Source of the DNA: Thermosulfurimonas sp. F29
GTDB lineage: Bacteria > Desulfobacterota > Thermodesulfobacteria > Thermodesulfobacteriales > Thermodesulfobacteriaceae
Length of the DNA stretch: 64,000 nt
Direction of reading: 5' to 3'
Assembly: GCF_019688735.1 (NCBI RefSeq)
Contig: NZ_JAIFYA010000001.1
Span: forward strand, 62,001-126,000
This document shows positions 1 through 64,000 of the stretch, piece after piece (position 1 is the first letter of the stretch; each line of letters opens with the position of its first letter). Below the pieces are notes generated by a model. It saw only the letters and a program-made list of their open reading frames with translations. It was not told the origin of the DNA and did no database searches. The translations under genes were made by a program, and so were the position numbers.

Positions 1-28
1 GCCTCTTCACCGAAGCCGAAACCTTCAT
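1..28 (-). CDS. rpmJ: Ribosomal protein L36, N-terminal fragment cut by the window edge
   Basis: Reading leftwards from an ATG at 28-26, the nine visible codons give MKVSASVKR, the usual start of bacterial L36 (MKVRASVKK in many species). The ATG overlaps the infA stop in the arrangement TAATG, so the two genes are likely translationally coupled. The infA-rpmJ order is standard for the end of the spc operon. The rest lies outside the window, so the zinc-ligand pattern of the protein cannot be seen. Confidence 0.85.
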
Positions 29-267
29 TACCTACCTCCCCTGTCCTTTTTGGAGCCCCTGTACACTATACGCCCCCGGGTAAGATCGTAGGGCGAAAGC
101 TCCACGATTACCTTGTCGCCCGGAAGGATCCGGATGTAGTGCATCCGCATTTTCCCCGACACATGAGCCAGAACCCTGTGCCCCGTCTCCAGCTCCACCC
201 TGAACATGGCGTTGGGCAACGCCTCCACCACCGTCCCTTCCACCTGAATGTGATCTTCCTTCGGCAT
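28..267 (-). CDS. infA: Translation initiation factor IF-1
   Basis: A 79-residue single-domain OB-fold (S1-like) protein that binds the A site of the 30S subunit during initiation. Visible hallmarks are the N-terminal [35 protein letters not shown] in the middle and [18 protein letters not shown] near the end, all collinear with IF-1. Its length is only slightly above the usual 72 because of a basic C-terminal tail. It sits 9 bp after map and overlaps rpmJ at its stop, as the penultimate visible gene of the ribosomal operon. Confidence 0.98.
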
Positions 268-276
268 ACCCCTCCC

Positions 277-1068
277 CTAAACCCTGGAAAGAATTTCCGG
301 CCCCCGGGCCGTGATGGCCACCGAGTGCTCGAAATGGGCCGCAAGCCCCCCGTCCTCCGTAACCGCCGTCCACTTATCTTCAAGGATCTTCACCTTAGGA
401 CTTCCCGTAACCACCATGGGCTCGATGGCCAGCACCATCCCGGCCGCAAGCCGGGGCCCCTTTCCGGGTCTCCCAAAGTTGGGCACCTCCGGCGGCTCGT
501 GCAGGGAACGCCCCACACCGTGCCCCACGAAGTCCCGAATCACCGAAAAACCGGCCCCTTCCACATGGCGCTGAATGGCCGCCGAAATGTCCCCCACCCG
601 GTTGCCCACCCGGGCCTTCTCTATCCCCAGGTAAAGGGCTTCCTCCGTCACCTTCATGAGTCTTTCCGCCACCTCCGAGACCTTCCCCACCGCCACCGTA
701 AGGGCCGCATCCCCTATGTACCCCTCGTACTCCACCCCGAAATCGTAGCTCACTATGTCCCCCTCCCGGAGGACCTTGTCCTCCCGGGGAATACCGTGAA
801 TGACCTCCTCGTTAACGGACACGCACAGCGCATAGGGATACCCCCGGTATCCCTTAAAGGCCGGCCGCCCACCCCGCTTGCGACAAAGGGTATCGGCCAG
901 AACCTCGAGATCCCAGGTGGACACCCCGGGCTTCGACTCCTCGGCCAGCCGCAAAAGCACCTCCATAACAATAGCATTGGCCCGCCTGAGAAGTTCAATT
1001 TCCCAGGGGGCCTTGAGTTTTATCCTCTTTATTCCCGAACCCGCGCTTACCCGCCGCACTAAAATCAA
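277..1068 (-). CDS. map: Methionine aminopeptidase, type I
   Basis: Removes the initiator methionine from nascent proteins using a dinuclear metal centre. The five expected ligands are in place: D109 and D120 (YDFG ... GYIGDAAL), H183 (FVGHGVG), E216 (AIEPM) and E247 (HFEHSV). The protein is about 263 residues when read from a TTG at 1068 that directly abuts the adk stop. A GTG three codons later is an alternative, since type I enzymes usually begin just before the KAPWEIELLRRA helix. There is no N-terminal zinc-finger extension. Location between adk and infA is typical of the spc operon. Confidence 0.97.
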   Translation of the reverse strand: MILVRRVSAGSGIKRIKLKAPWEIELLRRANAIVMEVLLRLAEESKPGVSTWDLEVLADTLCRKRGGRPAFKGYRGYPYALCVSVNEEVIHGIPREDKVLREGDIVSYDFGVEYEGYIGDAALTVAVGKVSEVAERLMKVTEEALYLGIEKARVGNRVGDISAAIQRHVEGAGFSVIRDFVGHGVGRSLHEPPEVPNFGRPGKGPRLAAGMVLAIEPMVVTGSPKVKILEDKWTAVTEDGGLAAHFEHSVAITARGPEILSRV

Positions 1069-1710
1069 TTATCCCAGAATCTTAACGATCCGCTCAAAAA
1101 TCTCGTCAATGCTCCCCATTCCGTCCACCCGGTGAAGCACGCCCTTCTTCTCGTAATAATCAATCAGGGGAGCCGTGGACTCGTGATATACCTTGAGACG
1201 GTTCCTTACCGTTTCCTCGTTGTCGTCCGCCCGCTGATAAAGCTCTCCCCCGCAGGCGTCACACTTCCCCTCTACCTTCGGGGGTTTGAATATGACATGA
1301 TACATCATACCGCAATTCTTGCAAGTGCGACGCCCGGTGAGCCGCTTCACCAGCTCCTCGTCCGGCACCTCAATGGCAATGGCGTAGTCGATCTTCTTCC
1401 CCCACTTGGCGAGCATCTCGTCCAGGGCCTCGGCCTGAGGCACCGTGCGCGGAAATCCGTCCAGAATAAAGCCCTTCTCGCAATCCGGCTGCTTAAGCCG
1501 TTCCTCCACCATCCCGAGCACGATCTCGTCCGGCACGAGCTGGCCCTTGTCCATGTATTCCTTGGCCTTCTTGCCGAGTTCCGTGCCCTTGGAGAGATGC
1601 TCCCGGAACATGTCCCCGGTGGAAATCTGGGGAATACCGTAGCGCTCCGTGATACGCTTGGCCTGCGTCCCCTTACCGGCACCCGGCGGTCCCAGAAATA
1701 CGATGTTCAT
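1069..1710 (-). CDS. adk: Adenylate kinase, zinc-lid type
   Basis: Catalyses AMP + ATP = 2 ADP in the cytoplasm. The P-loop GPPGAGKGT is at residues 7-15, with the NMP-binding STGDMFR segment and the FPRT motif following. The LID carries four cysteines (C130, C133, C150, C153), the structural zinc site found in Gram-positive and many thermophilic enzymes and lacking in E. coli Adk. At 213 residues it is a normal long-form Adk. It lies between secY and map in one operon. Confidence 0.98.
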
Positions 1711-1732
1711 GACCCCCTCCTTTTTTGATTTT

Positions 1733-3046
1733 TTACCGTCTGCGGCGCAGACGGCCCTCCCGCACCAGACTGTCGTAACGCCTGGTGAGGAGGTGGGCCT
1801 CTATCTGGGCCATGGTGTCCATGGCCACCCCCACCACGATCAGGAGAGCCGTGCCCCCAAAGTAAAAAGGCACATTAAATTTCACGATCAAAAGCGTGGG
1901 CAACACGCAGATGGCCGCCACATAAATGGCCCCGATAAGGGTCACCCGGTTGAGCACCCGATCCAGGAACTCCTGAGTGGCCCGACCGGGACGAATCCCC
2001 GGGATGAAACCACCCCACTTCCGGAGATTGTCCGCCACATCCTTGGGATCGAAGATGATGGCCGTGTAGAAGTAACAGAAAAAGATAATGAGAATCACAT
2101 AAAGGATCTCGTAAAGCCAGTGCCCCGGCCGCAGGTAGGTGGAAAGGGCCTGGAAAAAGGCCAGAGGCAGAAAGGTGGAAATCGTGGCCGGAAACATGAG
2201 GACCGACGAGGCGAAGATGGGCGGAATCACCCCGGCGGTGTTCACCTTGATGGGAAGGTAGGTGCTCTGCCCCCCCACCACCTGGCGCCCCACCATCCGT
2301 CGGGCGTAATGCACCGGAATGCGCCGCTGGGCCATCTCCACGAAACAGGTGAAGGCCAGAACCGCCACCACCAGAAGCAGAATAAAGAAGAGAATCGCTC
2401 CGGAGAGTTCCCCGGTCTTAACGAAACGAAAGGTGTTGATCAGCGCCGAGGGCAGACGGGCCACGATACCGGCAAAGATGAGGAGTGAAATGCCGTTCCC
2501 GATCCCGTGCTCGGTGATCTGCTCCCCCAGCCAGACCAGAAACATGGAACCCGTGGTAAGCGTGAGCATGGTGAGGAACCGAAACCCCCACCCCGGAAAC
2601 ATAACCACCGGATCCCCGTTGGGGGCGGTCATCTTCTCAAGCCCCACCGCGATCCCGAACCCCTGGATGAGACAGATGGCCACGGTGAGATAACGGGTGT
2701 AGTAGGCCATCTTCCGGCGGCCCTCCGGACCCTCCCTCTGCATCTCCTTAAGGGAGGGATACACCACGGTGAGGAGTTCCAGAATAATGGCCGCGCTGAT
2801 GTAAGGCATGATCCCCAGGGCACAGACCGAAAGCCTCCGCAGGGCCCCGCCGGAAAACATGTCAATAAAACCGAAGATGGTCCCCCCGGCCCGGGCAAAG
2901 AGGGCCAGCAACGCCTCGGCGTTTATCCCGGGCGTGGGAATGTGGACGGCGATCCGGTAAACCGCAAGGGCCCCGAGAAGGAAAAAAATCCGGCGCCGAA
3001 GCTCCGGAATGTTGGCCAGACTCTCTATCCCGGAAGTCCTGATCAC
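1733..3046 (-). CDS. secY: Preprotein translocase subunit SecY
   Basis: The 437-residue channel-forming subunit of the Sec translocon in the inner membrane, with about ten hydrophobic spans. Conserved landmarks are HIPTPGIN near residue 40, ISLLIFAGI, the [19 protein letters not shown] cytosolic loop and the C-terminal [16 protein letters not shown] segment. It starts with GTG at 3046, a few bases after the L15 stop. The exported cytochromes further right in the window would use this translocon. Position after rplO and before adk is the usual one. Confidence 0.98.
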
Positions 3047-3049
3047 TCC

Positions 3050-3514
3050 CTAGTCCTCCAGAATCTCCACCCGGCCCCCGGCCTTCTCGATCTTCTCCCG
3101 GGCGCTCTTCGATGCCGCGTGCACCCTCACCGTAATCGCAAAATCTATTTCCCCGTCGCCGAGAAGCTTCACCCGGACCTCGCGCCCCTTGACCAGACCG
3201 GCGGCCTTAAGGGCCTCCACATCCACCGTGGCCCCCTCGGAAAACCTCCGGGCCAGATCCCCCACATTCACCACATTATATTCCACCCGAAAGGGATTCT
3301 TAAACCCCCTCTTGGGAAGCCGGCGGATCAGCGGCATCTGCCCGCCCTCGAACCAGGGCGGTACACCGCCCCCGCTTCTGGCCCGCTGCCCTTTCTGCCC
3401 GCGACAGGAGGTCTTGCCGTGCCCCGACCCCGGACCACGACCCACGCGTTTCTCCCGGTGCTTGGAACCCGCAAAAGGTTTTAAGTTGGAAAGGGTTATC
3501 AAACCCTCACTCAT
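3050..3514 (-). CDS. rplO: 50S ribosomal protein L15
   Basis: A 154-residue large-subunit protein. The flexible glycine-rich N-terminal arm (KRVGRGPGSGHGKTSCRGQKGQ) and the GGQMPLIRRLPKRGF segment are diagnostic. The C-terminal half contains the globular domain ending GGRVEILED. The start overlaps the last codons of rpmD by 8 bp, which is common in spc operons and implies coupled translation. Confidence 0.98.
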   Translation of the reverse strand: MSEGLITLSNLKPFAGSKHREKRVGRGPGSGHGKTSCRGQKGQRARSGGGVPPWFEGGQMPLIRRLPKRGFKNPFRVEYNVVNVGDLARRFSEGATVDVEALKAAGLVKGREVRVKLLGDGEIDFAITVRVHAASKSAREKIEKAGGRVEILED

Positions 3515-3695
3515 CGATCTCCTCCACCTTTACCAGATGTTTGACCTTCTCCACCATGCCCCGGATGCAGGGATTGTCCGGTCGAATGACCGTGTGCCCG
3601 ATCTTTCGCAACCCCAGACCGGCAATGGTCGCCCTCTGCTTCCTGGACCAACCGTACTTACTCCGCACCAGGGTGATCTTAAGCTTTTTGCCCAT
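3507..3695 (-). CDS. rpmD: 50S ribosomal protein L30
   Basis: A 62-residue protein with the L30 ferredoxin-like core: [13 protein letters not shown] at the start, [14 protein letters not shown] in the middle and [14 protein letters not shown] at the end. It overlaps both neighbours: its start lies 17 bp inside the end of rpsE and its stop 8 bp inside rplO, so rpsE-rpmD-rplO form a tightly coupled translation unit. Confidence 0.97.
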
Positions 3696-4200
3696 GGCCG
3701 ATCCTCTCCAGGAGTTCTTCTACCGTAAAGCCCCGTTTTCTGGCCACATATTCGGGGCTCTGAAGACTCTCCAGGGCCCTGAAGGTGGCCTTCACCACAT
3801 TGTGGGGGTTGGTGCTTCCGATGCACTTGGTGACCACATCCCGGATACCGGCCGCGTCCATGATGGCCCGGATGGTGGACCCGGCGATCACCCCGGTTCC
3901 CGGACGCCCCGGCTTGAGCAGCACCCGGGCCGCCCCGAAGTCCACGGTAATCTCGTGCGGAATGGTCCCGTTGATCACCGGCACCTGAATCATGTTCTTC
4001 CGGGCCTTGTCCAGGGCCTTCCGAATGGCATCCGGGACCTCCGGCGCCTTGCCCAGGCCATACCCCACGCGCCCCTTTCCGTCTCCCACCACCACGATGG
4101 CCGAAAAACGAAAACGCCGACCTCCCTTGTGGACCTTGGCCACCCGGTTGATGAAGATAATCTTCTCGATGAGTTCCTCGTTCCCCTTTGCCGTGGCCAC
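3679..4200 (-). CDS. rpsE: 30S ribosomal protein S5
   Basis: A 173-residue small-subunit protein involved in decoding fidelity and helicase activity at the mRNA entry tunnel. The N-terminal dsRBD-like domain contains [20 protein letters not shown], and the C-terminal domain contains the conserved [20 protein letters not shown] and [10 protein letters not shown] segments. The start is GTG at 4200, with GGAGG about 7 bases upstream. Confidence 0.98.
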
Positions 4201-4217
4201 CTATGCGCCTCCTTAAG

Positions 4218-4604
4218 CTAGAATTCCAGGCCGGCGCTGCGGGCCCCCTCCGCCAGCGCCCTGACCCGTCCGTGATACTTGAAACCTCCCCGGTCAAAGA
4301 CCACCTTCCTGATCCCGGCCTCCACCGCCTTCCTGCCCAGAAGCTCACCCACCGCCCGGGCCACCGCGGTCTTCCCGCCCTCTTTCTTCAACTCCTCCCA
4401 GCGCTCGCGAATCTCCGGAGAAAGCGAGGAAGCCGCCACCAGCGTGTGCCCCCGGGTATCGTCTATGATCTGGGCGTAAATGTGCTTGAGACTCCGGTAG
4501 ACCGAAAGACGGGGACGCTCGGGAGTCCCGAAGACCTTCTTCCGCACGCGCTTCTTGCGACGGAGCCTCCGCTCAAGCTTCTTTAACTTTTCCCTTCGCA
4601 GCAT
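4218..4604 (-). CDS. rplR: 50S ribosomal protein L18
   Basis: A 128-residue 5S rRNA-binding protein. Its basic N-terminus ([17 protein letters not shown]) is followed by the conserved [19 protein letters not shown] and the C-terminal [22 protein letters not shown]. It is slightly longer than usual because of the basic leader. It lies between rplF and rpsE. Confidence 0.98.
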
Positions 4605-4641
4605 CCTATCTCCTCCTTCGGGGAGGTCCTATTCCCCCCGA

Positions 4642-5223
4642 TTATTTCCCGGCCTTTCCGGCCTTGCCGGCCTTGCGAATGATCTGCTCCCCGGTGTAGC
4701 GAATCCCTTTGCCCTTGTACGGCTCGGGCGGACGCAGACGCCGAATCCGCGCCGCGGTCTCACCCACCAGCTCCTTGTCTATCCCCTCAAGCACCACCCG
4801 CACCTGCACATCCCCGGAACCCTTCTCCACCTTGGCCTTTATTCCGGGCGGAAGCTTGAAGTTTATGGGATGGGAATAACCCAGGTGAAAAACGATCTCG
4901 TCCCCCTTGAGCTCCGCCCGGTATCCCAGCCCGATGATGTCGAGCGACCGGGTGAACCCCTGCGTCACCCCGATCACCATGTTGTTAATGAGGGCACGGG
5001 TGAGCCCCTGAAAGGCCTTGGCCTTGCGCTGGAGCTTCTTGCGCACCTCCCGGGGCCTCACCCTTACCGCCTCCGGCCCGATCTCCACCTCCACCATGGG
5101 GGGAAGCGGCTTCTCCAGACGCCCCCTAGGGCCCTCCACCAGGATGCGCCCCTCTTTTATCTCCACCCTGACCCCTTTGGGGATAGGCACCGGTCTTCTA
5201 CCGATACGGGATTCCGTAGCCAT
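4642..5223 (-). CDS. rplF: 50S ribosomal protein L6
   Basis: A 193-residue large-subunit protein with the two-domain L6 fold. The conserved C-terminal rRNA-binding motif is RRLRPPEPYKGKGIRY. The only oddity is a C-terminal tail in which the tripeptide AGK occurs three times in tandem (ending KAGKAGKAGK), encoded by a near-perfect 9-bp DNA repeat at about 4648-4676. The tail looks like local slippage expansion of the usual KKAGK ending. Confidence 0.98.
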   Translation of the reverse strand: MATESRIGRRPVPIPKGVRVEIKEGRILVEGPRGRLEKPLPPMVEVEIGPEAVRVRPREVRKKLQRKAKAFQGLTRALINNMVIGVTQGFTRSLDIIGLGYRAELKGDEIVFHLGYSHPINFKLPPGIKAKVEKGSGDVQVRVVLEGIDKELVGETAARIRRLRPPEPYKGKGIRYTGEQIIRKAGKAGKAGK

Positions 5224-5236
5224 AACACCTCACCCC

Positions 5237-5632
5237 TTACCAGACTTCACAAAGGATCTCGCCGCCCACGCCCCGTCTGCGGGCCTCGTGATCGGTCATG
5301 ATTCCCCGCGAGGTGGAAATGATCGCTATACCCAGACCTCCCATCACCCGGGGAAGCTTCTTCACCCCCGCGTAAACCCGGCGACCGGGCTTGCTGACCC
5401 GCTTGAGCCCCGCAATCACCGGCCTCCGGTTCTCGTCGTACTTGAGCGTGATCACAATCTTTCCCTGCGGCCCCTCCGCCACGAACTCGTAGTCCTCTAT
5501 GTATCCCTCCTCCTTGAGGATGCGAGCTATCTCCCTCTTGAGCTTCGAGGCCGGAATCTCCACCGTCCTGTGCCGCGCCATCAGCGCGTTTCTGATCCTG
5601 GCAAGCATATCCGCAATGGGATCCGTCATCAT
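5237..5632 (-). CDS. rpsH: 30S ribosomal protein S8
   Basis: A 131-residue 16S rRNA central-domain binding protein. The start is [14 protein letters not shown], and the end carries [20 protein letters not shown], the signature C-terminal motif of S8. An overlapping frame of the same length exists but lacks any S8 similarity. It sits between rpsN and rplF. Confidence 0.98.
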
Positions 5633-5645
5633 GGCTCCTCACCCC

Positions 5646-5822
5646 TTACCAGCTGGCTTTTCTCACCCCGGGGATCTTCCCCTCCGAGGCCAGTCTCCGG
5701 AAACAGATCCGGCAAAGACCGAACCGCCGAATGTATCCCCTGGGCCTACCGCAGATGGAACAGCGATTCCGGTGCCGGACCTTAAACTTGGGCTTTTTGA
5801 AAAGCTGGGCTTTGCGCGGCAT
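5646..5822 (-). CDS. rpsN: 30S ribosomal protein S14, zinc-binding (type Z)
   Basis: A 58-codon gene read from ATG at 5822 to TAA at 5646. The translation begins [20 protein letters not shown], continues with the zinc knuckle [20 protein letters not shown] (two CxxC pairs, residues 21-40) and ends GVRKASW, the universal S14 ending. The ribosome-binding site is the AGGAGG encoded by the last codons of rplE, just before the rplE TAG. The four cysteines place it in the C+ class that needs zinc. Confidence 0.96.
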
Positions 5823-5824
5823 CT

Positions 5825-6364
5825 CTACCTCCTAAAGGGCAACCCCAGAAGTTTCAGAAGTTCATAGGCCTCCTCGTCGGTCTCCGCAGAGGTCACTATG
5901 GTTATGTTCATCCCCTTGACCCGGCCCACCTCGTTGGGATCAAGCTCCGGAAAGATGGTGTGATCGTCGAGTCCCAGCGTGTAATTCCCGCGCCCGTCGA
6001 ACCCCCGCCGCGGAAGCCCCCGAAAGTCCCGCACCCGGGGAAGAGCCACATGGATGAGCCGGGCCAGAAAGTCGTACATCCGGTTCTTCCGCAGGGTCAC
6101 CATCACCCCTATGGGCATTCCCGCCCGGAGCTTGAAGGCGGCTATGGACTTGCGGGCCCGACACACCTTGGGTTTCTGACCGGTGATAATGGCCAGCTCC
6201 CGCAGGGCCTCGTCGATGAGCTTCGGCTCCTGCACCGCCGCCCCCAACCCCATGTTCACGCAGATCTTCTCCAGCCGCGGAACCTCAAAAGGGTTCCGGT
6301 ATCCAAACCTTTCCCTGAGCTTGGGCACCACCGTCTCCTGATAATATTCCTTGAGCCAGGCCAT
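5825..6364 (-). CDS. rplE: 50S ribosomal protein L5
   Basis: A 179-residue 5S rRNA-binding protein of the central protuberance. It contains the typical KICVNMGLG start, [21 protein letters not shown] and the [18 protein letters not shown] block. Its final codons (AGG AGG TAG) double as the Shine-Dalgarno sequence for rpsN, which begins 2 bp downstream. Confidence 0.98.
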
Positions 6365-6368
6365 GACC

Positions 6369-6737
6369 CTACTCCTCAGCCTCTATGATCTCGCCGCACT
6401 TCTTGCAGACCCGCACCTTGGTTCCGTCCTCGAGGAACTTGCGCCCGATCCGCACGCCCCGGTTACACTTGGGGCAAAAGAGCATCAGGTTGGATACATG
6501 AATAGGTGCGGGTTTCTCCACTATCCCTCCCTCACTGTAAGGGGTGGGTTTCATGTGCCGCTTGACGATATTCACTCCCTCCACGATGGCCCTCTGGCGC
6601 CGCGGGAATACCTGCAACACCTTCCCGATCTTCCCCCTGTCCTTCCCGGCGATCACCACCACCTTGTCGCCCTTGCGAATGTGACACTTGGCCTCGTGCG
6701 GCTTCGGCAATTTCCTCTTGGCCCTCTTAAAAAGCAT
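6369..6737 (-). CDS. rplX: 50S ribosomal protein L24 with a Cys4 zinc ribbon
   Basis: A 122-residue assembly-initiator protein of the large subunit. The KOW motif lies at about 20-45 (KGDKVVVIAGKDRGKIGKV), followed by the VEGVNIVKRH segment. The C-terminal half carries two CxxC pairs (C88/C91 and C111/C114), where many mesophilic L24 proteins have lost the cysteines. This predicts a structural zinc, a feature I associate with thermophiles. Confidence 0.97.
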   Translation of the reverse strand: MLFKRAKRKLPKPHEAKCHIRKGDKVVVIAGKDRGKIGKVLQVFPRRQRAIVEGVNIVKRHMKPTPYSEGGIVEKPAPIHVSNLMLFCPKCNRGVRIGRKFLEDGTKVRVCKKCGEIIEAEE

Positions 6738-6750
6738 GGTTCCCTCTCCC

Positions 6751-7119
6751 CTAAAGAACTTCCGGTGCCAGAGATATTATCTTCATGAAACGCTTGGCCC
6801 GGAGCTCCCTTCCCACCGGACCGAAAATACGCGTCCCGATGGGCTCGCCGTACTGGTTGATCAGCACCGCCGCGTTCTCCTCAAACCGGATGGTCGTGCC
6901 GTCGGGACGGGGCTGCTCCTTCCTCGTGCGCACCACCACCGCCCGCACCACATCCCCTTCCTTCACCTTGGAGTTGGGAAGGGCCTCCTTGACCGAGGCC
7001 ACGATCACATCCCCTATCCGGGCATAACGCCGCCCGCTGCCTCCCAGCACCCGGATGCACATGATCCGCTTGGCCCCGGAATTGTCCGCCACATTAAGCA
7101 TGGTCTCCTGCTGAATCAT
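6751..7119 (-). CDS. rplN: 50S ribosomal protein L14
   Basis: A 122-residue beta-barrel protein at the subunit interface that contacts 16S rRNA h14. The N-terminal [19 protein letters not shown], the central [14 protein letters not shown] and the C-terminal [19 protein letters not shown] are all collinear with the family. It lies between rpsQ (2-bp gap) and rplX. Confidence 0.98.
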
Positions 7120-7121
7120 GG

Positions 7122-7412
7122 CTAGCTACCCTCCCCCGGAGATTCGGCCTCGGAGGCCTCGAGCTTCGGTGCCCGCTCCAGGATCTTCTTCACCCGCCAG
7201 CGCTTGTGCCGGGAAAGCGGCCGGGTCTCCTCGATGAGAACCCGGTCCCCGATCTCGCACTCGTTGCGTTCGTCGTGCGCCATGAACTTCTTGCGCCGCT
7301 TGATGTACTTCTTGTAAAGAGGGTGCTGCACCAGCCGCTCCACCACGACCACCACGGTCTTGTCCATCTTATTGCTTACCACCGTGCCGATGTACTCTTT
7401 CCTTCTTCCCAT
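7122..7412 (-). CDS. rpsQ: 30S ribosomal protein S17
   Basis: A 96-residue OB-fold protein that binds 16S rRNA helix 11. The conserved elements are [33 protein letters not shown] and [19 protein letters not shown] poorly conserved acidic tail of about 12 residues is appended at the C-terminus. It lies between rpmC and rplN. Confidence 0.98.
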
Positions 7413-7424
7413 GGCCCGATCCCT

Positions 7425-7622
7425 TTAGCGAATATTTAGTTCCTTTTCCCGGATGACCGTAAGAATCCGCGCAATGTCCCTCTTCACCTGCCTTATCCGC
7501 ATGGGATTTTCCAGCTGGTGAATGGTCTTCTGAAACCGCAGGTTGAAAAGCTCCTCCCGCAGCTCCCGCAGCTTCTCCTTAAGCTCCGGAATGGAAAGCT
7601 CCCTCAGCTCGCTGGCCTTCAT
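7425..7622 (-). CDS. rpmC: 50S ribosomal protein L29
   Basis: A 65-residue two-helix coiled-coil protein near the peptide exit tunnel. I place the start at the ATG at 7622 ([18 protein letters not shown]), which overlaps the rplP stop as ATGA. A longer reading frame starting 30 bp upstream exists but would extend into rplP and does not match the family. The [20 protein letters not shown] motif is typical. Confidence 0.96.
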
Positions 7623-8038
7623 AGCCGGTCCTCCCGGGAAACGATTTTGCACTTGAAGGGCAACTTGTCCGCCGCAAGCCTCAGGGCCTCACGCGCCACC
7701 TCCTCCGGCACTCCCTCGATTTCATAGATGATCTTCCCGGGCTTGATCACCGCCACCCAGCCTTCCACCGAACCCTTTCCCTTACCCATCCGGGTCTCGG
7801 CCGGCTTCTTGGTGATGGGCTTGTCCGGAAAGACCCGAATCCACACCTTGGCCCCCTTGCGCGCACAGCGCACGATGGCCACACGACCGGCCTCGATCTG
7901 CTGGGCCGTGAGCCAGCCACCCTCCAGGGCCTTGAGTCCGAACTCCCCGAACTCCACGGCACAGCCCCGGGTGGCCTTGCCCCGAACCCGTCCCTTCTGC
8001 CTCTTCCGGTACTTGACCTTTCTCGGCTGCAAAAGCAT
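7619..8038 (-). CDS. rplP: 50S ribosomal protein L16
   Basis: A 139-residue protein that helps position tRNA in the A and P sites. It begins [17 protein letters not shown] and contains [20 protein letters not shown] and the [18 protein letters not shown] block. It overlaps rpmC by 4 bp (ATGA). Confidence 0.98.
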
Positions 8039-8052
8039 GGCTCAAACCCCTC

Positions 8053-8718
8053 TTAAATGGTAAGGGCCTCGCCCAGCCCTCCCTTCTCGGGCAGGACCTC
8101 GCCCTTGAATATCCAGACCTTTACCCCGATCACCCCGTATTTGGTCAGCGCCTCGGCGAAACCGTAGTCAATGTCCGCCCGCAGGGTGTGAAGGGGCACC
8201 CGCCCCTCCCGATACCACTCCTTGCGGGCGATTTCGGCCCCGCCGAGCCTCCCCTTGCACTGCACCCGAATCCCCTGGGCCCCGAAACGCAGGGCCAGGG
8301 CCACCGCCCGCTTCATGGCCCGCCGGAAACTCACCCGCCGCTCAAGCTGCACCGCTATGTTCTCCGCCACCAGCTGGGCCTCTAGCTCGGGCCGCCGCAC
8401 CTCCACTATGTCGATCACGATGTCCTTGCCCCCGGTAATGCGGGAGAGCTCCTGCTTCAGCTTCTCGATCTCGGCCCCCTTCTTCCCGATCACGATCCCC
8501 GGACGGGCCGAGTGGATGACGATTCGCACCCGGTTCGCCGCCCGCTCGATCTCGATGCGGGAGATCCCGGCGTGCTTCAGCTTCCCCTTGATGTGCCTGC
8601 GGATCTCGTAATCCTCCTTGACCGCCTCCGCAAATTCCTTTCCCTTGGCGAACCACCTGGAATCCCAGGTCCGGGTAATACCAATCCTCAGCCCTATGGG
8701 GTTTACCTTCTGACCCAA
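8053..8718 (-). CDS. rpsC: 30S ribosomal protein S3
   Basis: A 221-residue protein lining the mRNA entry channel. The start [20 protein letters not shown] is diagnostic, a type-2 KH domain follows with the GKKGAEI loop, and the C-terminal domain contains GCKGRLGG-like and the [17 protein letters not shown] motif. It lies between rplV and rplP. Confidence 0.98.
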
Positions 8719-8731
8719 GGCCCTCCCTCCT

Positions 8732-9067
8732 TTAAGTCTTTTCCTCTACCACCACGGTGATGTGGCTGGTCCTCTTCAGAATCCTGCTGGCCCTTCCCCA
8801 GGCCCGCGGCCAGATCCGCTTCCACCGGGGCCCCTCGTCCACATAAGCCCGCTTCACATAAAGCCGATCCGGATCCATGTTGTAGTTGTGCTCGGCGTTG
8901 GCAATGGCGCTCTCCAGCACCTTCTTGATCAACCTCGCGGCCTTCTTCGGCGTGAATTCCAGAATCTGGAGCGCCTCCTGCACGCTCTTTCCGCGAATAA
9001 GATCGATAACCGGCCGCGCCTTGTAGGGCGATATCCTCACATACCTCGCGGTCGCTCTGGCCTCCAT
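8732..9067 (-). CDS. rplV: 50S ribosomal protein L22
   Basis: A 111-residue protein whose extended hairpin lines the exit tunnel. The conserved helices [20 protein letters not shown] and [20 protein letters not shown] and the loop [14 protein letters not shown] are visible. It lies between rpsS and rpsC with short spacers. Confidence 0.98.
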
Positions 9068-9082
9068 GGCTCAAACCCCTCT

Positions 9083-9367
9083 CTACTTTTTACCCTTCAC
9101 CTTGCCCTTGTCGCCGGCGTGCCCCCGAAAGGTGCGCGTGGGGGCGAACTCCCCGAGCTTGTGCCCCACCATGTTCTCGGTCACATAGACCGGAATGAAC
9201 TTGTGCCCGTTGTGCACCGCAAAGGTAAGCCCCACCATCTCCGGAACGATGGTGGAACGCCGACTCCAGGTCTTGATGACCTTCTTGTCCCCGGTCTCCT
9301 TGGCCTTGAGCACCTTCTTCATGAGGTGCTCGTCCACAAAGGGACCCTTCTTCTTGGATCTAGGCAT
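9083..9367 (-). CDS. rpsS: 30S ribosomal protein S19
   Basis: A 94-residue head protein of the 30S subunit. It begins [19 protein letters not shown] and contains [20 protein letters not shown] and the [20 protein letters not shown] segment. It lies between rplB and rplV. Confidence 0.98.
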
Positions 9368-9379
9368 ACCTCACTCCCC

Positions 9380-10204
9380 CTAACCTTTCCGACGACGAAT
9401 TATGAACTTGTCCGAGGGCTTCTTGCCCCGGGTCTTGAGCCCCTTGGCCAGCTGCCCCCAGGGAGAACAGGGATGACGCCCACCGTGGGTGCGCCCCTCT
9501 CCACCACCCATGGGGTGATCCACCGGGTTCATGGCCACACCCCTCACCCGTGGACGCCGCCCGAGCCACCTCTTCCGTCCGGCCTTGCCCAGGGTCACAT
9601 TCTCCCAGTCGAGATTGCCCACCTGACCGATGGTGGCCCGGCAGCGCTCGTGCACCATCCGGATCTCTCCCGAGGGGAGCCTGAGGTGCACATAGTTGCC
9701 CTCCTTGCCCAGCACCTGGGCGAAGGCCCCGGCCGCCCGGGCCAGCTGCCCGCCCTTGCCGGGACGCAGCTCCACATTGTGCACCACCGTGCCCACGGGA
9801 ATGTTCTTGAGCGGCATGCAGTTCCCCACCTTGACCTCCACCTGCTCCCCGCTCATGACCACATCGCCCACCTTGAGCCCCTCGGGAGCCAGAATGTAAC
9901 GCTTCTCCCCGTCGGCGTACTGGAGAAGCGCGATGTTGGCCGACCGATTGGGATCGTACTCCAGGGCCACCACCCGGGCCGGCACCCCGTCCTTGTCCCG
10001 CTTGAAGTCGATGATCCGGTACATCCGCTTGTGCCCGCCACCGCGGTGACGGACCGTGATCCGCCCGTAACAGTTCCGCCCGCCGGTCTTCTTTAAAGGT
10101 TCCAGGAGCGACTTCTCCGGCTCCTTATCGGAAAGCTCCGGATTCACCAGATAGGTCTGAAACCGGCGACCCGGCGAAGTGGGCTTGCAGGTCTTAATGG
10201 GCAT
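9380..10204 (-). CDS. rplB: 50S ribosomal protein L2
   Basis: A 274-residue primary 23S rRNA-binding protein near the peptidyl-transferase centre. The conserved histidine-bearing motif [14 protein letters not shown] is intact near residue 230, and [18 protein letters not shown] and [20 protein letters not shown] are also diagnostic. It lies between rplW and rpsS. Confidence 0.98.
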
Positions 10205-10212
10205 GGCTCACC

Positions 10213-10512
10213 TCACACCGTCTCAAAAAATTCTATACTCTGCCCCGGGGCCAGCTTCACGATGGCCTTCTTGCGGAGGGACCGCCGCCCCTCCCGCGGC
10301 CAGCGCCCCTTGGGCTTCCCCTTCACCCGAATGGTCCGCACCTTCTCCACCTTCACCTTGAAGAGATCCTCCACCGCCTTCCGGATCTCGATCTTGTTGG
10401 CCTCCGGATGCACCCAGAAGGTCACCTGGTTGTACTTCTCCTTCAGCCACATGGACTTCTCCGTGATCACCGGAGCCAAAATGATCTCCCTCGGATCCTT
10501 GGCCACGCTCAT
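10213..10512 (-). CDS. rplW: 50S ribosomal protein L23
   Basis: A 99-residue docking-site protein for trigger factor and SRP at the tunnel exit. It shows the typical [10 protein letters not shown] start, [20 protein letters not shown], and [16 protein letters not shown] before the last strand. The ATG overlaps the rplD stop by 4 bp. Confidence 0.97.
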
Positions 10513-11141
10513 CGGGTTCTCCTTAACCTTTCTTCTATTTTGGGAAGCGCGTCCTGTTTCAGGATCAAATACTCGTGGTCCAGAATGTCGTAAACATTAA
10601 GCCCCTCCACGGCGAGCACCTTCACCTTGGGAAGATTCCTGGCGCTGTACTCCGCCACCAGATCCCGCTCCGGAACCACCACCAGGGCGTTCTGCGTGCC
10701 GAAACGATTCAGAAACTCCAGAAACTGCTTGGTTTTGGGCCTGTCCCCCAGACCGAAATCCGTGACCACATACACATGCCCCACCGCCACCCGGTTGGAA
10801 AGGGCCATCTTCAGGGCCAGACGACGCACCTTCTTGTTGAGCTTGAACTCGTAGCTCCGGGGTTTCGGCCCGAAAACCACGCCGCCACCCACCCAGTGCG
10901 GAGCGCGGATGGAGCCCTGCCTGGCCCGACCGGTGTGCTTCTGAGGCCAGGGCTTGCGTCCTCCTCCGCGCACCTCACCCCGGGTCTTGGTGCAGGCCGT
11001 GCCCGCCCGCCAACGCGCCCGCTGCCAGCGCACCACCTCGTGCAACAACCCCACCTTCACCGGCACGGCGTAAATGTCCTCGGGAAGTTCCACCTCACCC
11101 ACCTTTTCCTTCTGGCTGTTATACACATCCACCTTAGGCAT
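10509..11141 (-). CDS. rplD: 50S ribosomal protein L4
   Basis: A 210-residue exit-tunnel protein. The tunnel loop [20 protein letters not shown] and the [19 protein letters not shown] motif are unambiguous. In many bacteria L4 autogenously represses the S10 operon; I see no clear L4-responsive leader here because the S10 genes are fused downstream of str without a spacer. Confidence 0.98.
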
Positions 11142-11155
11142 GGCCTGCCATCCTC

Positions 11156-11791
11156 CTACTTGAAGTACACCATCACCCAGCCGTTGGGCCAGCCGGGCAC
11201 CGCCCCCTTCACCAGAAGGAGATTCTTCTCCGGGATCACCTCCGCCACCAGGAGGTTCTTCACCGTCACGGTCTCGTTTCCGTAATGACCGGGCATCTTC
11301 TTGCCCTTGATAACCCGGCCCGGAAAAGTGCTGGGGCCGCTGGACCCCGGTTTCCGATGGACCTGCTTGGCTCCGTGACTCATGGGCTGCCGACTGAACC
11401 CCCAGCGCTTGATGGCCCCGGTAAACCCCCGACCCTTGCTCTTTCCCGTGACATCCACCCGCAGGCCCTTCTCCACCCCAAGGCTCTCAAGGGTCAGAAC
11501 CTGACCGGGCTTAAACTGCGAGGGATCCTCCACCCGAAACTCCCGCAGAATGTAAAAACCGTGATCGAGACCGGCCCGAAGGAAGTGCCCCCGCATCGGC
11601 TTGTTGAACTTGGTGAGCTTCCTGGGCATGAACCCCAGCTGCACCGCGTTGTAACCGTCGGTCTCCACCGTCTTCACCTGAACCACGGTGCAGGGCCCAA
11701 CCTCCAGCACCGTTACCGGCACCACCTCCCCGGCCTCGTTGAAGATCCGGGTCATGCCGAGTTTCCTTCCGATCAGACCTTCCACCATCAT
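11156..11791 (-). CDS. rplC: 50S ribosomal protein L3
   Basis: A 211-residue protein beginning (M)[20 protein letters not shown]. The central extension that reaches the peptidyl-transferase centre ([20 protein letters not shown]) and [15 protein letters not shown] are present. Two consecutive ATG codons make the exact start ambiguous by one residue. Confidence 0.98.
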
Positions 11792-11803
11792 GGCCCCGAC
11801 TCC

Positions 11804-12115
11804 TTATAGCTTGATCTCCACTTCCACTCCGGCCGGAAGCTCCAGCTGCATCAACGCATCTATGGTCTGCTGGGTGGGCTCGAGAATGTCCAGCAACCTC
11901 TTGTGCGTCCGGATCTCGAACTGCTCCCGGGAATTCTTGTCGATGTGCGGCGAACGCAGAACCGTCCACCGGCTGATCTTGGTGGGAAGCGGGATAGGCC
12001 CCACCACCCGTGCTCCCGTGTCCCGCGCCGTGCGCACGATCTCCGCCACCGACCGATCAAGCACCTTGTGGTCGTAAGCCTTCAATTTTATCCGTATCTT
12101 CTGCGCTGGTACCAT
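11804..12115 (-). CDS. rpsJ: 30S ribosomal protein S10 (NusE)
   Basis: A 103-residue protein acting in the 30S head and, as NusE, in antitermination. I start it at the ATG at 12115 ([20 protein letters not shown]), which lies after the tuf stop at 12138. A longer open frame runs back into tuf and is rejected. The conserved [20 protein letters not shown] and [14 protein letters not shown] are visible. It is followed by rplC, with no promoter-like spacer between str and S10 genes. Confidence 0.97.
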
Positions 12116-12137
12116 GGCCTTCCTCGCCCACCCCTGG

Positions 12138-13337
<1,200 letters not shown>

Positions 13338-13349
13338 CTCTTACCTCCC

Positions 13350-15434
13350 CTACACCCCTTTGGCTTTCTTTATGATGTCCTCGGCCAGATGGGCCGGCAC
13401 CTTCTCGTAGTGCGAAAACTGCATGGTAAAGTTGGCTCGCCCCTGCGTCAGCGACCGCAATTGTGTAGCATATCCGAACATTTCCGCAAGGGGGACGAAG
13501 GCCCGGATCACCTTTACATTCCCCCGCGCATCCATACCCTCCACCTTTCCGCGCCGGGAGGAAATGTCCCCCAGCACATCCCCCAGGTATTCCTCCGGGG
13601 TCACCACCTCGAGCTTCATGATGGGTTCAAGGAGAACCGGATTGGCCTTTCTCGCGGCCTCCTTGAAACCCAGGGAGCCCGCAATGGCGAAGGCCAGCTC
13701 CGAAGAGTCCACCTCGTGATAGCTTCCGTCCACCAGCCGCACCCGCACATCCACCACCGGGTAGCCGGCCAGCACCCCCTGCTCCATGGCCTCGCGCACG
13801 CCCTTTTCCACCGCCGGAATAAACTCCTTGGGAATGGCTCCCCCCACGATCTCGGAGACGAACTCAAAACCCTTCCCGGGATTGGGCTCAAGCACCAGCT
13901 TCACATGTCCGTACTGCCCGCGACCACCGGTCTGCTTGATGTACTTACCCTCGGCCTCGGCGGAGGTGGTAATGGTCTCCTTGTAGGCCACCTCCGGGCG
14001 ACCCACATTCACCCCCACCTTGAACTCCCGCACCAGCCGATCCACGATGATCTCAAGATGCAGCTCGCCCATCCCCCAGATGAGGGTCTGCCCGGTCTCC
14101 TGATCGGTCTGGACCCGGAAGGAGGGATCCTCGAGAGCGATCTTCTGGAGGGCGTTGGCCAGTTTTTCCTGATCGGCCTTGGTCTTGGGCTCCACCGCCA
14201 CCGAGATAACCGGATCAGGGATCTCGAGTTTCTCTAGCTCTATGGGCTTGGTCTCGTCGCACAGGGTGTCTCCGGTGGTGGTGACCCGCAACCCCAGCGC
14301 CGCCACGATGTCCCCGGCCTCGGCGCTGGTGATCTCCTCCCGATGCTTGGCGTGCATGCGCACCAGACGCCCGATCCGCTCCCTCTTGCGCTTGGTGGAA
14401 TTGTAAACGGTAACCCCGGACTCGAGCTTCCCGGAATAGATCCTGAGAAAGGTAAGGGTTCCCACATAGGGATCGGTCATGATCTTGAAGGCCAGGGCCG
14501 CAAGCGGACCCTCGGGATCGGTAATCCGCTCCTCCACCTCACCGGTGTCCGGATTGAAACCCTTCACCGGCGGGATGTCGAGCGGCGAGGGCAGGTAGTC
14601 CACGATGGCATCGAGCAGGGGCTGCACCCCCTTGTTCTTGAAGGCCGAACCGCAGAGCACCGGAACTATCTTAAAGGCCAGCGTCCCCTCGCGCACGGCC
14701 TTCTTGATCTCCTCCTCGGAGATCTCCTCCCCCTCGAGGTACTTCTCCATGATCTCGTCGTTGATGTCCGCCAGGGTCTCCAGAAGATTGGTCCGGTATT
14801 CCTCGGCCTTGTCTCTGAGGTCCGCGGGGATCTCCTCGAAGTGATACTTGGCCCCCAGGGTCTCCTCCTCCCAGACGATGGCCTTCATGCCGACGAGATC
14901 CACCACCCCCACGAAGCTGTCCTCGGCCCCGATGGGGATCTGAAGGGGAAGAGGAGTGGCCCCGAGACGGGTCCTGATCTCCTCCACCACCCGCTCGAAG
15001 TTAGCCCCCAGGCGGTCCATCTTGTTTACGAAGGCGATGCGGGGGACCTTGTACTTGTTGGCCTGACGCCAGACGGTCTCGGACTGAGGCTCCACCCCGC
15101 CCACGGCACAGAAAATAACCACCGCCCCGTCGAGCACCCGCAGGCTCCGCTCCACCTCGATGGTGAAGTCCACATGGCCGGGAGTGTCGATGATGTTGAT
15201 CTTGTGCCCCTTCCAGAAACAGGTCGTGGCCGCCGAGGTAATGGTGATCCCCCGCTCCTGCTCCTGCGGCAGGAAGTCCATGGTGGCCGTGCCCTCGTGG
15301 ACCTCGCCGATCTTGTGCGTCCGCCCGGTATAGTAAAGGACGCGCTCGGTGGTGGTGGTCTTCCCCGCGTCGATGTGGGCCACGAAACCGATGTTGCGCG
15401 TGAGCTTCAGTTTTTTCAGGGATTCCGCATCCAT
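13350..15434 (-). CDS. fusA: Elongation factor G
   Basis: The 694-residue translocase GTPase. The G1 motif [20 protein letters not shown] is near residue 20, [14 protein letters not shown] (switch region), DTPGHVDF and NKMDRLG follow, and domain IV contains [16 protein letters not shown]. Length and motif order are those of canonical EF-G rather than the EF-G2 paralogue. It lies between rpsG and tuf. A hairpin candidate occupies the 96-bp spacer in front of it. Confidence 0.98.
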
Positions 15435-15476
15435 GGTCCCTCTCTCGCCTCCTTAATTTCAAACATCAAAATAAAC

Positions 15477-15503
15477 GCCCCCGCCTCGGATCTCGCCGGG
15501 GGC
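15477..15503 (-). terminator. Hairpin in the rpsG-fusA spacer, possible internal terminator
   Basis: The minus strand has a 7-bp GC stem (GCCCCCG paired with CGGGGGC) with a 13-base loop that can pair further, followed by GTTTATTTTG at 15476-15467. It lies between the end of rpsG and the start of fusA. As the U-run is interrupted, it could work as a partial terminator or processing site that lowers elongation-factor and downstream ribosomal gene expression relative to S12/S7. This is inferred from sequence alone. Confidence 0.5.
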
Positions 15504-15530
15504 TTCTAAATTACCCTCAGGACCGGCCGC

Positions 15531-16007
<477 letters not shown>

Positions 16008-16018
16008 TCAACTCTCCT

Positions 16019-16390
16019 TTACTTCGGTCTGGGAGCTCCGTACTTGGAGCGGGACTTGCGACGATCCTGCACGCCCGCAGCGTCAAGCGCGCCCCGAATG
16101 ATCTTGTAACGCACCCCGGGAAGGTCCTTAACACGACCCCCGCGCACCAGAACCACCGAGTGCTCCTGCAGGTTGTGCCCGATACCGGGAATGTAGGCCG
16201 TCACCTCGATCCCGTTGGTAAGGCGCACCCGCGCCACCTTCCGGAGCGCAGAGTTGGGCTTCTTCGGGGTGGTGGTGTACACCCTTACGCACACCCCCCG
16301 CTTCTGCGGACAACCCTCCAGGGCCGGCGACTTGGACTTCGACTTTCTCTTCTTCCGCCCGTATCTTACCAGCTGGTTAAAGGTCGGCAT
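16019..16390 (-). CDS. rpsL: 30S ribosomal protein S12
   Basis: A 123-residue decoding-centre protein and first gene of the fused str-S10-spc operon. The start is the ATG at 16390 ([20 protein letters not shown]). The frame is open for another 51 codons upstream, but that stretch contains the promoter and leader hairpin and is not coding. The decoding loop [17 protein letters not shown] and [11 protein letters not shown] are wild type, so no streptomycin-resistance substitution is evident. Confidence 0.98.
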
Positions 16391-16414
16391 CTTCCTTCCC
16401 CGAATAAAAGTCTT

Positions 16415-16449
16415 AAAAAAACCCCTTCGGGACCCCGTCCCGCAAGAGG
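16415..16449 (-). terminator. Terminator-like hairpin in the rpsL leader (possible attenuator)
   Basis: On the minus strand, CCTCTT-G-CGGGAC, a GGG loop, then GTCCCG-AAGGGG form a stem of about 12 pairs (one G bulge, one G-U) directly followed by seven T residues at 16421-16415. It sits between the predicted transcription start (about 16451) and the rpsL ATG (16390). It has the form of an intrinsic terminator read by the ribosomal operon itself, so it may attenuate the operon. Alternatively it is a 5'-end stabilising hairpin. Confidence 0.6.
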
Positions 16450-16457
16450 CGACCTCA

Positions 16458-16486
16458 TATATACCGGGCCTTCCCGCCCTTGTCAA
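16458..16486 (-). promoter_or_regulatory. Sigma-70-type promoter of the str-S10-spc operon
   Basis: A perfect -35 TTGACA (16486-16481), 17-bp spacer and -10 TATATA (16463-16458) on the minus strand, followed by TGAGG. The predicted start is near 16451, giving a leader of about 60 bases to rpsL. A second, weaker candidate (TTTCCA, 18-bp spacer, perfect TATAAT at 16550-16545) lies just upstream on the same strand. Confidence 0.8.
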
Positions 16487-16536
16487 GCGGGCTAAGGGCT
16501 TTCCGCCCGCACCAGATCGGTGGCCGAGAGGATAGC

Positions 16537-16565
16537 TTGCCAAAATTATACCTCTTTTATATAAA
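16537..16565 (+). promoter_or_regulatory. Promoter of the NSS transporter operon
   Basis: Plus strand TTGCCA (16537-16542), 17-bp spacer, TATAAA (16560-16565). Transcription would start near 16572, after an ATG at 16568, which supports the downstream ATG at 16601 as the true transporter start. It overlaps the second candidate promoter reading towards rpsL, so the two divergent operons may compete. Confidence 0.6.
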
Positions 16566-16600
16566 AAATGGAAACCTCCCTACACGCGAGGAGCCGGACA

Positions 16601-18133
16601 ATGGAAAAGAGGGAACACTGGGGGTCGCGGATCGGGCTCATTCTGGCCATGGCGGGAAACGCGGTGGGGCTGGGCAACTTCCTGCGCTTCCCCACGCAGG
16701 CCGCCCAGAACGGGGGCGGGGTCTTCATGATCCCCTACATGATCTCGTTGCTCCTCATCGCCATCCCCCTCATGTGGGTGGAGTGGGGGATCGGGCGCTA
16801 CGGAGGGGTGCGCGGACACGGCACCACCCCGGCCATCTTCGGGCTCCTCTGGAAAAATCCCCTCTCCCGCTATGTGGGGGTGCTGGGGCTCTTCGTGCCC
16901 TTCGTGGTGGCCTGCTACTATGTCTACATCGAGTCCTGGACCCTGGGCTACGCCTTCTTCGCCCTTGCGGGAAAACTTCCCCAGGTGGCGGCGTCCGGAG
17001 CGGCCTCCTCGGAGGAATACCTTCGCCCCTTCAGGGAGTTTCTGGCCCGCTACACCGGGATGCGGGGGGGAGGGCTCTACCATCCCTCCCTTGCGGCCTA
17101 CCTTTTCTTCCTCCTTACCATGCTCCTCAACTACCTCATCCTGGTGAAGGGTATCTCCGGCGGGATCGAACGTTTCGCCAAGGTGGCCATGCCCGTTCTT
17201 TTCGGGCTGGCCATCGTGCTCATGATGCGGGTGATCACCCTCAAGACCCCTCACGGAAGCGCGGTGGAGGGGCTCAACTTCCTCTGGGAGCCCAAGTGGC
17301 ACCAGCTGGCCAACCCCAGGGTGTGGCTGGCCGCGGCCGGACAGGTCTTTTTCACCCTGAGTCTGGGCTTCGGGGCCATCATTACCTACGCCTCCTATCT
17401 CAAGCGCAACGACGATCTCACCCTTTCGGCGCTCACGGCCTCCTCCCTTAACGAATTTGCGGAGATCATCCTGGGAGGTTCCATAGCCATTCCCGCGGCG
17501 GCGGCCTTCTTCGGGGTGGCCGCGGCTCAAACCATTGCCGCAAGCGGGGCCTTCAATCTGGCCTTCGTGAGCCTTCCGGCCATCTTCGCCAATCTTCCCG
17601 CCGGCTCCCTCCTGGGCTTCTTCTGGTTCATCCTGCTCTTCTTCGCGGGCATCACCTCCTCGGTGGCCATCACCCAGCCGGTGATCGCCTTCCTGGAGGA
17701 CGAATTCCGCTGGTCGCGCACCCGGGCGGTCACCGCCACCGTGCTTCTCCTCCTCGCCCTGGCTCACCTTCCCATCCTGCTCCCCAAGGCCCTCGACGAG
17801 ATGGATTTCTGGGCCGGTACCTTCTTCGTGGTGGTCTTCGCCCTGTGCGAAGTCCTGGTCTTCTTCTGGGCCTTCGAGCCCTCGGCAGCCTGGCGGGAAA
17901 TCAACCGGGGCGGTCTCATCAAGCTTCCCAGGGTATTTTTCTTCATCATGCGGTATGTCACGCCCTTTTTCCTCTCCATCATCACCGGTTGGTGGCTCTT
18001 CAGAGAGCTTCCAGATTACCTCCGGGGAACCTCACCGGTGGTGTGGGTGACCCGGGGGGTGCTCGCGGCCATCTTTCTGGGCTTTGTACTGCTGGTCCAT
18101 CTCTCCCGAAAGGAGAATCGTCATGGACGGTAG
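16601..18133 (+). CDS. Neurotransmitter:sodium symporter (NSS) family amino-acid transporter
   Basis: A 510-residue inner-membrane protein with about 12 hydrophobic spans. The TM1 sodium/substrate motif NAVGLGNFLRFP is close to the N-terminus, preceded by EHWGSRIGLILAMAG as in LeuT relatives. I start it at 16601, which has AGGAG seven bases upstream; an in-frame ATG at 16568 lies before the predicted transcription start. The family imports amino acids with Na+, but the substrate cannot be read from sequence. The C-terminus overlaps a small membrane-protein gene by 11 bp. The pairing of a long-form bacterial NSS with a tiny partner resembles the MetP-MetS methionine/alanine system. Confidence 0.92.
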   Translation: MEKREHWGSRIGLILAMAGNAVGLGNFLRFPTQAAQNGGGVFMIPYMISLLLIAIPLMWVEWGIGRYGGVRGHGTTPAIFGLLWKNPLSRYVGVLGLFVPFVVACYYVYIESWTLGYAFFALAGKLPQVAASGAASSEEYLRPFREFLARYTGMRGGGLYHPSLAAYLFFLLTMLLNYLILVKGISGGIERFAKVAMPVLFGLAIVLMMRVITLKTPHGSAVEGLNFLWEPKWHQLANPRVWLAAAGQVFFTLSLGFGAIITYASYLKRNDDLTLSALTASSLNEFAEIILGGSIAIPAAAAFFGVAAAQTIAASGAFNLAFVSLPAIFANLPAGSLLGFFWFILLFFAGITSSVAITQPVIAFLEDEFRWSRTRAVTATVLLLLALAHLPILLPKALDEMDFWAGTFFVVVFALCEVLVFFWAFEPSAAWREINRGGLIKLPRVFFFIMRYVTPFFLSIITGWWLFRELPDYLRGTSPVVWVTRGVLAAIFLGFVLLVHLSRKENRHGR

Positions 18134-18254
18134 CGCCCTCCTTTTTATGCTGATCTCCTGGAACATAGTGATCGGTCTCTGCACCTTTTGTTTCACTAGA
18201 ATGTTCACCGCCGGAGATCCCGGTGCCGCCCGAGGCCGCCGACGGAAAAAGTAG
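18123..18254 (+). CDS. Small single-span partner of the NSS transporter (MetS-like)
   Basis: A 43-codon gene starting with ATG at 18123, preceded by a strong AAGGAG seven bases upstream. The product has a short N-terminus (MDGSA), one hydrophobic span of about 22 residues (LLFMLISWNIVIGLC then TFCFTRMF) and a basic tail ending RGRRRKK, so the tail is expected in the cytoplasm. It overlaps the transporter end by 11 bp and the rarA start by 32 bp. Size, topology and position match the small accessory subunits of bacterial NSS symporters (MetS type). The role is inferred from context. Confidence 0.8.
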   Translation: MDGSALLFMLISWNIVIGLCTFCFTRMFTAGDPGAARGRRRKK

Positions 18255-19551
18255 CCTCTTTGCCCCGAGGCCGCCCCTTGCCGAAAGGCTAAGGCCCCGG
18301 AGTTTTTCCGAATTCCTGGGGCAGCCCCACCTCCTCGGCAAGGGCCGACTCCTGACCCGCATCATCTCCCACGGAAAACTTCCCTCCCTCATTCTCTGGG
18401 GGCCACCGGGCTGCGGGAAGACCACCCTGGCAAAGCTTCTGGCAAAAGAGGCAGGGGCCCATCTCGCCACCCTTTCGGCCGTGGATTCCGGGGTAAAGGA
18501 CCTGCGGAAGGTGGTGGAGGAGGCCCGGAGGAGGGCATCCCTCGGCCGCAAAACCGTGCTCTTCATCGACGAGATCCACCGCTTCAACAAGGCCCAGCAG
18601 GACTTCCTCCTTCCCTATGTGGAAGACGGCACGGTGACCCTCATCGGGGCCACCACCGAGAACCCCTCCTTTTCGGTGATCGCCCCCCTTCTTTCCCGCT
18701 GCCGGGTGGTGGTTCTGAACCCCTTGAGTCCCGAGGACATACGCGTGCTCCTTGAGAGGGCCCTGCGGGACCCCGAAAGGGGCTACGGCCGGGAGAAGGT
18801 AGAGGTCGAGCCGGGGGTACTGGAGCTTCTGGCGGAGGCCGCGGAGGGGGACGCCCGGGTGGCCCTGAATTATCTTGAGACCCTGGTGGAAAGCACCGCC
18901 CCGGAGGAGGACGGGATCCGGCGTATTCGGAAGGAGGACCTTGCGCGCCTCGCCGGCGAAAAGCCCCTGCGACACGACCGGAGCGGCGAGGAACACTACA
19001 ACCTGCTCTCGGCCTTTCACAAGAGTTTGCGGGGAAGCGACCCGGACGCGGCCCTCTACTGGATGGTGCGTCTGCTCGAGGCCGGGGAGGATCCCCGGGT
19101 AATACTGCGGCGGATACTGGCCGCCGCCTCGGAGGATGTGGGAAACGCCGACCCCATGGCGCTTTTGGTGGCGGTGGCCGCGAAGGAGGCCTACGAGTTT
19201 CTGGGAAGTCCGGAGGGGGAGCTGGCCCTGGCCCAGGCGGCGGTCTATGTGGCCTGCGCCCCCAAGAGCAACGCCGTCTATCGGGGGCTCGCCGCGGCCC
19301 GGGAGGATGTCCGCCGCCACGGGGCTCTCCCGGTGCCCATGCACCTGCGCAACCCCGTAACCGCCCTCATGCGGGCCCTGGGCTACGGCAAGGGCTACAG
19401 GTACGCCCACGATTACCCCAGCGGCTTCGTCGAACAGCAATACCTTCCGGACGAACTAAGGGACCGCCGCTACTATCGCCCCACCGACCGCGGCTTTGAG
19501 GCCACCATTCGGGAGAGGCTCCTCAAGTGGTGGCGGGGGAGGAAGGGATAA
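18223..19551 (+). CDS. rarA: Replication-associated recombination protein A (RarA/MgsA), AAA+ ATPase
   Basis: A 442-residue clamp-loader-like ATPase that acts at stalled replication forks. Walker A GPPGCGKTT is near residue 65, Walker B with the family-specific DEIHRFNKAQQD near 120 and sensor 1 GATTENPSF follow. The C-terminal domain contains KSLRGSDPDAALYWMVRLLEAGEDP and LPVPMHLRNPVT, all RarA signatures. The start is a GTG at 18223 with GGAG upstream, lying inside the small MetS-like gene, so translation is probably coupled to it. Confidence 0.95.
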   Translation: MPPEAADGKSSLFAPRPPLAERLRPRSFSEFLGQPHLLGKGRLLTRIISHGKLPSLILWGPPGCGKTTLAKLLAKEAGAHLATLSAVDSGVKDLRKVVEEARRRASLGRKTVLFIDEIHRFNKAQQDFLLPYVEDGTVTLIGATTENPSFSVIAPLLSRCRVVVLNPLSPEDIRVLLERALRDPERGYGREKVEVEPGVLELLAEAAEGDARVALNYLETLVESTAPEEDGIRRIRKEDLARLAGEKPLRHDRSGEEHYNLLSAFHKSLRGSDPDAALYWMVRLLEAGEDPRVILRRILAAASEDVGNADPMALLVAVAAKEAYEFLGSPEGELALAQAAVYVACAPKSNAVYRGLAAAREDVRRHGALPVPMHLRNPVTALMRALGYGKGYRYAHDYPSGFVEQQYLPDELRDRRYYRPTDRGFEATIRERLLKWWRGRKG

Positions 19552-19617
19552 AGAGTATCTTGACCTAAACGCCTTGTGGTTTACCCTTAAGTAAGAAATC
19601 CCGGTAAGGAACAAGTT

Positions 19618-19860
19618 ATGCCTTTGGCTACCGTGACGAGTAAAGGCCAGATTACCCTCCCTAAGCCTGTAAGGGAGGCTTTAAAGTTGAGAATAGGCGA
19701 CAAGGTAGAGATCACCATTGAAGACGGAAAAGCCGTACTGAGACCGCTTTCGAAAAGGGTTGAAGAGGTTTTCGGAAAGCTTTCCCGGGAAGGTAAAGGT
19801 TATACTGTTGAGGAAATGGATGCTCACCTCAAAGAGGAAATCAAAAGGCGCTGGAAATGA
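19618..19860 (+). CDS. AbrB/SpoVT-type antitoxin (VapB-like)
   Basis: An 80-residue protein with an N-terminal swapped-hairpin DNA-binding domain ([29 protein letters not shown], given here as motif positions 4-32 with key residues TSKGQITLP) and a charged C-terminal tail that would wrap the toxin. A good ribosome-binding site (AAGGA) precedes it. The gene is visibly less GC-rich than its neighbours. Its stop overlaps the next start as ATGA, the usual VapBC arrangement, but the toxin is broken, so this is now a solitary antitoxin or autorepressor. Confidence 0.9.
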
Positions 19861-20068
19861 AAGCCCTGGATACGAATATTCTAATCAGGTTCGTAACAAA
19901 GGACGACGAAGCCCAGGCCCAGAAAGTATTAAATCTTTTTAAGGATGCCGAAAAGTAGATCTGGCCGATATCCTTATCGCCTGCTCCGCGAAATGGGCAG
20001 GATGTCAAAAGGTAGTCACTTTCGACAAACGGGCCGCTCGGCTCGAACTTTTTGAATTACTGACCTAA
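19857..20068 (+). pseudogene. PIN-domain toxin (VapC) remnant with internal deletion
   Basis: From the ATG at 19857 the frame reads [20 protein letters not shown] and stops after 33 residues (TAG at 19956). Immediately after, another frame reads [20 protein letters not shown] then VTFDKRAARLELFELLT and stops at 20068. These are the N-terminal (first catalytic Asp, LDTNIL) and C-terminal (DLADILIA, VTFD) ends of a PIN RNase of about 130 residues. Roughly 60-70 central residues, including the usual acidic residue in the middle, are missing and the two ends are out of frame. The toxin is therefore inactive. Confidence 0.85.
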
Positions 20069-20069
20069 C

Positions 20070-21035
20070 ATGCTCCTCCTGGCCCCCATGGACGGGCTCA
20101 CGCATGTGGCCTTCCGGCGGCTGGTAGCCGCCTACGGTCCGCCGGACCTCTTTTACACCGAGATGGTGAGCGTGCGGGCGGTGGTCTTCCAGCCCCCGGA
20201 ACGCGATCCCTACCTCCGGCATACCGAAACCGATCGTCCCCTGATCGCGCAGCTTGCGGGGCGGGAGCCGGAGCTTTTCGAGGAGGCCGTAAGGCGGCTC
20301 GAGGAGCGGTTCGACTTCGCGGGTTACGACCTCAACCTCGGGTGCACCCGGGGGCGAGCCCGCAGGCAGGGCTGGGGGGCGGCCCTGATGGAGGAGCCGG
20401 AACTGGCCCGGAAGATAGCCGCGGCGGTCCGCCGGGCCACGCGCAAACCCCTTTCGGCCAAGCTGCGCTCCGCCCCGGGACACGACCTCAGGCGGCTTCT
20501 CACCCTTGCGGAGGGTCTGCTCGCCGAGGGCGTTGACACGCTTGTCCTTCACCCCCGCGCCCCGGAGGAGGGCCTCAAACGGCCTCCGCGGTGGGAGGAG
20601 ATCGCTACCCTCAAACGCGAAACCGGAGCCAGAGTTGTCGGAAACGGAGAGATCCTTTCACCCGACGACGCGATCCGGATGCTCGAGACCACGGGCTGCG
20701 ACGGCGTTATGATCGGCCGGGCGTCCCTCCTCCGCCCCTGGATCTTCCGGGATGTTCGGGCCCTTCTCAAGGGAGAGCCCCCACCCGAGCCCCCGGACCC
20801 CCTCGAGCCGGTGGAGATTCTGGCTAGAAACCTAGGGTTTTTGCCCGGGGAATGGCGGGAGAAACGCTTTATCCTGTGGTTATTCTGGTACCTCCAGAAC
20901 TTCCCTTTCGGGCTTTACTATTTCGGACAGGTGCAGAGGACACGGGGCATCCCGCAAAAAATAGCGCTCCTCAAGGATCTCCTCACCCCGGAAAGGATAC
21001 CCCCCTACCCCGTCCGCATTCGCCAGAACCGGTAG
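20070..21035 (+). CDS. tRNA-dihydrouridine synthase family protein
   Basis: A 321-residue TIM-barrel flavoenzyme family that reduces uridines in tRNA. The N-terminus LLLAPMDGLTHVAFRRL, the QLAGREPELF segment, GNGEI and the phosphate-binding DGVMIGRASLLRPWIF are typical. The catalytic cysteine is C92, but its context is LNLGCT rather than the near-universal GCP, an unusual substitution. The C-terminal half is a helical domain. It starts 2 bp after the toxin remnant and has no clear Shine-Dalgarno sequence, possibly a result of the deletion upstream. Which subfamily (DusA, B or C) is unclear. Confidence 0.9.
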   Translation: MLLLAPMDGLTHVAFRRLVAAYGPPDLFYTEMVSVRAVVFQPPERDPYLRHTETDRPLIAQLAGREPELFEEAVRRLEERFDFAGYDLNLGCTRGRARRQGWGAALMEEPELARKIAAAVRRATRKPLSAKLRSAPGHDLRRLLTLAEGLLAEGVDTLVLHPRAPEEGLKRPPRWEEIATLKRETGARVVGNGEILSPDDAIRMLETTGCDGVMIGRASLLRPWIFRDVRALLKGEPPPEPPDPLEPVEILARNLGFLPGEWREKRFILWLFWYLQNFPFGLYYFGQVQRTRGIPQKIALLKDLLTPERIPPYPVRIRQNR

Positions 21036-21039
21036 GGAA

Positions 21040-22164
21040 CTAATCCTTGCTGGTGTGACACACGAAGCACCCACAGGCCGTGGAGTTGGAACCCCCTCCG
21101 GCCACGCAGGTGCGATAGTCCCACCGCAGCATGTCGGGATAGGGCCCCGCGTGGGCGTAGTGACAGGAAAGACACATCACCGCATCACTTCCGGGCGTAA
21201 CCGTGGAGGAGATGCCGCTTATGGGCCAGCTCGTCCGGGCCACCGGGGCCAGGACGCTGTAAGTGAGCGTGCCGTTGTTGTACTGCGCGTACTCCCCGGT
21301 GGTGGGGAGGGCATAATCCGTGGGATGCCGCAACCAGGGGGAGGAGGGACTGGTGGCGTTGGAGGAGGTAGCGGTGGCGCTGTGGAAAAGGGGATGACAG
21401 GTCCCGCAGAACTGGCTTATCGTCCCATCCGGAGGAACGGGATACCCGCTGTAGCCGTTGATGTTGGGCCCCTGGTGACAGGAAGTATTGCTGCAGCTCA
21501 GCTCGTAGGTGGGAGAGGTGAGAGCGTAGTATTCGTTGTGGTGCGTGGGGGAGGTGTTCTGCCAGTCGGAAACCTCGTAGCCCTTGACCCCGATGAGGAA
21601 ACGGTAGCTCCCCCCTATTCCCGTCCCGTTGACCAACCCGGTGATGTTGGAATGGTGCGCCCCCTTGATCCCCTCCATGGGGGAAAGATTGACCCATCTT
21701 ACCCCGTGACACCCTCTCTCTCCCGCGCAGGAAACCCCCTTACTGGCGAAGACGGGGGTGACAGGGTGTATTGAATAACCGGGTGGCTCACCGCTACCCA
21801 AAACACTATCCAGATTGATTCCCGGTATATCCATCACATTGTGCCCGTAGGCGTCGCCGCTTCCGCCGTCCCCGCCCGTCTTGAGTCCGGTGATGTAGGC
21901 GAAGTTCCCGCCGGCCAGGTCCTGGGACGCCGAATGATAGACCTGCGGCACCCCGTTTACGATGTTGGAGGATTTCCCCTGGGCATGACACCCCGTGCAG
22001 CTTCCCCGCAGGAGGTAGGGCTGGGGAGAGGTGCCGTTATAGACCATCACCACCCCGCCCTGGGAGTTGTGCATGGTGTGACAGTTGGAACACACCCCCT
22101 GAATGGCCAGACCCTGACCTACCCAGCACAGAAGAAGAAAACCGACCAGGAAAAGGATCCTCAT
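21040..22164 (-). CDS. OmcS-like multihaem cytochrome c (heptahaem, copy A)
   Basis: A 374-residue exported cytochrome. The start at 22164 (signal peptide MRILFLVGFLLLCWVGQGLA) is preceded by GGAGG, and a longer frame upstream is only leader. Haem sites in order: CSNCH (C25), CTGCH, CAGERGCH (CX5CH), CSNTSCH (CX4CH), CGTCH, CLSCH and CFVCH near the C-terminus. Motif context matches Geobacter OmcS: CHTMHNSxGG, GHNV, YRFLxGxxGY, WLRHPTDY, CHxAH and a terminal CxxCHxxKD. It has one more site than the two paralogues in the cluster. Own promoter at 22193-22221. Probably a filament subunit or close relative acting outside the cell; this is inference. Confidence 0.88.
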   Translation of the reverse strand: MRILFLVGFLLLCWVGQGLAIQGVCSNCHTMHNSQGGVVMVYNGTSPQPYLLRGSCTGCHAQGKSSNIVNGVPQVYHSASQDLAGGNFAYITGLKTGGDGGSGDAYGHNVMDIPGINLDSVLGSGEPPGYSIHPVTPVFASKGVSCAGERGCHGVRWVNLSPMEGIKGAHHSNITGLVNGTGIGGSYRFLIGVKGYEVSDWQNTSPTHHNEYYALTSPTYELSCSNTSCHQGPNINGYSGYPVPPDGTISQFCGTCHPLFHSATATSSNATSPSSPWLRHPTDYALPTTGEYAQYNNGTLTYSVLAPVARTSWPISGISSTVTPGSDAVMCLSCHYAHAGPYPDMLRWDYRTCVAGGGSNSTACGCFVCHTSKD

Positions 22165-22192
22165 CTTACCCCCCTTTCCTCCTTCTACAAAA

Positions 22193-22221
22193 ATTTTAAC
22201 CTTTATTGAACCGGAAGTCAA
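22193..22221 (-). promoter_or_regulatory. Promoter upstream of OmcS-like copy A
   Basis: Minus strand TTGACT (22221-22216), 17-bp spacer, TAAAAT (22198-22193), within the 80-bp gap between the octahaem cytochrome and copy A. It gives this last gene of the cluster independent expression. Confidence 0.7.
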
Positions 22222-22244
22222 GTTTTTTTTTAACCAAACCTCCG

Positions 22245-23591
22245 CTAAAAACACCGCCTTCCCGTGTAATAAGAAGGATTGTAATCCAATATCCAGCTAT
22301 CGTCCTTCCCGTGAGCATGACAGTTGGTGCAGTTTCGCACTCCATTTGCATGGCACGGACCACACATTTTAGGGGGAGCATTTGAGGAAGATGTACAGGC
22401 CTTTCCCCAGGCGCTACCGGTATAAGGGGCATCATCCGAACAGTGGTGAACCCATTTCCAAGAGTACTGTGTCCCGTTAAAAGCCGCAGCATCATCCTTG
22501 TGACACCGAGCGCAAAGATAACCCCACTGATTACTCGACCAAAATCGAATATTTGTTCCTAATACATCCCCGTTCACCTCCTGGCGGATGAGGTAAAGGT
22601 TGCGCGCGCCGTGAGGTTCATGGCAATCGGTGCAGGCCAGGACATAACTTCCTCCCTTCGAATTGTCGTAGGGAGGACGAAGATCGGTGCCGTTATCCGC
22701 GGGCCGAAGACCGTGTTTATCGCCGTTGAGGCTCCAGTCAATGGGGGTATTGTTCAGGCCATATCTGCTCATGTCGCTGCTGTGACAGTCCAGGCAAAAG
22801 GTCACCATATCCGCGAGATTGGACCCGTCCGTGGTGGTGGATCCGTCGGGCTCGTACTGAGAGGTGGAACCGTAACGATAGGGGGCCTGATAAATATAGG
22901 CCCCCGCGTAATCCTTCATCCTCTCACCGGAATCGTCACCCCAGAGAAAATCCCGGGGATTGGAGCTTCCGTGAGCGCTCGGGCGGGTGAGCATCCAGCC
23001 CCGTGAGCCGGAACTCTTGGGTCCGGAGGAATCGAAGGGGTCCCCCTGAACATAATGGGGATTATGACAGGCCACACACGGAGAGGTATCCCGGGTAAAT
23101 CCCCAGGTGGAATTGGTGGTAATGAAATCCAGAATATCGGACAGATTGTGGGCCGAAAGGATCACGGCACTGCTGGTGTCAAACATGTCCCTGATGTTGT
23201 TGAGGGAGTCAGCGGTCCACCCCCCGGCCCGATAACTGTAACTGTAATTACATATAGAGCGGGAGGAAACGGTGGTGGATCCATCGTGACAGTCGAGACA
23301 GAACCCCTGCGTCTGAGAAATGAAAGCCGGGGAAAAGAGGGTGTAGGGAGAAGGCCCCCCATTGGGAGAGGGAGGCTGGGGTTCGCTACCTCCCACGCTG
23401 GCGTGCATCTCGTGACAGTTAAAACAGTTGCCCGTGCTTACCGCCGGCCCCCCGGCGGGCCAGTTGCGAAGAACCCCCGCCGTGGAATTCCCGTGGGCGG
23501 ACCGTAGATACCGGCCGGCATAAACACTCTCCCCGAAAGAGATCCCCAGTATCACCATAAAGACCCCGGCCCACAGCAACGCCATTCTCAT
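22245..23591 (-). CDS. Exported octahaem cytochrome c
   Basis: About 448 residues with a signal peptide (MALLWAGVFMVILGISFGES region) and eight CxxCH sites: CFNCH, CLDCH, CVACH, CLDCH, CTDCH, CARCH, CGPCH, CTNCH. The first is in a CHEMHAS context, and the long inter-haem stretches are rich in Ser, Gly, Asn and Tyr, as in extracellular cytochromes. Two ATG codons (23591 and 23585) both have plausible ribosome-binding sites. It does not show the OmcS motif order, so it is a different family whose exact role I cannot name. It lies between the HAMP-like gene and copy A. Confidence 0.85.
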   Translation of the reverse strand: MRMALLWAGVFMVILGISFGESVYAGRYLRSAHGNSTAGVLRNWPAGGPAVSTGNCFNCHEMHASVGGSEPQPPSPNGGPSPYTLFSPAFISQTQGFCLDCHDGSTTVSSRSICNYSYSYRAGGWTADSLNNIRDMFDTSSAVILSAHNLSDILDFITTNSTWGFTRDTSPCVACHNPHYVQGDPFDSSGPKSSGSRGWMLTRPSAHGSSNPRDFLWGDDSGERMKDYAGAYIYQAPYRYGSTSQYEPDGSTTTDGSNLADMVTFCLDCHSSDMSRYGLNNTPIDWSLNGDKHGLRPADNGTDLRPPYDNSKGGSYVLACTDCHEPHGARNLYLIRQEVNGDVLGTNIRFWSSNQWGYLCARCHKDDAAAFNGTQYSWKWVHHCSDDAPYTGSAWGKACTSSSNAPPKMCGPCHANGVRNCTNCHAHGKDDSWILDYNPSYYTGRRCF

Positions 23592-23609
23592 CTCCGGCAC
23601 CCTAACACA

Positions 23610-24155
23610 TCAGAATTTGAGATGCGTCCTCATAAATTCCTCAAGCCCCCTCAATTCCCGGAGGGCCTCTTCAGACCGCCCCTCCTCAAGGGCTCGCCTC
23701 GCCGCGTCGGCCCGACGGGCCACCTCGCGTACCCGTTCCCGAAGAGTTCCTACCGCCTCGTTTATGGCCTGCGGCAGAGTCTGAAAGGGATCGTCCCTCC
23801 GCAAAGAAAACCTGAAGGTTAAATCCCCCTCCTTCAGGTGATTGCAGAAATCCCTCTCCAGCCGATATATCGGCCCGGCAATCTTCTGGGGAAAGAAGAC
23901 CAGAAGCACCAGACTCCCCAGAAAACCGGCCAGACCGGCGGCCACCATCACCGGCACCAGAAGATCACTCACCCGCTTGATGGTGATGTGGGCCTGCCAG
24001 TAGGTCTCCCCCAGCTCCCGATGGCTGAAAAAATACAGAATAATAAAACCGATGATCATCCCCGCCACCATGGAAAAAACCGTACGCTTGAGGATCCAGA
24101 CCTGGAGATCCCTCTTGATCCTCAGATTCAAACGCCGTCTTCTCTCCCGTTCCAT
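23610..24155 (-). CDS. Two-span membrane protein with HAMP-like linker and coiled coil
   Basis: A 181-residue protein started at the ATG at 24155 (MERERRRRLNLRIKRDLQVW). It has a basic cytoplasmic N-terminus, span 1 at about 24-43, a short periplasmic loop, span 2 at about 67-88, then a HAMP-like segment beginning PQKIAGPIYRLERD and a helical, Glu/Arg-rich C-terminus. There is no signalling kinase, methyl-accepting or haem domain. Position inside the cytochrome operon suggests a membrane scaffold or truncated sensor for the system. Function is unknown. Confidence 0.75.
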   Translation of the reverse strand: MERERRRRLNLRIKRDLQVWILKRTVFSMVAGMIIGFIILYFFSHRELGETYWQAHITIKRVSDLLVPVMVAAGLAGFLGSLVLLVFFPQKIAGPIYRLERDFCNHLKEGDLTFRFSLRRDDPFQTLPQAINEAVGTLRERVREVARRADAARRALEEGRSEEALRELRGLEEFMRTHLKF

Positions 24156-24177
24156 ATCCGTCCTCTCCTCCCCGACC

Positions 24178-25236
24178 TTAAAAGTATCTTGCCAGATGAC
24201 ACGAGAGACACAGATCCTTGCCCTGCTTGCGTAAAAGGTGGGGTCTGGCCGAGGTGTGAGGCTCGTGGCACGAAGCACACTCCACCCGCCCGCCAAAGAG
24301 CGGGAGCCCCGGATCGGGCTTCACCTTCTCGCCCGGCCGATACACCACATCCACCGGATGAGAGGCCCCCAGGGAATGTTTCCCGTGACAGCGATAACAG
24401 GCGTAAGTGGCGGTGTCGACCGGGGGACGCAACCCGCGATGTGCCTCGTCCTTAAGTTCGCGCCGCACGCGTCTTTTCACCCTCACCGGAAGATACCCCA
24501 CCTCAAAGCGCACCCGTCCCCGGGTCTTCACATAAAGGTACCTCCGGCCCATCACCTCCCGGATCCCGGCCTCCGGCTTTTCCTCCTCCGAGGCCAGGGG
24601 AAAGCGCACGCTTTCCACCTTCCCGGTATCCCCTCTCACCTCCGCCCGAACCTCCTGCCCTCCTATGGAGCGGGCCAGAACCACACACCTGAACTTTCCA
24701 GGCCTCAGGCCGTCCACCCACACCGCCTGAAAGGTGGCCAGACCGGTGGTAAACCCACGAATGCCTCCTCCGCAATCCACCTCAGCCTCAAAGGGTACCC
24801 CGGCCTCAAGGCAGATCTTTACGCTCACCGTAACCCCCTGCACCCGATCACAGGGATAAACCCTCTTAAGGGAAAAGGTCGCCTCCCCGGGCTTAATCGG
24901 AGTCGCGAGATCCGGATCCAGGACCTTCTGCCAGCCGATCTCCCGGGCCTTCAATACCAGAGGACGATGAGACATCCTCCCCGGAAGGGGCAGATAGTAT
25001 TCTCCCCTGACCACCTCCAGTTTTCGCCACCACCGCACCTCATTCTCCGGAACCTCCACCCTCCGGGCCTGAAACTGCACCCTGAGATGACAGACCGCAC
25101 AATCTCCCCTAAGATAGGAGGGATGCGTGTAGACCTTCACCTCCACCGGATGACACTTTACGCACTCAGCGGCTCTTAAAGAAACGGAACTCCCTACCAC
25201 CATCCATAAACTAAAAACTATTAACCACCAGCTCAA
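24178..25236 (-). CDS. Exported pentahaem cytochrome with a large haem-free middle domain
   Basis: A 352-residue exported protein. The TTG start at 25236 follows a good GGAGGGAG, and the first 22 residues form a signal peptide. Two CxxCH sites (C25 CVKCH, C46 CAVCH) are at the N-terminus and three (CYRCH, CASCH, CLSCH) in the last 75 residues. Between them about 225 residues, apparently beta-rich, carry extra unpaired cysteines (YPCD, KICLE, VDCGGG, FRCVV) that may form disulphides. This split architecture is unusual. Its start overlaps the upstream propeller gene by 26 bp. A periplasmic electron shuttle or adaptor is a reasonable guess. Confidence 0.82.
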   Translation of the reverse strand: MSWWLIVFSLWMVVGSSVSLRAAECVKCHPVEVKVYTHPSYLRGDCAVCHLRVQFQARRVEVPENEVRWWRKLEVVRGEYYLPLPGRMSHRPLVLKAREIGWQKVLDPDLATPIKPGEATFSLKRVYPCDRVQGVTVSVKICLEAGVPFEAEVDCGGGIRGFTTGLATFQAVWVDGLRPGKFRCVVLARSIGGQEVRAEVRGDTGKVESVRFPLASEEEKPEAGIREVMGRRYLYVKTRGRVRFEVGYLPVRVKRRVRRELKDEAHRGLRPPVDTATYACYRCHGKHSLGASHPVDVVYRPGEKVKPDPGLPLFGGRVECASCHEPHTSARPHLLRKQGKDLCLSCHLARYF

Positions 25237-26542
25237 AGGGTCTCCCTCCTACTTCTATCTTTCCGACAACCCTTTCCCGGTTGAAATCCACCACTGCCAC
25301 CGCACCGGCCTCCCGCAAAGCCACATAAACCCACCGGCGCGGCGCGTAATATACCATGGAAAAAGCGCCCCGCCCCACCGACAGCCTGCGGGAAACGGTA
25401 AGATGCCCCTCGAGAAGCACGGCCAGTTCCCCACCGGAACAGCTCACCAGCACCCTTCCGTCCACCGAAAGCACCCGTTCCGGCCCGAAACAGGTCTCCA
25501 CCCGCCCCTCGGATTCAAGCCCCGGAAGCCGATAGAAATGTACCCCCCCTTCCTCATCGGTTACATAGAAATATTCCCGATCCGAAGCCAGCCCCCGGGG
25601 GGCAAACCCCGCCGAAAGCCTCCCCGCGGGATTCAGATCCGTGTCAAAAAAATAAACCACTCCCTCCACCGGAGAGGACACCGCAAAACGCTGACCCTCG
25701 GAAAGATACACCACCTCCCCCGGCTGGTAATTCAAACGCTGAGAGCGCACCAGCACACCCCGCTCCAGATCCACCAGGGCCAGCATGCGGTCGTCGGGAG
25801 AGGTGATAAGGGCCCGACCCTCGGGCCCCAGAGCAAGATATCGGGGAGAGGTCAGCAACGGCACCGGGATCACATCCTCCACCCGGAAGGACCGCATCCC
25901 CACCACCTTCACCGCCCTTTCCCCCTCACACACCACATAAAACCGCTGTCCTCCCGGAGCCACCGCCATCCCTCGCGGGCCCTCACATATCCCCAGGCTG
26001 TACACCACCCGGTTGGTGTCCGTGGTGATCACCCATACCGTGTCCGTGTCCGGAGTGTCCACGAAAAGATTCTCCCCGGGAAGGGGATTTTCCTGTCTCC
26101 TCACCGAAAACCTGGGCACGAAGGCCTTCCCTCCCAGAGAACCCGCCACATCCCAGGATACAAAAAGACTCGTCGTCTCCCCATTGCGAAGATCCAAGGA
26201 GACCGGATAGACCCTCTCTATCGATCCTCCCTTCCATTCCCGACCCCGGACCTTTACCCCGGAGAGACACAACTTAAGCCCCCGGTACTTTCCCGCCGGC
26301 ACCTCCCCGAAGGCCAGAAGTCCCTGCCCGAAGGGTAGCCCCGTGTCAATTTCCCGGCTCACCAGGGGAAGTACCTCTTCCCGACCCTTTCCCAGAAGAT
26401 GGACCCCCTCCACCCTTAAAATCACCCGAAACCCGGGAAGCCTCTCGAGATTCACGAAGACCGCCACCCGCGCCGGCCCCGCCCATCCCTTACCCGCCAC
26501 CAGCGCCAGACCGATCAAGATCAGCCAGACTATCCTGCGCAT
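25211..26542 (-). CDS. Exported beta-propeller protein (YVTN/lactonase-like repeats)
   Basis: 443 residues from the ATG at 26542 (MRRIVWLILIGLALVAGKGWAG, signal peptide); the frame extends 60 codons further upstream without support. An N-terminal domain of about 170 residues (VAVFVNLERLPGFRVILRVEGV) precedes repeats such as VWVITTDTNRVVYSLGICEG PRGMAVA, VYYAPRRWVYVALREAGAVAVV and PFELVVNSF, typical of YVTN-type propellers. It starts 4 bp after OmcS-like copy B. It may hold or cap the neighbouring cytochromes; no catalytic residues are evident. Confidence 0.8.
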   Translation of the reverse strand: MRRIVWLILIGLALVAGKGWAGPARVAVFVNLERLPGFRVILRVEGVHLLGKGREEVLPLVSREIDTGLPFGQGLLAFGEVPAGKYRGLKLCLSGVKVRGREWKGGSIERVYPVSLDLRNGETTSLFVSWDVAGSLGGKAFVPRFSVRRQENPLPGENLFVDTPDTDTVWVITTDTNRVVYSLGICEGPRGMAVAPGGQRFYVVCEGERAVKVVGMRSFRVEDVIPVPLLTSPRYLALGPEGRALITSPDDRMLALVDLERGVLVRSQRLNYQPGEVVYLSEGQRFAVSSPVEGVVYFFDTDLNPAGRLSAGFAPRGLASDREYFYVTDEEGGVHFYRLPGLESEGRVETCFGPERVLSVDGRVLVSCSGGELAVLLEGHLTVSRRLSVGRGAFSMVYYAPRRWVYVALREAGAVAVVDFNRERVVGKIEVGGRPFELVVNSF

Positions 26543-26546
26543 CCCC

Positions 26547-27629
26547 TCAATCCTTGGTGGTGTGACAGGCATTGCAGCCGTTGAGTTTTCCGTTCCCCGG
26601 CCAGCCCCAGTAATCCCACCGCAGAGCCTTAGGATAAGGCGAACCGTGGGCCCGATGGCAGGTGATGCAGGTGATGATGGCATCGTCGTTGAAGGTAACG
26701 GTGGACCTGGGGGCGCTTGCATTCACGCTTCCCAGCGGCACCTCCGGGGCATAGGTGCGGTTGGCGTAAGTCACCCCGTTTATGGTCTGCCCTACCAGGA
26801 CACCCGGATAATTTCGATATTCGGAATTAGATGCCGTATTCCCCAGGTCGTAATCGGTGGGATGCCTGAGCCAGGGAGATCCCCAGCCGTTCTTACTGAT
26901 GTTGCCGGCTCCACTGTGAAAATCTCCGTGGCAGCGAGCGCAGAGGGCACTTATGGTGGTGGTATCGACCTCGGTTTCACTCGCCCTATCCACCCCCTTG
27001 TACTGATTGTGTCTGCTAGGGGTGGGCTGGTATTCCCACAGGGGATCCTCGTAACCCAGAACCCCCTTCAGGAACCGATAACTCTTTCCCACCGTGGAGC
27101 CGTCTATAGTGGAGTCGTCGGCGTGATGGGCCCCGAGAATGGACTTTATGTCGTCGGCAATGCCCGGATCCCCGTGGCACCCGTAGGTCCCGGCACAGTG
27201 AAGTTGCTGGGCCATGGCCGTGCCTCCCGGAGGGGTGGTCCCCAGGGTGGCGTCCTGCACCGCAATGCCCACCACATTGTGCCCCCGGTCGTCGTTTTGA
27301 GTCACCCAGAAAAAGTTTCCTCCGGCCAGGGTGTTCCCGTCGGTTCCGAAACCGTTGGTCCCGTAGTCGGGCTGCGTGCTGTAAACATAAGGCGTGGTGT
27401 TATTGCCGTCGTTCACCCCGGTGTGGCAGCCGATACAGTCAGTGCGAAGAAGACCGGGTATGGGGCCTCCCACATAGACCGTGCCGTTGGCCACGGTAAC
27501 ACCGCCCTGCGAGTTGTGCATGGTGTGACAGTCCACACACAACCCGTGCCGGATCTTGGCCCCCGCCTCTCCAGCAAAAACGAGGAAAAACAGGAACAAG
27601 ACCACCCAGCACCTTCTCGTATGGATCAC
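26547..27629 (-). CDS. OmcS-like hexahaem cytochrome c (copy B)
   Basis: 360 residues from a GTG at 27629 that overlaps the previous stop (TAGTG). A signal peptide ends near residue 24. Haem sites: CVDCH (C31), CIGCH (C65), CAGTYGCH (CX5CH), CARCH, CITCH and CNACH near the C-terminus. The OmcS-type signature is complete: CHTMHNSQGG, GHNVVGI, PPGG then QQLHC before the third site, YRFLKGVLGYE, CHGDFHS, WLRHPTDYD, CHRAHGSPYPKALRWDY and the ending CHTTKD. In OmcS the His of TMHN is, as I recall, the residue that ligates a haem of the next subunit. Part of the long operon, without its own visible promoter. Confidence 0.88.
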   Translation of the reverse strand: MIHTRRCWVVLFLFFLVFAGEAGAKIRHGLCVDCHTMHNSQGGVTVANGTVYVGGPIPGLLRTDCIGCHTGVNDGNNTTPYVYSTQPDYGTNGFGTDGNTLAGGNFFWVTQNDDRGHNVVGIAVQDATLGTTPPGGTAMAQQLHCAGTYGCHGDPGIADDIKSILGAHHADDSTIDGSTVGKSYRFLKGVLGYEDPLWEYQPTPSRHNQYKGVDRASETEVDTTTISALCARCHGDFHSGAGNISKNGWGSPWLRHPTDYDLGNTASNSEYRNYPGVLVGQTINGVTYANRTYAPEVPLGSVNASAPRSTVTFNDDAIITCITCHRAHGSPYPKALRWDYWGWPGNGKLNGCNACHTTKD

Positions 27630-28504
27630 TAAAACCCTCCCGACCAGACCTCCACCCGACCATTTCCTTCGTCAACCACCAGCAACCCTTCGGGTGTAAT
27701 CTCCAGCTCCCGCGGAAGGTAAATCTGCCCCGGACGCCACCCCCTTTCTAAAAAAGAATATAATAATTTGGGAGGATTTTTCAAGGTAAAGACAAAAATC
27801 TTCCCCAGATAACGATCCAGAACATAGAGACGCCCCCCGGCCACCTCAATGGAAACCGGATACACCAAACCCGCGGCCGGCCGCCAGACCTCCTCCCGGC
27901 CATCCCAGCCGAGATGAAAGACCCGATGTGAGGTCTTCTCCAGGGCCCATATCCCGTCGCTCTTGACCTTGAAATCCAGAAAACCTATAAAATTTTTCGC
28001 CCGGGGCACCCACACCCTCTCCACCGTGACCTCTTCACCCTTTTTGCGCACGAAGGCCACGCCTCCCGTCTCGCGATCCAGCACATATAGAACACCCCGG
28101 TACCAGATCAACCGCTCGGGAAAGAGCTCCCGACCCCGATAGTGCAGGCGATGAATCTTTATGGACCGGGCGGTCAGATCTATCTCCAGAAGGGCGTTCT
28201 CGCTTCTCTCCACCACCCACAGGCGCCCCTCCGGACCGAAGTCCAGGTCCAGGGGGGACTTGAGCTTCCCGCCGGGATTCACGGCCTTGAGGGGCCTGCC
28301 CCGAGCGTCGTAAGAAATGAGCCGGCGATTTCCGGTATCCACCACATAAAACCTTCCCTTCTGCCAGGTGGCACTCATGGGATGGTAAAGATGCGTCCCG
28401 TCCGGCCCCACATCCATGGAAAGGACCCTTTTCCAGGCGAGGGCCCTTCCGAAAGCGAAAAAAAGACACAGCAGGATCAGTAACCCTTGTGACACTCTAG
28501 GCAT
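27629..28504 (-). CDS. Exported NHL-type beta-propeller protein
   Basis: A 291-residue protein with a signal peptide (MPRVSQGLLILLCLFFAFGRALA) and about six NHL-like blades, for example GRFYVVDTGNRRLISYDARG, PLDLDFGPEGRLWVVERSEN, YPVSIEVAGGRLYVLDRYLG and LEITPEGLLVVDEGNGRVEV. No haem site or cysteine is present. It overlaps the 16-haem gene by 28 bp upstream and OmcS-like copy B by 1 bp downstream. Propellers of this kind recur beside OmcS-type genes (as I recall in Geobacter too), so a structural or assembly role is inferred. Confidence 0.82.
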   Translation of the reverse strand: MPRVSQGLLILLCLFFAFGRALAWKRVLSMDVGPDGTHLYHPMSATWQKGRFYVVDTGNRRLISYDARGRPLKAVNPGGKLKSPLDLDFGPEGRLWVVERSENALLEIDLTARSIKIHRLHYRGRELFPERLIWYRGVLYVLDRETGGVAFVRKKGEEVTVERVWVPRAKNFIGFLDFKVKSDGIWALEKTSHRVFHLGWDGREEVWRPAAGLVYPVSIEVAGGRLYVLDRYLGKIFVFTLKNPPKLLYSFLERGWRPGQIYLPRELEITPEGLLVVDEGNGRVEVWSGGF

Positions 28505-29643
28505 AGGGAAGCCTCCCCGCTTAATCTCAGCTCGTATTTGAAGGGTGTCCCCATGGGATCGTGGCAGGTCACGCAGGTCAAACTCTGACCGGTGCGCGGA
28601 TCCTTGACTTTCTCACCGATGGGGTGGGTAAACTTGCCCTGGGTCTTGTGACACCGTACGCACACCGCAATGGCATCTCCCTTGAGCATCCCGGCGAACC
28701 GGGAACCGTGACCCTCGTGACAATCCAGACACCTTCCCCAGGCCGGATGAATGTGAAGACTCTCCCTCTTCTGAACCAGAGCCTCACGATGGCACCGGAT
28801 GCAGAGCCAGTCCGGAGAACCGCGAAGAAGGATTCGATTGTCCGAGGCGTGCGGGGAATGGCAGTTCACGCAGAAGGGCCTCCGATCGGAACGCATATAA
28901 TGGGTATGCACCTTCAAAAAGTCGGACTTCCGATCCCGATGACACGAAAGACACATCTCCACCCCTGAACGCCCGCTCTCGTGACACTCCCCGCAGGCCT
29001 TCTTTCCGTAGGGCTCGTGCAGAAAATTGCGGACCAGATGGGGACGATCGCTCCCGTGAGGATTGTGACAGAGAAGACAGTCCATATCGGAACGGGCATA
29101 CCTTCCGTGAAGGGAGACGGTGCGCTCCTTTTCGTGGCAACGATAACACACCCCCGCCCCCTCCTGTCTTAAAAGCGGCCTCGTTTTTCCGAAATGCGCG
29201 CGGTGACAGGCCAGGCATTGCCCCCTCTTAAAGGGCGCATGGGTGACCCTGTACGAAACCTTCCTTAAATTCCGGTGACAGTTAAAACATAACTCCGCTC
29301 CGGAGGAAGCCAGCAACCCCTTTGGACCGGCGTGAGGTTGATGACAGCGACCGCAGGCTCCCCGCTTCACCGGGAGATGGACCCAGGTGGCCCTTAACAT
29401 CCTTTCCCGAAAGTCCTTATGGCATTCGTAGCACAGATCGGGAATGGGTCTTCGCAAAAGATGGGCATAACGGGATACATGCGGAAAGTGACACCTCTCG
29501 CACCGGGCTTCCTTTACCGGACCGTGTTGCACCGCCCCCTTAAAGGCCCCGGGACGATGACAACCCCCGTTGAAGCAGTTAACCGCCCCCGGAGCCGGCG
29601 TCACCCACAGGAGCCCCAGCAGAACCAGCCACACCCACCTCAT
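28477..29643 (-). CDS. Exported hexadecahaem cytochrome c
   Basis: 388 residues with a signal peptide (MRWVWLVLLGLLWVTPAPGA) and sixteen predicted haem sites: one CFNGGCH (CX4CH) at the start, then fifteen CxxCH from CERCH to the final CLECH. Paired motifs of the form CxxCH-x2-H alternate with singles, the doubled-CXXCH arrangement of long, rod-like periplasmic or surface cytochromes. It overlaps the 26-haem gene by ATGA and the propeller gene by 28 bp. It could bridge the periplasm or extend from the outer-membrane conduit. Confidence 0.87.
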   Translation of the reverse strand: MRWVWLVLLGLLWVTPAPGAVNCFNGGCHRPGAFKGAVQHGPVKEARCERCHFPHVSRYAHLLRRPIPDLCYECHKDFRERMLRATWVHLPVKRGACGRCHQPHAGPKGLLASSGAELCFNCHRNLRKVSYRVTHAPFKRGQCLACHRAHFGKTRPLLRQEGAGVCYRCHEKERTVSLHGRYARSDMDCLLCHNPHGSDRPHLVRNFLHEPYGKKACGECHESGRSGVEMCLSCHRDRKSDFLKVHTHYMRSDRRPFCVNCHSPHASDNRILLRGSPDWLCIRCHREALVQKRESLHIHPAWGRCLDCHEGHGSRFAGMLKGDAIAVCVRCHKTQGKFTHPIGEKVKDPRTGQSLTCVTCHDPMGTPFKYELRLSGEASLCLECHKGY

Positions 29644-31562
29644 TTCTTCCTCCTGTGACAGGGCTCGCAGTTGTCCTCCTCAAAGGGCGGATGAGTGGAT
29701 CCGGACCAGAGCTGGCGTTCATCCGCCCCGCCATGGGGATCATGACAGGTCACACATAAACGCCCGGAAGGCGCTATCCCTTCATGACTTTCCGCGAGCA
29801 CCGAACCGTCCTCATGACAGGTAAAACACAGTCGAGAAGGGGATACCCTGACCAGAGCCCTGTAGCGGGAGGTGTGAGGACGATGACACTTTAGACAGTC
29901 CTCCCGGGCCGGAGGATGGGCCACCCCCTGTTTCCAGAACTCGCTCACCTCCCCGTGACAGGAGAGACAGATTTTCTGCTGATCCCGGCGCAAGTAACCC
30001 TTCACATTCCCTCCGTGGGGAGCATGGCATTCCTTGCAATTCCCCCTTTCCACCGGAGCGTGCACCACCGGAAGACTTCTCGCCCTTTCGCCCAGCTTTT
30101 CATGACATCCGTAACATACCTCGGCCAGCGGTTTGGGGGCCTGGAAGGGATAATCCGAAGCGTGGGGCTCATGACAGAGATCGCATCTCTTTTCCGCCAC
30201 CGGAAGATGCACCTGTTTATACCCCTCCACCTCCCTGAACCAGCCCCCGTGACACCCGCGACATAACTGCATCCACCCCTTGCGGAGGAGCCCCTTCTGC
30301 CCGGACACATGAGGATCATGACAACCGGAACATTTCCCCTGAGCAAAGGGGGTGTGCACACTGAAAGCCGACTGTTCTTCCCGGGTGCCGGGATGACACC
30401 GAAAACAGAGCTTCTCCTCCTCAGCCACCAGAAGACCCGGCCGGGAAGACTCGTGAGGCGCATGACAATCCAGACATAACCCCCGGGAGGCAGGCTCATG
30501 CCGCACCGCTCCGAAGAACTTGTTGCGGTGGCACTTCAGGCACAACTTCTCTCTTGAAGTGCGCAGCAGCCCCTTTTCTGGAGATACATGCGGGCGGTGA
30601 CAGCCCAGACAGAGCCCCTTTTTGACCGCCCCGTGAACCTCGCGCGCCGCCGCATGCTCGGACTTTTTCTTCCCCAGGAAATAACTGTGACAGGAGGTAC
30701 AGAGTTTCTGAGGAGAGGATACCAAGAGCGGTGAAAAGGCACTGCCGTGAGGATTGTGACAGTCCAGACAGCTTCCCTCCCGATATGGGGGATGTACCTC
30801 CCAGGCCCGGTCCTTCTCGTGACACCTCCAGCACAGATCCGGCACGGAAGCAACCGTTTTAAGGGGTTCCTCCCCGCTCATCCTGTGACACTTCTCGCAC
30901 TTCTCCTCCTTTACCGGTGCGTGGAGAGAAGCCCTGAAAAGATGGGGTTTGTCCGAGGAGTGCGGATTGTGACAGGAAACACAATCCCCTCCCACGGCCA
31001 CCCCGTGCGATTTTTCCAGATCCTCCGGGGAATGACACTCCAGACACAGGGAAGATACCCGGTCCTTGAGGAGGCCCTTGACCTCCGAAACATGCGGAGC
31101 GTGACACTTAAGACAACCCTCCTGAAGGGCCCTGTGCCGATAACGACCGCGAAGAACCTCTTTATGACAGCCCAAACAGAGCTCGTCCGTTTTGGCCTTG
31201 AGCAGCTTGGGTTCGGGGGCGGCATGAAAACCGTGGCACCTGTCACAACGCCCCTCCTTCACGGGACGATGAAGAAATCCCTGCCGAAACTTCTGTTCCA
31301 GATCCTTGTGACACCGCAAACACAGAACCGGGGGCTCCACCTTAAGAAAGGCTCCACCGATAAGTCCGTGGGGCCTGTGACAGCCGTAACAATCCCCCCG
31401 GGCCACCGGCGCATGCACCACCGGCCCCTCCTGCTTCACCCTGGCCACCATCTTCGGATGACAGTCCACGCACTTCTTGCGAACCCGGGGCCCCTGCGGA
31501 CCCGGAGCCGGACCACAGGAAGCCAGAAGAACCAGCAGCAACCCTATCGCCCACCACCTCAT
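29640..31562 (-). CDS. 26-haem cytochrome c lipoprotein
   Basis: 640 residues with lipobox LLASC (C16) followed by a Pro/Gly linker and 26 CxxCH motifs, from CVDCH to the final CEPCH, about one per 24 residues. The chain repeats a unit of roughly 50 residues, 'CxxCH-xPH ... LL ... LCxxCH', consistent with a long tandem array of dihaem modules. The ATG at 31562 overlaps the foldase stop (ATGA). With the 16-haem protein and the beta-barrel it is a candidate trans-envelope or surface wire. It is the largest haem count in the window. Confidence 0.88.
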   Translation of the reverse strand: MRWWAIGLLLVLLASCGPAPGPQGPRVRKKCVDCHPKMVARVKQEGPVVHAPVARGDCYGCHRPHGLIGGAFLKVEPPVLCLRCHKDLEQKFRQGFLHRPVKEGRCDRCHGFHAAPEPKLLKAKTDELCLGCHKEVLRGRYRHRALQEGCLKCHAPHVSEVKGLLKDRVSSLCLECHSPEDLEKSHGVAVGGDCVSCHNPHSSDKPHLFRASLHAPVKEEKCEKCHRMSGEEPLKTVASVPDLCWRCHEKDRAWEVHPPYREGSCLDCHNPHGSAFSPLLVSSPQKLCTSCHSYFLGKKKSEHAAAREVHGAVKKGLCLGCHRPHVSPEKGLLRTSREKLCLKCHRNKFFGAVRHEPASRGLCLDCHAPHESSRPGLLVAEEEKLCFRCHPGTREEQSAFSVHTPFAQGKCSGCHDPHVSGQKGLLRKGWMQLCRGCHGGWFREVEGYKQVHLPVAEKRCDLCHEPHASDYPFQAPKPLAEVCYGCHEKLGERARSLPVVHAPVERGNCKECHAPHGGNVKGYLRRDQQKICLSCHGEVSEFWKQGVAHPPAREDCLKCHRPHTSRYRALVRVSPSRLCFTCHEDGSVLAESHEGIAPSGRLCVTCHDPHGGADERQLWSGSTHPPFEEDNCEPCHRRKK

Positions 31563-33163
31563 GTCCCCAGCTCCTTCAACAATTTCTGCCAGGCCTTTTC
31601 GTTTATCTCAATACGGGAACGAAGCTTGAGCCTCTCCACATAATCGCGACGCAACTCCTCAAACCTCTCCCGCTCCAGAATGCTCTTAATGCTATCCTTG
31701 ACCATCTTGAAGGGATGAGGGCTGGGAGGAATACGATCTATAAGCTTGATGATGAAGTAGTCCTTATCCACCTTGAAAAGGGGAGAAATGTCCCCGGGCT
31801 CAAGGGTATCCAGGACCTTCTTGATCTCCGGGCGCACCTGATCCTCCCGGTAGGTCTGAGGATGAACCCCGTGAAAATAAAGCCTCTTGGCCACCTCAAA
31901 GAAATCCTCCCCCGATCGAATCCGACGATAAAGTTCCCGCATGAGCTTCTCGTCTCCGCTCTGAATAACCGCAATCACCACCTTCCCGGGACGCAGGTAA
32001 TCCTGCTTGTGCTCCTCATAATATTCCCGGATATCCTCCTCGGTAACCTTCACCTTGGGCCAGATGACCTGACGCTCGAACTCCCGCACCAGCATCTGAC
32101 GCTTGTAAAACTCCCACAGGGACTTAAGGGGCTCGCGCCTCTCGTAGTGGCGATTCAGGGCTTCCAGATCCGTAAGGGTCTCCGCCACGATATTGTTGAC
32201 CACTATTTTCCTCAACCTCCGAAGATCCTCTTCCGAAAGCTTTTTTCTCTCGGGATAGCGCAGCGCACGATCCCTCTTAAGCAACTCCTGAAAATCCCGC
32301 GCCGAAAGCTCCTTGTCCGCTATCCGAATAACCACCCGGTCTTTCAGATCATCGGGAAGTTTCCCCTCCGGAGTGATTTTATTAATGGTATCCCAGGCTA
32401 TCTCCACCCTGTACTTCTTTTTCAATCTCTCTATTAGATCCCGCGTAAGTCGAGCCTCCTCCTCCCGGCGAAAGAGATCCCCTAAATCCGGCAACATATC
32501 CCTGAAATCCCCCGGAGTGGGTCCCACCCTGTCCTCCACACACACCACCACGAATCGCTTGCCCCGCTGATACGGCCCCAGCACCGCTCCGGAAGCGGCT
32601 GAAACCACATCCTTGCGAAGAAATGGAGGAATCTGGCGGGGCCTTCTGTATCCCAAATCCCTCTTCTTTTTCCTGGGGATCTTTTCAAAGACCTTCTGAC
32701 ACCCTTCCTGCCGGGCCTTTTCAGCCCAGGTGCGGGCCTCGGTGGCGTTTTCCGAATAAAAAACCCTGAGTCTTACCCGGGGAACGAACTCCCGAAGGTA
32801 GAGATCCCAGAGTTTTTCCCTCGTGGCGTGGATCTTCTGGTCCACCTCCTCGTTCCGGAGCAGCAGTAAAGACCTGACCTTTAAGAAAACCTCCAGCTTG
32901 CGACGATAATGGGGTGAATCGGCCAGATTCATGGACTCGGCCTCGTCGGCCAGAAGGTTCCACGCAATGAAATCGTCCAGAGCATCGGTAACCGGAGTGT
33001 TCTTATCGTGCCAGTAGTTCCACCACTTTTTAAAGTCCTCGGGAGTATAAGCTTTTCCGTTGATCCTGACCAGATAACCCTTACCGAAACCCAGAAAGGC
33101 CCGAGCCTGGAAGGGGGGCCCCCACAGCAGAATCAATAGTATTATCAGGAGGATACGCGACAT
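31559..33163 (-). CDS. SurA/PpiC-like periplasmic peptidyl-prolyl isomerase (foldase)
   Basis: 534 residues with a signal peptide (MSRILLIILLILLWGPPFQA). The N-terminal helical chaperone part contains LAGEAESMNLADSPHYRRKL-like text (read as NLLADEAESMNLADSP) and a second parvulin-like segment around 130-225. The C-terminal parvulin domain (about 385-490) contains KVVIAVIQSGDEKLMRELYR and IKKVLDTLEPGDISPLFKVD, typical of rotamases. It lies between the CsgG-like genes and the 26-haem gene with an ATGA overlap. It probably folds the exported cytochromes or the outer-membrane barrel. Confidence 0.85.
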   Translation of the reverse strand: MSRILLIILLILLWGPPFQARAFLGFGKGYLVRINGKAYTPEDFKKWWNYWHDKNTPVTDALDDFIAWNLLADEAESMNLADSPHYRRKLEVFLKVRSLLLLRNEEVDQKIHATREKLWDLYLREFVPRVRLRVFYSENATEARTWAEKARQEGCQKVFEKIPRKKKRDLGYRRPRQIPPFLRKDVVSAASGAVLGPYQRGKRFVVVCVEDRVGPTPGDFRDMLPDLGDLFRREEEARLTRDLIERLKKKYRVEIAWDTINKITPEGKLPDDLKDRVVIRIADKELSARDFQELLKRDRALRYPERKKLSEEDLRRLRKIVVNNIVAETLTDLEALNRHYERREPLKSLWEFYKRQMLVREFERQVIWPKVKVTEEDIREYYEEHKQDYLRPGKVVIAVIQSGDEKLMRELYRRIRSGEDFFEVAKRLYFHGVHPQTYREDQVRPEIKKVLDTLEPGDISPLFKVDKDYFIIKLIDRIPPSPHPFKMVKDSIKSILERERFEELRRDYVERLKLRSRIEINEKAWQKLLKELGT

Positions 33164-33726
33164 CTGAAGAGACTCCTTTTCATGGAGGTCCTGACCACCT
33201 CGTGAACCATCCTCTGGGCCAGGCCGCTAAGGGAAGAAACCTTTCCGAAATGAAGAATCTTTCTATAGTCCTCCCCGTCTTTCACATAATAGGTTCCCCA
33301 GAGGAAGTGCCCATCTCTCACATCCTTCACCCACAGAAAAAATCCCAGTCGGACCTGATCCCCCACCTCCCGGGCCTCGGTCACCATCCCTCCCACCACC
33401 GCCTTGATTCCGAGCTCCTCCCCCATCTTCTCCATCACCCGGGCCGGAATACTCTCTCCCGGAAGACAACGCTCCCGCTCCAGGAATCGCTTAACCACCC
33501 CCTCCTCCGTAACCTCAAGACCGGAATTCACCAGCTCGGCAATCACCACCCGGGTGACCAACTCCCCTGCCCCCTCACGACGGGTCTGATTAACAAAGGG
33601 AAGAACCGCAACCCGACAGATCCCGGACTCACCATGGGCCGCTATGCGCAATCTGGGCCCCTTTCCGGCACACGAAAAGACCAGAAAGACCAGAAGAATT
33701 AACCCCGGCCACCTCCGGCGCAACAC
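33145..33726 (-). CDS. CsgG/TolB-N-like lipoprotein (1 of 3)
   Basis: I start this 193-residue protein at the GTG at 33726, 2 bp after the upstream stop and eight bases after a GGAG; a GTG at 33747 is possible but overlaps the neighbour. The lipobox is VFSC (C19). The core reads CRVAVLPFVNQTRREGAGEL, VVIAELVNSGLEVTEEGVVK and ELGIKAVVGGMVTEAREVGD, the alternating pattern of CsgG and GNA1162-type proteins. It is shorter than E. coli CsgG and lacks an obvious pair of membrane hairpins. It overlaps the foldase gene by 19 bp. Confidence 0.72.
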   Translation of the reverse strand: MLRRRWPGLILLVFLVFSCAGKGPRLRIAAHGESGICRVAVLPFVNQTRREGAGELVTRVVIAELVNSGLEVTEEGVVKRFLERERCLPGESIPARVMEKMGEELGIKAVVGGMVTEAREVGDQVRLGFFLWVKDVRDGHFLWGTYYVKDGEDYRKILHFGKVSSLSGLAQRMVHEVVRTSMKRSLFRCRVSS

Positions 33727-33728
33727 CC

Positions 33729-35216
33729 CTAAAACTCCGTAACCCACTTCTGAGCCTTGGCCCTGTTCTCCTGCTCTTCACCCTCTTTCTTGGCCTGGAG
33801 CACCACCGGCACGATCTTGCGATTCCGCACGATCATCCGGTTGCCCAGCACATCCCTTAGCCTGAGACTGTAACGCAAGCCCTTCGGAACCCTATCCAGG
33901 ATCAACTCCCTGGCCACAGGCCCCCGACCCCGTAGCTCCTTTATCAATCTCCCATTTCCATCCCGGAGCTCAAGCGTCCAGCTCCGGAGGGGAACGAGAT
34001 GACGGGCGATGCGAAAAGAGATCCTGACCCGATCCCCATCCCTAACCGCCTCCACCTGAACCGCGGGAGGGGAACCCACATAGATAAGCTTCGTCTCCTT
34101 CCAGGCCTCGTTCCCCGCCTCGTCCCATACCTTAAATCTTACCCGATAGACCCCCTCGGGAAGCTTTCTGCCGCTGGCATCCGTGCCTCGCCAGATTATC
34201 CGTCGGGGAAGATTGCCCATACCTTCCTGATTGATGATGGGACCATTACCCTTTTCCGGAAGGATCTGCACTGCCCAGCGCACAATCCGATCGGGTCTCT
34301 CAAGGACCGGACGCAACTCCACATAGTTCCTGAAGGCCGGGGCCTCCGGGGTCTCGCGAACCCGATAGACCCGCAAATCAATCGCCGGGGGAGTATTGTC
34401 CACACGGTAGGTGGCCAGAAAGAAACGCTTCTCCAGGTGCCATCCGGTCTTCCACTCCAGAACCAGATTTACCGGATATCGTCCCTCCTCCTCCGGAGCT
34501 CGCCAGAAGGCCAGATAATAAATCCCCTCCTTTATCAGGGGCACCTTCCTGCCGCCCAGATCCACCAGCATCCGATCCGGAGGAGGCCCGGAAATACGCA
34601 TCCTTATGGCGCATTCCACCTTCTCACCTCCGCGCACACTGCGCGGACGAAGCAGGATCTCATCCACCGCCACCACCGGAGGGGGTACGGCCTGGACCCC
34701 GAGCTCCTCCTTCAACCCGGCAAATAGTCTTTCGCAACTCCTGCGGAGAAAGTCCTGAAAGGTGACCCGTCCGAGACCGAGAAGGGGGTGCCAGTCCTTC
34801 CCGGTGAAGGAAACCGTGCCCGCCCACACCAGCTTGAAGGTGCTGGTCTCGAGGATCCGCACCGAAAGCCCCAGCAAGGGCTCCCTGGGGTCCTTTTCCA
34901 GCACCGTGCCCAACAGGATGAACCTGGCCCGAAACTTCCTCAGAAGCTCCCTGGCCACTACCTGATCAATCCAGCCGGGGCTCTTCACCCGGAGGCGAGC
35001 CAGCTCCGGAATCACCTGCTCGGGATAGATAACCTGAAATCCCTCCCCCGCCAGATAATCCGCCACCGCCCGCGCCACCTCCAGATCCACTCCGTTGAGC
35101 CCTTTACTGAGATCCTCGAAGGGAAGCACGATAATCTGTGCCCGGACCGAAAGAACGAGGCCCAGCATCAGGGCCACGAGGGTGATCAGCACTTTTCTGA
35201 AATCAATCCCGGCCAT
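33729..35216 (-). CDS. Exported protein with CsgG-like N-domain and Ig/FlgD-like C-domains (2 of 3)
   Basis: 495 residues with a signal peptide (MAGIDFRKVLITLVALMLGLVLSVRA). Residues 27-170 resemble the CsgG/TolB-N fold (IIVLPFEDLSKGLNGVDLEV, FRARFILLGTVLEKDPREPL, LRILETSTFKLVWAGTVSF-like strand). The rest is beta-rich: VDNTPPAIDLRVYRVRETPE and LPEGVYRVRFKVWDEAGNEA look like Ig or FlgD-Ig repeats. No cysteine pairs or haem sites. It may form a periplasmic ring or connector with the two lipoproteins beside it; this is inferred from the company it keeps. Confidence 0.68.
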   Translation of the reverse strand: MAGIDFRKVLITLVALMLGLVLSVRAQIIVLPFEDLSKGLNGVDLEVARAVADYLAGEGFQVIYPEQVIPELARLRVKSPGWIDQVVARELLRKFRARFILLGTVLEKDPREPLLGLSVRILETSTFKLVWAGTVSFTGKDWHPLLGLGRVTFQDFLRRSCERLFAGLKEELGVQAVPPPVVAVDEILLRPRSVRGGEKVECAIRMRISGPPPDRMLVDLGGRKVPLIKEGIYYLAFWRAPEEEGRYPVNLVLEWKTGWHLEKRFFLATYRVDNTPPAIDLRVYRVRETPEAPAFRNYVELRPVLERPDRIVRWAVQILPEKGNGPIINQEGMGNLPRRIIWRGTDASGRKLPEGVYRVRFKVWDEAGNEAWKETKLIYVGSPPAVQVEAVRDGDRVRISFRIARHLVPLRSWTLELRDGNGRLIKELRGRGPVARELILDRVPKGLRYSLRLRDVLGNRMIVRNRKIVPVVLQAKKEGEEQENRAKAQKWVTEF

Positions 35217-35220
35217 AAAA

Positions 35221-35784
35221 TCACCTGAAGGTCTTCAAAAGTTTCGCGGCCAGATCGAAACTCACCTCGATGGCATTCCTGGGTTTAAAACCGAAAAGTC
35301 TTCCCACCAGGCTATAGCCCGTCTCCGTGCCCCCCGCCTTCCAGATGATCTCCCCGGAGGCCACATCCAGAAGCCGGAGACTCAGGCTCACCACCGGATA
35401 ACTGTAACTGCCCTCCCGTTCCGTCTCGTAGGCGTTAACGCTCCCCACGAGCAGGGCCTGCACCCCCAGGCGCTTCCCGAGCCGCCTCACCGTATCTCTG
35501 TCCAGCCCCATCCCTCCTTCCACCCCTTCCTCCGCCAGGACCTCGTCCACCACCGTGCGATCCACCACATCGAAAAGCCCCAGGGCCAGGGCCTCCATGG
35601 TCACTATGTCGCGCATGCGCTCGGCCACCTCCTTCTCCCGGGTGTGGTTCTCGAACTTGAGAACGGCCACCTTCTTGACGAAGGTGGGATCCACCCCCTC
35701 CCGCATATAGCTCTCCAGGTGTCCCCGGGAGGCACATCCGGCCAGAAAAAAGAGGAGGAGAAAACCCGCAAGGCACCGCCTCAT
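35221..35784 (-). CDS. CsgG/TolB-N-like lipoprotein (3 of 3)
   Basis: 187 residues with lipobox LAGC (C17). The mature part reads KKVAVLKFENHTREKEVAER, LGLFDVVDRTVVDEVLAEEG, LGVQALLVGSVNAYETEREG and LSLRLLDVASGEIIWKAGGT, the clearest CsgG-type pattern of the three. CsgG builds the ring-shaped outer-membrane secretion channel for curli. It is the first of the CsgG-like trio in transcription order, preceded by AAGGAGG and lying just after the beta-barrel gene. Confidence 0.78.
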   Translation of the reverse strand: MRRCLAGFLLLFFLAGCASRGHLESYMREGVDPTFVKKVAVLKFENHTREKEVAERMRDIVTMEALALGLFDVVDRTVVDEVLAEEGVEGGMGLDRDTVRRLGKRLGVQALLVGSVNAYETEREGSYSYPVVSLSLRLLDVASGEIIWKAGGTETGYSLVGRLFGFKPRNAIEVSFDLAAKLLKTFR

Positions 35785-35823
35785 CTTTAACGCCTCCTTA
35801 ACATTAAGGTAGCAATCTTTTAG

Positions 35824-37734
35824 TTAAAATACAAGGTTCAGATTTACAAGCCAGGTCCAGCTACTCCGGGAGTCGATCTTGCTCCAGGAGTAACTGGAAT
35901 TAAAATTTATGTGCGGCCCCAGATTCCAGGAGACATTCAGACTCAGGGAATCCCTCTTGGTACTGTTTCGAGAACCGTTCCAGCCCCCGCTCAGACGCAC
36001 CCTGGGCGTGGCGGCCAGGGAAAAGGAATACTGATAGTCATAGATCCTTTCCCCTCCGCTATCGGTAAGAATGTGATAGGTATTAAAGGATAGAATGCTC
36101 GAGACCCGCCAGGTCAGTATGGCGGAATATCGTTTGGTGGTGGAGGTTTCTCCCCCGGAAGCTTTGGAACGGGTGTAATCCGTACGAAGATCCAGGGTCA
36201 CGGTGGGCTTCAGCCGGGCCAGGAGATCCCAGCTCGTGGTAAATCCGGTGGTCTCGGAAGTGGAATTGCCGAAGGTGCGATTCCTGGAATAAGAAAAGTT
36301 GGTCTTCAGGATAAGATCCGGATAAAGTTCCATCTGGGCCCCCAGACCGTAGGACCGGGTCTCGGAGGTGGCCTCACCTCCGGTAAAGGCTTTATTGTAG
36401 GTATATGCGCCGCTAAGACTCACCGTATCCAGGGGATCGGAGCTCACCCCCAGGGAATAGCTCCAGGTCTCGTTTTTGGGCTGTCCCTCGGTCTCGTCGG
36501 AGGAGTAAGAGAGGGTCAAACGGGGCCGAAAGTAACGACTGGGATTCCAGGATCCGGAAAGGGAATGGTTAAAGCGTTTCACCTCCGCCCCCTCGTCGGG
36601 GCGGGTAATATCATAGGAAAAGTAATAACCGGTACGAATGTCCCGGGGAAAAGCATAGGCGAGGCTGAGGGATCCCTGATAATGTCTGGTGCGAGTCTCG
36701 ACATGCCCCTCCGTTACAAAATAAAAACCCCGGGCGCGGGGATCGGGTAAATCAAAAGCCCCTCCCAGCACCAGGGTGAGCCTTAAATACCCTGAACTTA
36801 TCGAGGAGGAAAACCGATAAGGCAGGGATACCCCGCTGGCCAGCCGCGTCCATCGAATTCCATCGGAGCTGTACTCAATGTCCCAGGAAGCGGTACCCGG
36901 GACGGAAATGCGGTTGATCCAGTCCCTGTACAGCTCTATCCCTTTTATGGCCGTGGCCCCCACCCGAACCACCACCGTATTGTTTCCCGCCGGATCCAGC
37001 CTGGCGGGAGGAGTACCGTTGAAAGATAAATCCACGAACACCCTGGCCTGCCCTCCCGGCCCCAGTGCATAGTCGGCCTCGCTCTTAACCAGAGAATATT
37101 GCTGGGAAAGAGCCAGAGATATCCCGTAGAAACGATTGCTATAGGTGAGACGGCCCACCTGAGAGGTATTTCGACTCCGGGAGTCCGCAACAAGATCCCG
37201 GTTCCAGTCCGAACGATAACTGTAATTGAGGGAAAGGTTCCGGAAAAAACCCCTTTCAAAGTCCCGCGACAGGGAAAATCCCCACCCGTGGTTCTTGCTG
37301 TCCACGGTTCGAGGATGAGCCTCGTTCCATTGGCGGCCCAGGTTGAAATAGAGTCCGACCTTTGCCTTTCGATAGTGGGTGGAGAGATCCGCGCTCCAGT
37401 TGTAGGAATTCATGGTGGGAGAGGAATCCGTGCGGGACTGGGTTCCGGTACCGGAAAGGTTGAAACTGAAAAGATCGTTGGTGAGGGTAAAAAAAACCGA
37501 AGGTACCCATGTCTTGCGCCAGGTATCCGCCTGGCTCTGATGAGAATAACGCACCGTTGCTCCGGCATTCATGGCCGGGGTCAAATCCCGCCAGAAAGAA
37601 AGGGTATAATTCCGACTCCACTGCGGGGGGGCCCCTTTGCTCTTGGTCCGTTGCCAGGAGGCGGAAAAATTGAAGGCCCACCCCGGCCCCCCCGCAAGAA
37701 GAAGGATCATCAGGAGGAGCCAGGGTTTTCTCAT
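35824..37734 (-). CDS. Outer-membrane beta-barrel, MtrB/PioB-sized
   Basis: 636 residues with a signal peptide (MRKPWLLLMILLLAGGPGWA) and alternating aromatic/polar strands throughout, for example NYTLSFWRDLTPAMNAGATV and SYSLGVSSDPLDTVSLSGAY, ending in NLNLVF with the terminal Phe used by BAM. An insertion at about 230-350 (FVDLSFNGTPPARLDPAGNN, WDIEYSSDGIRWTRLASGVS) resembles a discoidin/F5-8C-type beta-sandwich. There is no cysteine. Together with adjacent multihaem lipoproteins it would make a porin-cytochrome conduit. Overlaps the 12-haem lipoprotein gene by ATGA. Confidence 0.82.
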   Translation of the reverse strand: MRKPWLLLMILLLAGGPGWAFNFSASWQRTKSKGAPPQWSRNYTLSFWRDLTPAMNAGATVRYSHQSQADTWRKTWVPSVFFTLTNDLFSFNLSGTGTQSRTDSSPTMNSYNWSADLSTHYRKAKVGLYFNLGRQWNEAHPRTVDSKNHGWGFSLSRDFERGFFRNLSLNYSYRSDWNRDLVADSRSRNTSQVGRLTYSNRFYGISLALSQQYSLVKSEADYALGPGGQARVFVDLSFNGTPPARLDPAGNNTVVVRVGATAIKGIELYRDWINRISVPGTASWDIEYSSDGIRWTRLASGVSLPYRFSSSISSGYLRLTLVLGGAFDLPDPRARGFYFVTEGHVETRTRHYQGSLSLAYAFPRDIRTGYYFSYDITRPDEGAEVKRFNHSLSGSWNPSRYFRPRLTLSYSSDETEGQPKNETWSYSLGVSSDPLDTVSLSGAYTYNKAFTGGEATSETRSYGLGAQMELYPDLILKTNFSYSRNRTFGNSTSETTGFTTSWDLLARLKPTVTLDLRTDYTRSKASGGETSTTKRYSAILTWRVSSILSFNTYHILTDSGGERIYDYQYSFSLAATPRVRLSGGWNGSRNSTKRDSLSLNVSWNLGPHINFNSSYSWSKIDSRSSWTWLVNLNLVF

Positions 37735-38711
37735 TTAACCTGGGCTTTCCTCCGTACAGGTTTGGCCCCCTTTCCCATACCCAGACTGTGCGGATCCAGG
37801 TGACACTTCAGGCACTGCGGGAACCGGCGATGCAGCGCCGCGGAATGAGGCTTTCCGTGACAGCCCTCACACTTGGGGAGAAAACCGTGCCTGGGATGAC
37901 AGAAGGTACAGGCCAGCTTCCCGTGCTTGGCCCGGGTGGTGGAAAGACGCTCAAATTCCGTACCGTGACAGGAACCGCATACCCGATTTTCCACCTTCAG
38001 TCCCTTAAAGGACTTGATGTTCAGGGGCATGTGGGGATTGTGGCACATCAGACATTCCTTCATCGTCTGTCCGGGAACATGTCCTTCATGGCACTCAAAA
38101 CACTTGGGAACTCTTCCGTGACGCTCGGAATGACAGCCCTCACATCCCACCTCCTGGTGGGCGCTCTTGTGAGTCTTGAGGATCTTTACCTCCGAGGCGT
38201 GACACAGGTTGCACTTACCACTCACATCCGCCAGGGCAATGCGCCGGGGACTGTGCGGCTCCCGGTGACAGGAAAGACAATCCTTGACCTGAGAGCCGTG
38301 GGGGAGTCCGTGACACCGCTGACACTTGGGCATGATCTCTCTCCAGTTGTTCTGCACGGGGTTATACCGGTGATAGACCCGGTGACAGTTGGTGCAGACC
38401 TGACGATGCTTGCCCCCGTGTTTCTTGAGCAACTGATAGATGGAATAATGACACCGGGCACATTCCACCGGAGACAGAGGCTTGATCTCGGCCTCAAATA
38501 AGGCCTTCTCCGGAGAAATCTTCTTCTTTTCGACAGCGGCCTTTTTAACCGGTTTTTCGGGCTCCTTAGCGGGAGCCTTGGCCGGAGCTTTGACCCCGGT
38601 GGCCACAGAGGGCTTGGCCTCCGCAGGCCCCGCCGGCTTTGTGGTACACGAAACCAGCCAGAAAAGCCCCACCACCATAAGAATCATTACTCCCCACCAC
38701 GCCTTTCTCAT
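37731..38711 (-). CDS. Dodecahaem cytochrome c lipoprotein
   Basis: 326 residues from the ATG at 38711, which has GGGAGG seven bases upstream; an ATG 18 bp earlier contains that Shine-Dalgarno sequence and is rejected. Lipobox LVSC (C22), then an Ala/Pro/Lys-rich linker of about 45 residues, then twelve CxxCH motifs from CARCH to CLKCH. Short 'HGxxPKCxxCH' units recur. It is a paralogue of the next upstream 12-haem protein. Likely anchored in the outer membrane facing the periplasm or the surface, next to the barrel it is coupled to. Confidence 0.86.
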   Translation of the reverse strand: MRKAWWGVMILMVVGLFWLVSCTTKPAGPAEAKPSVATGVKAPAKAPAKEPEKPVKKAAVEKKKISPEKALFEAEIKPLSPVECARCHYSIYQLLKKHGGKHRQVCTNCHRVYHRYNPVQNNWREIMPKCQRCHGLPHGSQVKDCLSCHREPHSPRRIALADVSGKCNLCHASEVKILKTHKSAHQEVGCEGCHSERHGRVPKCFECHEGHVPGQTMKECLMCHNPHMPLNIKSFKGLKVENRVCGSCHGTEFERLSTTRAKHGKLACTFCHPRHGFLPKCEGCHGKPHSAALHRRFPQCLKCHLDPHSLGMGKGAKPVRRKAQVK

Positions 38712-38732
38712 CTTCAAACCTCCCTTCATTCC

Positions 38733-39578
38733 TTATTTGACCAGATTATGCGGATCTACATGGCAATCCAGACAACCCTTGAACCCCTGCAACATACTGG
38801 CGGGATGTGGTATGCCGTGACAGGTCTGACACTTGGGTTTCACTCCGTGCACCGAGCGGTGACAGAAGACACAGGCCAGCTTCGCATGCTTGGTCTTCCC
38901 GGACTCCAGAGTCTTCACGATCTGCCCGTGACAGGCTCCACAGAAACGATTGGGAACATCGTTTCCGTAGGTAACCTGCGTGGGCTTGTGCGCCTGGTGA
39001 CACCCCACACAATCCTCAAAGGTCTGCCCCTTGAGGTGAGGATCGTGACAGTCAAGACAGTTGGGGATGTAACCGTGCCGGGTATGACAGAAATTGCAGG
39101 GTTGTTGAGCATGAGCGCTGGGAACCTCCTCCATCTGTTTCCCCGGACCGGGATGACAGGTAAGACAGGCCTTCTTGTACTCTCCGTTTTCAAAGGTAAT
39201 TTCCAGGGGGGTGTGGGGATTGGTATGACACTGAAGACAATTTTTCAGGGTGAAATGGGATTTACCCCTGTGACATCGTGAACACTTGGGGATCATTTTA
39301 CTTTTAGGGAAAAGCGGGGCATGCCCCAGATGACACCGCAGACACCCCACCTTGGCGTGCTTCCCCCCTTTGGTCTCTATCTGCTTGACCTGGGGAGGGT
39401 GGCACTTCACACAGTCGGCATCGGTGAGAACCGCCTGAGAGGAATTCCGGGGCGTGACGGAAGCCTTAGTCTTTGTGGAAGCCCCGGCGGAGGCCTTAAG
39501 GGCCTCCCTTCCGTAACCCGACAATCCCGGGAACCAGACCAAACCCAGACACACCATCAAGAAGACCAGTTTCCTCAC
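38733..39578 (-). CDS. Exported dodecahaem cytochrome c
   Basis: 281 residues with a cleavable signal peptide (MRKLVFLMVCLGLVWFPGLS) rather than a lipobox, starting at a GTG that overlaps the upstream stop (GTGA). Twelve CxxCH motifs: CVKCH, CLRCH, CSRCH, CLQCH, CLTCH, CNFCH, CLDCH, CVGCH, CGACH, CVFCH, CQTCH, CLDCH. The order and spacing follow the 12-haem lipoprotein downstream, and both end 'CLxCHxDPHxL'. A tandem duplication produced one soluble and one membrane-anchored version, suiting an MtrA-like carrier inserted in the barrel. Confidence 0.86.
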   Translation of the reverse strand: MRKLVFLMVCLGLVWFPGLSGYGREALKASAGASTKTKASVTPRNSSQAVLTDADCVKCHPPQVKQIETKGGKHAKVGCLRCHLGHAPLFPKSKMIPKCSRCHRGKSHFTLKNCLQCHTNPHTPLEITFENGEYKKACLTCHPGPGKQMEEVPSAHAQQPCNFCHTRHGYIPNCLDCHDPHLKGQTFEDCVGCHQAHKPTQVTYGNDVPNRFCGACHGQIVKTLESGKTKHAKLACVFCHRSVHGVKPKCQTCHGIPHPASMLQGFKGCLDCHVDPHNLVK

Positions 39579-40654
39579 GGCTGCGCCTCCTTTCCGCGTT
39601 TTTTGCGGGATTTGCCCCCTTTAGGGGTCTCTATCGGCCTCAAAGGAGTAACAAAGGAAGGTACCGGAGAATAAACCCCTTCCTCTCCGCCGAGAACGAA
39701 AACCTGCACCCGGCGATTGAAGAGATCCGCCACATAGATACGCCCCTTCGGATCTATCGCTATGTCCGTGGGATAATTGAACCAGCCCGGGGAGAACCCT
39801 CGCCCTCCGAATTCAAAGAGAAAACGCCCATCCTGATAGGAATAGGCCAGACCAGTGTGCCGCATGTAGTCTATGACCAGGATGAGGCCGAGATTGGGAT
39901 CCGCCGCCACTCCACTGGGCCGGCTGAGTTTGCCCGGACCACCCCCTTTCTTCCCCCCCTTAAAAAGGAAGTGCCCCAGGGAGTCAAAGACATAAAACCG
40001 TCCCATCTGCGCACTCACCAGGTAAAGACGCCCCTTTTTATCTACATAGACATCGTTGATCAACGCCTTCTCCTTGGGCATCCCCGGCACCACCCGGTCC
40101 CTGACGCTTATTATGCGCACAAAACGCCCCTCCTTGTCAAGTACCACCACCCCCTCAAATTCCTCCCCGGCCACATAGATAAATCGCTTATCCACGGCCA
40201 CCGAACGGGGTTTGAAATCAGCCGCCCCCTCGAAGGAATAATCCGGAAAGAAAAACTCCTTTTCCAGGATTCCCGCTCCGTTAAAGATGCTGAGCCGGGC
40301 CGGCTTTTCCCTGCTCGCGGCCTGACACACATAAATATTTCCCTCCCGATCCACCCACACTCCATAGGGAGAGGAAAGTCCTCGTCCTCGCCCCAGGGTG
40401 AAGCGAGGGAAAAAGTCAGGACTGAAGATGGCGATTTCACTCCGGGAAGGATCCGAGACATATATCTCCAGGGTCTCCGGATCCAGGGCCACCTCCATGG
40501 GGGAAATGAAGGGACGCCCTTCCATATCACGCTGAAGCACTCCCAGGACCACCAGCTTCCGAAAAGGGACTTTGGCCGGAACATCCCCCCCGGCAGCAGC
40601 ACACGCTTCCACCCAGATCACCAGGAAAAGCACCCCCGCAACCCACCACCGCAC
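39575..40654 (-). CDS. Exported NHL-repeat beta-propeller, probable lipoprotein
   Basis: 359 residues from a GTG at 40654 with GGGAGGGGG upstream. The signal sequence MRWWVAGVLFLVIWVEAC could end in a lipobox (C18, though Glu at -2 is unusual). Blades include PMEVALDPETLEIYVSDPSR, SPYGVWVDREGNIYVCQAAS, INDVYVDKKGRLYLVSAQMG and YPTDIAIDPKGRIYVADLFN. A basic tail rich in Lys/Arg ends the protein. It is the second gene of the operon, after OmcS-like copy C and an intervening terminator. Confidence 0.84.
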   Translation of the reverse strand: MRWWVAGVLFLVIWVEACAAAGGDVPAKVPFRKLVVLGVLQRDMEGRPFISPMEVALDPETLEIYVSDPSRSEIAIFSPDFFPRFTLGRGRGLSSPYGVWVDREGNIYVCQAASREKPARLSIFNGAGILEKEFFFPDYSFEGAADFKPRSVAVDKRFIYVAGEEFEGVVVLDKEGRFVRIISVRDRVVPGMPKEKALINDVYVDKKGRLYLVSAQMGRFYVFDSLGHFLFKGGKKGGGPGKLSRPSGVAADPNLGLILVIDYMRHTGLAYSYQDGRFLFEFGGRGFSPGWFNYPTDIAIDPKGRIYVADLFNRRVQVFVLGGEEGVYSPVPSFVTPLRPIETPKGGKSRKKRGKEAQP

Positions 40655-40680
40655 TCTGCCCCCTCCCGAAAAAACCTCAA

Positions 40681-40711
40681 AAAAAAGCGGGGCCTTGCGG
40701 CCCCGCTTTTT
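40681..40711 (-). terminator. Strong intrinsic terminator after OmcS-like copy C
   Basis: A near-perfect 9-bp GC stem (GCGGGGCCG...) with a short loop flanked by A-run and T-run: the minus strand reads GCGGGGCCGCAAGGCCCCGC followed by eight T residues at 40687-40680. It lies 27 bp after the stop of copy C and 27 bp before the propeller gene start. If partly read through, it would make copy C far more abundant than the rest of the operon. Confidence 0.85.
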
Positions 40712-40737
40712 CGGGGGGCTAACCCCCGCTCAGGACC

Positions 40738-41880
40738 TTAGTACTTCGTGGTGTGACAGGCAAAGCAACCGCAGTTGGCCGCCGAGGTGGCGTTTCCGGT
40801 CCCGGCCTGACAGGCACTGTAGTCCCAGCGCAGGAGGTCGTCGTAGGGCGAACCGTGGGCCTTGTGGCAGGACACGCAGAGCACGATGGCGTCACCGCTA
40901 GCCTGAAGCACCTGGCTCTTTACCGCACCCTGATTATTACCCACCGGCACATCCACAAAGTAGTCACCCGCAGCGCTAACCCCGTACTTTCCGCTAAAGA
41001 GGGCGGTATTCGGATAGTTACCGTACTCCTTGGTCTTTACATTGTTCATGTCGTAGTCGGTGGGGTGCCGAATCCAGGGGCTGCCCACCGTGGAGTCGTA
41101 ATCAATCTGGGCGTGGAAATTACCGTGACACTCTCCGCAGAGGTAGTTGATGGTGTGCTTATCCGGAGCGGTGTAGGAATTCACCGTGCTCCGGTCCACG
41201 GCATAGTAACCGTTGTGGTGAGAGGTATCCAGCGTTCCACCCTCCCAGTCCGGATCCTCGGTGCCGTAAATACCCAGGAGGAAACGGTAGCTCGTGGCCA
41301 CGGTGGTGGCATTCCCGGTCCCGGTGCGGTTGATGTTGGCATGGTGCGCGCCGGCAATGGAAGCAAAGGGATCCTCCTTGCTGGGATCACCGTGACACCC
41401 GTAGGTTCCGGCACAGGAGACCGCTCTCCCGGAAGGCCAGGTCCCGTTACCGCGACCGTAATCGCCGTTATAAACATACCCCGGCGGAGCGTTAAGCACA
41501 TCGTCATTGTTGCCCAGCTCGTCCACATTGTGCACCTTGGCATCACTGAGAGTTACATAATAGAAGTCGCCCCCGGCCAGGGTGCTTCCCCGGGTGGAAC
41601 CGAATACATACCCGGGATCAGAACTGTGTTTAACAATAGGAGTTACGGCCTGCACACCCGAAGGGGCACTGTCCGAGTGACACCCCAGACAGTTGGCCGC
41701 CCGGAGAAGCGTCCGATTGGGCGTGGTCGAGTTATCAAAGGTCATGGGACTGCCGCCCTGCGAGTTGTGCATGGTGTGACAGTTGCTACACTGGCCGCGC
41801 ACCTTGGCCTGCGCCAGGCCAACGAGGCCCCCCAGGAAAAGAAAGATCACCAACCATACCCACATACCTTTCGTCTTCAT
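40738..41880 (-). CDS. OmcS-like hexahaem cytochrome c (copy C), first gene of the locus
   Basis: 380 residues with a signal peptide ending near AQA-25. Haem sites: CSNCH (C31), CLGCH (C64), CAGTYGCH (C156, CX5CH), CGECH (C248), CVSCH (C335) and CFACH (C372). Extra cysteines C357 and C370 could form a disulphide near the last haem. OmcS-type landmarks: CHTMHNSQGG (His38 after the first haem), LAGGDFYYV, HNV, YRFLLGIYG, CHGNFH, WIRHPTDYD, CHKAHGSPYDDLLRWDY and the ending CHTTKY. Strong promoter upstream, GAGGAGG ribosome-binding site and terminator downstream mark it as the most expressed member; best candidate for a filament subunit. Confidence 0.9.
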   Translation of the reverse strand: MKTKGMWVWLVIFLFLGGLVGLAQAKVRGQCSNCHTMHNSQGGSPMTFDNSTTPNRTLLRAANCLGCHSDSAPSGVQAVTPIVKHSSDPGYVFGSTRGSTLAGGDFYYVTLSDAKVHNVDELGNNDDVLNAPPGYVYNGDYGRGNGTWPSGRAVSCAGTYGCHGDPSKEDPFASIAGAHHANINRTGTGNATTVATSYRFLLGIYGTEDPDWEGGTLDTSHHNGYYAVDRSTVNSYTAPDKHTINYLCGECHGNFHAQIDYDSTVGSPWIRHPTDYDMNNVKTKEYGNYPNTALFSGKYGVSAAGDYFVDVPVGNNQGAVKSQVLQASGDAIVLCVSCHKAHGSPYDDLLRWDYSACQAGTGNATSAANCGCFACHTTKY

Positions 41881-41922
41881 TTCCGGACCCCTCCTCTTAA
41901 CTTTTATTTAACCTCTACTTTT

Positions 41923-41952
41923 AATATAGGACAGGACCCTGAAAATTGTCAA
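41923..41952 (-). promoter_or_regulatory. Promoter of the cytochrome locus
   Basis: Minus strand consensus -35 TTGACA (41952-41947), 18-bp spacer, -10 TATATT (41928-41923), followed by a leader of about 35 bases and GAGGAGG before the ATG of copy C. The rest of the 164-bp gap to ftsH is AT-rich and shows no gene; I see no clear operator. Confidence 0.75.
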
Positions 41953-42044
41953 GGGGCTCTATTTCTTTTTCCGCAAACCGTTTCGTGCTCTTTCGAGATT
42001 ATTCTCTTTTACCCCAAACATTCCTTAAACAGAACCGAAAAGTT

Positions 42045-43919
42045 TCACGCGGTTGAACTTTTGGGTTTACCGTAAAGGAGGGTTTCCAGTTCCTGGCCCT
42101 CGAGGACTTCCTTTTCCAGGAGGAGCCCGGCGATGGTCTCTAGGCGCTCGCGATTCTCGGTAAGGATCTCCCGGGCCCGGGCGTAGGCCTCGCGCAGGAG
42201 CTTGGCAATCTCCTCGTCGATGGCCCGGGCGGTCTCCTCGGAGATGAGCTCGCGCTCGCGGAAGGGGATGTCTAGGAAGAGGTGTTCCCGGCGGCGGAAG
42301 GTCTGGGGGCCGAGCCTTTCGCTCATCCCGTAGTCCATGACCATGGCCCGGGCGATCTCGGTAGCCTTCTCCAGATCGTTCTGGGCCCCGGTGGAGATCT
42401 CGCCGAAGACCAGCTCCTCGGCGGCCCGGCCGCCCAGCAGCACGGCCAGCCGGTCGAGAAGCTCACTCCGGGTAAGCAGGTAGCGATCCTCGGTGGGGAG
42501 CTGCAGGGTGTAGCCCAGGGCCCCTATGCCCCGGGGGATGATGGAGATGCGGTGGACCCGATCCGCCCCGGGCACCGAGGCCGCCACCAGGGCGTGTCCG
42601 GTCTCGTGATAGGCCACCCGGCGTTTCTCCTCGGAGGAGAGATAGCGATTCTTGCGCTCGAGCCCGGCAATGACCCGATCCACGGCCTCCTCGAAGTCCT
42701 CCATCTCCACCCGGTCCTTCCCCTTTCGGGCGGCCAGCAAACAGGCCTCGTTCACGATGTTGGCCAGATCCGCCCCCACCATGCCCGGGGTGCGGGCGGC
42801 GATGACCCGGAGGTCCACATCCGGGGCCAGCTTCACATTGCGGGTGTGGATGCGCAGGATGGCCTCCCGGCCCTTGAGGTCGGGTCGATCCACCACGATG
42901 TGCCGGTCGAACCGGCCCGGACGCAGAAGGGCCGGATCCAGGATCTCGGGCCGGTTGGTGGCGGCAATGATGATGATCCCCTTCTTGGGGTCGAAACCGT
43001 CCATCTCGGTGAGGAGCTGGGTGAGGGTCTGCTCCCGCTCGTCCACCCCGGCCATGGGTGAGACTCCCCGGACCTTCCCCAGGGCGTCGATCTCGTCGAT
43101 GAAGATGATGCAGGGGGCCTTTTGCTCGGCGGTGGCAAATAGATCCCGCACCCGGGCCGCCCCCACCCCCACGAACATTTCCACGAAGGAGGACCCGGAA
43201 ATGGAGATGAAGGGCACCCCGGCCTCCCCGGCTACGGCCCGGGCAAGCAGCGTCTTTCCCGTGCCGGGAGGCCCCACCAGAAGCACCCCCTTGGGGATCT
43301 TGCCCCCCAGGGCGGTAAACCGCTGAGGATTTTCCAGAAACTCAATGATCTCCCTGAGTTCCTCCACGGCCTCGTCCACCCCCGCCACATCCCGGAAGGT
43401 GACCCGGATGTCCTCCTGGACATAGATGCGGGCCTTGCTCTTGGCCAGCCCCATGACCCCGCCCTCGGGAGGCCCGAAGCGCCGGAAGACCAGCATCCAG
43501 AAGAAGACCAGGAGAAAGACCGGAAGCACCCAGGAAAGCAGGGTGGAGAACCAGCCCGGATGAGGCCGGGCCCGGAAACGGATCCCCTTCTCCTCGAGTA
43601 TGCGAACCAGGTCGGGATCGTCCACCTTCCCGGTGCGAAAGTACTTACCGGGCTGCTGGGGCTTCCCCCGGAGACGGGTGAGCACCTGCGCGGCCCCCTT
43701 CTTGAGCTCGCCCTCGATGTAGTCCTGAGAGATCACCAGGTTGTCCACCAGCCCCCGGCGGGCCAGGGCCTTGAACTCGCTGTAGGCCAGCTCCTCCCGG
43801 GGATAATTGTAGAAAAAGGGCCAGATCAAAAAGGCCAGTAATAATCCACCCAGGAGAAGCCAGGGAAGATATCGATTTTGTGAATCGAAGAGAGGTCCGC
43901 TTTTCTTCTTCCGGGGCAT
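42045..43919 (-). CDS. ftsH: ATP-dependent zinc metalloprotease FtsH
   Basis: 624 residues from the ATG at 43919 ([20 protein letters not shown]); upstream in-frame codons overlap the promoter. Two membrane spans (about 19-37 and 125-145) flank the periplasmic domain. The AAA domain has Walker A GPPGTGKT (216-223), Walker [26 protein letters not shown] and the zinc motif HETGH (438-442). It degrades misassembled membrane proteins and regulators at the inner membrane. It is transcribed away from the AbiEii module on its right. Confidence 0.97.
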
Positions 43920-43928
43920 GGGTCTTAA

Positions 43929-43957
43929 ATAATAGCCTTTTTTAAAGTAAAATACAA
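43929..43957 (-). promoter_or_regulatory. Promoter of ftsH
   Basis: Minus strand TTGTAT (43957-43952), 17-bp spacer, TATTAT (43934-43929), ten bases before the ftsH ATG. It overlaps the start of the divergent AbiEii module, so the two units share a 40-bp intergenic region. Confidence 0.55.
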
Positions 43958-43959
43958 GT

Positions 43960-44223
43960 GTGCCCCGAAAGACCTCTCTAGACTGGGAGAACACCGGAGA
44001 CCCGGAGGTCCTTCTTACCCGGGAAATGCTCTACGGTTATCCCATAGCGGTCTTAAAAAAATACGACCGAAAAAAGCTGAAAGAAAACTTTCTTAGAAAA
44101 ATCCACCTTTTTCAGGGACCTCAACGGGCCTTCTGGCAACTGATCCTGGAGATTAAGGATGAGGAAATTGAGCGAAGCACAGAAAGAAACCCTCGCGCTC
44201 GTTTTAAGATCTGGCCTTACTGA
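43960..44223 (+). CDS. Small protein paired with AbiEii-like nucleotidyltransferase (putative antitoxin)
   Basis: 87 residues if read from the GTG at 43960 (MPRKTSLDWENTGDPEVLLT then REMLYGYPIAVLKKYDRKKL). A TAAAAT box seven bases before this GTG would make the message nearly leaderless, so the internal ATG at 44029 is an alternative. It is helical and charged, with no clear DNA-binding motif; it resembles the small DUF proteins (DUF6922-like, from memory) that precede nucleotidyltransferase toxins in thermophiles. It overlaps the next gene by 65 bp. Confidence 0.65.
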   Translation: MPRKTSLDWENTGDPEVLLTREMLYGYPIAVLKKYDRKKLKENFLRKIHLFQGPQRAFWQLILEIKDEEIERSTERNPRARFKIWPY

Positions 44224-44824
44224 GGACTTTTACCTCACGGGAGGAACCGCCCTCCTCCTCAAGTACGACCACCGAATTTCGGAAGACCTGGACTTTTTCA
44301 CCTTTCCGGAAAAGGCTGAAGGCAACTTTCCCTCAGAAAAACTCTTCAGATTTTTTCAAAATTACGGAACCCTTCTGGATCACCGAGCGGGTACCTCCAC
44401 GGGATTAATCAAAGGAATCAAGGTGTCCTTTTCTTCCTACCCTTATCCCCTTCTCCGTCCCCCGAAAGAGATAACCGTGGAGGGGGGCAGGCTTTTTCTG
44501 GCCTCCGATGAAGACCTAGCGGCCACCAAAATGATAGCCATAGCTCAAAGAGGATGTAAAAAAGACTTCTTTGACCTTTATTTTTTGATGACCAAACACG
44601 GCTGGGATTGGGAGACAGCTATGAATTTTTGTCTGGATAAGTTTTCCCTTAGCCAGGAGCAAATAGGTTTTCTTCTGAAGGGACTGGTGTATTTTTCGGA
44701 TGCGGAGAGGGATTCTCTATGGATCTCTGAAGATATGCCTTTGAGAAACGAGCAATGGGAAGAGATCAAGGAGTTTTTTCGCCGGGGAATTCGGGGACTG
44801 GTGGAAAGGAAGGTGAGGGAATGA
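44159..44824 (+). CDS. AbiEii-type nucleotidyltransferase (toxin-like)
   Basis: 221 residues of the nucleotidyltransferase family that includes AbiEii/AbiGii and MenT toxins. The nucleotide-binding motif is TGGTALLL (GG at 28-29) followed by HRISEDLDFF with S41, D43 and D45; K124 in AATKMIAI and the KKDFFDLYFL motif near 134-143 complete the active site. Such enzymes add nucleotides to tRNA acceptor ends or act in abortive infection. GGAG precedes the ATG at 44159. The stop overlaps the fumarase start as ATGA, so toxin and metabolic gene are translationally linked. The region is less GC-rich than its surroundings, suggesting acquisition. Confidence 0.85.
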   Translation: MRKLSEAQKETLALVLRSGLTEDFYLTGGTALLLKYDHRISEDLDFFTFPEKAEGNFPSEKLFRFFQNYGTLLDHRAGTSTGLIKGIKVSFSSYPYPLLRPPKEITVEGGRLFLASDEDLAATKMIAIAQRGCKKDFFDLYFLMTKHGWDWETAMNFCLDKFSLSQEQIGFLLKGLVYFSDAERDSLWISEDMPLRNEQWEEIKEFFRRGIRGLVERKVRE

Positions 44825-45654
44825 GGGAGATCGAGCGGGAAAGATTGGTGGAGGCGGTGGCGCGGGGGCTGGTGCGGGCGGTGCGGGAGCTTCCGGAGGA
44901 GGTGGAGGAGGCCCTGCGGAGGGCCCTGACCGCGGAGAAGGAGGAAAGGGCCCGGAGGGTGCTCGAGGTCCTCCTGGAGAACGCCGCAAGGGCCCGGCAG
45001 AGCGGTCTTCCCCTGTGTCAGGACACGGGGATTCCGGTGGTCTTCGTGCGGATGGGAGAGGAGGTTCGGGTGCGGGACCTTTACGGGGCCGTTGAGGAGG
45101 GGCTGGCCCGGGGAGCCCGGGAGGGGTACCTCCGGGCCTCGGTGTGCGAGGTCCTCACCCGGCGCAACACCGGAACCAACACCCCGGGAGTGATCCATGT
45201 GGAAGTGGTCCCCGGGGATCGCCTGGAAGTCGTCATCCTCCCCAAGGGCTGCGGCAGCGAGAACATGAGCCGGCTGGCCATGCTCCCCCCGGCGGCCGGA
45301 CTCTCCGGGGTGAAACGGTTCGTGGTGGAGACCGTGTCCCGGGCCGGGGCCAACCCCTGCCCTCCGGTGGTGGTGGGAGTGGGCCTAGGAGGGGACTTTG
45401 AAATGGCCGCGCTGCTGGCCAAAAAGGCCCTGATCCGCCCCCTGGGCCGCCCGCACGAAAACCCGGAGGTGGCCCGGCTGGAGGAGGAGCTTCTTGCGGA
45501 GATCAACCGGCTGGGGATAGGTCCCCTGGGCTTCGGAGGGAGGACCACCGCCCTGGCCGTCCATGTGGAGACACACCCCTCCCACATCGCCAGCCTCCCG
45601 GTGGCGGTGAACCTCCAGTGCCACGCCCACCGTATGGTGAGGGTGGTAGTGTAA
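44821..45654 (+). CDS. Class I fumarate hydratase, alpha subunit
   Basis: 277 residues from the ATG at 44821 (MREIERERLVEAVARGLVRA), preceded by GGAAGGTGAGGGA. It corresponds to the N-terminal half of FumA/TtdA, a [4Fe-4S] hydratase. LPLCQDTGIPVVFV, TRRNTGTNTPGVIH, PKGCGSENMSRLAML and NPCPPVVVGVGLGGDFE carry the likely cluster cysteines, and the C-terminus (HIASLPVAVNLQCHAHR) is typical. The beta subunit, usually adjacent, is not in the window: ftsZ follows on the opposite strand 9 bp away. It could equally be the alpha chain of L(+)-tartrate dehydratase, but fumarase is likelier. Confidence 0.9.
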   Translation: MREIERERLVEAVARGLVRAVRELPEEVEEALRRALTAEKEERARRVLEVLLENAARARQSGLPLCQDTGIPVVFVRMGEEVRVRDLYGAVEEGLARGAREGYLRASVCEVLTRRNTGTNTPGVIHVEVVPGDRLEVVILPKGCGSENMSRLAMLPPAAGLSGVKRFVVETVSRAGANPCPPVVVGVGLGGDFEMAALLAKKALIRPLGRPHENPEVARLEEELLAEINRLGIGPLGFGGRTTALAVHVETHPSHIASLPVAVNLQCHAHRMVRVVV

Positions 45655-45663
45655 GCAGTCCTC

Positions 45664-46791
45664 TCAGTCGGCCTTGCGGCGGAGGAAGGCCGGGATCTCC
45701 AGTTCCTCCTCGGTGGGAATGGAGTCCAGGATCCGGCGAAGGCGTCGCCTCTCCTCCTTCCTTTCTTCCTCCCGGCGGGGTTTCTCGAAGGGAAGCACCT
45801 TCTGCTCCTCCTTTTTCGCGGGTTCCTCCTTCTGCCCGATGCCGGTGGCGATCACGGTGACCCGCAGTTCGTCGCCGATCTCCTCGTCGAAGACCACCCC
45901 CCAGAAGATCTTGGCCTCCTCGTGGGCCTCGCGGGCCACCTTGTCGGAGATGAGCTGGATTTCCTCCATGGTGAGGGTGTGAGGGTGAGCGGTGATGTTG
46001 AGGAGCACGCCCCGGGCTCCGGATATGGAGATGTCCTCGAGCAGCGGGCTGGAGATGGCGCTTTGGGCCGCGGCCTCGGCCCGGTTGTCTCCGCTGGCGA
46101 TCCCCGTGCCCATGAGGGCCAGCCCACCCATGTCGGTCATCACCGCCCGCACATCGGCGAAGTCCAGGTTGATGTATCCGGGGAAAAGGATGAGGTCGGA
46201 GATACCCCGCACCGCGTAATAGAGCACATCGTCGGCCTTCTCGAACATCTCGAAGAGCTTGGCGTTGGGGGAGGCCAGGGCCAGGAGCCGGTCGTTGGGA
46301 ATGGTGATGATGGTGTCCACATATTTCTTCAGTTCCTCGAGGCCCTTCTGGGCCACCATCATGCGCTGTTTGCCCTCGAAACGGAAGGGTTTGGTGACCA
46401 CCGCCACGGTGAGGGCCCCGAGCTCCTTGCTCACCCGAGCGAAGACCGGAGCCGCCCCGGTGCCGGTGCCCCCGCCGAGGCCGGCGGTGATGAAGACCAT
46501 ATCCGCTCCGGAGAGCACCCGGCGTATCTCCTCCTCGGCCTCCAGGGCCGCCTCCCGGCCGATCTCCGGATTCCCCCCGGCCCCCAGGCCCTTGGTGAGG
46601 TCTTTGCCCAGCTGGATCTTCTCCGGAGCCGGGTTCAGGTCCAGCACCCGATAGTCGGTATTGGCGGCGATGAATTCCACCCCCTTGAGTCCCTTGCGGA
46701 TCATGTTGCGGATGGCGTTGCCGCCGCCTCCACCCACCCCGACGACCTTGATCCTGGCCTGGTATTCGGATTCCACCAGCTCGAAGGTCAT
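45664..46791 (-). CDS. ftsZ: Cell division protein FtsZ
   Basis: The 375-residue tubulin-like GTPase that forms the Z-ring. The tubulin signature GGGTGTGAAP is near residue 108, the T7 loop NLDFADVRAVM near 208, and the C-terminal peptide EELEIPAFLRRKAD that docks FtsA and other partners is intact after a charged linker. It is the last gene of the dcw cluster, 2 bp after ftsA, and converges on the fumarase gene. Confidence 0.98.
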   Translation of the reverse strand: MTFELVESEYQARIKVVGVGGGGGNAIRNMIRKGLKGVEFIAANTDYRVLDLNPAPEKIQLGKDLTKGLGAGGNPEIGREAALEAEEEIRRVLSGADMVFITAGLGGGTGTGAAPVFARVSKELGALTVAVVTKPFRFEGKQRMMVAQKGLEELKKYVDTIITIPNDRLLALASPNAKLFEMFEKADDVLYYAVRGISDLILFPGYINLDFADVRAVMTDMGGLALMGTGIASGDNRAEAAAQSAISSPLLEDISISGARGVLLNITAHPHTLTMEEIQLISDKVAREAHEEAKIFWGVVFDEEIGDELRVTVIATGIGQKEEPAKKEEQKVLPFEKPRREEERKEERRRLRRILDSIPTEEELEIPAFLRRKAD

Positions 46792-46793
46792 GG

Positions 46794-48008
46794 CTACCCC
46801 CCCAAACCCAGTATTTTTTTGAACCTGTCCAGCCAGCCCCCCGGGGAGGGTTCCTCCTCCGGAGGTTGCTCCAGGTAACGATCCGCGTAAAGAAGAAGCC
46901 CCACCGCCGTCGAGAGCCGCGGGTGGTGCACCTCCTCGGAAAGCCCGGACAGCCGCACCGGATACCCCACCCGCACCGGAAGCTCGAAGATCTGTTCGGC
47001 CAGCTCCGGAAGTCCGGAAAGGAGAGCCGAGCCCCCGGTGAACACCACCCCGGAACTGAGGCGTTTCTTGAGCCCGGAGTGCTCCAGATTGGTGTTGAGG
47101 ATCTCCAGGAGTTCCACCACCCGGGCCTCGAGGATCTCGGCGAGCAACTTCCGGGACATCCGGCGGGGCGGCTTCTGGCCCAGCGAGGGTACCTCCAGGG
47201 TCTCGTCATCGTCCACCATCTCGGGGAGACACACCCCCTTCTCCTCCTTGAGCCGTTCGGCCGCGGACCGGGGGGTGCGCAACCCCACGGTGATGTCGGT
47301 GGTGAGGAGATCCCCTCCCACCGGCACCGAGGCCGTGTAGCGCAGGGCCCCCTCCACGAACACGGCCAGGTCCGTGGTGCCGCCCCCGAAGTCCACCAGG
47401 GCCACCCCGAGCTCCTTCTCCTCGGGGGTGAGCACCGCCTCCGCCGAGGCCAGAGCCTGAAGCACCACCGCGGAGACCTCAAGCCCCGCCTGCGAGATGC
47501 ACTTAACCAGGTTCTGCACCGCCGAGGCCGAGGCCTCCACCAGAAGGGCCCGAACCTCGAGGCGCACCCCGCTCATCCCCACGGGCTGAAGAATCCCGGC
47601 CTGGTGATCCACGCTGTATTCCTGAGGAAGAACATGCAGGATGACCCGATCCCGGGACAGGGTTACCGCCCGGGCCGCCTCGAGCACCCGCTCCACATCC
47701 TCGGGGCGCACCTCCCCCTCCTTAAGGGCGATCACCCCCTGACTCACCCGGCTTTCTATGTGGGAGCCGGCGATGCCGGTGACCACCTGCCGGATCTCCT
47801 CGTAGGCCTGCGCCTCGGCCTCGCGCCGGGCCTGAGAGATGCCCCGGCCCGCCTCTTCGATGTTGATGACCACCCCCTTGCGAAGTCCCTGGGCCGGAGC
47901 CATCCCCACCCCCAGCACGGAAAGTCCTTCCTCCCTGCGCTCGGCTACCACGCAACAGATCTTGCTGGTGCCCACATCCAGAGCCGCAAGCAACCTCCTC
48001 TCGCTCAT
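46794..48008 (-). CDS. ftsA: Cell division protein FtsA
   Basis: A 404-residue actin-like membrane tether for FtsZ. The ATPase phosphate loops appear in LLAALDVGTSKICCVVAERR and VALVDFGGGTTDLAVFVEGA, the adenosine motif in FTGGSALLSGLPELAEQIF. The C-terminus (GWLDRFKKILGLGG) is an amphipathic membrane-targeting helix. The ATG overlaps the ftsQ stop (ATGA). Confidence 0.97.
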   Translation of the reverse strand: MSERRLLAALDVGTSKICCVVAERREEGLSVLGVGMAPAQGLRKGVVINIEEAGRGISQARREAEAQAYEEIRQVVTGIAGSHIESRVSQGVIALKEGEVRPEDVERVLEAARAVTLSRDRVILHVLPQEYSVDHQAGILQPVGMSGVRLEVRALLVEASASAVQNLVKCISQAGLEVSAVVLQALASAEAVLTPEEKELGVALVDFGGGTTDLAVFVEGALRYTASVPVGGDLLTTDITVGLRTPRSAAERLKEEKGVCLPEMVDDDETLEVPSLGQKPPRRMSRKLLAEILEARVVELLEILNTNLEHSGLKKRLSSGVVFTGGSALLSGLPELAEQIFELPVRVGYPVRLSGLSEEVHHPRLSTAVGLLLYADRYLEQPPEEEPSPGGWLDRFKKILGLGG

Positions 48009-48754
48009 GAGTTCCCTTCCTCCCGCCAGGCGAGTAAAGCCGTGCCCTCAGGATAATCGAGACGGATCAGGGCCGCCCTGCGATAAAGCCTATTGTCGTA
48101 AAGGTAGGTAAGGATGCGATCCAGTCGCCGATAGTCCGCCTTGAGTTCGGCCAGGGGCTCGGGCCTGAACCGCACCCGAAGCCCCTCTTTGGTGTAAAGT
48201 ACGATCCGGTCCTTCCCGAGATACACCTGAGAGATGCTCTCGTAGCAGGGGAGATAGATGTCTCTGTCCCGCACCCAGGCCAGCAACCGCAGGAAGTCCG
48301 CCTCCCGGCGGAAGAGCTCCGGGGCCTCGGCACTCACCACCGGATACTCGAAGAGGGCCTTCTGAGGGGCCTCGGCAAAGGCCTCTCCTTTCACATTCAG
48401 AAAGTAAAGTTTCTTTCCGCGCACCGTGATCGCCACCGGGTCCTCCTCCCGCACCCGGATCACCAGGGTGCGCGGAAGATCCCGGGAGACCTGGGCCGAA
48501 GCCACCCAGGGATGGGCCTCCACCAGTCTCCTCACCTCCTCCAGGTCTATGCGGAAGAGATTCTCTCCGGGGTGCACCGGAAGGAGTTCCAGGATGTCCG
48601 TCCGGGAGAGGTGTTTCAGACCCTCCACCCTTACCCTCTCCAGGGTGAAAAAGTCCATCCGGGAGAGGGCGTAACGGCCCCCGTAAATCAGGCCGAGCAC
48701 GGCGAGCGCGGTGCACACCGCCGAAATCAGGATCCGTCTAAGCCCGCCCGACAA
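48005..48754 (-). CDS. ftsQ: Cell division protein FtsQ
   Basis: A 249-residue bitopic protein: one membrane span at about 10-30, then a POTRA domain (TLERVRVEGLKHLSRTDILE and LVEAHPWVASAQVSRDLPRT) and the FtsQ beta domain (YFLNVKGEAFAEAP). The start is a TTG at 48754 supported by GGAGG six bases upstream. It overlaps murB by 17 bp. No ddl gene separates murB and ftsQ, unlike in E. coli. Confidence 0.93.
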   Translation of the reverse strand: MSGGLRRILISAVCTALAVLGLIYGGRYALSRMDFFTLERVRVEGLKHLSRTDILELLPVHPGENLFRIDLEEVRRLVEAHPWVASAQVSRDLPRTLVIRVREEDPVAITVRGKKLYFLNVKGEAFAEAPQKALFEYPVVSAEAPELFRREADFLRLLAWVRDRDIYLPCYESISQVYLGKDRIVLYTKEGLRVRFRPEPLAELKADYRRLDRILTYLYDNRLYRRAALIRLDYPEGTALLAWREEGNS

Positions 48755-49640
48755 TTCTCACCTCCGGTTCCAGAAGGATTCCGAACCGCTGATGGACCCT
48801 CTCCCGGGCCTCCTCCATGAGGTCCAGGATGTCGCGGGAAGCGGCCCGCCCGGTGTTCACGATGAAGTTGGCGTGCCTGGGGCTCACCACGGCTCCGCCC
48901 CGGCTTCGCCCCTTGAGCCCGACCCTTTCGATTAACCAGCCCGCCGGAGGACCCTCCCCGGGATTCCTGAAGGCGCATCCGAAGGAGGGAACCCCGAAGG
49001 GCTGACCGGACCTCCTTGCGGCAAGGAACCTCTCGATCCGGCGGCGGACCCCTTCCCTTCCCAGGGGACGAAGCCGCACCACCGCGGAAAGGATCACCCC
49101 CTCCGGCCCCCTGAAGGACCGGTAGCCGAAGGTCCCCGGAGAGGCCGCCCACCGCACGAAGCCCTCCTCTTTCAGGATGAGGATCTCCTCCACCAGATCG
49201 CCCATACACTCCCCGAAGGCTCCGGCGTTCATGCGCACCGCTCCTCCCACCGTGGCCGGGATCCCGACCAGGAACTCGGCTCCGCCGTAACCCTTCCTCA
49301 ACCCGTAGGCGATGAGGGCAGCCACCGGGGTGCCGCAGAGGACCTCCACCCGTCCCGGAGAAAGCTCCCTGAGCCCCCTGAGTGTCCTGAGATTCACCAC
49401 CACCCCGGGGAATCCCTCGTCCGGGAAAAGCACCTTGCTGCCCCCGGAAAGGAAAAAGCAGGGCACCTCCCTTCGCCGGAGGTACCCGCACAGCCTCTCG
49501 AGTTCGGCCCCGGTACGGGGGAAGGCCATGAGGGCCGCCTCGCCCCCGGTGCGCACGGTGGTGTGCCGCCTAAGGGGTTCGGCCTCGCGCAACGGAAGCC
49601 CCAGCGCGGAGAGATCCCGCTTGAGTCCCGAAAACCTCAT
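48738..49640 (-). CDS. murB: UDP-N-acetylenolpyruvoylglucosamine reductase
   Basis: A 300-residue flavoenzyme that reduces UDP-GlcNAc-enolpyruvate to UDP-MurNAc. The FAD region includes HTTVRTGGEA, FLSGGSKVLFPDEGF and the IPATVGGAVRMNAGAFG motif; the C-terminus has GCAFRNPGEGPPAGWLIE and HANFIVNTGRA, a type II-like ending. I start it at the ATG at 49640, which overlaps the murC stop (ATGA), rather than a GTG 18 bp upstream. Confidence 0.97.
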   Translation of the reverse strand: MRFSGLKRDLSALGLPLREAEPLRRHTTVRTGGEAALMAFPRTGAELERLCGYLRRREVPCFFLSGGSKVLFPDEGFPGVVVNLRTLRGLRELSPGRVEVLCGTPVAALIAYGLRKGYGGAEFLVGIPATVGGAVRMNAGAFGECMGDLVEEILILKEEGFVRWAASPGTFGYRSFRGPEGVILSAVVRLRPLGREGVRRRIERFLAARRSGQPFGVPSFGCAFRNPGEGPPAGWLIERVGLKGRSRGGAVVSPRHANFIVNTGRAASRDILDLMEEARERVHQRFGILLEPEVRIVGRA

Positions 49641-51022
49641 GCCGCCTCCGAAAGCCACCGGTCCTTTAGAAGGCTTTCCCCAACCCTGTACACATCCCCG
49701 GCGCCCAGGGTCACCAGCACATCCCCGGGACGCAGGAAGAACTCCACCTGCGCGCCCACGGCCTCAAGATCAGGGGCGAAGAGGGTGGGGCGTTCGCCCC
49801 GTATTCGCTTTACGGCCTTGAAAAAGCTCTCCCCGCTTATCCCGGGAAGGGGCCTCTCCGAGGCCGGATATATCTCGGTGAGGAAGAGGACCTCCGGTTC
49901 GGTGAGCACCCGGAGGAAGTCGCGCCAGAGGGCCCGGGTGCGGGTGTACCGATGGGGCTGAAACACGGCCAGCAGGCGCTTTTCCGGATAGAGAGCCCTC
50001 AGGGCCGAAAGGGTGGCCTCGATCTCCCGGGGATGGTGGGCGTAATCATCGAAGACGGGCACCCCCTGAATCTCGCCCTTGAGTTCCAGCCGGCGTCCCA
50101 CCCCAGAGAACTCCGCAAGACCCGCCAGGATCTCGTCCGGGGAAAGGTCAAGCATCAGGCCCACGGCCACCGCGGCCAGGGCGTTTTCCGCGTTGTGTCT
50201 TCCCGGAACCCGGAGACGGAAACCGCCCAGCCGGCGCCCCCGAAAGTAAACCCGGGTCTCCGGATAGGGACCGGGGGAAAGGACCTCGCCCCTAAGCTCG
50301 GCTTCCGGGGAGAAACCGTAGGGAATCACCCGTCCGGAAAGCTGCGGAAGCACCGCCCGCACCCCCGGATCGTCCACGCACACCGCAAGCCCTCCCTCGG
50401 GAAGCACCCGGTGGGCGAACTTCACGAAGGCCCGCTTCACCGCCTCAAAGTCCGCGTAAAAGTCCAGGTGCTCCCGGTCTATGTTGGTGATCACCCCTAT
50501 GTAGGGCTTGAGGAAGAGGAAGGAGCCGTCGCTTTCGTCGGTTTCGGCCACCAGGTACTCGCCGCGACCGAGCTTTGCGTTTACGCCGAAGTTGTTGACC
50601 CTGCCCCCGATGGCCACGGTGGGCTCGAGCCCCGCCCGGCAGAGCACCGCCGCGATCATGGAGGCGGTGGTGGTCTTCCCGTGGGAACCGGCCACGGCGA
50701 TGCTCTTGGGATGGAGGGCCATGATTTCGGCAAGCATCTCCGCCCGGGGAAGCACGGTGAGCCCCAGAGTCCTTGCGGCCGCCAGCTCCGGATGATCCCG
50801 CGGGATGGCCGAGGAGTAAACCACCACCTCGGCCCCGTGCAGGTGAGACGGATCGTGTCCCCTGAAGACCTCTATGCCCTCGCGACGCAGGGCCTGGGTG
50901 GTGGCGGTGGTCCTCAGGTCACAGCCCGAAACCCGAGCCCCAAGGGCTTTGAGCAGTCGCGCCAGCCCGCTCATGCCCACCCCGCCGATTCCTATGAGAT
51001 GAAAGGTCCGATTTTCAAGCAT
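49637..51022 (-). CDS. murC: UDP-N-acetylmuramate-L-alanine ligase
   Basis: A 461-residue ATP-dependent ligase that adds L-Ala to UDP-MurNAc. The N-terminal Rossmann motif is HLIGIGGVGMSGLARLL, the P-loop GSHGKTTTAS is near 110, and the central DESDGSFLFL, GRHNAENALAAVAVG and DDYAHHPREIEATLSALR motifs follow. It overlaps murG by 8 bp and murB by 4 bp. Confidence 0.98.
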   Translation of the reverse strand: MLENRTFHLIGIGGVGMSGLARLLKALGARVSGCDLRTTATTQALRREGIEVFRGHDPSHLHGAEVVVYSSAIPRDHPELAAARTLGLTVLPRAEMLAEIMALHPKSIAVAGSHGKTTTASMIAAVLCRAGLEPTVAIGGRVNNFGVNAKLGRGEYLVAETDESDGSFLFLKPYIGVITNIDREHLDFYADFEAVKRAFVKFAHRVLPEGGLAVCVDDPGVRAVLPQLSGRVIPYGFSPEAELRGEVLSPGPYPETRVYFRGRRLGGFRLRVPGRHNAENALAAVAVGLMLDLSPDEILAGLAEFSGVGRRLELKGEIQGVPVFDDYAHHPREIEATLSALRALYPEKRLLAVFQPHRYTRTRALWRDFLRVLTEPEVLFLTEIYPASERPLPGISGESFFKAVKRIRGERPTLFAPDLEAVGAQVEFFLRPGDVLVTLGAGDVYRVGESLLKDRWLSEAA

Positions 51023-52079
51023 GGGCCAGAGCCTCCATTTCCCGAAGAATGGTCTCCGCGGCCTGCGGACGAAAGAGCCTGCGGGCCCGCTCCCCCATGT
51101 GCCGGAGTCGTTCCTCGTCGCCCAGAAGCTCCGTCACCCGCGCCACGAACTCCGCGGGGGAGAACTCTCCCTCCCGGAGCACGATCCCTCCCCCGGCCTC
51201 CACCACCACCCGGGCGTTCTTCTCCTGGTGGGCGTGGGTGGCGTGGGGAAAGGGAATGTAGAGGGCCGGTTTTCCCAGGGCACAGAGCTCGGCCACGGTG
51301 GTGGCCCCCGCCCGGGAGACCACCAGGTCGGCCTGAGCGTAGGCCCAGGCCATGTCCCGAATGAAGGCCCGGACCTCCACGGAAAGCCCCTTCCGGCGGT
51401 AGGCCTCCCGCACCCAGCCCTCGTCGCGTTCGCCGGTCTGATGCAGGAGGTAGAGATCCGGAAACCGGGAGAGGAGCTCTCCGGCGGTATCCACCAGAAG
51501 CCGGTTGAGGCTCCGGGCCCCCTGGCTCCCCCCCAGCACCAGGAGCCCCCGACCGGAATGCTCCCGGGGACGCGGAGCCAGGACCTCCTCCCGCACCGGA
51601 TTCCCGGAAAGAAGCACCCTGCGCCGGGGGAAATACCTCTCGGTACCCGGGAAACTCACGAAAACGCGGTGCACCAGACGGGCGCAGAGGCGGTTGGCCA
51701 GTCCCGGAACGGCGTTCTGTTCGTGAAGTCCCAGGCGACGGCGCAGGAGGCTTCCGGCGAAAAGGACCGGGACCGAGGAGTAGCCCCCGGTACCGAAGAC
51801 GATGTCGGCGGCGAACCGGCGGATCAGGGAAAGGGCCTGGAACATCCCCCGCAGGAGGGCGAGAAGGGCCCGGACCCTGGCCAGGGGATGGCGTCCGAGC
51901 ACGCCCTCTCCCCTTACGGTGGCCACGGGAAAGGGCGCTCCCTCAAGCGCCAGCTCCTCCACCCGGCGTCCGCATCCCACCATCAACACCGCTCCCCCGC
52001 TCTCAAGCACCCTGCGGGCCAGGGCCAGCGCCGGAAACAGGTGTCCACCGGTTCCGCCCCCGGCAATCACCCACCGCAT
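51015..52079 (-). CDS. murG: Lipid II synthase MurG (GlcNAc transferase)
   Basis: A 354-residue peripheral GT28 glycosyltransferase that adds GlcNAc to lipid I. The N-terminal loop AGGGTGGHLFPALALA, GTGGYSSVPVLFA, LGLHEQNAVPGLANRL and the C-domain VLGGSQGARSLN and SRAGATTVAELCALGKPALY are all present. The ATG overlaps the murD stop by one base (TGATG). In many bacteria ftsW lies between murD and murG; here it does not. Confidence 0.98.
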   Translation of the reverse strand: MRWVIAGGGTGGHLFPALALARRVLESGGAVLMVGCGRRVEELALEGAPFPVATVRGEGVLGRHPLARVRALLALLRGMFQALSLIRRFAADIVFGTGGYSSVPVLFAGSLLRRRLGLHEQNAVPGLANRLCARLVHRVFVSFPGTERYFPRRRVLLSGNPVREEVLAPRPREHSGRGLLVLGGSQGARSLNRLLVDTAGELLSRFPDLYLLHQTGERDEGWVREAYRRKGLSVEVRAFIRDMAWAYAQADLVVSRAGATTVAELCALGKPALYIPFPHATHAHQEKNARVVVEAGGGIVLREGEFSPAEFVARVTELLGDEERLRHMGERARRLFRPQAAETILREMEALAHA

Positions 52080-53485
52080 CAGTGATACACCTCCGGCCTC
52101 TCCTCGGGGGCCAGGACCTTCGGGGCATAGCCGAGAACCAGATCCCGAAAGACCTCGCCCCGCTCCTCGTAACCGGAAAACTGATCGAAACTCGCCGCCG
52201 CCGGCGAAAGGAGCACCGTATCCCCCGGTCGGGCCTCCCGGAGGGCTACCGCCAGGGCCTCGGCCAGATTTTCCGTAAGCCGCGTTTCCGTGGCCCCGGA
52301 AAGCTCCTCGGCCATGACGAACCGCGAAGCCCCCATGAGGACGAGGAGCCGCACCTTTTTCCTGATCAGCCCGTAGAGGGGGCGATACGAGGCCCCCTTG
52401 TGAAGACCCCCGGCGATGAGGATGATGGGGGCCTCGAGGCTTTCCAGGGCCTTGACCGTGGCGTCCACATTGGTGGCCTTGGAGTCGTTCACGAAATACA
52501 CCCCGCCGAAACTCCCGATGTACTCCAGACGGTGGGGAAACCCCACGAACCCTCGAAGGGCCCGCCGAACCCCCTCCGGGGTGGCGCCCACCAGTCGGGC
52601 CGCTGCCGCGGCCACCGCGAAGTTGAGCCGGTTGTGGCGTCCGGGGGGGCGAAAACCGGAGAACCCGTAAACCTCCTCCTCGAAGAGCCTCAGGACGAAC
52701 TCCGCGCCGCGCAACTCCACGGGAAGTCCGGGAAAGTCACCGAAAAAGAGGATCCGTCCGCGGGTGTCGGGAAGCTCCCGAAGCAGAATCTCTCCCCCGG
52801 CCCCGGAAAGACCGGGGTGCGGAAGCAACCCCGTGCCCCCTCCGGAGAGGTTTTCCAGCAAACGGAGCTTGGCCCGGGCGTAGTCCTCAAGACCGGCGTA
52901 TCTTTCCAGGTGGTCGGGGGTGAGGTTCAGGATGACCGCCACCGCCGGAGCGAACTCCCGGATGGTCTCGAGCTGAAAGCTCGATACCTCCAGCACCACC
53001 CGGTCGGCAGGTTCGCCGGAAAGCACATATTCCGAAAGCGGAATACCGAAGTTGCCGCCGGTGAAGACCCGATAACCGGAAAGACGCAGGATGTCGCTCA
53101 CCATAGCGGTGACGGTGGTCTTCCCGTTGGTGCCGGTTACGGCCACCAGGGCCTCCTTCCTGCGCAGGGCCCGGAAGGCCAGCTCTAACTCCCCCAGGAC
53201 GGGAATTCCGGCCTCCTGCGCCTCCCGGAACACCTCCGGCGGCACCCCGGGGCTCACCACCACCAGGTCCGCGGAAAGGAGGGTCTGTCGCCGGTGCCCT
53301 CCGGTCTCGAACCGGACCCCCCTTTCGGAAAGGGCGTAAAGGTCGCCCTGGGGAAGCTCCTCGGCGGGCCGGGACTCGGAAACCACCACCTCGGCCCCGA
53401 AAACGGCCAGCAGCCGCGCCGCAGCCCGGCCGCTTCGCCCGAATCCCAGAACCACCGCTCTGGCTCCCCGCAGTTCCTCAAGCAT
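52079..53485 (-). CDS. murD: UDP-N-acetylmuramoylalanine-D-glutamate ligase
   Basis: A 468-residue ligase that adds D-Glu. The N-terminal Rossmann segment is AVVLGFGRSGRAAARLL, the P-loop TGTNGKTTVTAM is near 115, LNLTPDHLERYAGLEDYARA follows, and the C-domain contains NDSKATNVDATVKAL and ILIAGGLHKGASY. It lies 3 bp after mraY and directly abuts murG. Confidence 0.98.
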   Translation of the reverse strand: MLEELRGARAVVLGFGRSGRAAARLLAVFGAEVVVSESRPAEELPQGDLYALSERGVRFETGGHRRQTLLSADLVVVSPGVPPEVFREAQEAGIPVLGELELAFRALRRKEALVAVTGTNGKTTVTAMVSDILRLSGYRVFTGGNFGIPLSEYVLSGEPADRVVLEVSSFQLETIREFAPAVAVILNLTPDHLERYAGLEDYARAKLRLLENLSGGGTGLLPHPGLSGAGGEILLRELPDTRGRILFFGDFPGLPVELRGAEFVLRLFEEEVYGFSGFRPPGRHNRLNFAVAAAAARLVGATPEGVRRALRGFVGFPHRLEYIGSFGGVYFVNDSKATNVDATVKALESLEAPIILIAGGLHKGASYRPLYGLIRKKVRLLVLMGASRFVMAEELSGATETRLTENLAEALAVALREARPGDTVLLSPAAASFDQFSGYEERGEVFRDLVLGYAPKVLAPEERPEVYH

Positions 53486-53488
53486 CCC

Positions 53489-54568
53489 TCACCTCAACTT
53501 CAGAGTGGAAAGGGCCAGAAGGCCGCAGACGACCGAAACGATCCAGAACCGAACCACCACCTTGTTTTCCGGCCAGCCGGAAAGTTCGAAGTGGTGGTGG
53601 AGCGGGGCCATGCGAAAGAGCCGCCGCCCCCCGGTGAGCTTAAAGTAACCCACCTGGAGCATCACCGAAAGGGCCTCGGCCACGAAGAGCCCTCCGGCGA
53701 CGACCAGGAGCAACTCCTGACGGACCATGACCGCCACGGCCCCCAGGGCCGCACCCAGCGAAAGTGACCCCACATCGCCCATGAAGACCTCGGCGGGATG
53801 GGCGTTATACCACAGGAACCCGAGACCGGCCCCGAGAAGCGCCCCGCAGAAGACCGCAAGTTCCCCGGCCCCGGGCACATAGGGCACCTGCAGGTAGTGG
53901 GCGAACTTCACATGCCCGGCCACATAGGCGAGCAGCGCGTACACCCCGGCCACCACCATGAAGGGCACGATGGCCAGCCCGTCCAGACCGTCCGTGAGGT
54001 TCATGGCGTTCGAGGTGCCCACCACCACCAGATAGATAAAGGGAAGATAGAACCAGCCCAGTTCCGGACGAAAGTTTTTGAAGAAGGGGAAGGTGAGCCG
54101 CGGCTCGAGTCCGAGCCCCCGGAAGAGGGCCAGCCAGAGCAGGACCACCAGCACTCCCTGCACCAGAAGTTTCTCCCGGGCCCGGAGGCCCAGGTTCCTT
54201 CCCCGGGAAAGCTTGAGGTAATCGTCCGCAAGCCCCAGGGCCCCGAAGGAGAGAAGGGTTCCCAGGGCGAGCCAGAGGTAGGGATTGGTAAGATTCCCCC
54301 AGAGGAGGACCGAAAGGGTTACGGCCGCGAGCATCACCACCCCGCCCATGGTGGGGGTGCCGGCCTTGTCGCGATGGGTCTCGGGGCCCTCCTCCCGGAT
54401 GACCTGCCCCAGCCGCCTCCGGCGCATGTATTCGATAAAGAAGGGCATGAAAAGAAACACGAAGAGACCGGCGGTAACCGTGGCGTAGAGGGCCCGAAAG
54501 GTGATGTAACGGAAGACATTGAGGGGCCCCAGCCATTCGTGAAGCGGATAGAGCAGATGGTAAAGCAC
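53489..54568 (-). CDS. mraY: Phospho-N-acetylmuramoyl-pentapeptide transferase
   Basis: A 359-residue polytopic inner-membrane enzyme (about ten spans) that transfers phospho-MurNAc-pentapeptide to undecaprenyl phosphate. Catalytic-loop motifs are DKAGTPTMGGVV, GLADDYLKLSRGRNLGL, SNAMNLTDGLDGLA, YNAHPAEVFMGDVGSLSLGA and MAPLHHHFELSGWPE. The start is GTG at 54568. It lies 5 bp after murF. Confidence 0.98.
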   Translation of the reverse strand: MLYHLLYPLHEWLGPLNVFRYITFRALYATVTAGLFVFLFMPFFIEYMRRRRLGQVIREEGPETHRDKAGTPTMGGVVMLAAVTLSVLLWGNLTNPYLWLALGTLLSFGALGLADDYLKLSRGRNLGLRAREKLLVQGVLVVLLWLALFRGLGLEPRLTFPFFKNFRPELGWFYLPFIYLVVVGTSNAMNLTDGLDGLAIVPFMVVAGVYALLAYVAGHVKFAHYLQVPYVPGAGELAVFCGALLGAGLGFLWYNAHPAEVFMGDVGSLSLGAALGAVAVMVRQELLLVVAGGLFVAEALSVMLQVGYFKLTGGRRLFRMAPLHHHFELSGWPENKVVVRFWIVSVVCGLLALSTLKLR

Positions 54569-54573
54569 CCTTC

Positions 54574-55953
54574 TCAGACCTCCCTGAGTTTCTCAACCAC
54601 CCTTTCCAGGGCCAGCGCCCGCGACCCTTTGACCAGCACCGCCGCGCCCTCGGGGATCTCCAGCTCGGAAAGGAGTTCCTCCACCGTGGAATAGGCCCGG
54701 GTGCGGGCCCCGCTTCGACGGGCCGCCTCGGCCACCACCCCGGCCTTATCCCCCACGGCTATCACCAGATGGGCCACCTGCCCGGCCTGACGCCCCACGG
54801 CCTCGTGCCACCTCTCGGCCTCGGGACCCAGCTCCAGCATATCCCCCAGAACGACCACCCTCGGCGAAAACTCCTGCCCCGCTTCCCAGAAGACCCGCAG
54901 GGCCTCGTACACGGAACCGGGATTGGCGTTGTAGGTGTCGTCCAGGATAAGGTACCGGGGGGTGCGCACGGGACGCAGGCGCCCGGGCAGGGGGCGCAGC
55001 TCCGACAGCGCCGAAAACGCCTCCTCCGGGGGTACCCCGAAGACCAGCCCCGCGGCCACCGCGGCCAGCGCGTTGCGCACGAAGTGGTCCCCCAGAAAGT
55101 GAAGCCGCACCGGCTCCAGACGGCGTCCCTCCACCCAGGGGGTGAACACCGTGCCCTCCGGACGCACCCGAATGTCCTCGGCCCGCACCTCGGCCTCGAT
55201 GTGCAGCCCGTAGGTGATGCGGGGATGAGGAAGGTCGCGGGTCCGCCGGTAGATCTCCTCCTCGTCCCGGTTCACGATGAGGTGGGCCGTTTCCGGAAGC
55301 TCCGCGTAGAGCCGGAACTTCTCCTCGAGAACCCTCTCGAGGGACCCCAGCCCCTCCAGATGCGCGGGACGCACATTGGTGAGAAGCGCCGCGTCCGGCT
55401 CCAGGATCTCCCGCAGGCGGCTCATCTCGCCGGGCACGCTCACCCCCAGCTCGAAGACCCCGGCCTCGGTGCCCTCGGGCACCGCAAGGAGCGAAAGGGG
55501 AAGTCCCACCAGGTTGTTGAAGTTTCCGGGGTTCCTGAAGACCCGAAAGCGCCTGGAAAGCACCGCGGCACACATCTCCTTGGTGGAGGTCTTCCCGCAG
55601 GAACCGGAGATGGCCAGCACCCTGAGACCGCGTTTGACGCGCAGGTAACGGGCCAGCTCCCCCAGCGCCAGCAGGGTGTCCCTGACCAGGATTACGGAGA
55701 CGGTCCGGGGACAATCCTCGAGACGCATCCCCTCGGGTATGCGGGAGATCACCAGCCCTTTGGCCCCCCGATCCAGGGCCTCGCGCCAGAAATCGTGCCC
55801 GTCAAAGCGTTTTCCCTTAAGGGCCACGAAAAGCTCCCCGGGACGCAGGGTCCGGGTGTCGGTGGAGACCCCGGAAAAGGGAATCCCCATGTCCCCGTTC
55901 ATGAGGATGCCCCCGCAGGCCTTTATCACCTCTTCGGTGTCAAGATAGCTCAT
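54574..55953 (-). CDS. murF: UDP-MurNAc-tripeptide D-alanyl-D-alanine ligase
   Basis: 459 residues from the ATG at 55953 (MSYLDTEEVIKACGGILMNG); a longer frame overlaps murE in a non-conserved stretch. P-loop SGSCGKTSTKEM near 115, NPGNFNNLVGLPLS, ELGVSVPGEMSRL and the C-domain DDTYNANPGSVYEALR identify MurF. It overlaps the end of murE by 14 bp. Confidence 0.98.
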   Translation of the reverse strand: MSYLDTEEVIKACGGILMNGDMGIPFSGVSTDTRTLRPGELFVALKGKRFDGHDFWREALDRGAKGLVISRIPEGMRLEDCPRTVSVILVRDTLLALGELARYLRVKRGLRVLAISGSCGKTSTKEMCAAVLSRRFRVFRNPGNFNNLVGLPLSLLAVPEGTEAGVFELGVSVPGEMSRLREILEPDAALLTNVRPAHLEGLGSLERVLEEKFRLYAELPETAHLIVNRDEEEIYRRTRDLPHPRITYGLHIEAEVRAEDIRVRPEGTVFTPWVEGRRLEPVRLHFLGDHFVRNALAAVAAGLVFGVPPEEAFSALSELRPLPGRLRPVRTPRYLILDDTYNANPGSVYEALRVFWEAGQEFSPRVVVLGDMLELGPEAERWHEAVGRQAGQVAHLVIAVGDKAGVVAEAARRSGARTRAYSTVEELLSELEIPEGAAVLVKGSRALALERVVEKLREV

Positions 55954-57391
55954 GCACCAGCCTCCGAATCTCCTCGGCGTCGGAAAAGGGAATCCTCCGA
56001 CCCCGGACCTCCTGATAATCCTCGTGGCCTTTTCCGGCCACCAGCAGCACATCCCCGGGCCCGAGGCTCCGCAGGGCCTCCCGCAGGGCCTCCCGCCGCT
56101 CGAGCACCACCCGCCGGGGAGCTCCCCCGTTCATGCCGGAAAGTATGTCCCGCACGATGGCCTCCGGGTCCTCGAAGCGGGGATTGTCCGAGGTGACGAA
56201 GACCAGGTCGGCCAGCCTCGAGGCCACCCGCCCCATTTCCGGCCGTTTTCCCCGGTCGCGATTGCCCCCGCAACCGAACACGCAGACGAGCCGCCCGGAG
56301 GTCAGGTGCCTGAGACTCCGAAGGGCCGCGGTGAGGGCCTCCGGAGTGTGCGCGTAGTCCACGAAGACCCGGGCCCCCCGGAACTCGGCCACCGGCTCGA
56401 GCCGTCCCGCCGGGGCCGAAACCCCGGAGAGGTGCTCCACCAGCTCCTCCGGCGAAAAACCCAGGCCCCGAAGCACCGCCCAGGCGGAAAGGAGGTTTTC
56501 CGCCTGAAAGTCCCCGAAAAGAGCGGTTCGGACCTCAAAGACCCCGGCGGGATCGAGGATCCGCACCAGAAGACCCTCCCTCCGGCGCGAAACCGCCTCG
56601 ATCCGGAAGTCCTCCCCGACCCGGATAATCCGTCTCCCGGGAGGGATCTCCCCGGCGAGCCGGCGCCCCCAGGGACACCGGACATTCACCACGGCCACAC
56701 CGTCTTCCCGGAGGTGATGGGTAAAGAGCCTTCTTTTGGCCGCGTAATAGGACTCCAGATCCCGGTGATAGTCCAGGTGATCGCGGGAGAGGTTGGTGAA
56801 CACCGCCGCGAAAAACGCAAGCCCCGCTACCCGGCGCTGATCCAGGGCGTGCGAGGAGACCTCAAGCACCGCGGCCTCCGCGCCGTGTTCACGCATCTCG
56901 GAAAGCAATTCGTACAGACGGACCGGAGGAGGGGTGGTCTCCCGGGCCTTTTCCCGGCGCCGGCCGGTGTCGTAGAGCAGGGTTCCGACGAGTCCGGCGA
57001 TTCGACCGGCCCGCCGAAGGGCCCGATGCACCATCCAGGTCACCGAACTCTTTCCGTTGGTTCCGGTGATTCCGATCAGGGTGAGGTCCCTTTCGGGGTG
57101 GCGGTAAAGGGCCGAAAGCAGGAGGCCCAGGGCCTCCCCGGACTCGGGCACCCGGATCTGGGGCACCGTAAGGGCCGGATCAGGGGGATCCTCGCGCACC
57201 ACCGCCACGGCCCCGCGGCGCACCGCCTCGCCGATGTAGCGGTGTCCGTCGGTGCGCGTTCCCCGGCGGGCCACAAAAAGGGCCCCGGGACGCACCCGCC
57301 GCGAATCCTCCTCCACCGAGGAGACCTCCACCTCGATTTCCCCGCGCACCTCCAGGGCCTCTATTCCACAAAGAAGCTCTCTAAGTTTCAT
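55940..57391 (-). CDS. murE: UDP-MurNAc-dipeptide-meso-diaminopimelate ligase
   Basis: A 483-residue ligase adding the third stem residue. P-loop GITGTNGKSSVTWM is near 112, FTNLSRDHLDYHRDLESYYA and VDYAHTPEALTAALR follow. The substrate-specificity motif DNPR (in VTSDNPRFEDP) indicates meso-diaminopimelate rather than lysine. It overlaps the degenerate ftsI gene upstream by 11 bp and murF by 14 bp. Confidence 0.98.
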   Translation of the reverse strand: MKLRELLCGIEALEVRGEIEVEVSSVEEDSRRVRPGALFVARRGTRTDGHRYIGEAVRRGAVAVVREDPPDPALTVPQIRVPESGEALGLLLSALYRHPERDLTLIGITGTNGKSSVTWMVHRALRRAGRIAGLVGTLLYDTGRRREKARETTPPPVRLYELLSEMREHGAEAAVLEVSSHALDQRRVAGLAFFAAVFTNLSRDHLDYHRDLESYYAAKRRLFTHHLREDGVAVVNVRCPWGRRLAGEIPPGRRIIRVGEDFRIEAVSRRREGLLVRILDPAGVFEVRTALFGDFQAENLLSAWAVLRGLGFSPEELVEHLSGVSAPAGRLEPVAEFRGARVFVDYAHTPEALTAALRSLRHLTSGRLVCVFGCGGNRDRGKRPEMGRVASRLADLVFVTSDNPRFEDPEAIVRDILSGMNGGAPRRVVLERREALREALRSLGPGDVLLVAGKGHEDYQEVRGRRIPFSDAEEIRRLVHELS

Positions 57392-58538
57392 CGTCCAGGT
57401 AAAGCTTGCAGGTCTTGACCTCTTTCCACGGGGTGCCCGGGCGCGGCCACTGCCGCACCACCCGGCCCACCCCCTCGAATTCTATCCGGAGCCCCTTGCG
57501 GGGAAGCCTTTCCAGGGCCGCCCGAAGCGTTAAGCCCCTGAGATCCGGAAAGCCCCGGAACCTCTTCTCCCCCGGGGTCCCTCCGGGAAGCCAGCGATAA
57601 AGCACCCGATAAAGTGCCTCGAGAAATCCCTCCCGTGGAGGCGAGACATCCTCTCCGGCCAGGACGATGGCAAACCGCGGCCTCCGCTGCGGCCAGATCC
57701 TAAGCCATAACCACCGATTTCGGTCCCTATAAGTATACTCCGTCCTGAATTTCCTGTCTCCGGAGTAGCAGAAGGCGGAACGGGGGGTCTTGAAGAGGTG
57801 CAAACGCGGAGCCCGTCCGCAAACCCTTTCCGCGAGGGCCCGAACCAGCTGGAGAGGGGTGGCCAGGATCTCCCCGGAAGGCCAGTAAATCCCCGGGGAG
57901 TCCCGGAGCTCGATCCCGGTCCTTTCCCCGAAGACCTTCGCCCGGGAAAGATCCCGTACCGGAGGGTAAAGGGCGGTAAGGAGAAGGCCAGGGGCGTCGT
58001 CCGGAAGATTCACCAGCGCGTAAACCTCACCGGTGGCGAGATCCACCACCCCGCCCCCGAGTTTCCCTCCCCGTTTGAGATCCTTCCTGAGGGCCCGATA
58101 GAGGACCTCCTGGGCATCCCAGTCTAGGGCAAGGCGCGGAATCGCGGAGGGAGGGATGCGGGGTAAAATCCGCCTGAGAAGGGAGGCGAAGGCGGGTCCG
58201 GAGGTGAAACGCGGAGCCCAGTATTCCTCCGCAAGCACTCCGGAAAGACCGGCAAACCGGGTGACCTCCCCCGGGGAAAGGCCCTCGGCCAGAAGATAGG
58301 GAGGCCCGTCGGAGCTCTCTATCTTTCGGAGAAACGGCCTCAACGCTTCGGGAGGGGGCAGTTCTCCGGTGTAGTAAAGGCGATAGCGTCTTTCCATGCG
58401 AAAGATCACCCGCCCCTCGCGATCCCGGATCTCCTTGCGGAGGAAAAGGTGCTCCGGGCTTCCCGAACCCGCGATGGGTTGCCACACGATTCCTCCGAGA
58501 ATCAGGCTGATCGGTAAGAGAAAAAACCATTTTCTCAT
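57381..58538 (-). CDS. FtsI/PBP-like protein lacking transpeptidase motifs, with PASTA domain
   Basis: 385 residues at the ftsI position, against about 550-600 for FtsI. An N-terminal span (5-20) and a relic of the pedestal domain (EIRDREGRVIF) are followed by transpeptidase-fold landmarks GGVVDLATGEVYALV (162-176), FGERTGIEL (203-211) and ATPLQLVRALA (226-236). The stretch that normally holds the catalytic SxxK and the SxN motif is reduced to a few residues; the only S-x-x-K (SRAK, 198-201) sits in the wrong place, and the KTG box is missing or altered to KTP (250-252). A PASTA domain (329-380) ends the protein. Probably a non-catalytic scaffold. The frame is clean and overlaps both neighbours, so it is not a decaying pseudogene. 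Confidence 0.85.
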   Translation of the reverse strand: MRKWFFLLPISLILGGIVWQPIAGSGSPEHLFLRKEIRDREGRVIFRMERRYRLYYTGELPPPEALRPFLRKIESSDGPPYLLAEGLSPGEVTRFAGLSGVLAEEYWAPRFTSGPAFASLLRRILPRIPPSAIPRLALDWDAQEVLYRALRKDLKRGGKLGGGVVDLATGEVYALVNLPDDAPGLLLTALYPPVRDLSRAKVFGERTGIELRDSPGIYWPSGEILATPLQLVRALAERVCGRAPRLHLFKTPRSAFCYSGDRKFRTEYTYRDRNRWLWLRIWPQRRPRFAIVLAGEDVSPPREGFLEALYRVLYRWLPGGTPGEKRFRGFPDLRGLTLRAALERLPRKGLRIEFEGVGRVVRQWPRPGTPWKEVKTCKLYLDDET

Positions 58539-58858
58539 GGCAACCTCAGGATCTCCCTTTCGGTGGGTTTAAAGAGCCCCATCGGGGCTACCACTTTACG
58601 CACCCGATCCTCGGCGGTGAGGCGGTTCCATTCGGAAAGAAGCCTTTCGTGCTCCCGGCGTGCCTTCATCAGAGCCGCGGAGGCCCCCCTCCACTTCATC
58701 AGACTGTAGGAGGCCCATGCCCAGGGAAGCACGAGAAGAAGCACGAGAATCAGCCAACGGATAGAGGTCGAGACGGGGAGGACCCGCTCCCGGTGCACGG
58801 TTCTTCTACGGGCCTCCCGGGCAGGTCGATAGGTGTATCCCGCGGTCATCACGCGCAT
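58535..58858 (-). CDS. ftsL: FtsL-like division protein
   Basis: About 105 residues: a basic cytoplasmic N-terminus, one span (about 33-53, SIRWLILVLLLVLPWAWASY), then a short coiled coil (LMKARREHERLLSEWNRLTA) ending in GLFKPTEREILRL, the layout of FtsL between rsmH and ftsI. ATG codons at 58858 and 58849 (overlapping the rsmH stop as TGATG) are both possible. Sequence identity is low, as usual for FtsL, so the call rests on topology and position. Confidence 0.82.
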   Translation of the reverse strand: MRVMTAGYTYRPAREARRRTVHRERVLPVSTSIRWLILVLLLVLPWAWASYSLMKWRGASAALMKARREHERLLSEWNRLTAEDRVRKVVAPMGLFKPTEREILRLP

Positions 58859-59724
58859 CTCTCCGCCACCCTCAACCGGGCGCTTCGGGCCCGGGGATTT
58901 CTTCTCACCTCCTCCTCCGAGGGACGGATGGGTTTTTTGGTGAGGACCTTAAGCCGTGCGTCCTCTCGAAAGGCCTTCTTGACCAGGCGATCCTCCAGGG
59001 AATGAAAGGAGATCACCACCAGTCGTCCGCCGGGTTTGAGCACCTCCGGGGCTCCGGTGAGGAAACGCTTGAGGTTTTCGAGTTCGCGATTCACGGCGAT
59101 GCGCAGGGCCTGGAAGGTAAGGGTGGCCGGGTGCTCGCCCCGTTTGCGTGGACGCACCGCCCGGGCCACTATCCCGGCAAGTTCGGCGCTGGTCTCGATC
59201 CTTTTCCTCCTGCGGGCCTCGACTATGGCCCGGGCGATTGCCGCGGCCCGGGGTTCCTCTCCGTAGGTGCGCAGGAGATCCACCAGCTGGGGATAGGAGA
59301 GTCGATTCACCAGATCGGCGGCTCGCATCGGAAGACGGGTGTCCATGCGCATGTCCAGAGGCTCCTCCCTCAGGAAACTGAACCCCCTTCCCGAGCCCTC
59401 CAGGAGAAAGGACGAAAGGCCCAGATCGAGGAGTATTCCGTCCACCCGTATCCCCTCCCGGGCGAGGATCTCCGGGGCCTCGGCGAAGTTGGCGCGGAAG
59501 AGTTTGAAGCGCCCGGAGAAGACCGAGAGCCTCCTTTCGGCCCGCCGGAGCGAGTCCTCATCCCACTCGAAACCGTAGAGGAAGCCGTCAGGGGCCGAGG
59601 CCCGAAGAAGGGCCTCGCTGTGGCCACCGAGCCCCACGGTGCCGTCCACATAAATCCCCCCCGGGCGCACGGAAAGCCCCTCCAGCACCTCCTCCAGCAG
59701 GACCGGTTCATGTCTGACTTCCAA
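58849..59724 (-). CDS. rsmH: 16S rRNA (cytosine-1402 N4) methyltransferase RsmH
   Basis: A 291-residue SAM-dependent methyltransferase (MraW). HEPVLLEEVLEGLSVRPGG, YVDGTVGLGGHSEALL, DGILLDLGLSSFLLE, GFSFLREEPLDMRMD and VVISFHSLEDRLVKKAF are diagnostic. The start appears to be a TTG at 59724, overlapping mraZ by 17 bp. It lies second in the dcw cluster. Confidence 0.97.
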   Translation of the reverse strand: MEVRHEPVLLEEVLEGLSVRPGGIYVDGTVGLGGHSEALLRASAPDGFLYGFEWDEDSLRRAERRLSVFSGRFKLFRANFAEAPEILAREGIRVDGILLDLGLSSFLLEGSGRGFSFLREEPLDMRMDTRLPMRAADLVNRLSYPQLVDLLRTYGEEPRAAAIARAIVEARRRKRIETSAELAGIVARAVRPRKRGEHPATLTFQALRIAVNRELENLKRFLTGAPEVLKPGGRLVVISFHSLEDRLVKKAFREDARLKVLTKKPIRPSEEEVRRNPRARSARLRVAERCA

Positions 59725-60163
59725 GACCTATTTCCGCCACCTTGCGGGACAATTCGTCAAACTCGGCCTCCACCGAGGCCTGCTGGGCCTCGAAACGCTC
59801 GGGATTCCAGATCTCGAACCGATCCAGCAACCCCACCAGGATGGCCTCCCGGGTGATCCCCGCGACTTCGCGCAGGTGGGCGGGAAGGAGAATGCGCCCC
59901 TGGCGATCCAGGACGCACTCCTCCGCCGAGCCCAGCACGAAGCGCAGGTACCGGCGCACCTCCGGCATGTCCTGGGGAAGGGCAAGCAGTCGCTCCTCCA
60001 GCCTTCGCCATTCCTCCCAGGGGTAGGCCACCAGACACTCCGGAAGCCTGGTCACCACCAGGGCCGCTCCCCCGTAGCGCTCCCGCAGGAAGTCCCTGAA
60101 CCGTCGCGGTACGCTCAACCGCCCCTTCTCGTCCAACGCATGCCGGAACTGACCCCGAAACAT
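59708..60163 (-). CDS. mraZ: Transcriptional regulator MraZ
   Basis: 151 residues from the ATG at 60163 (MFRGQFRHALDEKGRLSVPR). A start 27 bp upstream would translate the operator repeats and is rejected. It has two AbrB-like repeats, each with the DxKGR/DRQGR motif (DEKGRLSVP at about 10 and DRQGRILLP near 85), forming the ring-shaped DNA-binding oligomer. MraZ controls the dcw operon that it heads, through the adjacent boxes. Confidence 0.97.
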   Translation of the reverse strand: MFRGQFRHALDEKGRLSVPRRFRDFLRERYGGAALVVTRLPECLVAYPWEEWRRLEERLLALPQDMPEVRRYLRFVLGSAEECVLDRQGRILLPAHLREVAGITREAILVGLLDRFEIWNPERFEAQQASVEAEFDELSRKVAEIGLGSQT

Positions 60164-60190
60164 TCCCCACTTTCTCCCACTTTTTCCCAC
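60164..60190 (-). promoter_or_regulatory. MraZ operator: three direct repeats at 10-bp spacing
   Basis: On the minus strand GTGGGAAAAA, GTGGGAGAAA and GTGGGGAATG run consecutively from 60190 to 60161, the last ending in the mraZ start codon. These match the known MraZ box pattern of TGGGN repeats with five-base spacers. The boxes also contain the purine-rich ribosome-binding region, so binding could affect transcription start and early elongation. Confidence 0.9.
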
Positions 60191-60195
60191 CCTGT

Positions 60196-60225
60196 AGGCT
60201 ACTAGGAAGGGAATTCATCTGTCAA
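60196..60225 (-). promoter_or_regulatory. Promoter of the dcw operon (mraZ)
   Basis: Minus strand perfect -35 TTGACA (60225-60220) with a weak -10 (TAGCCT, 60201-60196, 18-bp spacer) just upstream of the MraZ boxes. The weak -10 fits a regulated promoter. The remaining gap to mltG (60226-60340) is AT-rich, with an interrupted inverted repeat (AAGTTAT at 60252-60258, ATAACTT at 60299-60305), and contains no gene I can see. Confidence 0.55.
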
Positions 60226-60340
60226 GTTTATATTTTTTGCGTAAAAATAGGAAGTTATACAATAAGGCCTTTTAGGCCCTTTAATAGGGAGGTTACGCAT
60301 AACTTACTGATTTTTTGCCGAAAAATTGAGGTGGTTTACT

Positions 60341-60360
60341 AAAAAACAGGATCGGATCCT
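60341..60360 (-). terminator. Candidate terminator of mltG
   Basis: AGGAT, CCG loop, ATCCT on the minus strand (60360-60348), then G and six T residues (60346-60341). The stem is only five base pairs and includes part of the mltG stop codon, so efficiency is uncertain, but it is the only terminator-like element between mltG and mraZ. Confidence 0.45.
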
Positions 60361-61339
60361 ATTTTCTGGGGTGGCGGAAGCGGCGTACGGCCCGGAGGTG
60401 TTCCCGGTAGGTGGTGGAGAAGTAGTGGGAGCCGTCGCCCCGGGATACGAAGTAGAGATAGGGAACTTTGGCCGGATAGAGCACCGCCCGGATGCTTTCC
60501 TCCCCGGGATTGGCGATGGGGGTGGGGGGGAGTCCGGGGTAACGATAGGTGTTGTAGGGACTTCTCACCCGCAGGTGCTTGTAGTAAAGGCGTCCGTGAA
60601 AGCGCCGCAGGGCGTAGCGCACCGTGGGGTCGGCCTGAAGGGGCATCCCCCGGCGCAGGCGATTCCAGTACACCGCGGCAATGAGGGGTTTTTCCCGGGA
60701 AAGCACGGCCTCCTTTTCCACGATGGAGGCCAGCGTCACCACCTCGTAGACCGAAACCCCCAGTTCCTCGGCCCGCTTCTCGTATCTGGACCACACCTCC
60801 CAGAACCGGGAAACCATTTTCCGGATAATTTCCTCCGCCGAGAGCCCCTTCACGAAGTAGTAGGTATCCGGAAACAGGAATCCCTCCACCGAGGGACCGG
60901 GTATGCCCAGGGAGTGAACGAAGTTCTCGTCAAAGGCCTTTTTCAGGAATTCCTCTTTCTTCAAAAGTCCAGCCCTCTCGAGAAGGGCGGCCACCTCCCA
61001 CACATTGTAACCCTCGGGGATGGTCACGATGTGGGTAATGACGCGACCCTCGGCGAGCATCCGCAGGATCTCCGCCGGACTCATGTCCGGTGAGAGTTCG
61101 TATTCACCGGCCTTGAGCCTGTCGAGAACCCCGAGCCGCCATCCCTCCAGAAAGAAGGCCCATTCGCTCCGGATGAGTCCCTCGGCCCTGAGGATTTCCG
61201 CCACCTCCTTTACCGGGGTTCCCGGGGGAATGAAGACCGCCCGGGGAGCAGGGAGGCGGGAGACCGGAGCCGTAGCCTCGAGATACCACCCCGCGAGATA
61301 GAGCACCCCTATAAAAAGGACCAAACAGGCCTTTTTCAT
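60359..61339 (-). CDS. mltG: Endolytic murein transglycosylase MltG
   Basis: 326 residues from the ATG at 61339 (MKKACLVLFIGVLYLAGWYL, a membrane anchor). A LysM-like region (FIPPGTPVKEVAEILRAEGL) precedes the YceG domain with VEGFLFPDTYYF, the catalytic glutamate in TLASIVEKEAV, SPYNTYRYPGLPPTPIANPG and HYFSTTYREH. It cleaves nascent glycan strands in the periplasm and sets strand length. Its neighbourhood with the dcw cluster fits. Confidence 0.96.
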   Translation of the reverse strand: MKKACLVLFIGVLYLAGWYLEATAPVSRLPAPRAVFIPPGTPVKEVAEILRAEGLIRSEWAFFLEGWRLGVLDRLKAGEYELSPDMSPAEILRMLAEGRVITHIVTIPEGYNVWEVAALLERAGLLKKEEFLKKAFDENFVHSLGIPGPSVEGFLFPDTYYFVKGLSAEEIIRKMVSRFWEVWSRYEKRAEELGVSVYEVVTLASIVEKEAVLSREKPLIAAVYWNRLRRGMPLQADPTVRYALRRFHGRLYYKHLRVRSPYNTYRYPGLPPTPIANPGEESIRAVLYPAKVPYLYFVSRGDGSHYFSTTYREHLRAVRRFRHPRK

Positions 61340-61348
61340 CTTAGCGTC

Positions 61349-61376
61349 TGGACAAACCGGCAACCCACTTTAGAAT
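61349..61376 (+). promoter_or_regulatory. Promoter of the TPR-HEAT operon
   Basis: Plus strand TGGACA (61349-61354), 16-bp spacer, TAGAAT (61371-61376), within the 66-bp divergent gap between mltG and the TPR gene, followed by AAGGAAGGAG and the ATG at 61406. Confidence 0.6.
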
Positions 61377-61405
61377 AATTTAATCCCGAAAGGAAGGAGA
61401 ATTCC

Positions 61406-62005
61406 ATGGACGAAGGCATCCTGGAAACGCTGAAAAAGGAGGCGGAGGAAAACCCCCGCTCCATATTCGCACATCATCGTCTGGCTCTGGCCTATTTCCG
61501 GGCCGGGCGCCTCAAGGAGGCCAAGGAAACGCTCAAAAAGATCCTTGAACTCGATCCGCAGAACTTCGAGGCCCTTACCAATCTGGGAACGATCCTGGCC
61601 CGGGAGGGAGAGCTTGAGGAGGCCCGCAAGGCCTTTGCCCTGGCCCTCAAGATCTATCCCGCCTCTCCGGAGGCCCTCACCAACATGGGCCTCATTTCCT
61701 TCGAGATGGGGGATCTCGAGGCGGCGGAGAGGTACTATCGGGAGGCCCTGCGCGTGAAACCGGAACTTCCCGCGGTGTGGGTTAACCTCTCCACGGTGCT
61801 CATCGCCCGCGAGGCCTATCAGGAGGCCGAGAAGGCCTGTCGCCGGGCCCTGGAACACGACCCCGGCTTCTCCATGGCCTACAACAACCTGGCCGTGGCC
61901 CTCTTCTACCAGAACCGGAGGGAGGAGGCCCGGGAGGCCCTCCATCGGGCCAAAGAATTGGGCTACCCGGTAAATCCGGAATTCGAAAAAATGGTCCTTT
62001 CATGA
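61406..62005 (+). CDS. TPR-repeat protein
   Basis: 199 residues almost wholly built of tetratricopeptide repeats, for example HHRLALAYFRAGRLKEAKET, FEALTNLGTILAREGELEEA, PEALTNMGLISFEMGDLEAA and SMAYNNLAVALFYQNRREEA: about five units. It has no signal peptide or membrane span, so it is cytoplasmic. The stop overlaps the next gene as ATGA. It presumably serves as a protein-binding scaffold; the partner is unknown. Confidence 0.88.
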   Translation: MDEGILETLKKEAEENPRSIFAHHRLALAYFRAGRLKEAKETLKKILELDPQNFEALTNLGTILAREGELEEARKAFALALKIYPASPEALTNMGLISFEMGDLEAAERYYREALRVKPELPAVWVNLSTVLIAREAYQEAEKACRRALEHDPGFSMAYNNLAVALFYQNRREEAREALHRAKELGYPVNPEFEKMVLS

Positions 62006-63069
62006 ACCGGATTCCCAGCTGTCCCTTTTGCGGACAACCCGTGGCTCCTCCCCGGAATCTGGGTTTCCAGTTCGCGGATCTTGACGCCGGGTTCTGTGGG
62101 TGTGGCGCGGTTTATGTAAGTGATGTCACCGGATACAACCGCGGAGCGGCCTTCGCCGAGGCCCTCTTCCTGGCCACCGGGGGACGATGGGAGCTGGCCT
62201 GGGACCTCATGCCCGGAGAGGACTACCAGGAGAGCGTGCTCGAAAGATACGATCAGGTAACGCATCAGATCGTCCCCGAGGGACACCTTGAGGGAAGAAG
62301 GGTCTCCGGAGTGCTTTATTTCGTGCGGCTGGCCGAGGACCTGCGGAATCTCGGAAACGAATCCCTGGAGGCTGTGCGCCGACGCCGAAGACAGAGCATA
62401 CCCGCCGCCAGAGCCCGCAAGTTGCGTCGGCCGGAGGCGGAAACTCTCGTAGCGGAGGGACGCTTCGAGGAAATCCTGGAACTCTGTCGGGCTCAGCCCC
62501 TCAATCTGCGCGTCCTCCAGAAACTCCTCTACCATCCGGATCGGGCCCTGCGTCTTCGCACGGTAAAGTATCTGGGAGAGCTCGCCCGGAACCTGGCCGA
62601 CGAAATTCCCGAGGCCCTAGCCGACCTGGTAAAGAGATTGCTTTACGCCAGCGCCGACTCCGCGGCCTCGGCCTGGGGGGCCCTTGAGGCGGTGGGGGAG
62701 ATCGTGCGGGCTCTTCCCGAGCGCTTCGGTCTTTATGTGCGAAACCTCATGGCCTTCCTCCCTTATCCCGAATTTCGTCCCGCGGCCCTCTTCGCCCTGT
62801 GGCGCATAGGAGAAAAACATCCCGAACTCCTCCGCCGGGAAAAGGCCTTCGGGCTCCTTCGATATCTCTCCGACGAAAATCCCGAGGTGCGCGGCCTTAC
62901 CCTGCTGATCCTTAGAGCCCTCGGCCTAAGAGAGGCGGCCCCGGAAATCCTTCCCCTTTCTCAGGACGAGTCCGAATTCGAGGTCTATCTCCCGGAAGAG
63001 GAGCGTTTCGTCACCCTTCAGGTAGGGAGGCTGGCCCAGGAAATATGTTCTTCAGGAGAAAAAAAATGA
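62002..63069 (+). CDS. HEAT-like repeat protein with N-terminal cysteine cluster
   Basis: 355 residues. The first 40 residues contain CPFCG and GFCGCGAVYVSDVTG, a zinc-ribbon-like pattern, followed by a helical segment; residues from about 170 on form HEAT-like helices (LRLRTVKYLGELARNLADEI, FRPAALFALWRIGEKHPELL, NPEVRGLTLLILRALGLREA). It resembles a family I remember as 'DVU0298' in sulphate reducers, of unknown function; that link is from memory. It is coupled by ATGA overlaps to TPR genes on both sides, pointing to a three-protein module. Confidence 0.75.
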   Translation: MNRIPSCPFCGQPVAPPRNLGFQFADLDAGFCGCGAVYVSDVTGYNRGAAFAEALFLATGGRWELAWDLMPGEDYQESVLERYDQVTHQIVPEGHLEGRRVSGVLYFVRLAEDLRNLGNESLEAVRRRRRQSIPAARARKLRRPEAETLVAEGRFEEILELCRAQPLNLRVLQKLLYHPDRALRLRTVKYLGELARNLADEIPEALADLVKRLLYASADSAASAWGALEAVGEIVRALPERFGLYVRNLMAFLPYPEFRPAALFALWRIGEKHPELLRREKAFGLLRYLSDENPEVRGLTLLILRALGLREAAPEILPLSQDESEFEVYLPEEERFVTLQVGRLAQEICSSGEKK

Positions 63070-63686
63070 TCAGGAAGGAAGCGATGGAGGAACATCTTCA
63101 TCCCGAGGTGCAGGAAGCCCTCAAGTGGTATCAGGAGGCCAGGGTCATGTGGGCGCAGGGGCGCAGTCTCGACGCCCTTTCCCGCTACGAGGAGGCCTAT
63201 CGGGTCTTCGTGAAACATCGACGGCACAGGGAAGCGGCCAATGCCGCCGAGAAGATGGGCGACATCTACTTTAATCGCGGAAACTTTCAGAAGGCCCTCA
63301 AGCCTTACCGGATAGCTCTGGACATATGCGAAGAGTACGAGGACGAGCTGGGTGCGGCCATCCTTTCGGAAAAGATCGTGTATGTGTACAAGGAGCTGCG
63401 GGAGCCGGAAAAGGCCCTGCCCTATCTTTACCGGGCCCTGGAGATCGCCGAGAAGTACAAGGATGCCCATCGGGCCGCGCGGATGCTCGCCGGCATCGGG
63501 GATGTCTACAGGGGACAGGGGCGTCATCAAGCCGCCCTCGAGGCCTACGAGCTTGCCGCCAGGATCTACCGGCGCATAGGTTCCAGGGAGCAGGCCCGGC
63601 TGGTGGAGGAAGCCTTAAAGACCCTCCGAGAGGAGGTAGGCGCCGGGGAACTCCCCCCGAATCACCCCGATGAGGGAAACCCTTAG
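63066..63686 (+). CDS. TPR-repeat protein
   Basis: 206 residues from the ATG at 63066, which has AGGAG seven bases upstream and overlaps the previous stop (ATGA); an ATG at 63045 is less well supported. The TPR units include ALSRYEEAYRVFVKHRRHRE, AAEKMGDIYFNRGNFQKALK, ALPYLYRALEIAEKYKDAHR and AGIGDVYRGQGRHQAALEAY. Cytoplasmic and soluble. Its 3' end overlaps the convergent YkgJ-like gene by 72 bp. Confidence 0.87.
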   Translation: MIRKEAMEEHLHPEVQEALKWYQEARVMWAQGRSLDALSRYEEAYRVFVKHRRHREAANAAEKMGDIYFNRGNFQKALKPYRIALDICEEYEDELGAAILSEKIVYVYKELREPEKALPYLYRALEIAEKYKDAHRAARMLAGIGDVYRGQGRHQAALEAYELAARIYRRIGSREQARLVEEALKTLREEVGAGELPPNHPDEGNP

Positions 63687-64000
63687 GTTCCCGCCCCTGG
63701 GCATAATTCTTTCCGACATCCCGGCCAGCCGGCGCAGCACCTCGGAAAAAATCACCGTGGGATAGGCCCGCCCCGGCTCAAACCCGGAACGGGGGCACAC
63801 ATATGTTTCCCCCTCAATGGAAAGGGGAAGCCCGTAGATGCGACAGGTTACCGGGCGCCACTCGTACACCACGCAAAGCCCCCTATCGTCGAGGAAGGGA
63901 CACCGCAGCCTCACGGTGGAAAGCACAAAGGGAGTTACGGGCTTGGGAACCTTCCTCTCCCAGTCCTTCTCGTACTTTGCAAGCCTTCTTTCCACCTCCC
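63615..64000 (-). CDS. YkgJ-family cysteine-cluster protein, partial
   Basis: The C-terminal part of a YkgJ-type protein: RLRCPFLDDRGLCVVYEWRP then VTCRIYGLPL and YVCPRSGF give cysteines that, with more at the missing N-terminus, form a Zn or Fe-S binding cluster. The frame remains open to the right edge; an ATG at 63995 is unlikely to be the true start because family members have cysteines further upstream. The function of the family is unknown. Tail-to-tail overlap with the TPR gene. Confidence 0.75.
   Translation of the reverse strand, partial: EVERRLAKYEKDWERKVPKPVTPFVLSTVRLRCPFLDDRGLCVVYEWRPVTCRIYGLPLSIEGETYVCPRSGFEPGRAYPTVIFSEVLRRLAGMSERIMPRGGNLRVSLIGVIRGEFPGAYLLSEGL

Follow-up and report, generated by a model that had tools for sequence, protein, structure and literature searches.

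How ribosomal protein operons are tuned outside E. coli and B. subtilis is poorly known. Premature intrinsic terminators in the 5' leader of rpsL have been published as the rpsL-leader attenuators, a multiform class (Naville and Gautheret 2010, PMC2965389). The same article cites earlier predictions by Merino and Yanofsky in 24 species, places a further rpsL-leader element between rpsG and fusA in streptococci, and reports that each of its rpsL-leaders could be given an antiterminator structure. A structured leader, the rpsL motif, has been described in Candidatus Pelagibacter ahead of a fused str-S10-spc series and proposed as a control point (PMC2704228), and control of the E. coli str operon involves an S7 target located between rpsL and rpsG (PMC10931766). 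In E. coli as well, the greA leader GraL carries an intrinsic terminator very near its promoter, producing RNAs of 37–59 nt and ending about two thirds of greA transcripts, with termination stimulated by GreA; terminators this early can therefore work in cells (PMC6829880).

Here we analysed the rpsL leader in a stretch of 64,000 nucleotides from Thermosulfurimonas sp. F29 (NZ_JAIFYA010000001.1, positions 62,001 to 126,000), hereafter the window, where all the leader features lie on the minus strand. The original prediction, a near-consensus promoter followed virtually at the predicted start by a 12-bp stem and a run of seven T, and then by rpsL, was borne out by sequence reading and folds. 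A TTGACA -35 element (16481–16486, 6/6 to the consensus) is separated by a 17-base spacer from a TATATA -10 element (16458–16463, only 4/6 to TATAAT), from which we infer a transcription start at about 16451 ± 3 (16448–16454). The stem starts 8 bases after the -10 element, within about 3 bases of the predicted +1, and the hairpin (16422–16449) has 12 pairs, including a single U-G, to which a G-U may be added as the 13th. Its 5' arm reads CCTCTT (16449–16444), a bulged G (16443) and CGGGAC (16442–16437), followed by a GGG loop (16436–16434) and a 3' arm of GTCCCG (16433–16428) and AAGGGG (16427–16422). A T7 tract (16415–16421) abuts the 3' side of the stem, and RNA release would fall at about +31 to +37. 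The stem (16449–16422) and T7 together form the signature of an intrinsic terminator, on the same strand as rpsL and less than 300 nt from its first codon. The ribosome-binding region GGGGAAGGAAG (16391–16401) includes the Shine-Dalgarno-like GGGGAAGG at 16401–16394, and the rpsL ATG stands at 16390, 24 bases after the T run.

Minimum-energy and centroid folds of the leader both retained the terminator stem, preceded by at most about 3 nt counted from the predicted start. The folding energy was ordinary for the base composition (53 of 200 shuffles folded as well), and when the 120-base leader was shuffled 400 times with dinucleotides preserved, a hairpin of dG ≤ -17.5 with at least six T in the next eight bases arose 7 times. 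The main case against a chance origin lies in conservation among relatives. Neither the promoter nor the hairpin was listed by a simple consensus scan of the window, because the -10 element lacks the final T and the stem is bulged, and the result of that scan was not used as evidence on the leader. Rfam returned no match over the whole window at the gathering score, and none, ribosomal leaders included, at the rpsL leader of L001 with E ≤ 2.

The locus is comparable to the published rpsL-leaders in carrying a premature intrinsic terminator in the rpsL 5' leader, in the lack of sequence or structure conservation across lineages, and in the presence of an element between rpsG and fusA (PMC2965389). 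It differs from them in that the stem begins at the predicted start, leaving almost no upstream RNA for an antiterminator, and in that the design recurs ahead of a tRNA-tuf operon (PMC2965389). It shares with GraL the intrinsic terminator very near the promoter, a partial read-through (here proposed) and the lack of a classical antiterminator (here considered likely); unlike GraL, in which about 18–19 nt precede the stem, 0–3 nt do so here from the predicted start, and the gene, the lineage and the sequence are different (PMC6829880). Like the Pelagibacter motif, it leads an rpsL-headed fused str-S10-spc series, whereas that motif, as described, is a multi-stem junction without a terminator and the present element is a single hairpin (PMC2704228). 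In promoter-loaded antitermination by Q and AlpA, polymerase likewise has to pass a terminator just downstream of the promoter (PMC9371919). Possible differences are that inspection by eye of the first approximately 30 bases of the rpsL leader revealed nothing like the -10-like pause element of those systems, and that no binding element obviously common to the spacers of rpsL and tRNA-tuf was recognised (PMC9371919). We thus could no longer maintain that such a leader is foreign to the standard picture of the str operon, as rpsL attenuators (PMC2965389) and the structured Pelagibacter leader (PMC2704228) are both published. Our literature search found no start-site terminator described at rpsL of this group or at the tRNA-tuf operon. 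The kind of element is therefore already known, and its start-site position, at rpsL here and at tRNA-tuf, is a new variation within the literature searched. Loosely, the rpsL element may be placed with the multiform rpsL-leaders and may work like GraL. Overall, we favour, with somewhat better than even confidence, its reading as an attenuator in the form of an intrinsic terminator close to the promoter.

Downstream of this leader lies a fused operon on the minus strand, at a scale of 30 genes, running from rpsL, rpsG, fusA and tuf to the S10/spc genes, secY, adk and a map-like ORF (gene names were assigned by eye from translations). The gene for S12, rpsL (16019–16390), is followed after a gap of 14 bases (16018–16005) by rpsG for S7 (15531–16004), and the operon copy of tuf, for EF-Tu, lies at 12138–13337; a second tuf copy occurs elsewhere in the genome, behind a tRNA-Tyr/Gly/Thr leader. 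This genome also uses ordinary intrinsic terminators, as at the gene end at 40674 on the minus strand. A second terminator-like hairpin, GCCCCCG...CGGGGGC then GTTTATTTTG, occupies the rpsG-fusA gap (15467–15503, minus strand); it was also observed in relatives (L001–L030), with a high conservation in the neighbouring family f3 as AGAATGGGGAGAC...GTTTCCCCATTCT then TTATGTTTGA. The gene content of the operon bears on an autogenous control, by which a ribosomal protein (S7, L4, S12 or another) would bind the hairpin and drive termination or block translation, in the manner of L4 at the S10 leader of E. coli. All the usual ribosomal-protein regulators are encoded in the operon, which includes rplD. 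The E. coli S7 target is larger than a 14-base gap could hold, so that there is no space for an E. coli-like S7 site between rpsL and rpsG and control would have to lie elsewhere. S7 has moreover been discussed as a possible ligand of the published rpsL-leaders (PMC2965389). Against this reading stands the lack of any match between the rpsL leader and the Rfam ribosomal leaders mentioned above, to which the comparison of relatives adds.

The order was sampled through 41 genomes, of which 37 had an S12 match, and all 37 rpsL leaders were read. The hairpin and its T tract were recovered in all six genomes of the window's genus (g1) and in the single genome of the sister genus (g4), with the T tract directly abutting the stem and, in the folds, the hairpin at the same promoter offset in all seven. 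Searched over 30 family genomes, a covariance model built on these seven leaders (R1) recovered the rpsL leader in 7, with E ≤ 5e-9, and gave no further match below 0.01; the matches at E 0.01–1, scattered over 26 genomes, were treated as noise. In the neighbouring family f3, individual folds revealed a differently spelled hairpin at the same distance from the promoter in 8/8 leaders. Under a stricter terminator criterion (dG ≤ -9 plus a T tract), 7/7 g1/g4 leaders and 6/8 f3 leaders passed and the other two f3 leaders failed; T tracts in f3 are interrupted. In the rpsL leaders of the order, TTGACA recurs about 18 bases ahead of the -10, which in all 15 hairpin-bearing leaders reads TATATA or TATAAA with the spacing unchanged.

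The hairpin is missing in 22 of the 37 leaders, including all 21 from g2, g5 and g6 (one of the leaders read, L117, with a GTG start, was read by eye), and a single f2 leader has only a short stem without T tract. The terminator criterion flagged 2 of 20 g2/g5/g6 leaders (L017 and L111), both with hairpins that span the -35 element and are therefore outside the transcript. Beyond the order, 0/13 rpsL leaders from elsewhere in the phylum passed the criterion. Among 80 wider loci from named genomes, the start motif was found in 64. Of these, 11 had a sense-strand terminator, compared with 7 for the opposite strand and a rate of 16% in shuffles, and we therefore claim no general enrichment in rpsL leaders. 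The conservation of the stem on which the original prediction depended thus held for the genus, for the sister genus and, as a replacement hairpin at the same place, for f3, and gave way over the larger part of the order. As separate observations, the g2/g5/g6 leaders (L014, L016–L018, L020–L030, L111–L117) carry just after the start a CTTGTCAA-like box that mirrors the -35 region TTGACAAG, a repeat that is perfect over 9 bases in L017 and might be an operator.

Within g1 and g4, 96.7% of the stem positions were paired, and the compensatory changes sought in related genomes amounted to two pairs with changes on both sides, a weak signal equalled by 38 of 500 shuffles; so few double changes are due to the closeness of these genomes. 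For f3, the consensus fold computed by RNAalifold had no pairs with double changes, since MAFFT misaligned the 3' arms, and the f3 folds were accordingly read one by one, as weaker evidence. In the g1/g4 stem, U-G occurs at four positions and is more frequent than any other pair at one. Stem pairs held as G-U favour an RNA structure over a DNA palindrome, as G-U makes no palindrome in DNA. This weighs on the idea that the inverted repeat is an operator at which a repressor binds, the RNA having no role. Palindromes that cover a start site often serve as operators, a layout that the present repeat fits, and in f3 the rpsL promoters (L008–L019) also bear, by eye, a GGCCG-TTATATAACNG-CGGCC inverted repeat around the -10 element. 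Such an operator would nevertheless leave the T tract unexplained, and with many stem positions held as G-U we find this explanation scarcely credible. A GGNCCGT motif before the -10 of the f3 rpsL promoters was also observed in several g1 promoters.

The attenuator reading gains from a second locus of the same genome. The tRNA-Tyr/Gly/Thr-tuf operon (C3:147936–147999 in the own genome; L140:1377–1535, minus strand) has a promoter directly followed by a perfect intrinsic terminator, in which a hairpin of 12 pairs begins at the predicted start and the T tract ends 2–3 bases before the tRNA (9 in L154). Of the 30 genomes read, 18 have this hairpin and its T tract (6 g1, 1 g3, 1 g4, 9 f3 and 1 f2) and the other 12, from g5 and g6, lack them; the T tract abuts the stem, at T5–T6, in 17 of the 18 leaders. 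Once two identical leaders were dropped, 16 of the 18 were used for pair counts: 99.5% of the cells were paired, 8 of the 12 pairs had changed on both sides, and G-U pairs occurred at three positions, with no shuffle out of 500 as good on four of five measures and 240/500 on the fifth, further pair types. A covariance model of the hairpin (R2), searched over 198 genomes of the phylum, matched 59 of them at E ≤ 0.01. Among 30 loci inspected, only two, both within the order, lie before tRNA-Tyr; the remaining 28 were taken as ordinary terminators. A weak Rfam sX4 match at the tRNA-Tyr leader was rejected, as it aligns to the tRNA gene and not to the hairpin.

The presence of the hairpin in the rpsL and tRNA-tuf leaders agreed in 26 of the 27 genomes for which both leaders were read (both present in 14, both absent in 12, with f2 as the exception), a count drawn from related genomes and representing far fewer independent events. 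With the same design and a nearly identical distribution, we read the two as a single control layer over both EF-Tu operons. Their stem sequences are unrelated and, between g1/g4 and f3, the rpsL stem has been wholly replaced, both of which speak against recognition of the hairpin by a ribosomal protein. Two operons with unrelated stems favour a generic regulator over a sequence-specific ribosomal protein as the common one, and autogenous control, conceivable for rpsL alone, is quite improbable. The original prediction of a terminator used as a control point ahead of the rpsL operon therefore stands for the terminator-shaped, conserved element, and not for the ribosomal-protein ligand, as the tRNA-tuf operon shares the design with an unrelated stem.

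Both leaders also bear on a purely stabilising role, in which the hairpin would shield the end of the mRNA against decay, the T tract being no more than an A/T-rich spacer. Stabilisers classically take the form of a strong hairpin at the very 5' end, which fits the position observed here, and some f3 T tracts are poor. The abutment of T tract and stem in 7/7 g1/g4 rpsL leaders and 17/18 tRNA-tuf leaders is however unaccounted for by a spacer, and RNase P would anyway cut the leader off the tRNA operon transcript, so that we rate a stabiliser as highly improbable.

The surroundings of the two leaders raise a further alternative, a one-way insulator, in which the hairpin would block read-through from an upstream gene while polymerase fresh from the promoter would somehow be resistant. 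A CBS-domain-like gene in the same orientation as rpsL reaches to within a few bases of the -35 element in L002, L004 and L007, with no other terminator visible, and a same-strand qmoC-like gene ends just upstream of the tRNA-tuf -35. By contrast, the window, L005, L006 and L019 keep the hairpin despite a divergent transporter gene upstream, from which there would be no read-through to stop; the hairpin is missing from L014, L016, L017 and L114, where the gene that ends upstream is co-directional; and a terminator inside the leader sits in the path of its own promoter. An insulator is for these reasons unlikely. In the window, an apparent remnant of the CBS-domain-like gene that precedes rpsL in L002, L004 and L007 was observed at 16490–16540, its place upstream of rpsL now being taken by a divergent sodium symporter-like gene. 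Overlapping divergent promoter-like sites, plus-strand TTGCCA-N17-TATAAA for the transporter and minus-strand TTTCCA-N18-TATAAT, occur at 16540–16575, a stretch conserved in L005 and L006.

The rarity of start-site terminators was evaluated in the window's own genome, where 73 distinct strong promoter-like sites were retained and a terminator was sought in the next 90 bases. Some terminator match followed 9 of the 73, and a compact hairpin of about -20 kcal/mol starting no more than 10 bases from the -10 element followed only three, those of rpsL, tRNA-tuf and speD, a gene of spermidine synthesis. The speD leader (C3:266442–266516, minus strand) has a TTGACA-N16-TATCTT promoter then AAGGGUGGCCAU...GUGGCUACCCUU AAUUUUUU near the start, in a sequence nearly invariant in the seven g1/g3/g4 genomes read (L304, L310–L316). 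Rfam gave no match at the leader in the four speD loci searched (L213, L229, L314 and L316), and we propose this leader as a candidate polyamine- or SAM-related attenuator. The rRNA leader (L152:1370–1410) bears at its predicted start a 7-bp hairpin, GATCGGC/GCTGATC, that leads into TCTTTGAAAACTG, which resembles boxA and is conserved in most of the relatives read; with a short T run only, and not kept in L188, this hairpin was not counted as the same element. An identical promoter-like 28-mer, TTGACAAACAAGAAAATCATGCTACTAT, was found at C1:49895, C1:52431, C1:513195, C2:1497 and C2:674600, and its five copies probably represent a repeated mobile element.

Under the attenuator reading, polymerase would start at about 16451 and the first approximately 28 bases of RNA would fold into the hairpin, whereupon the T7 tract would release a fraction of the polymerases as RNAs of about 35 bases, ending at about +31 to +37, and only those reading through would transcribe rpsL and the fused operon. 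As the stem begins at the start site, almost no upstream RNA is available for an antiterminator and there is no room for a leader peptide, making a classical antiterminator unlikely. With so little RNA before the stem, polymerase state is a more likely determinant of read-through than a ligand-switched fold, and would reflect elongation factors of the NusA, NusG or GreA kind or the NTP supply, hence growth rate. The sequences themselves show the position, the hairpin, the T tract, their conservation and the second copy of the design, from which termination, its partial extent, its regulation and the nature of the regulator are inferred. Taken together, the rpsL and tRNA-tuf hairpins probably serve as a brake on making the protein-synthesis machinery. 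A broader proposal, which we consider doubtful, is that a small 'regulon' of start-site terminators governs protein-synthesis capacity in the order, covering both EF-Tu operons together with speD, the latter in the window's genus and two sister genera, through hairpins unrelated to each other. Termination would then be decided on the first approximately 35 bases of RNA, from which only polymerase speed, elongation factors and NTP level could be read, providing a growth-rate control that needs neither a ligand nor a leader peptide nor an antiterminator RNA.

If true, a start-site attenuator placed before two protein-synthesis operons would reduce their control to read-through over about 35 bases, and the published rpsL-leaders and GraL would become instances of a wider strategy.
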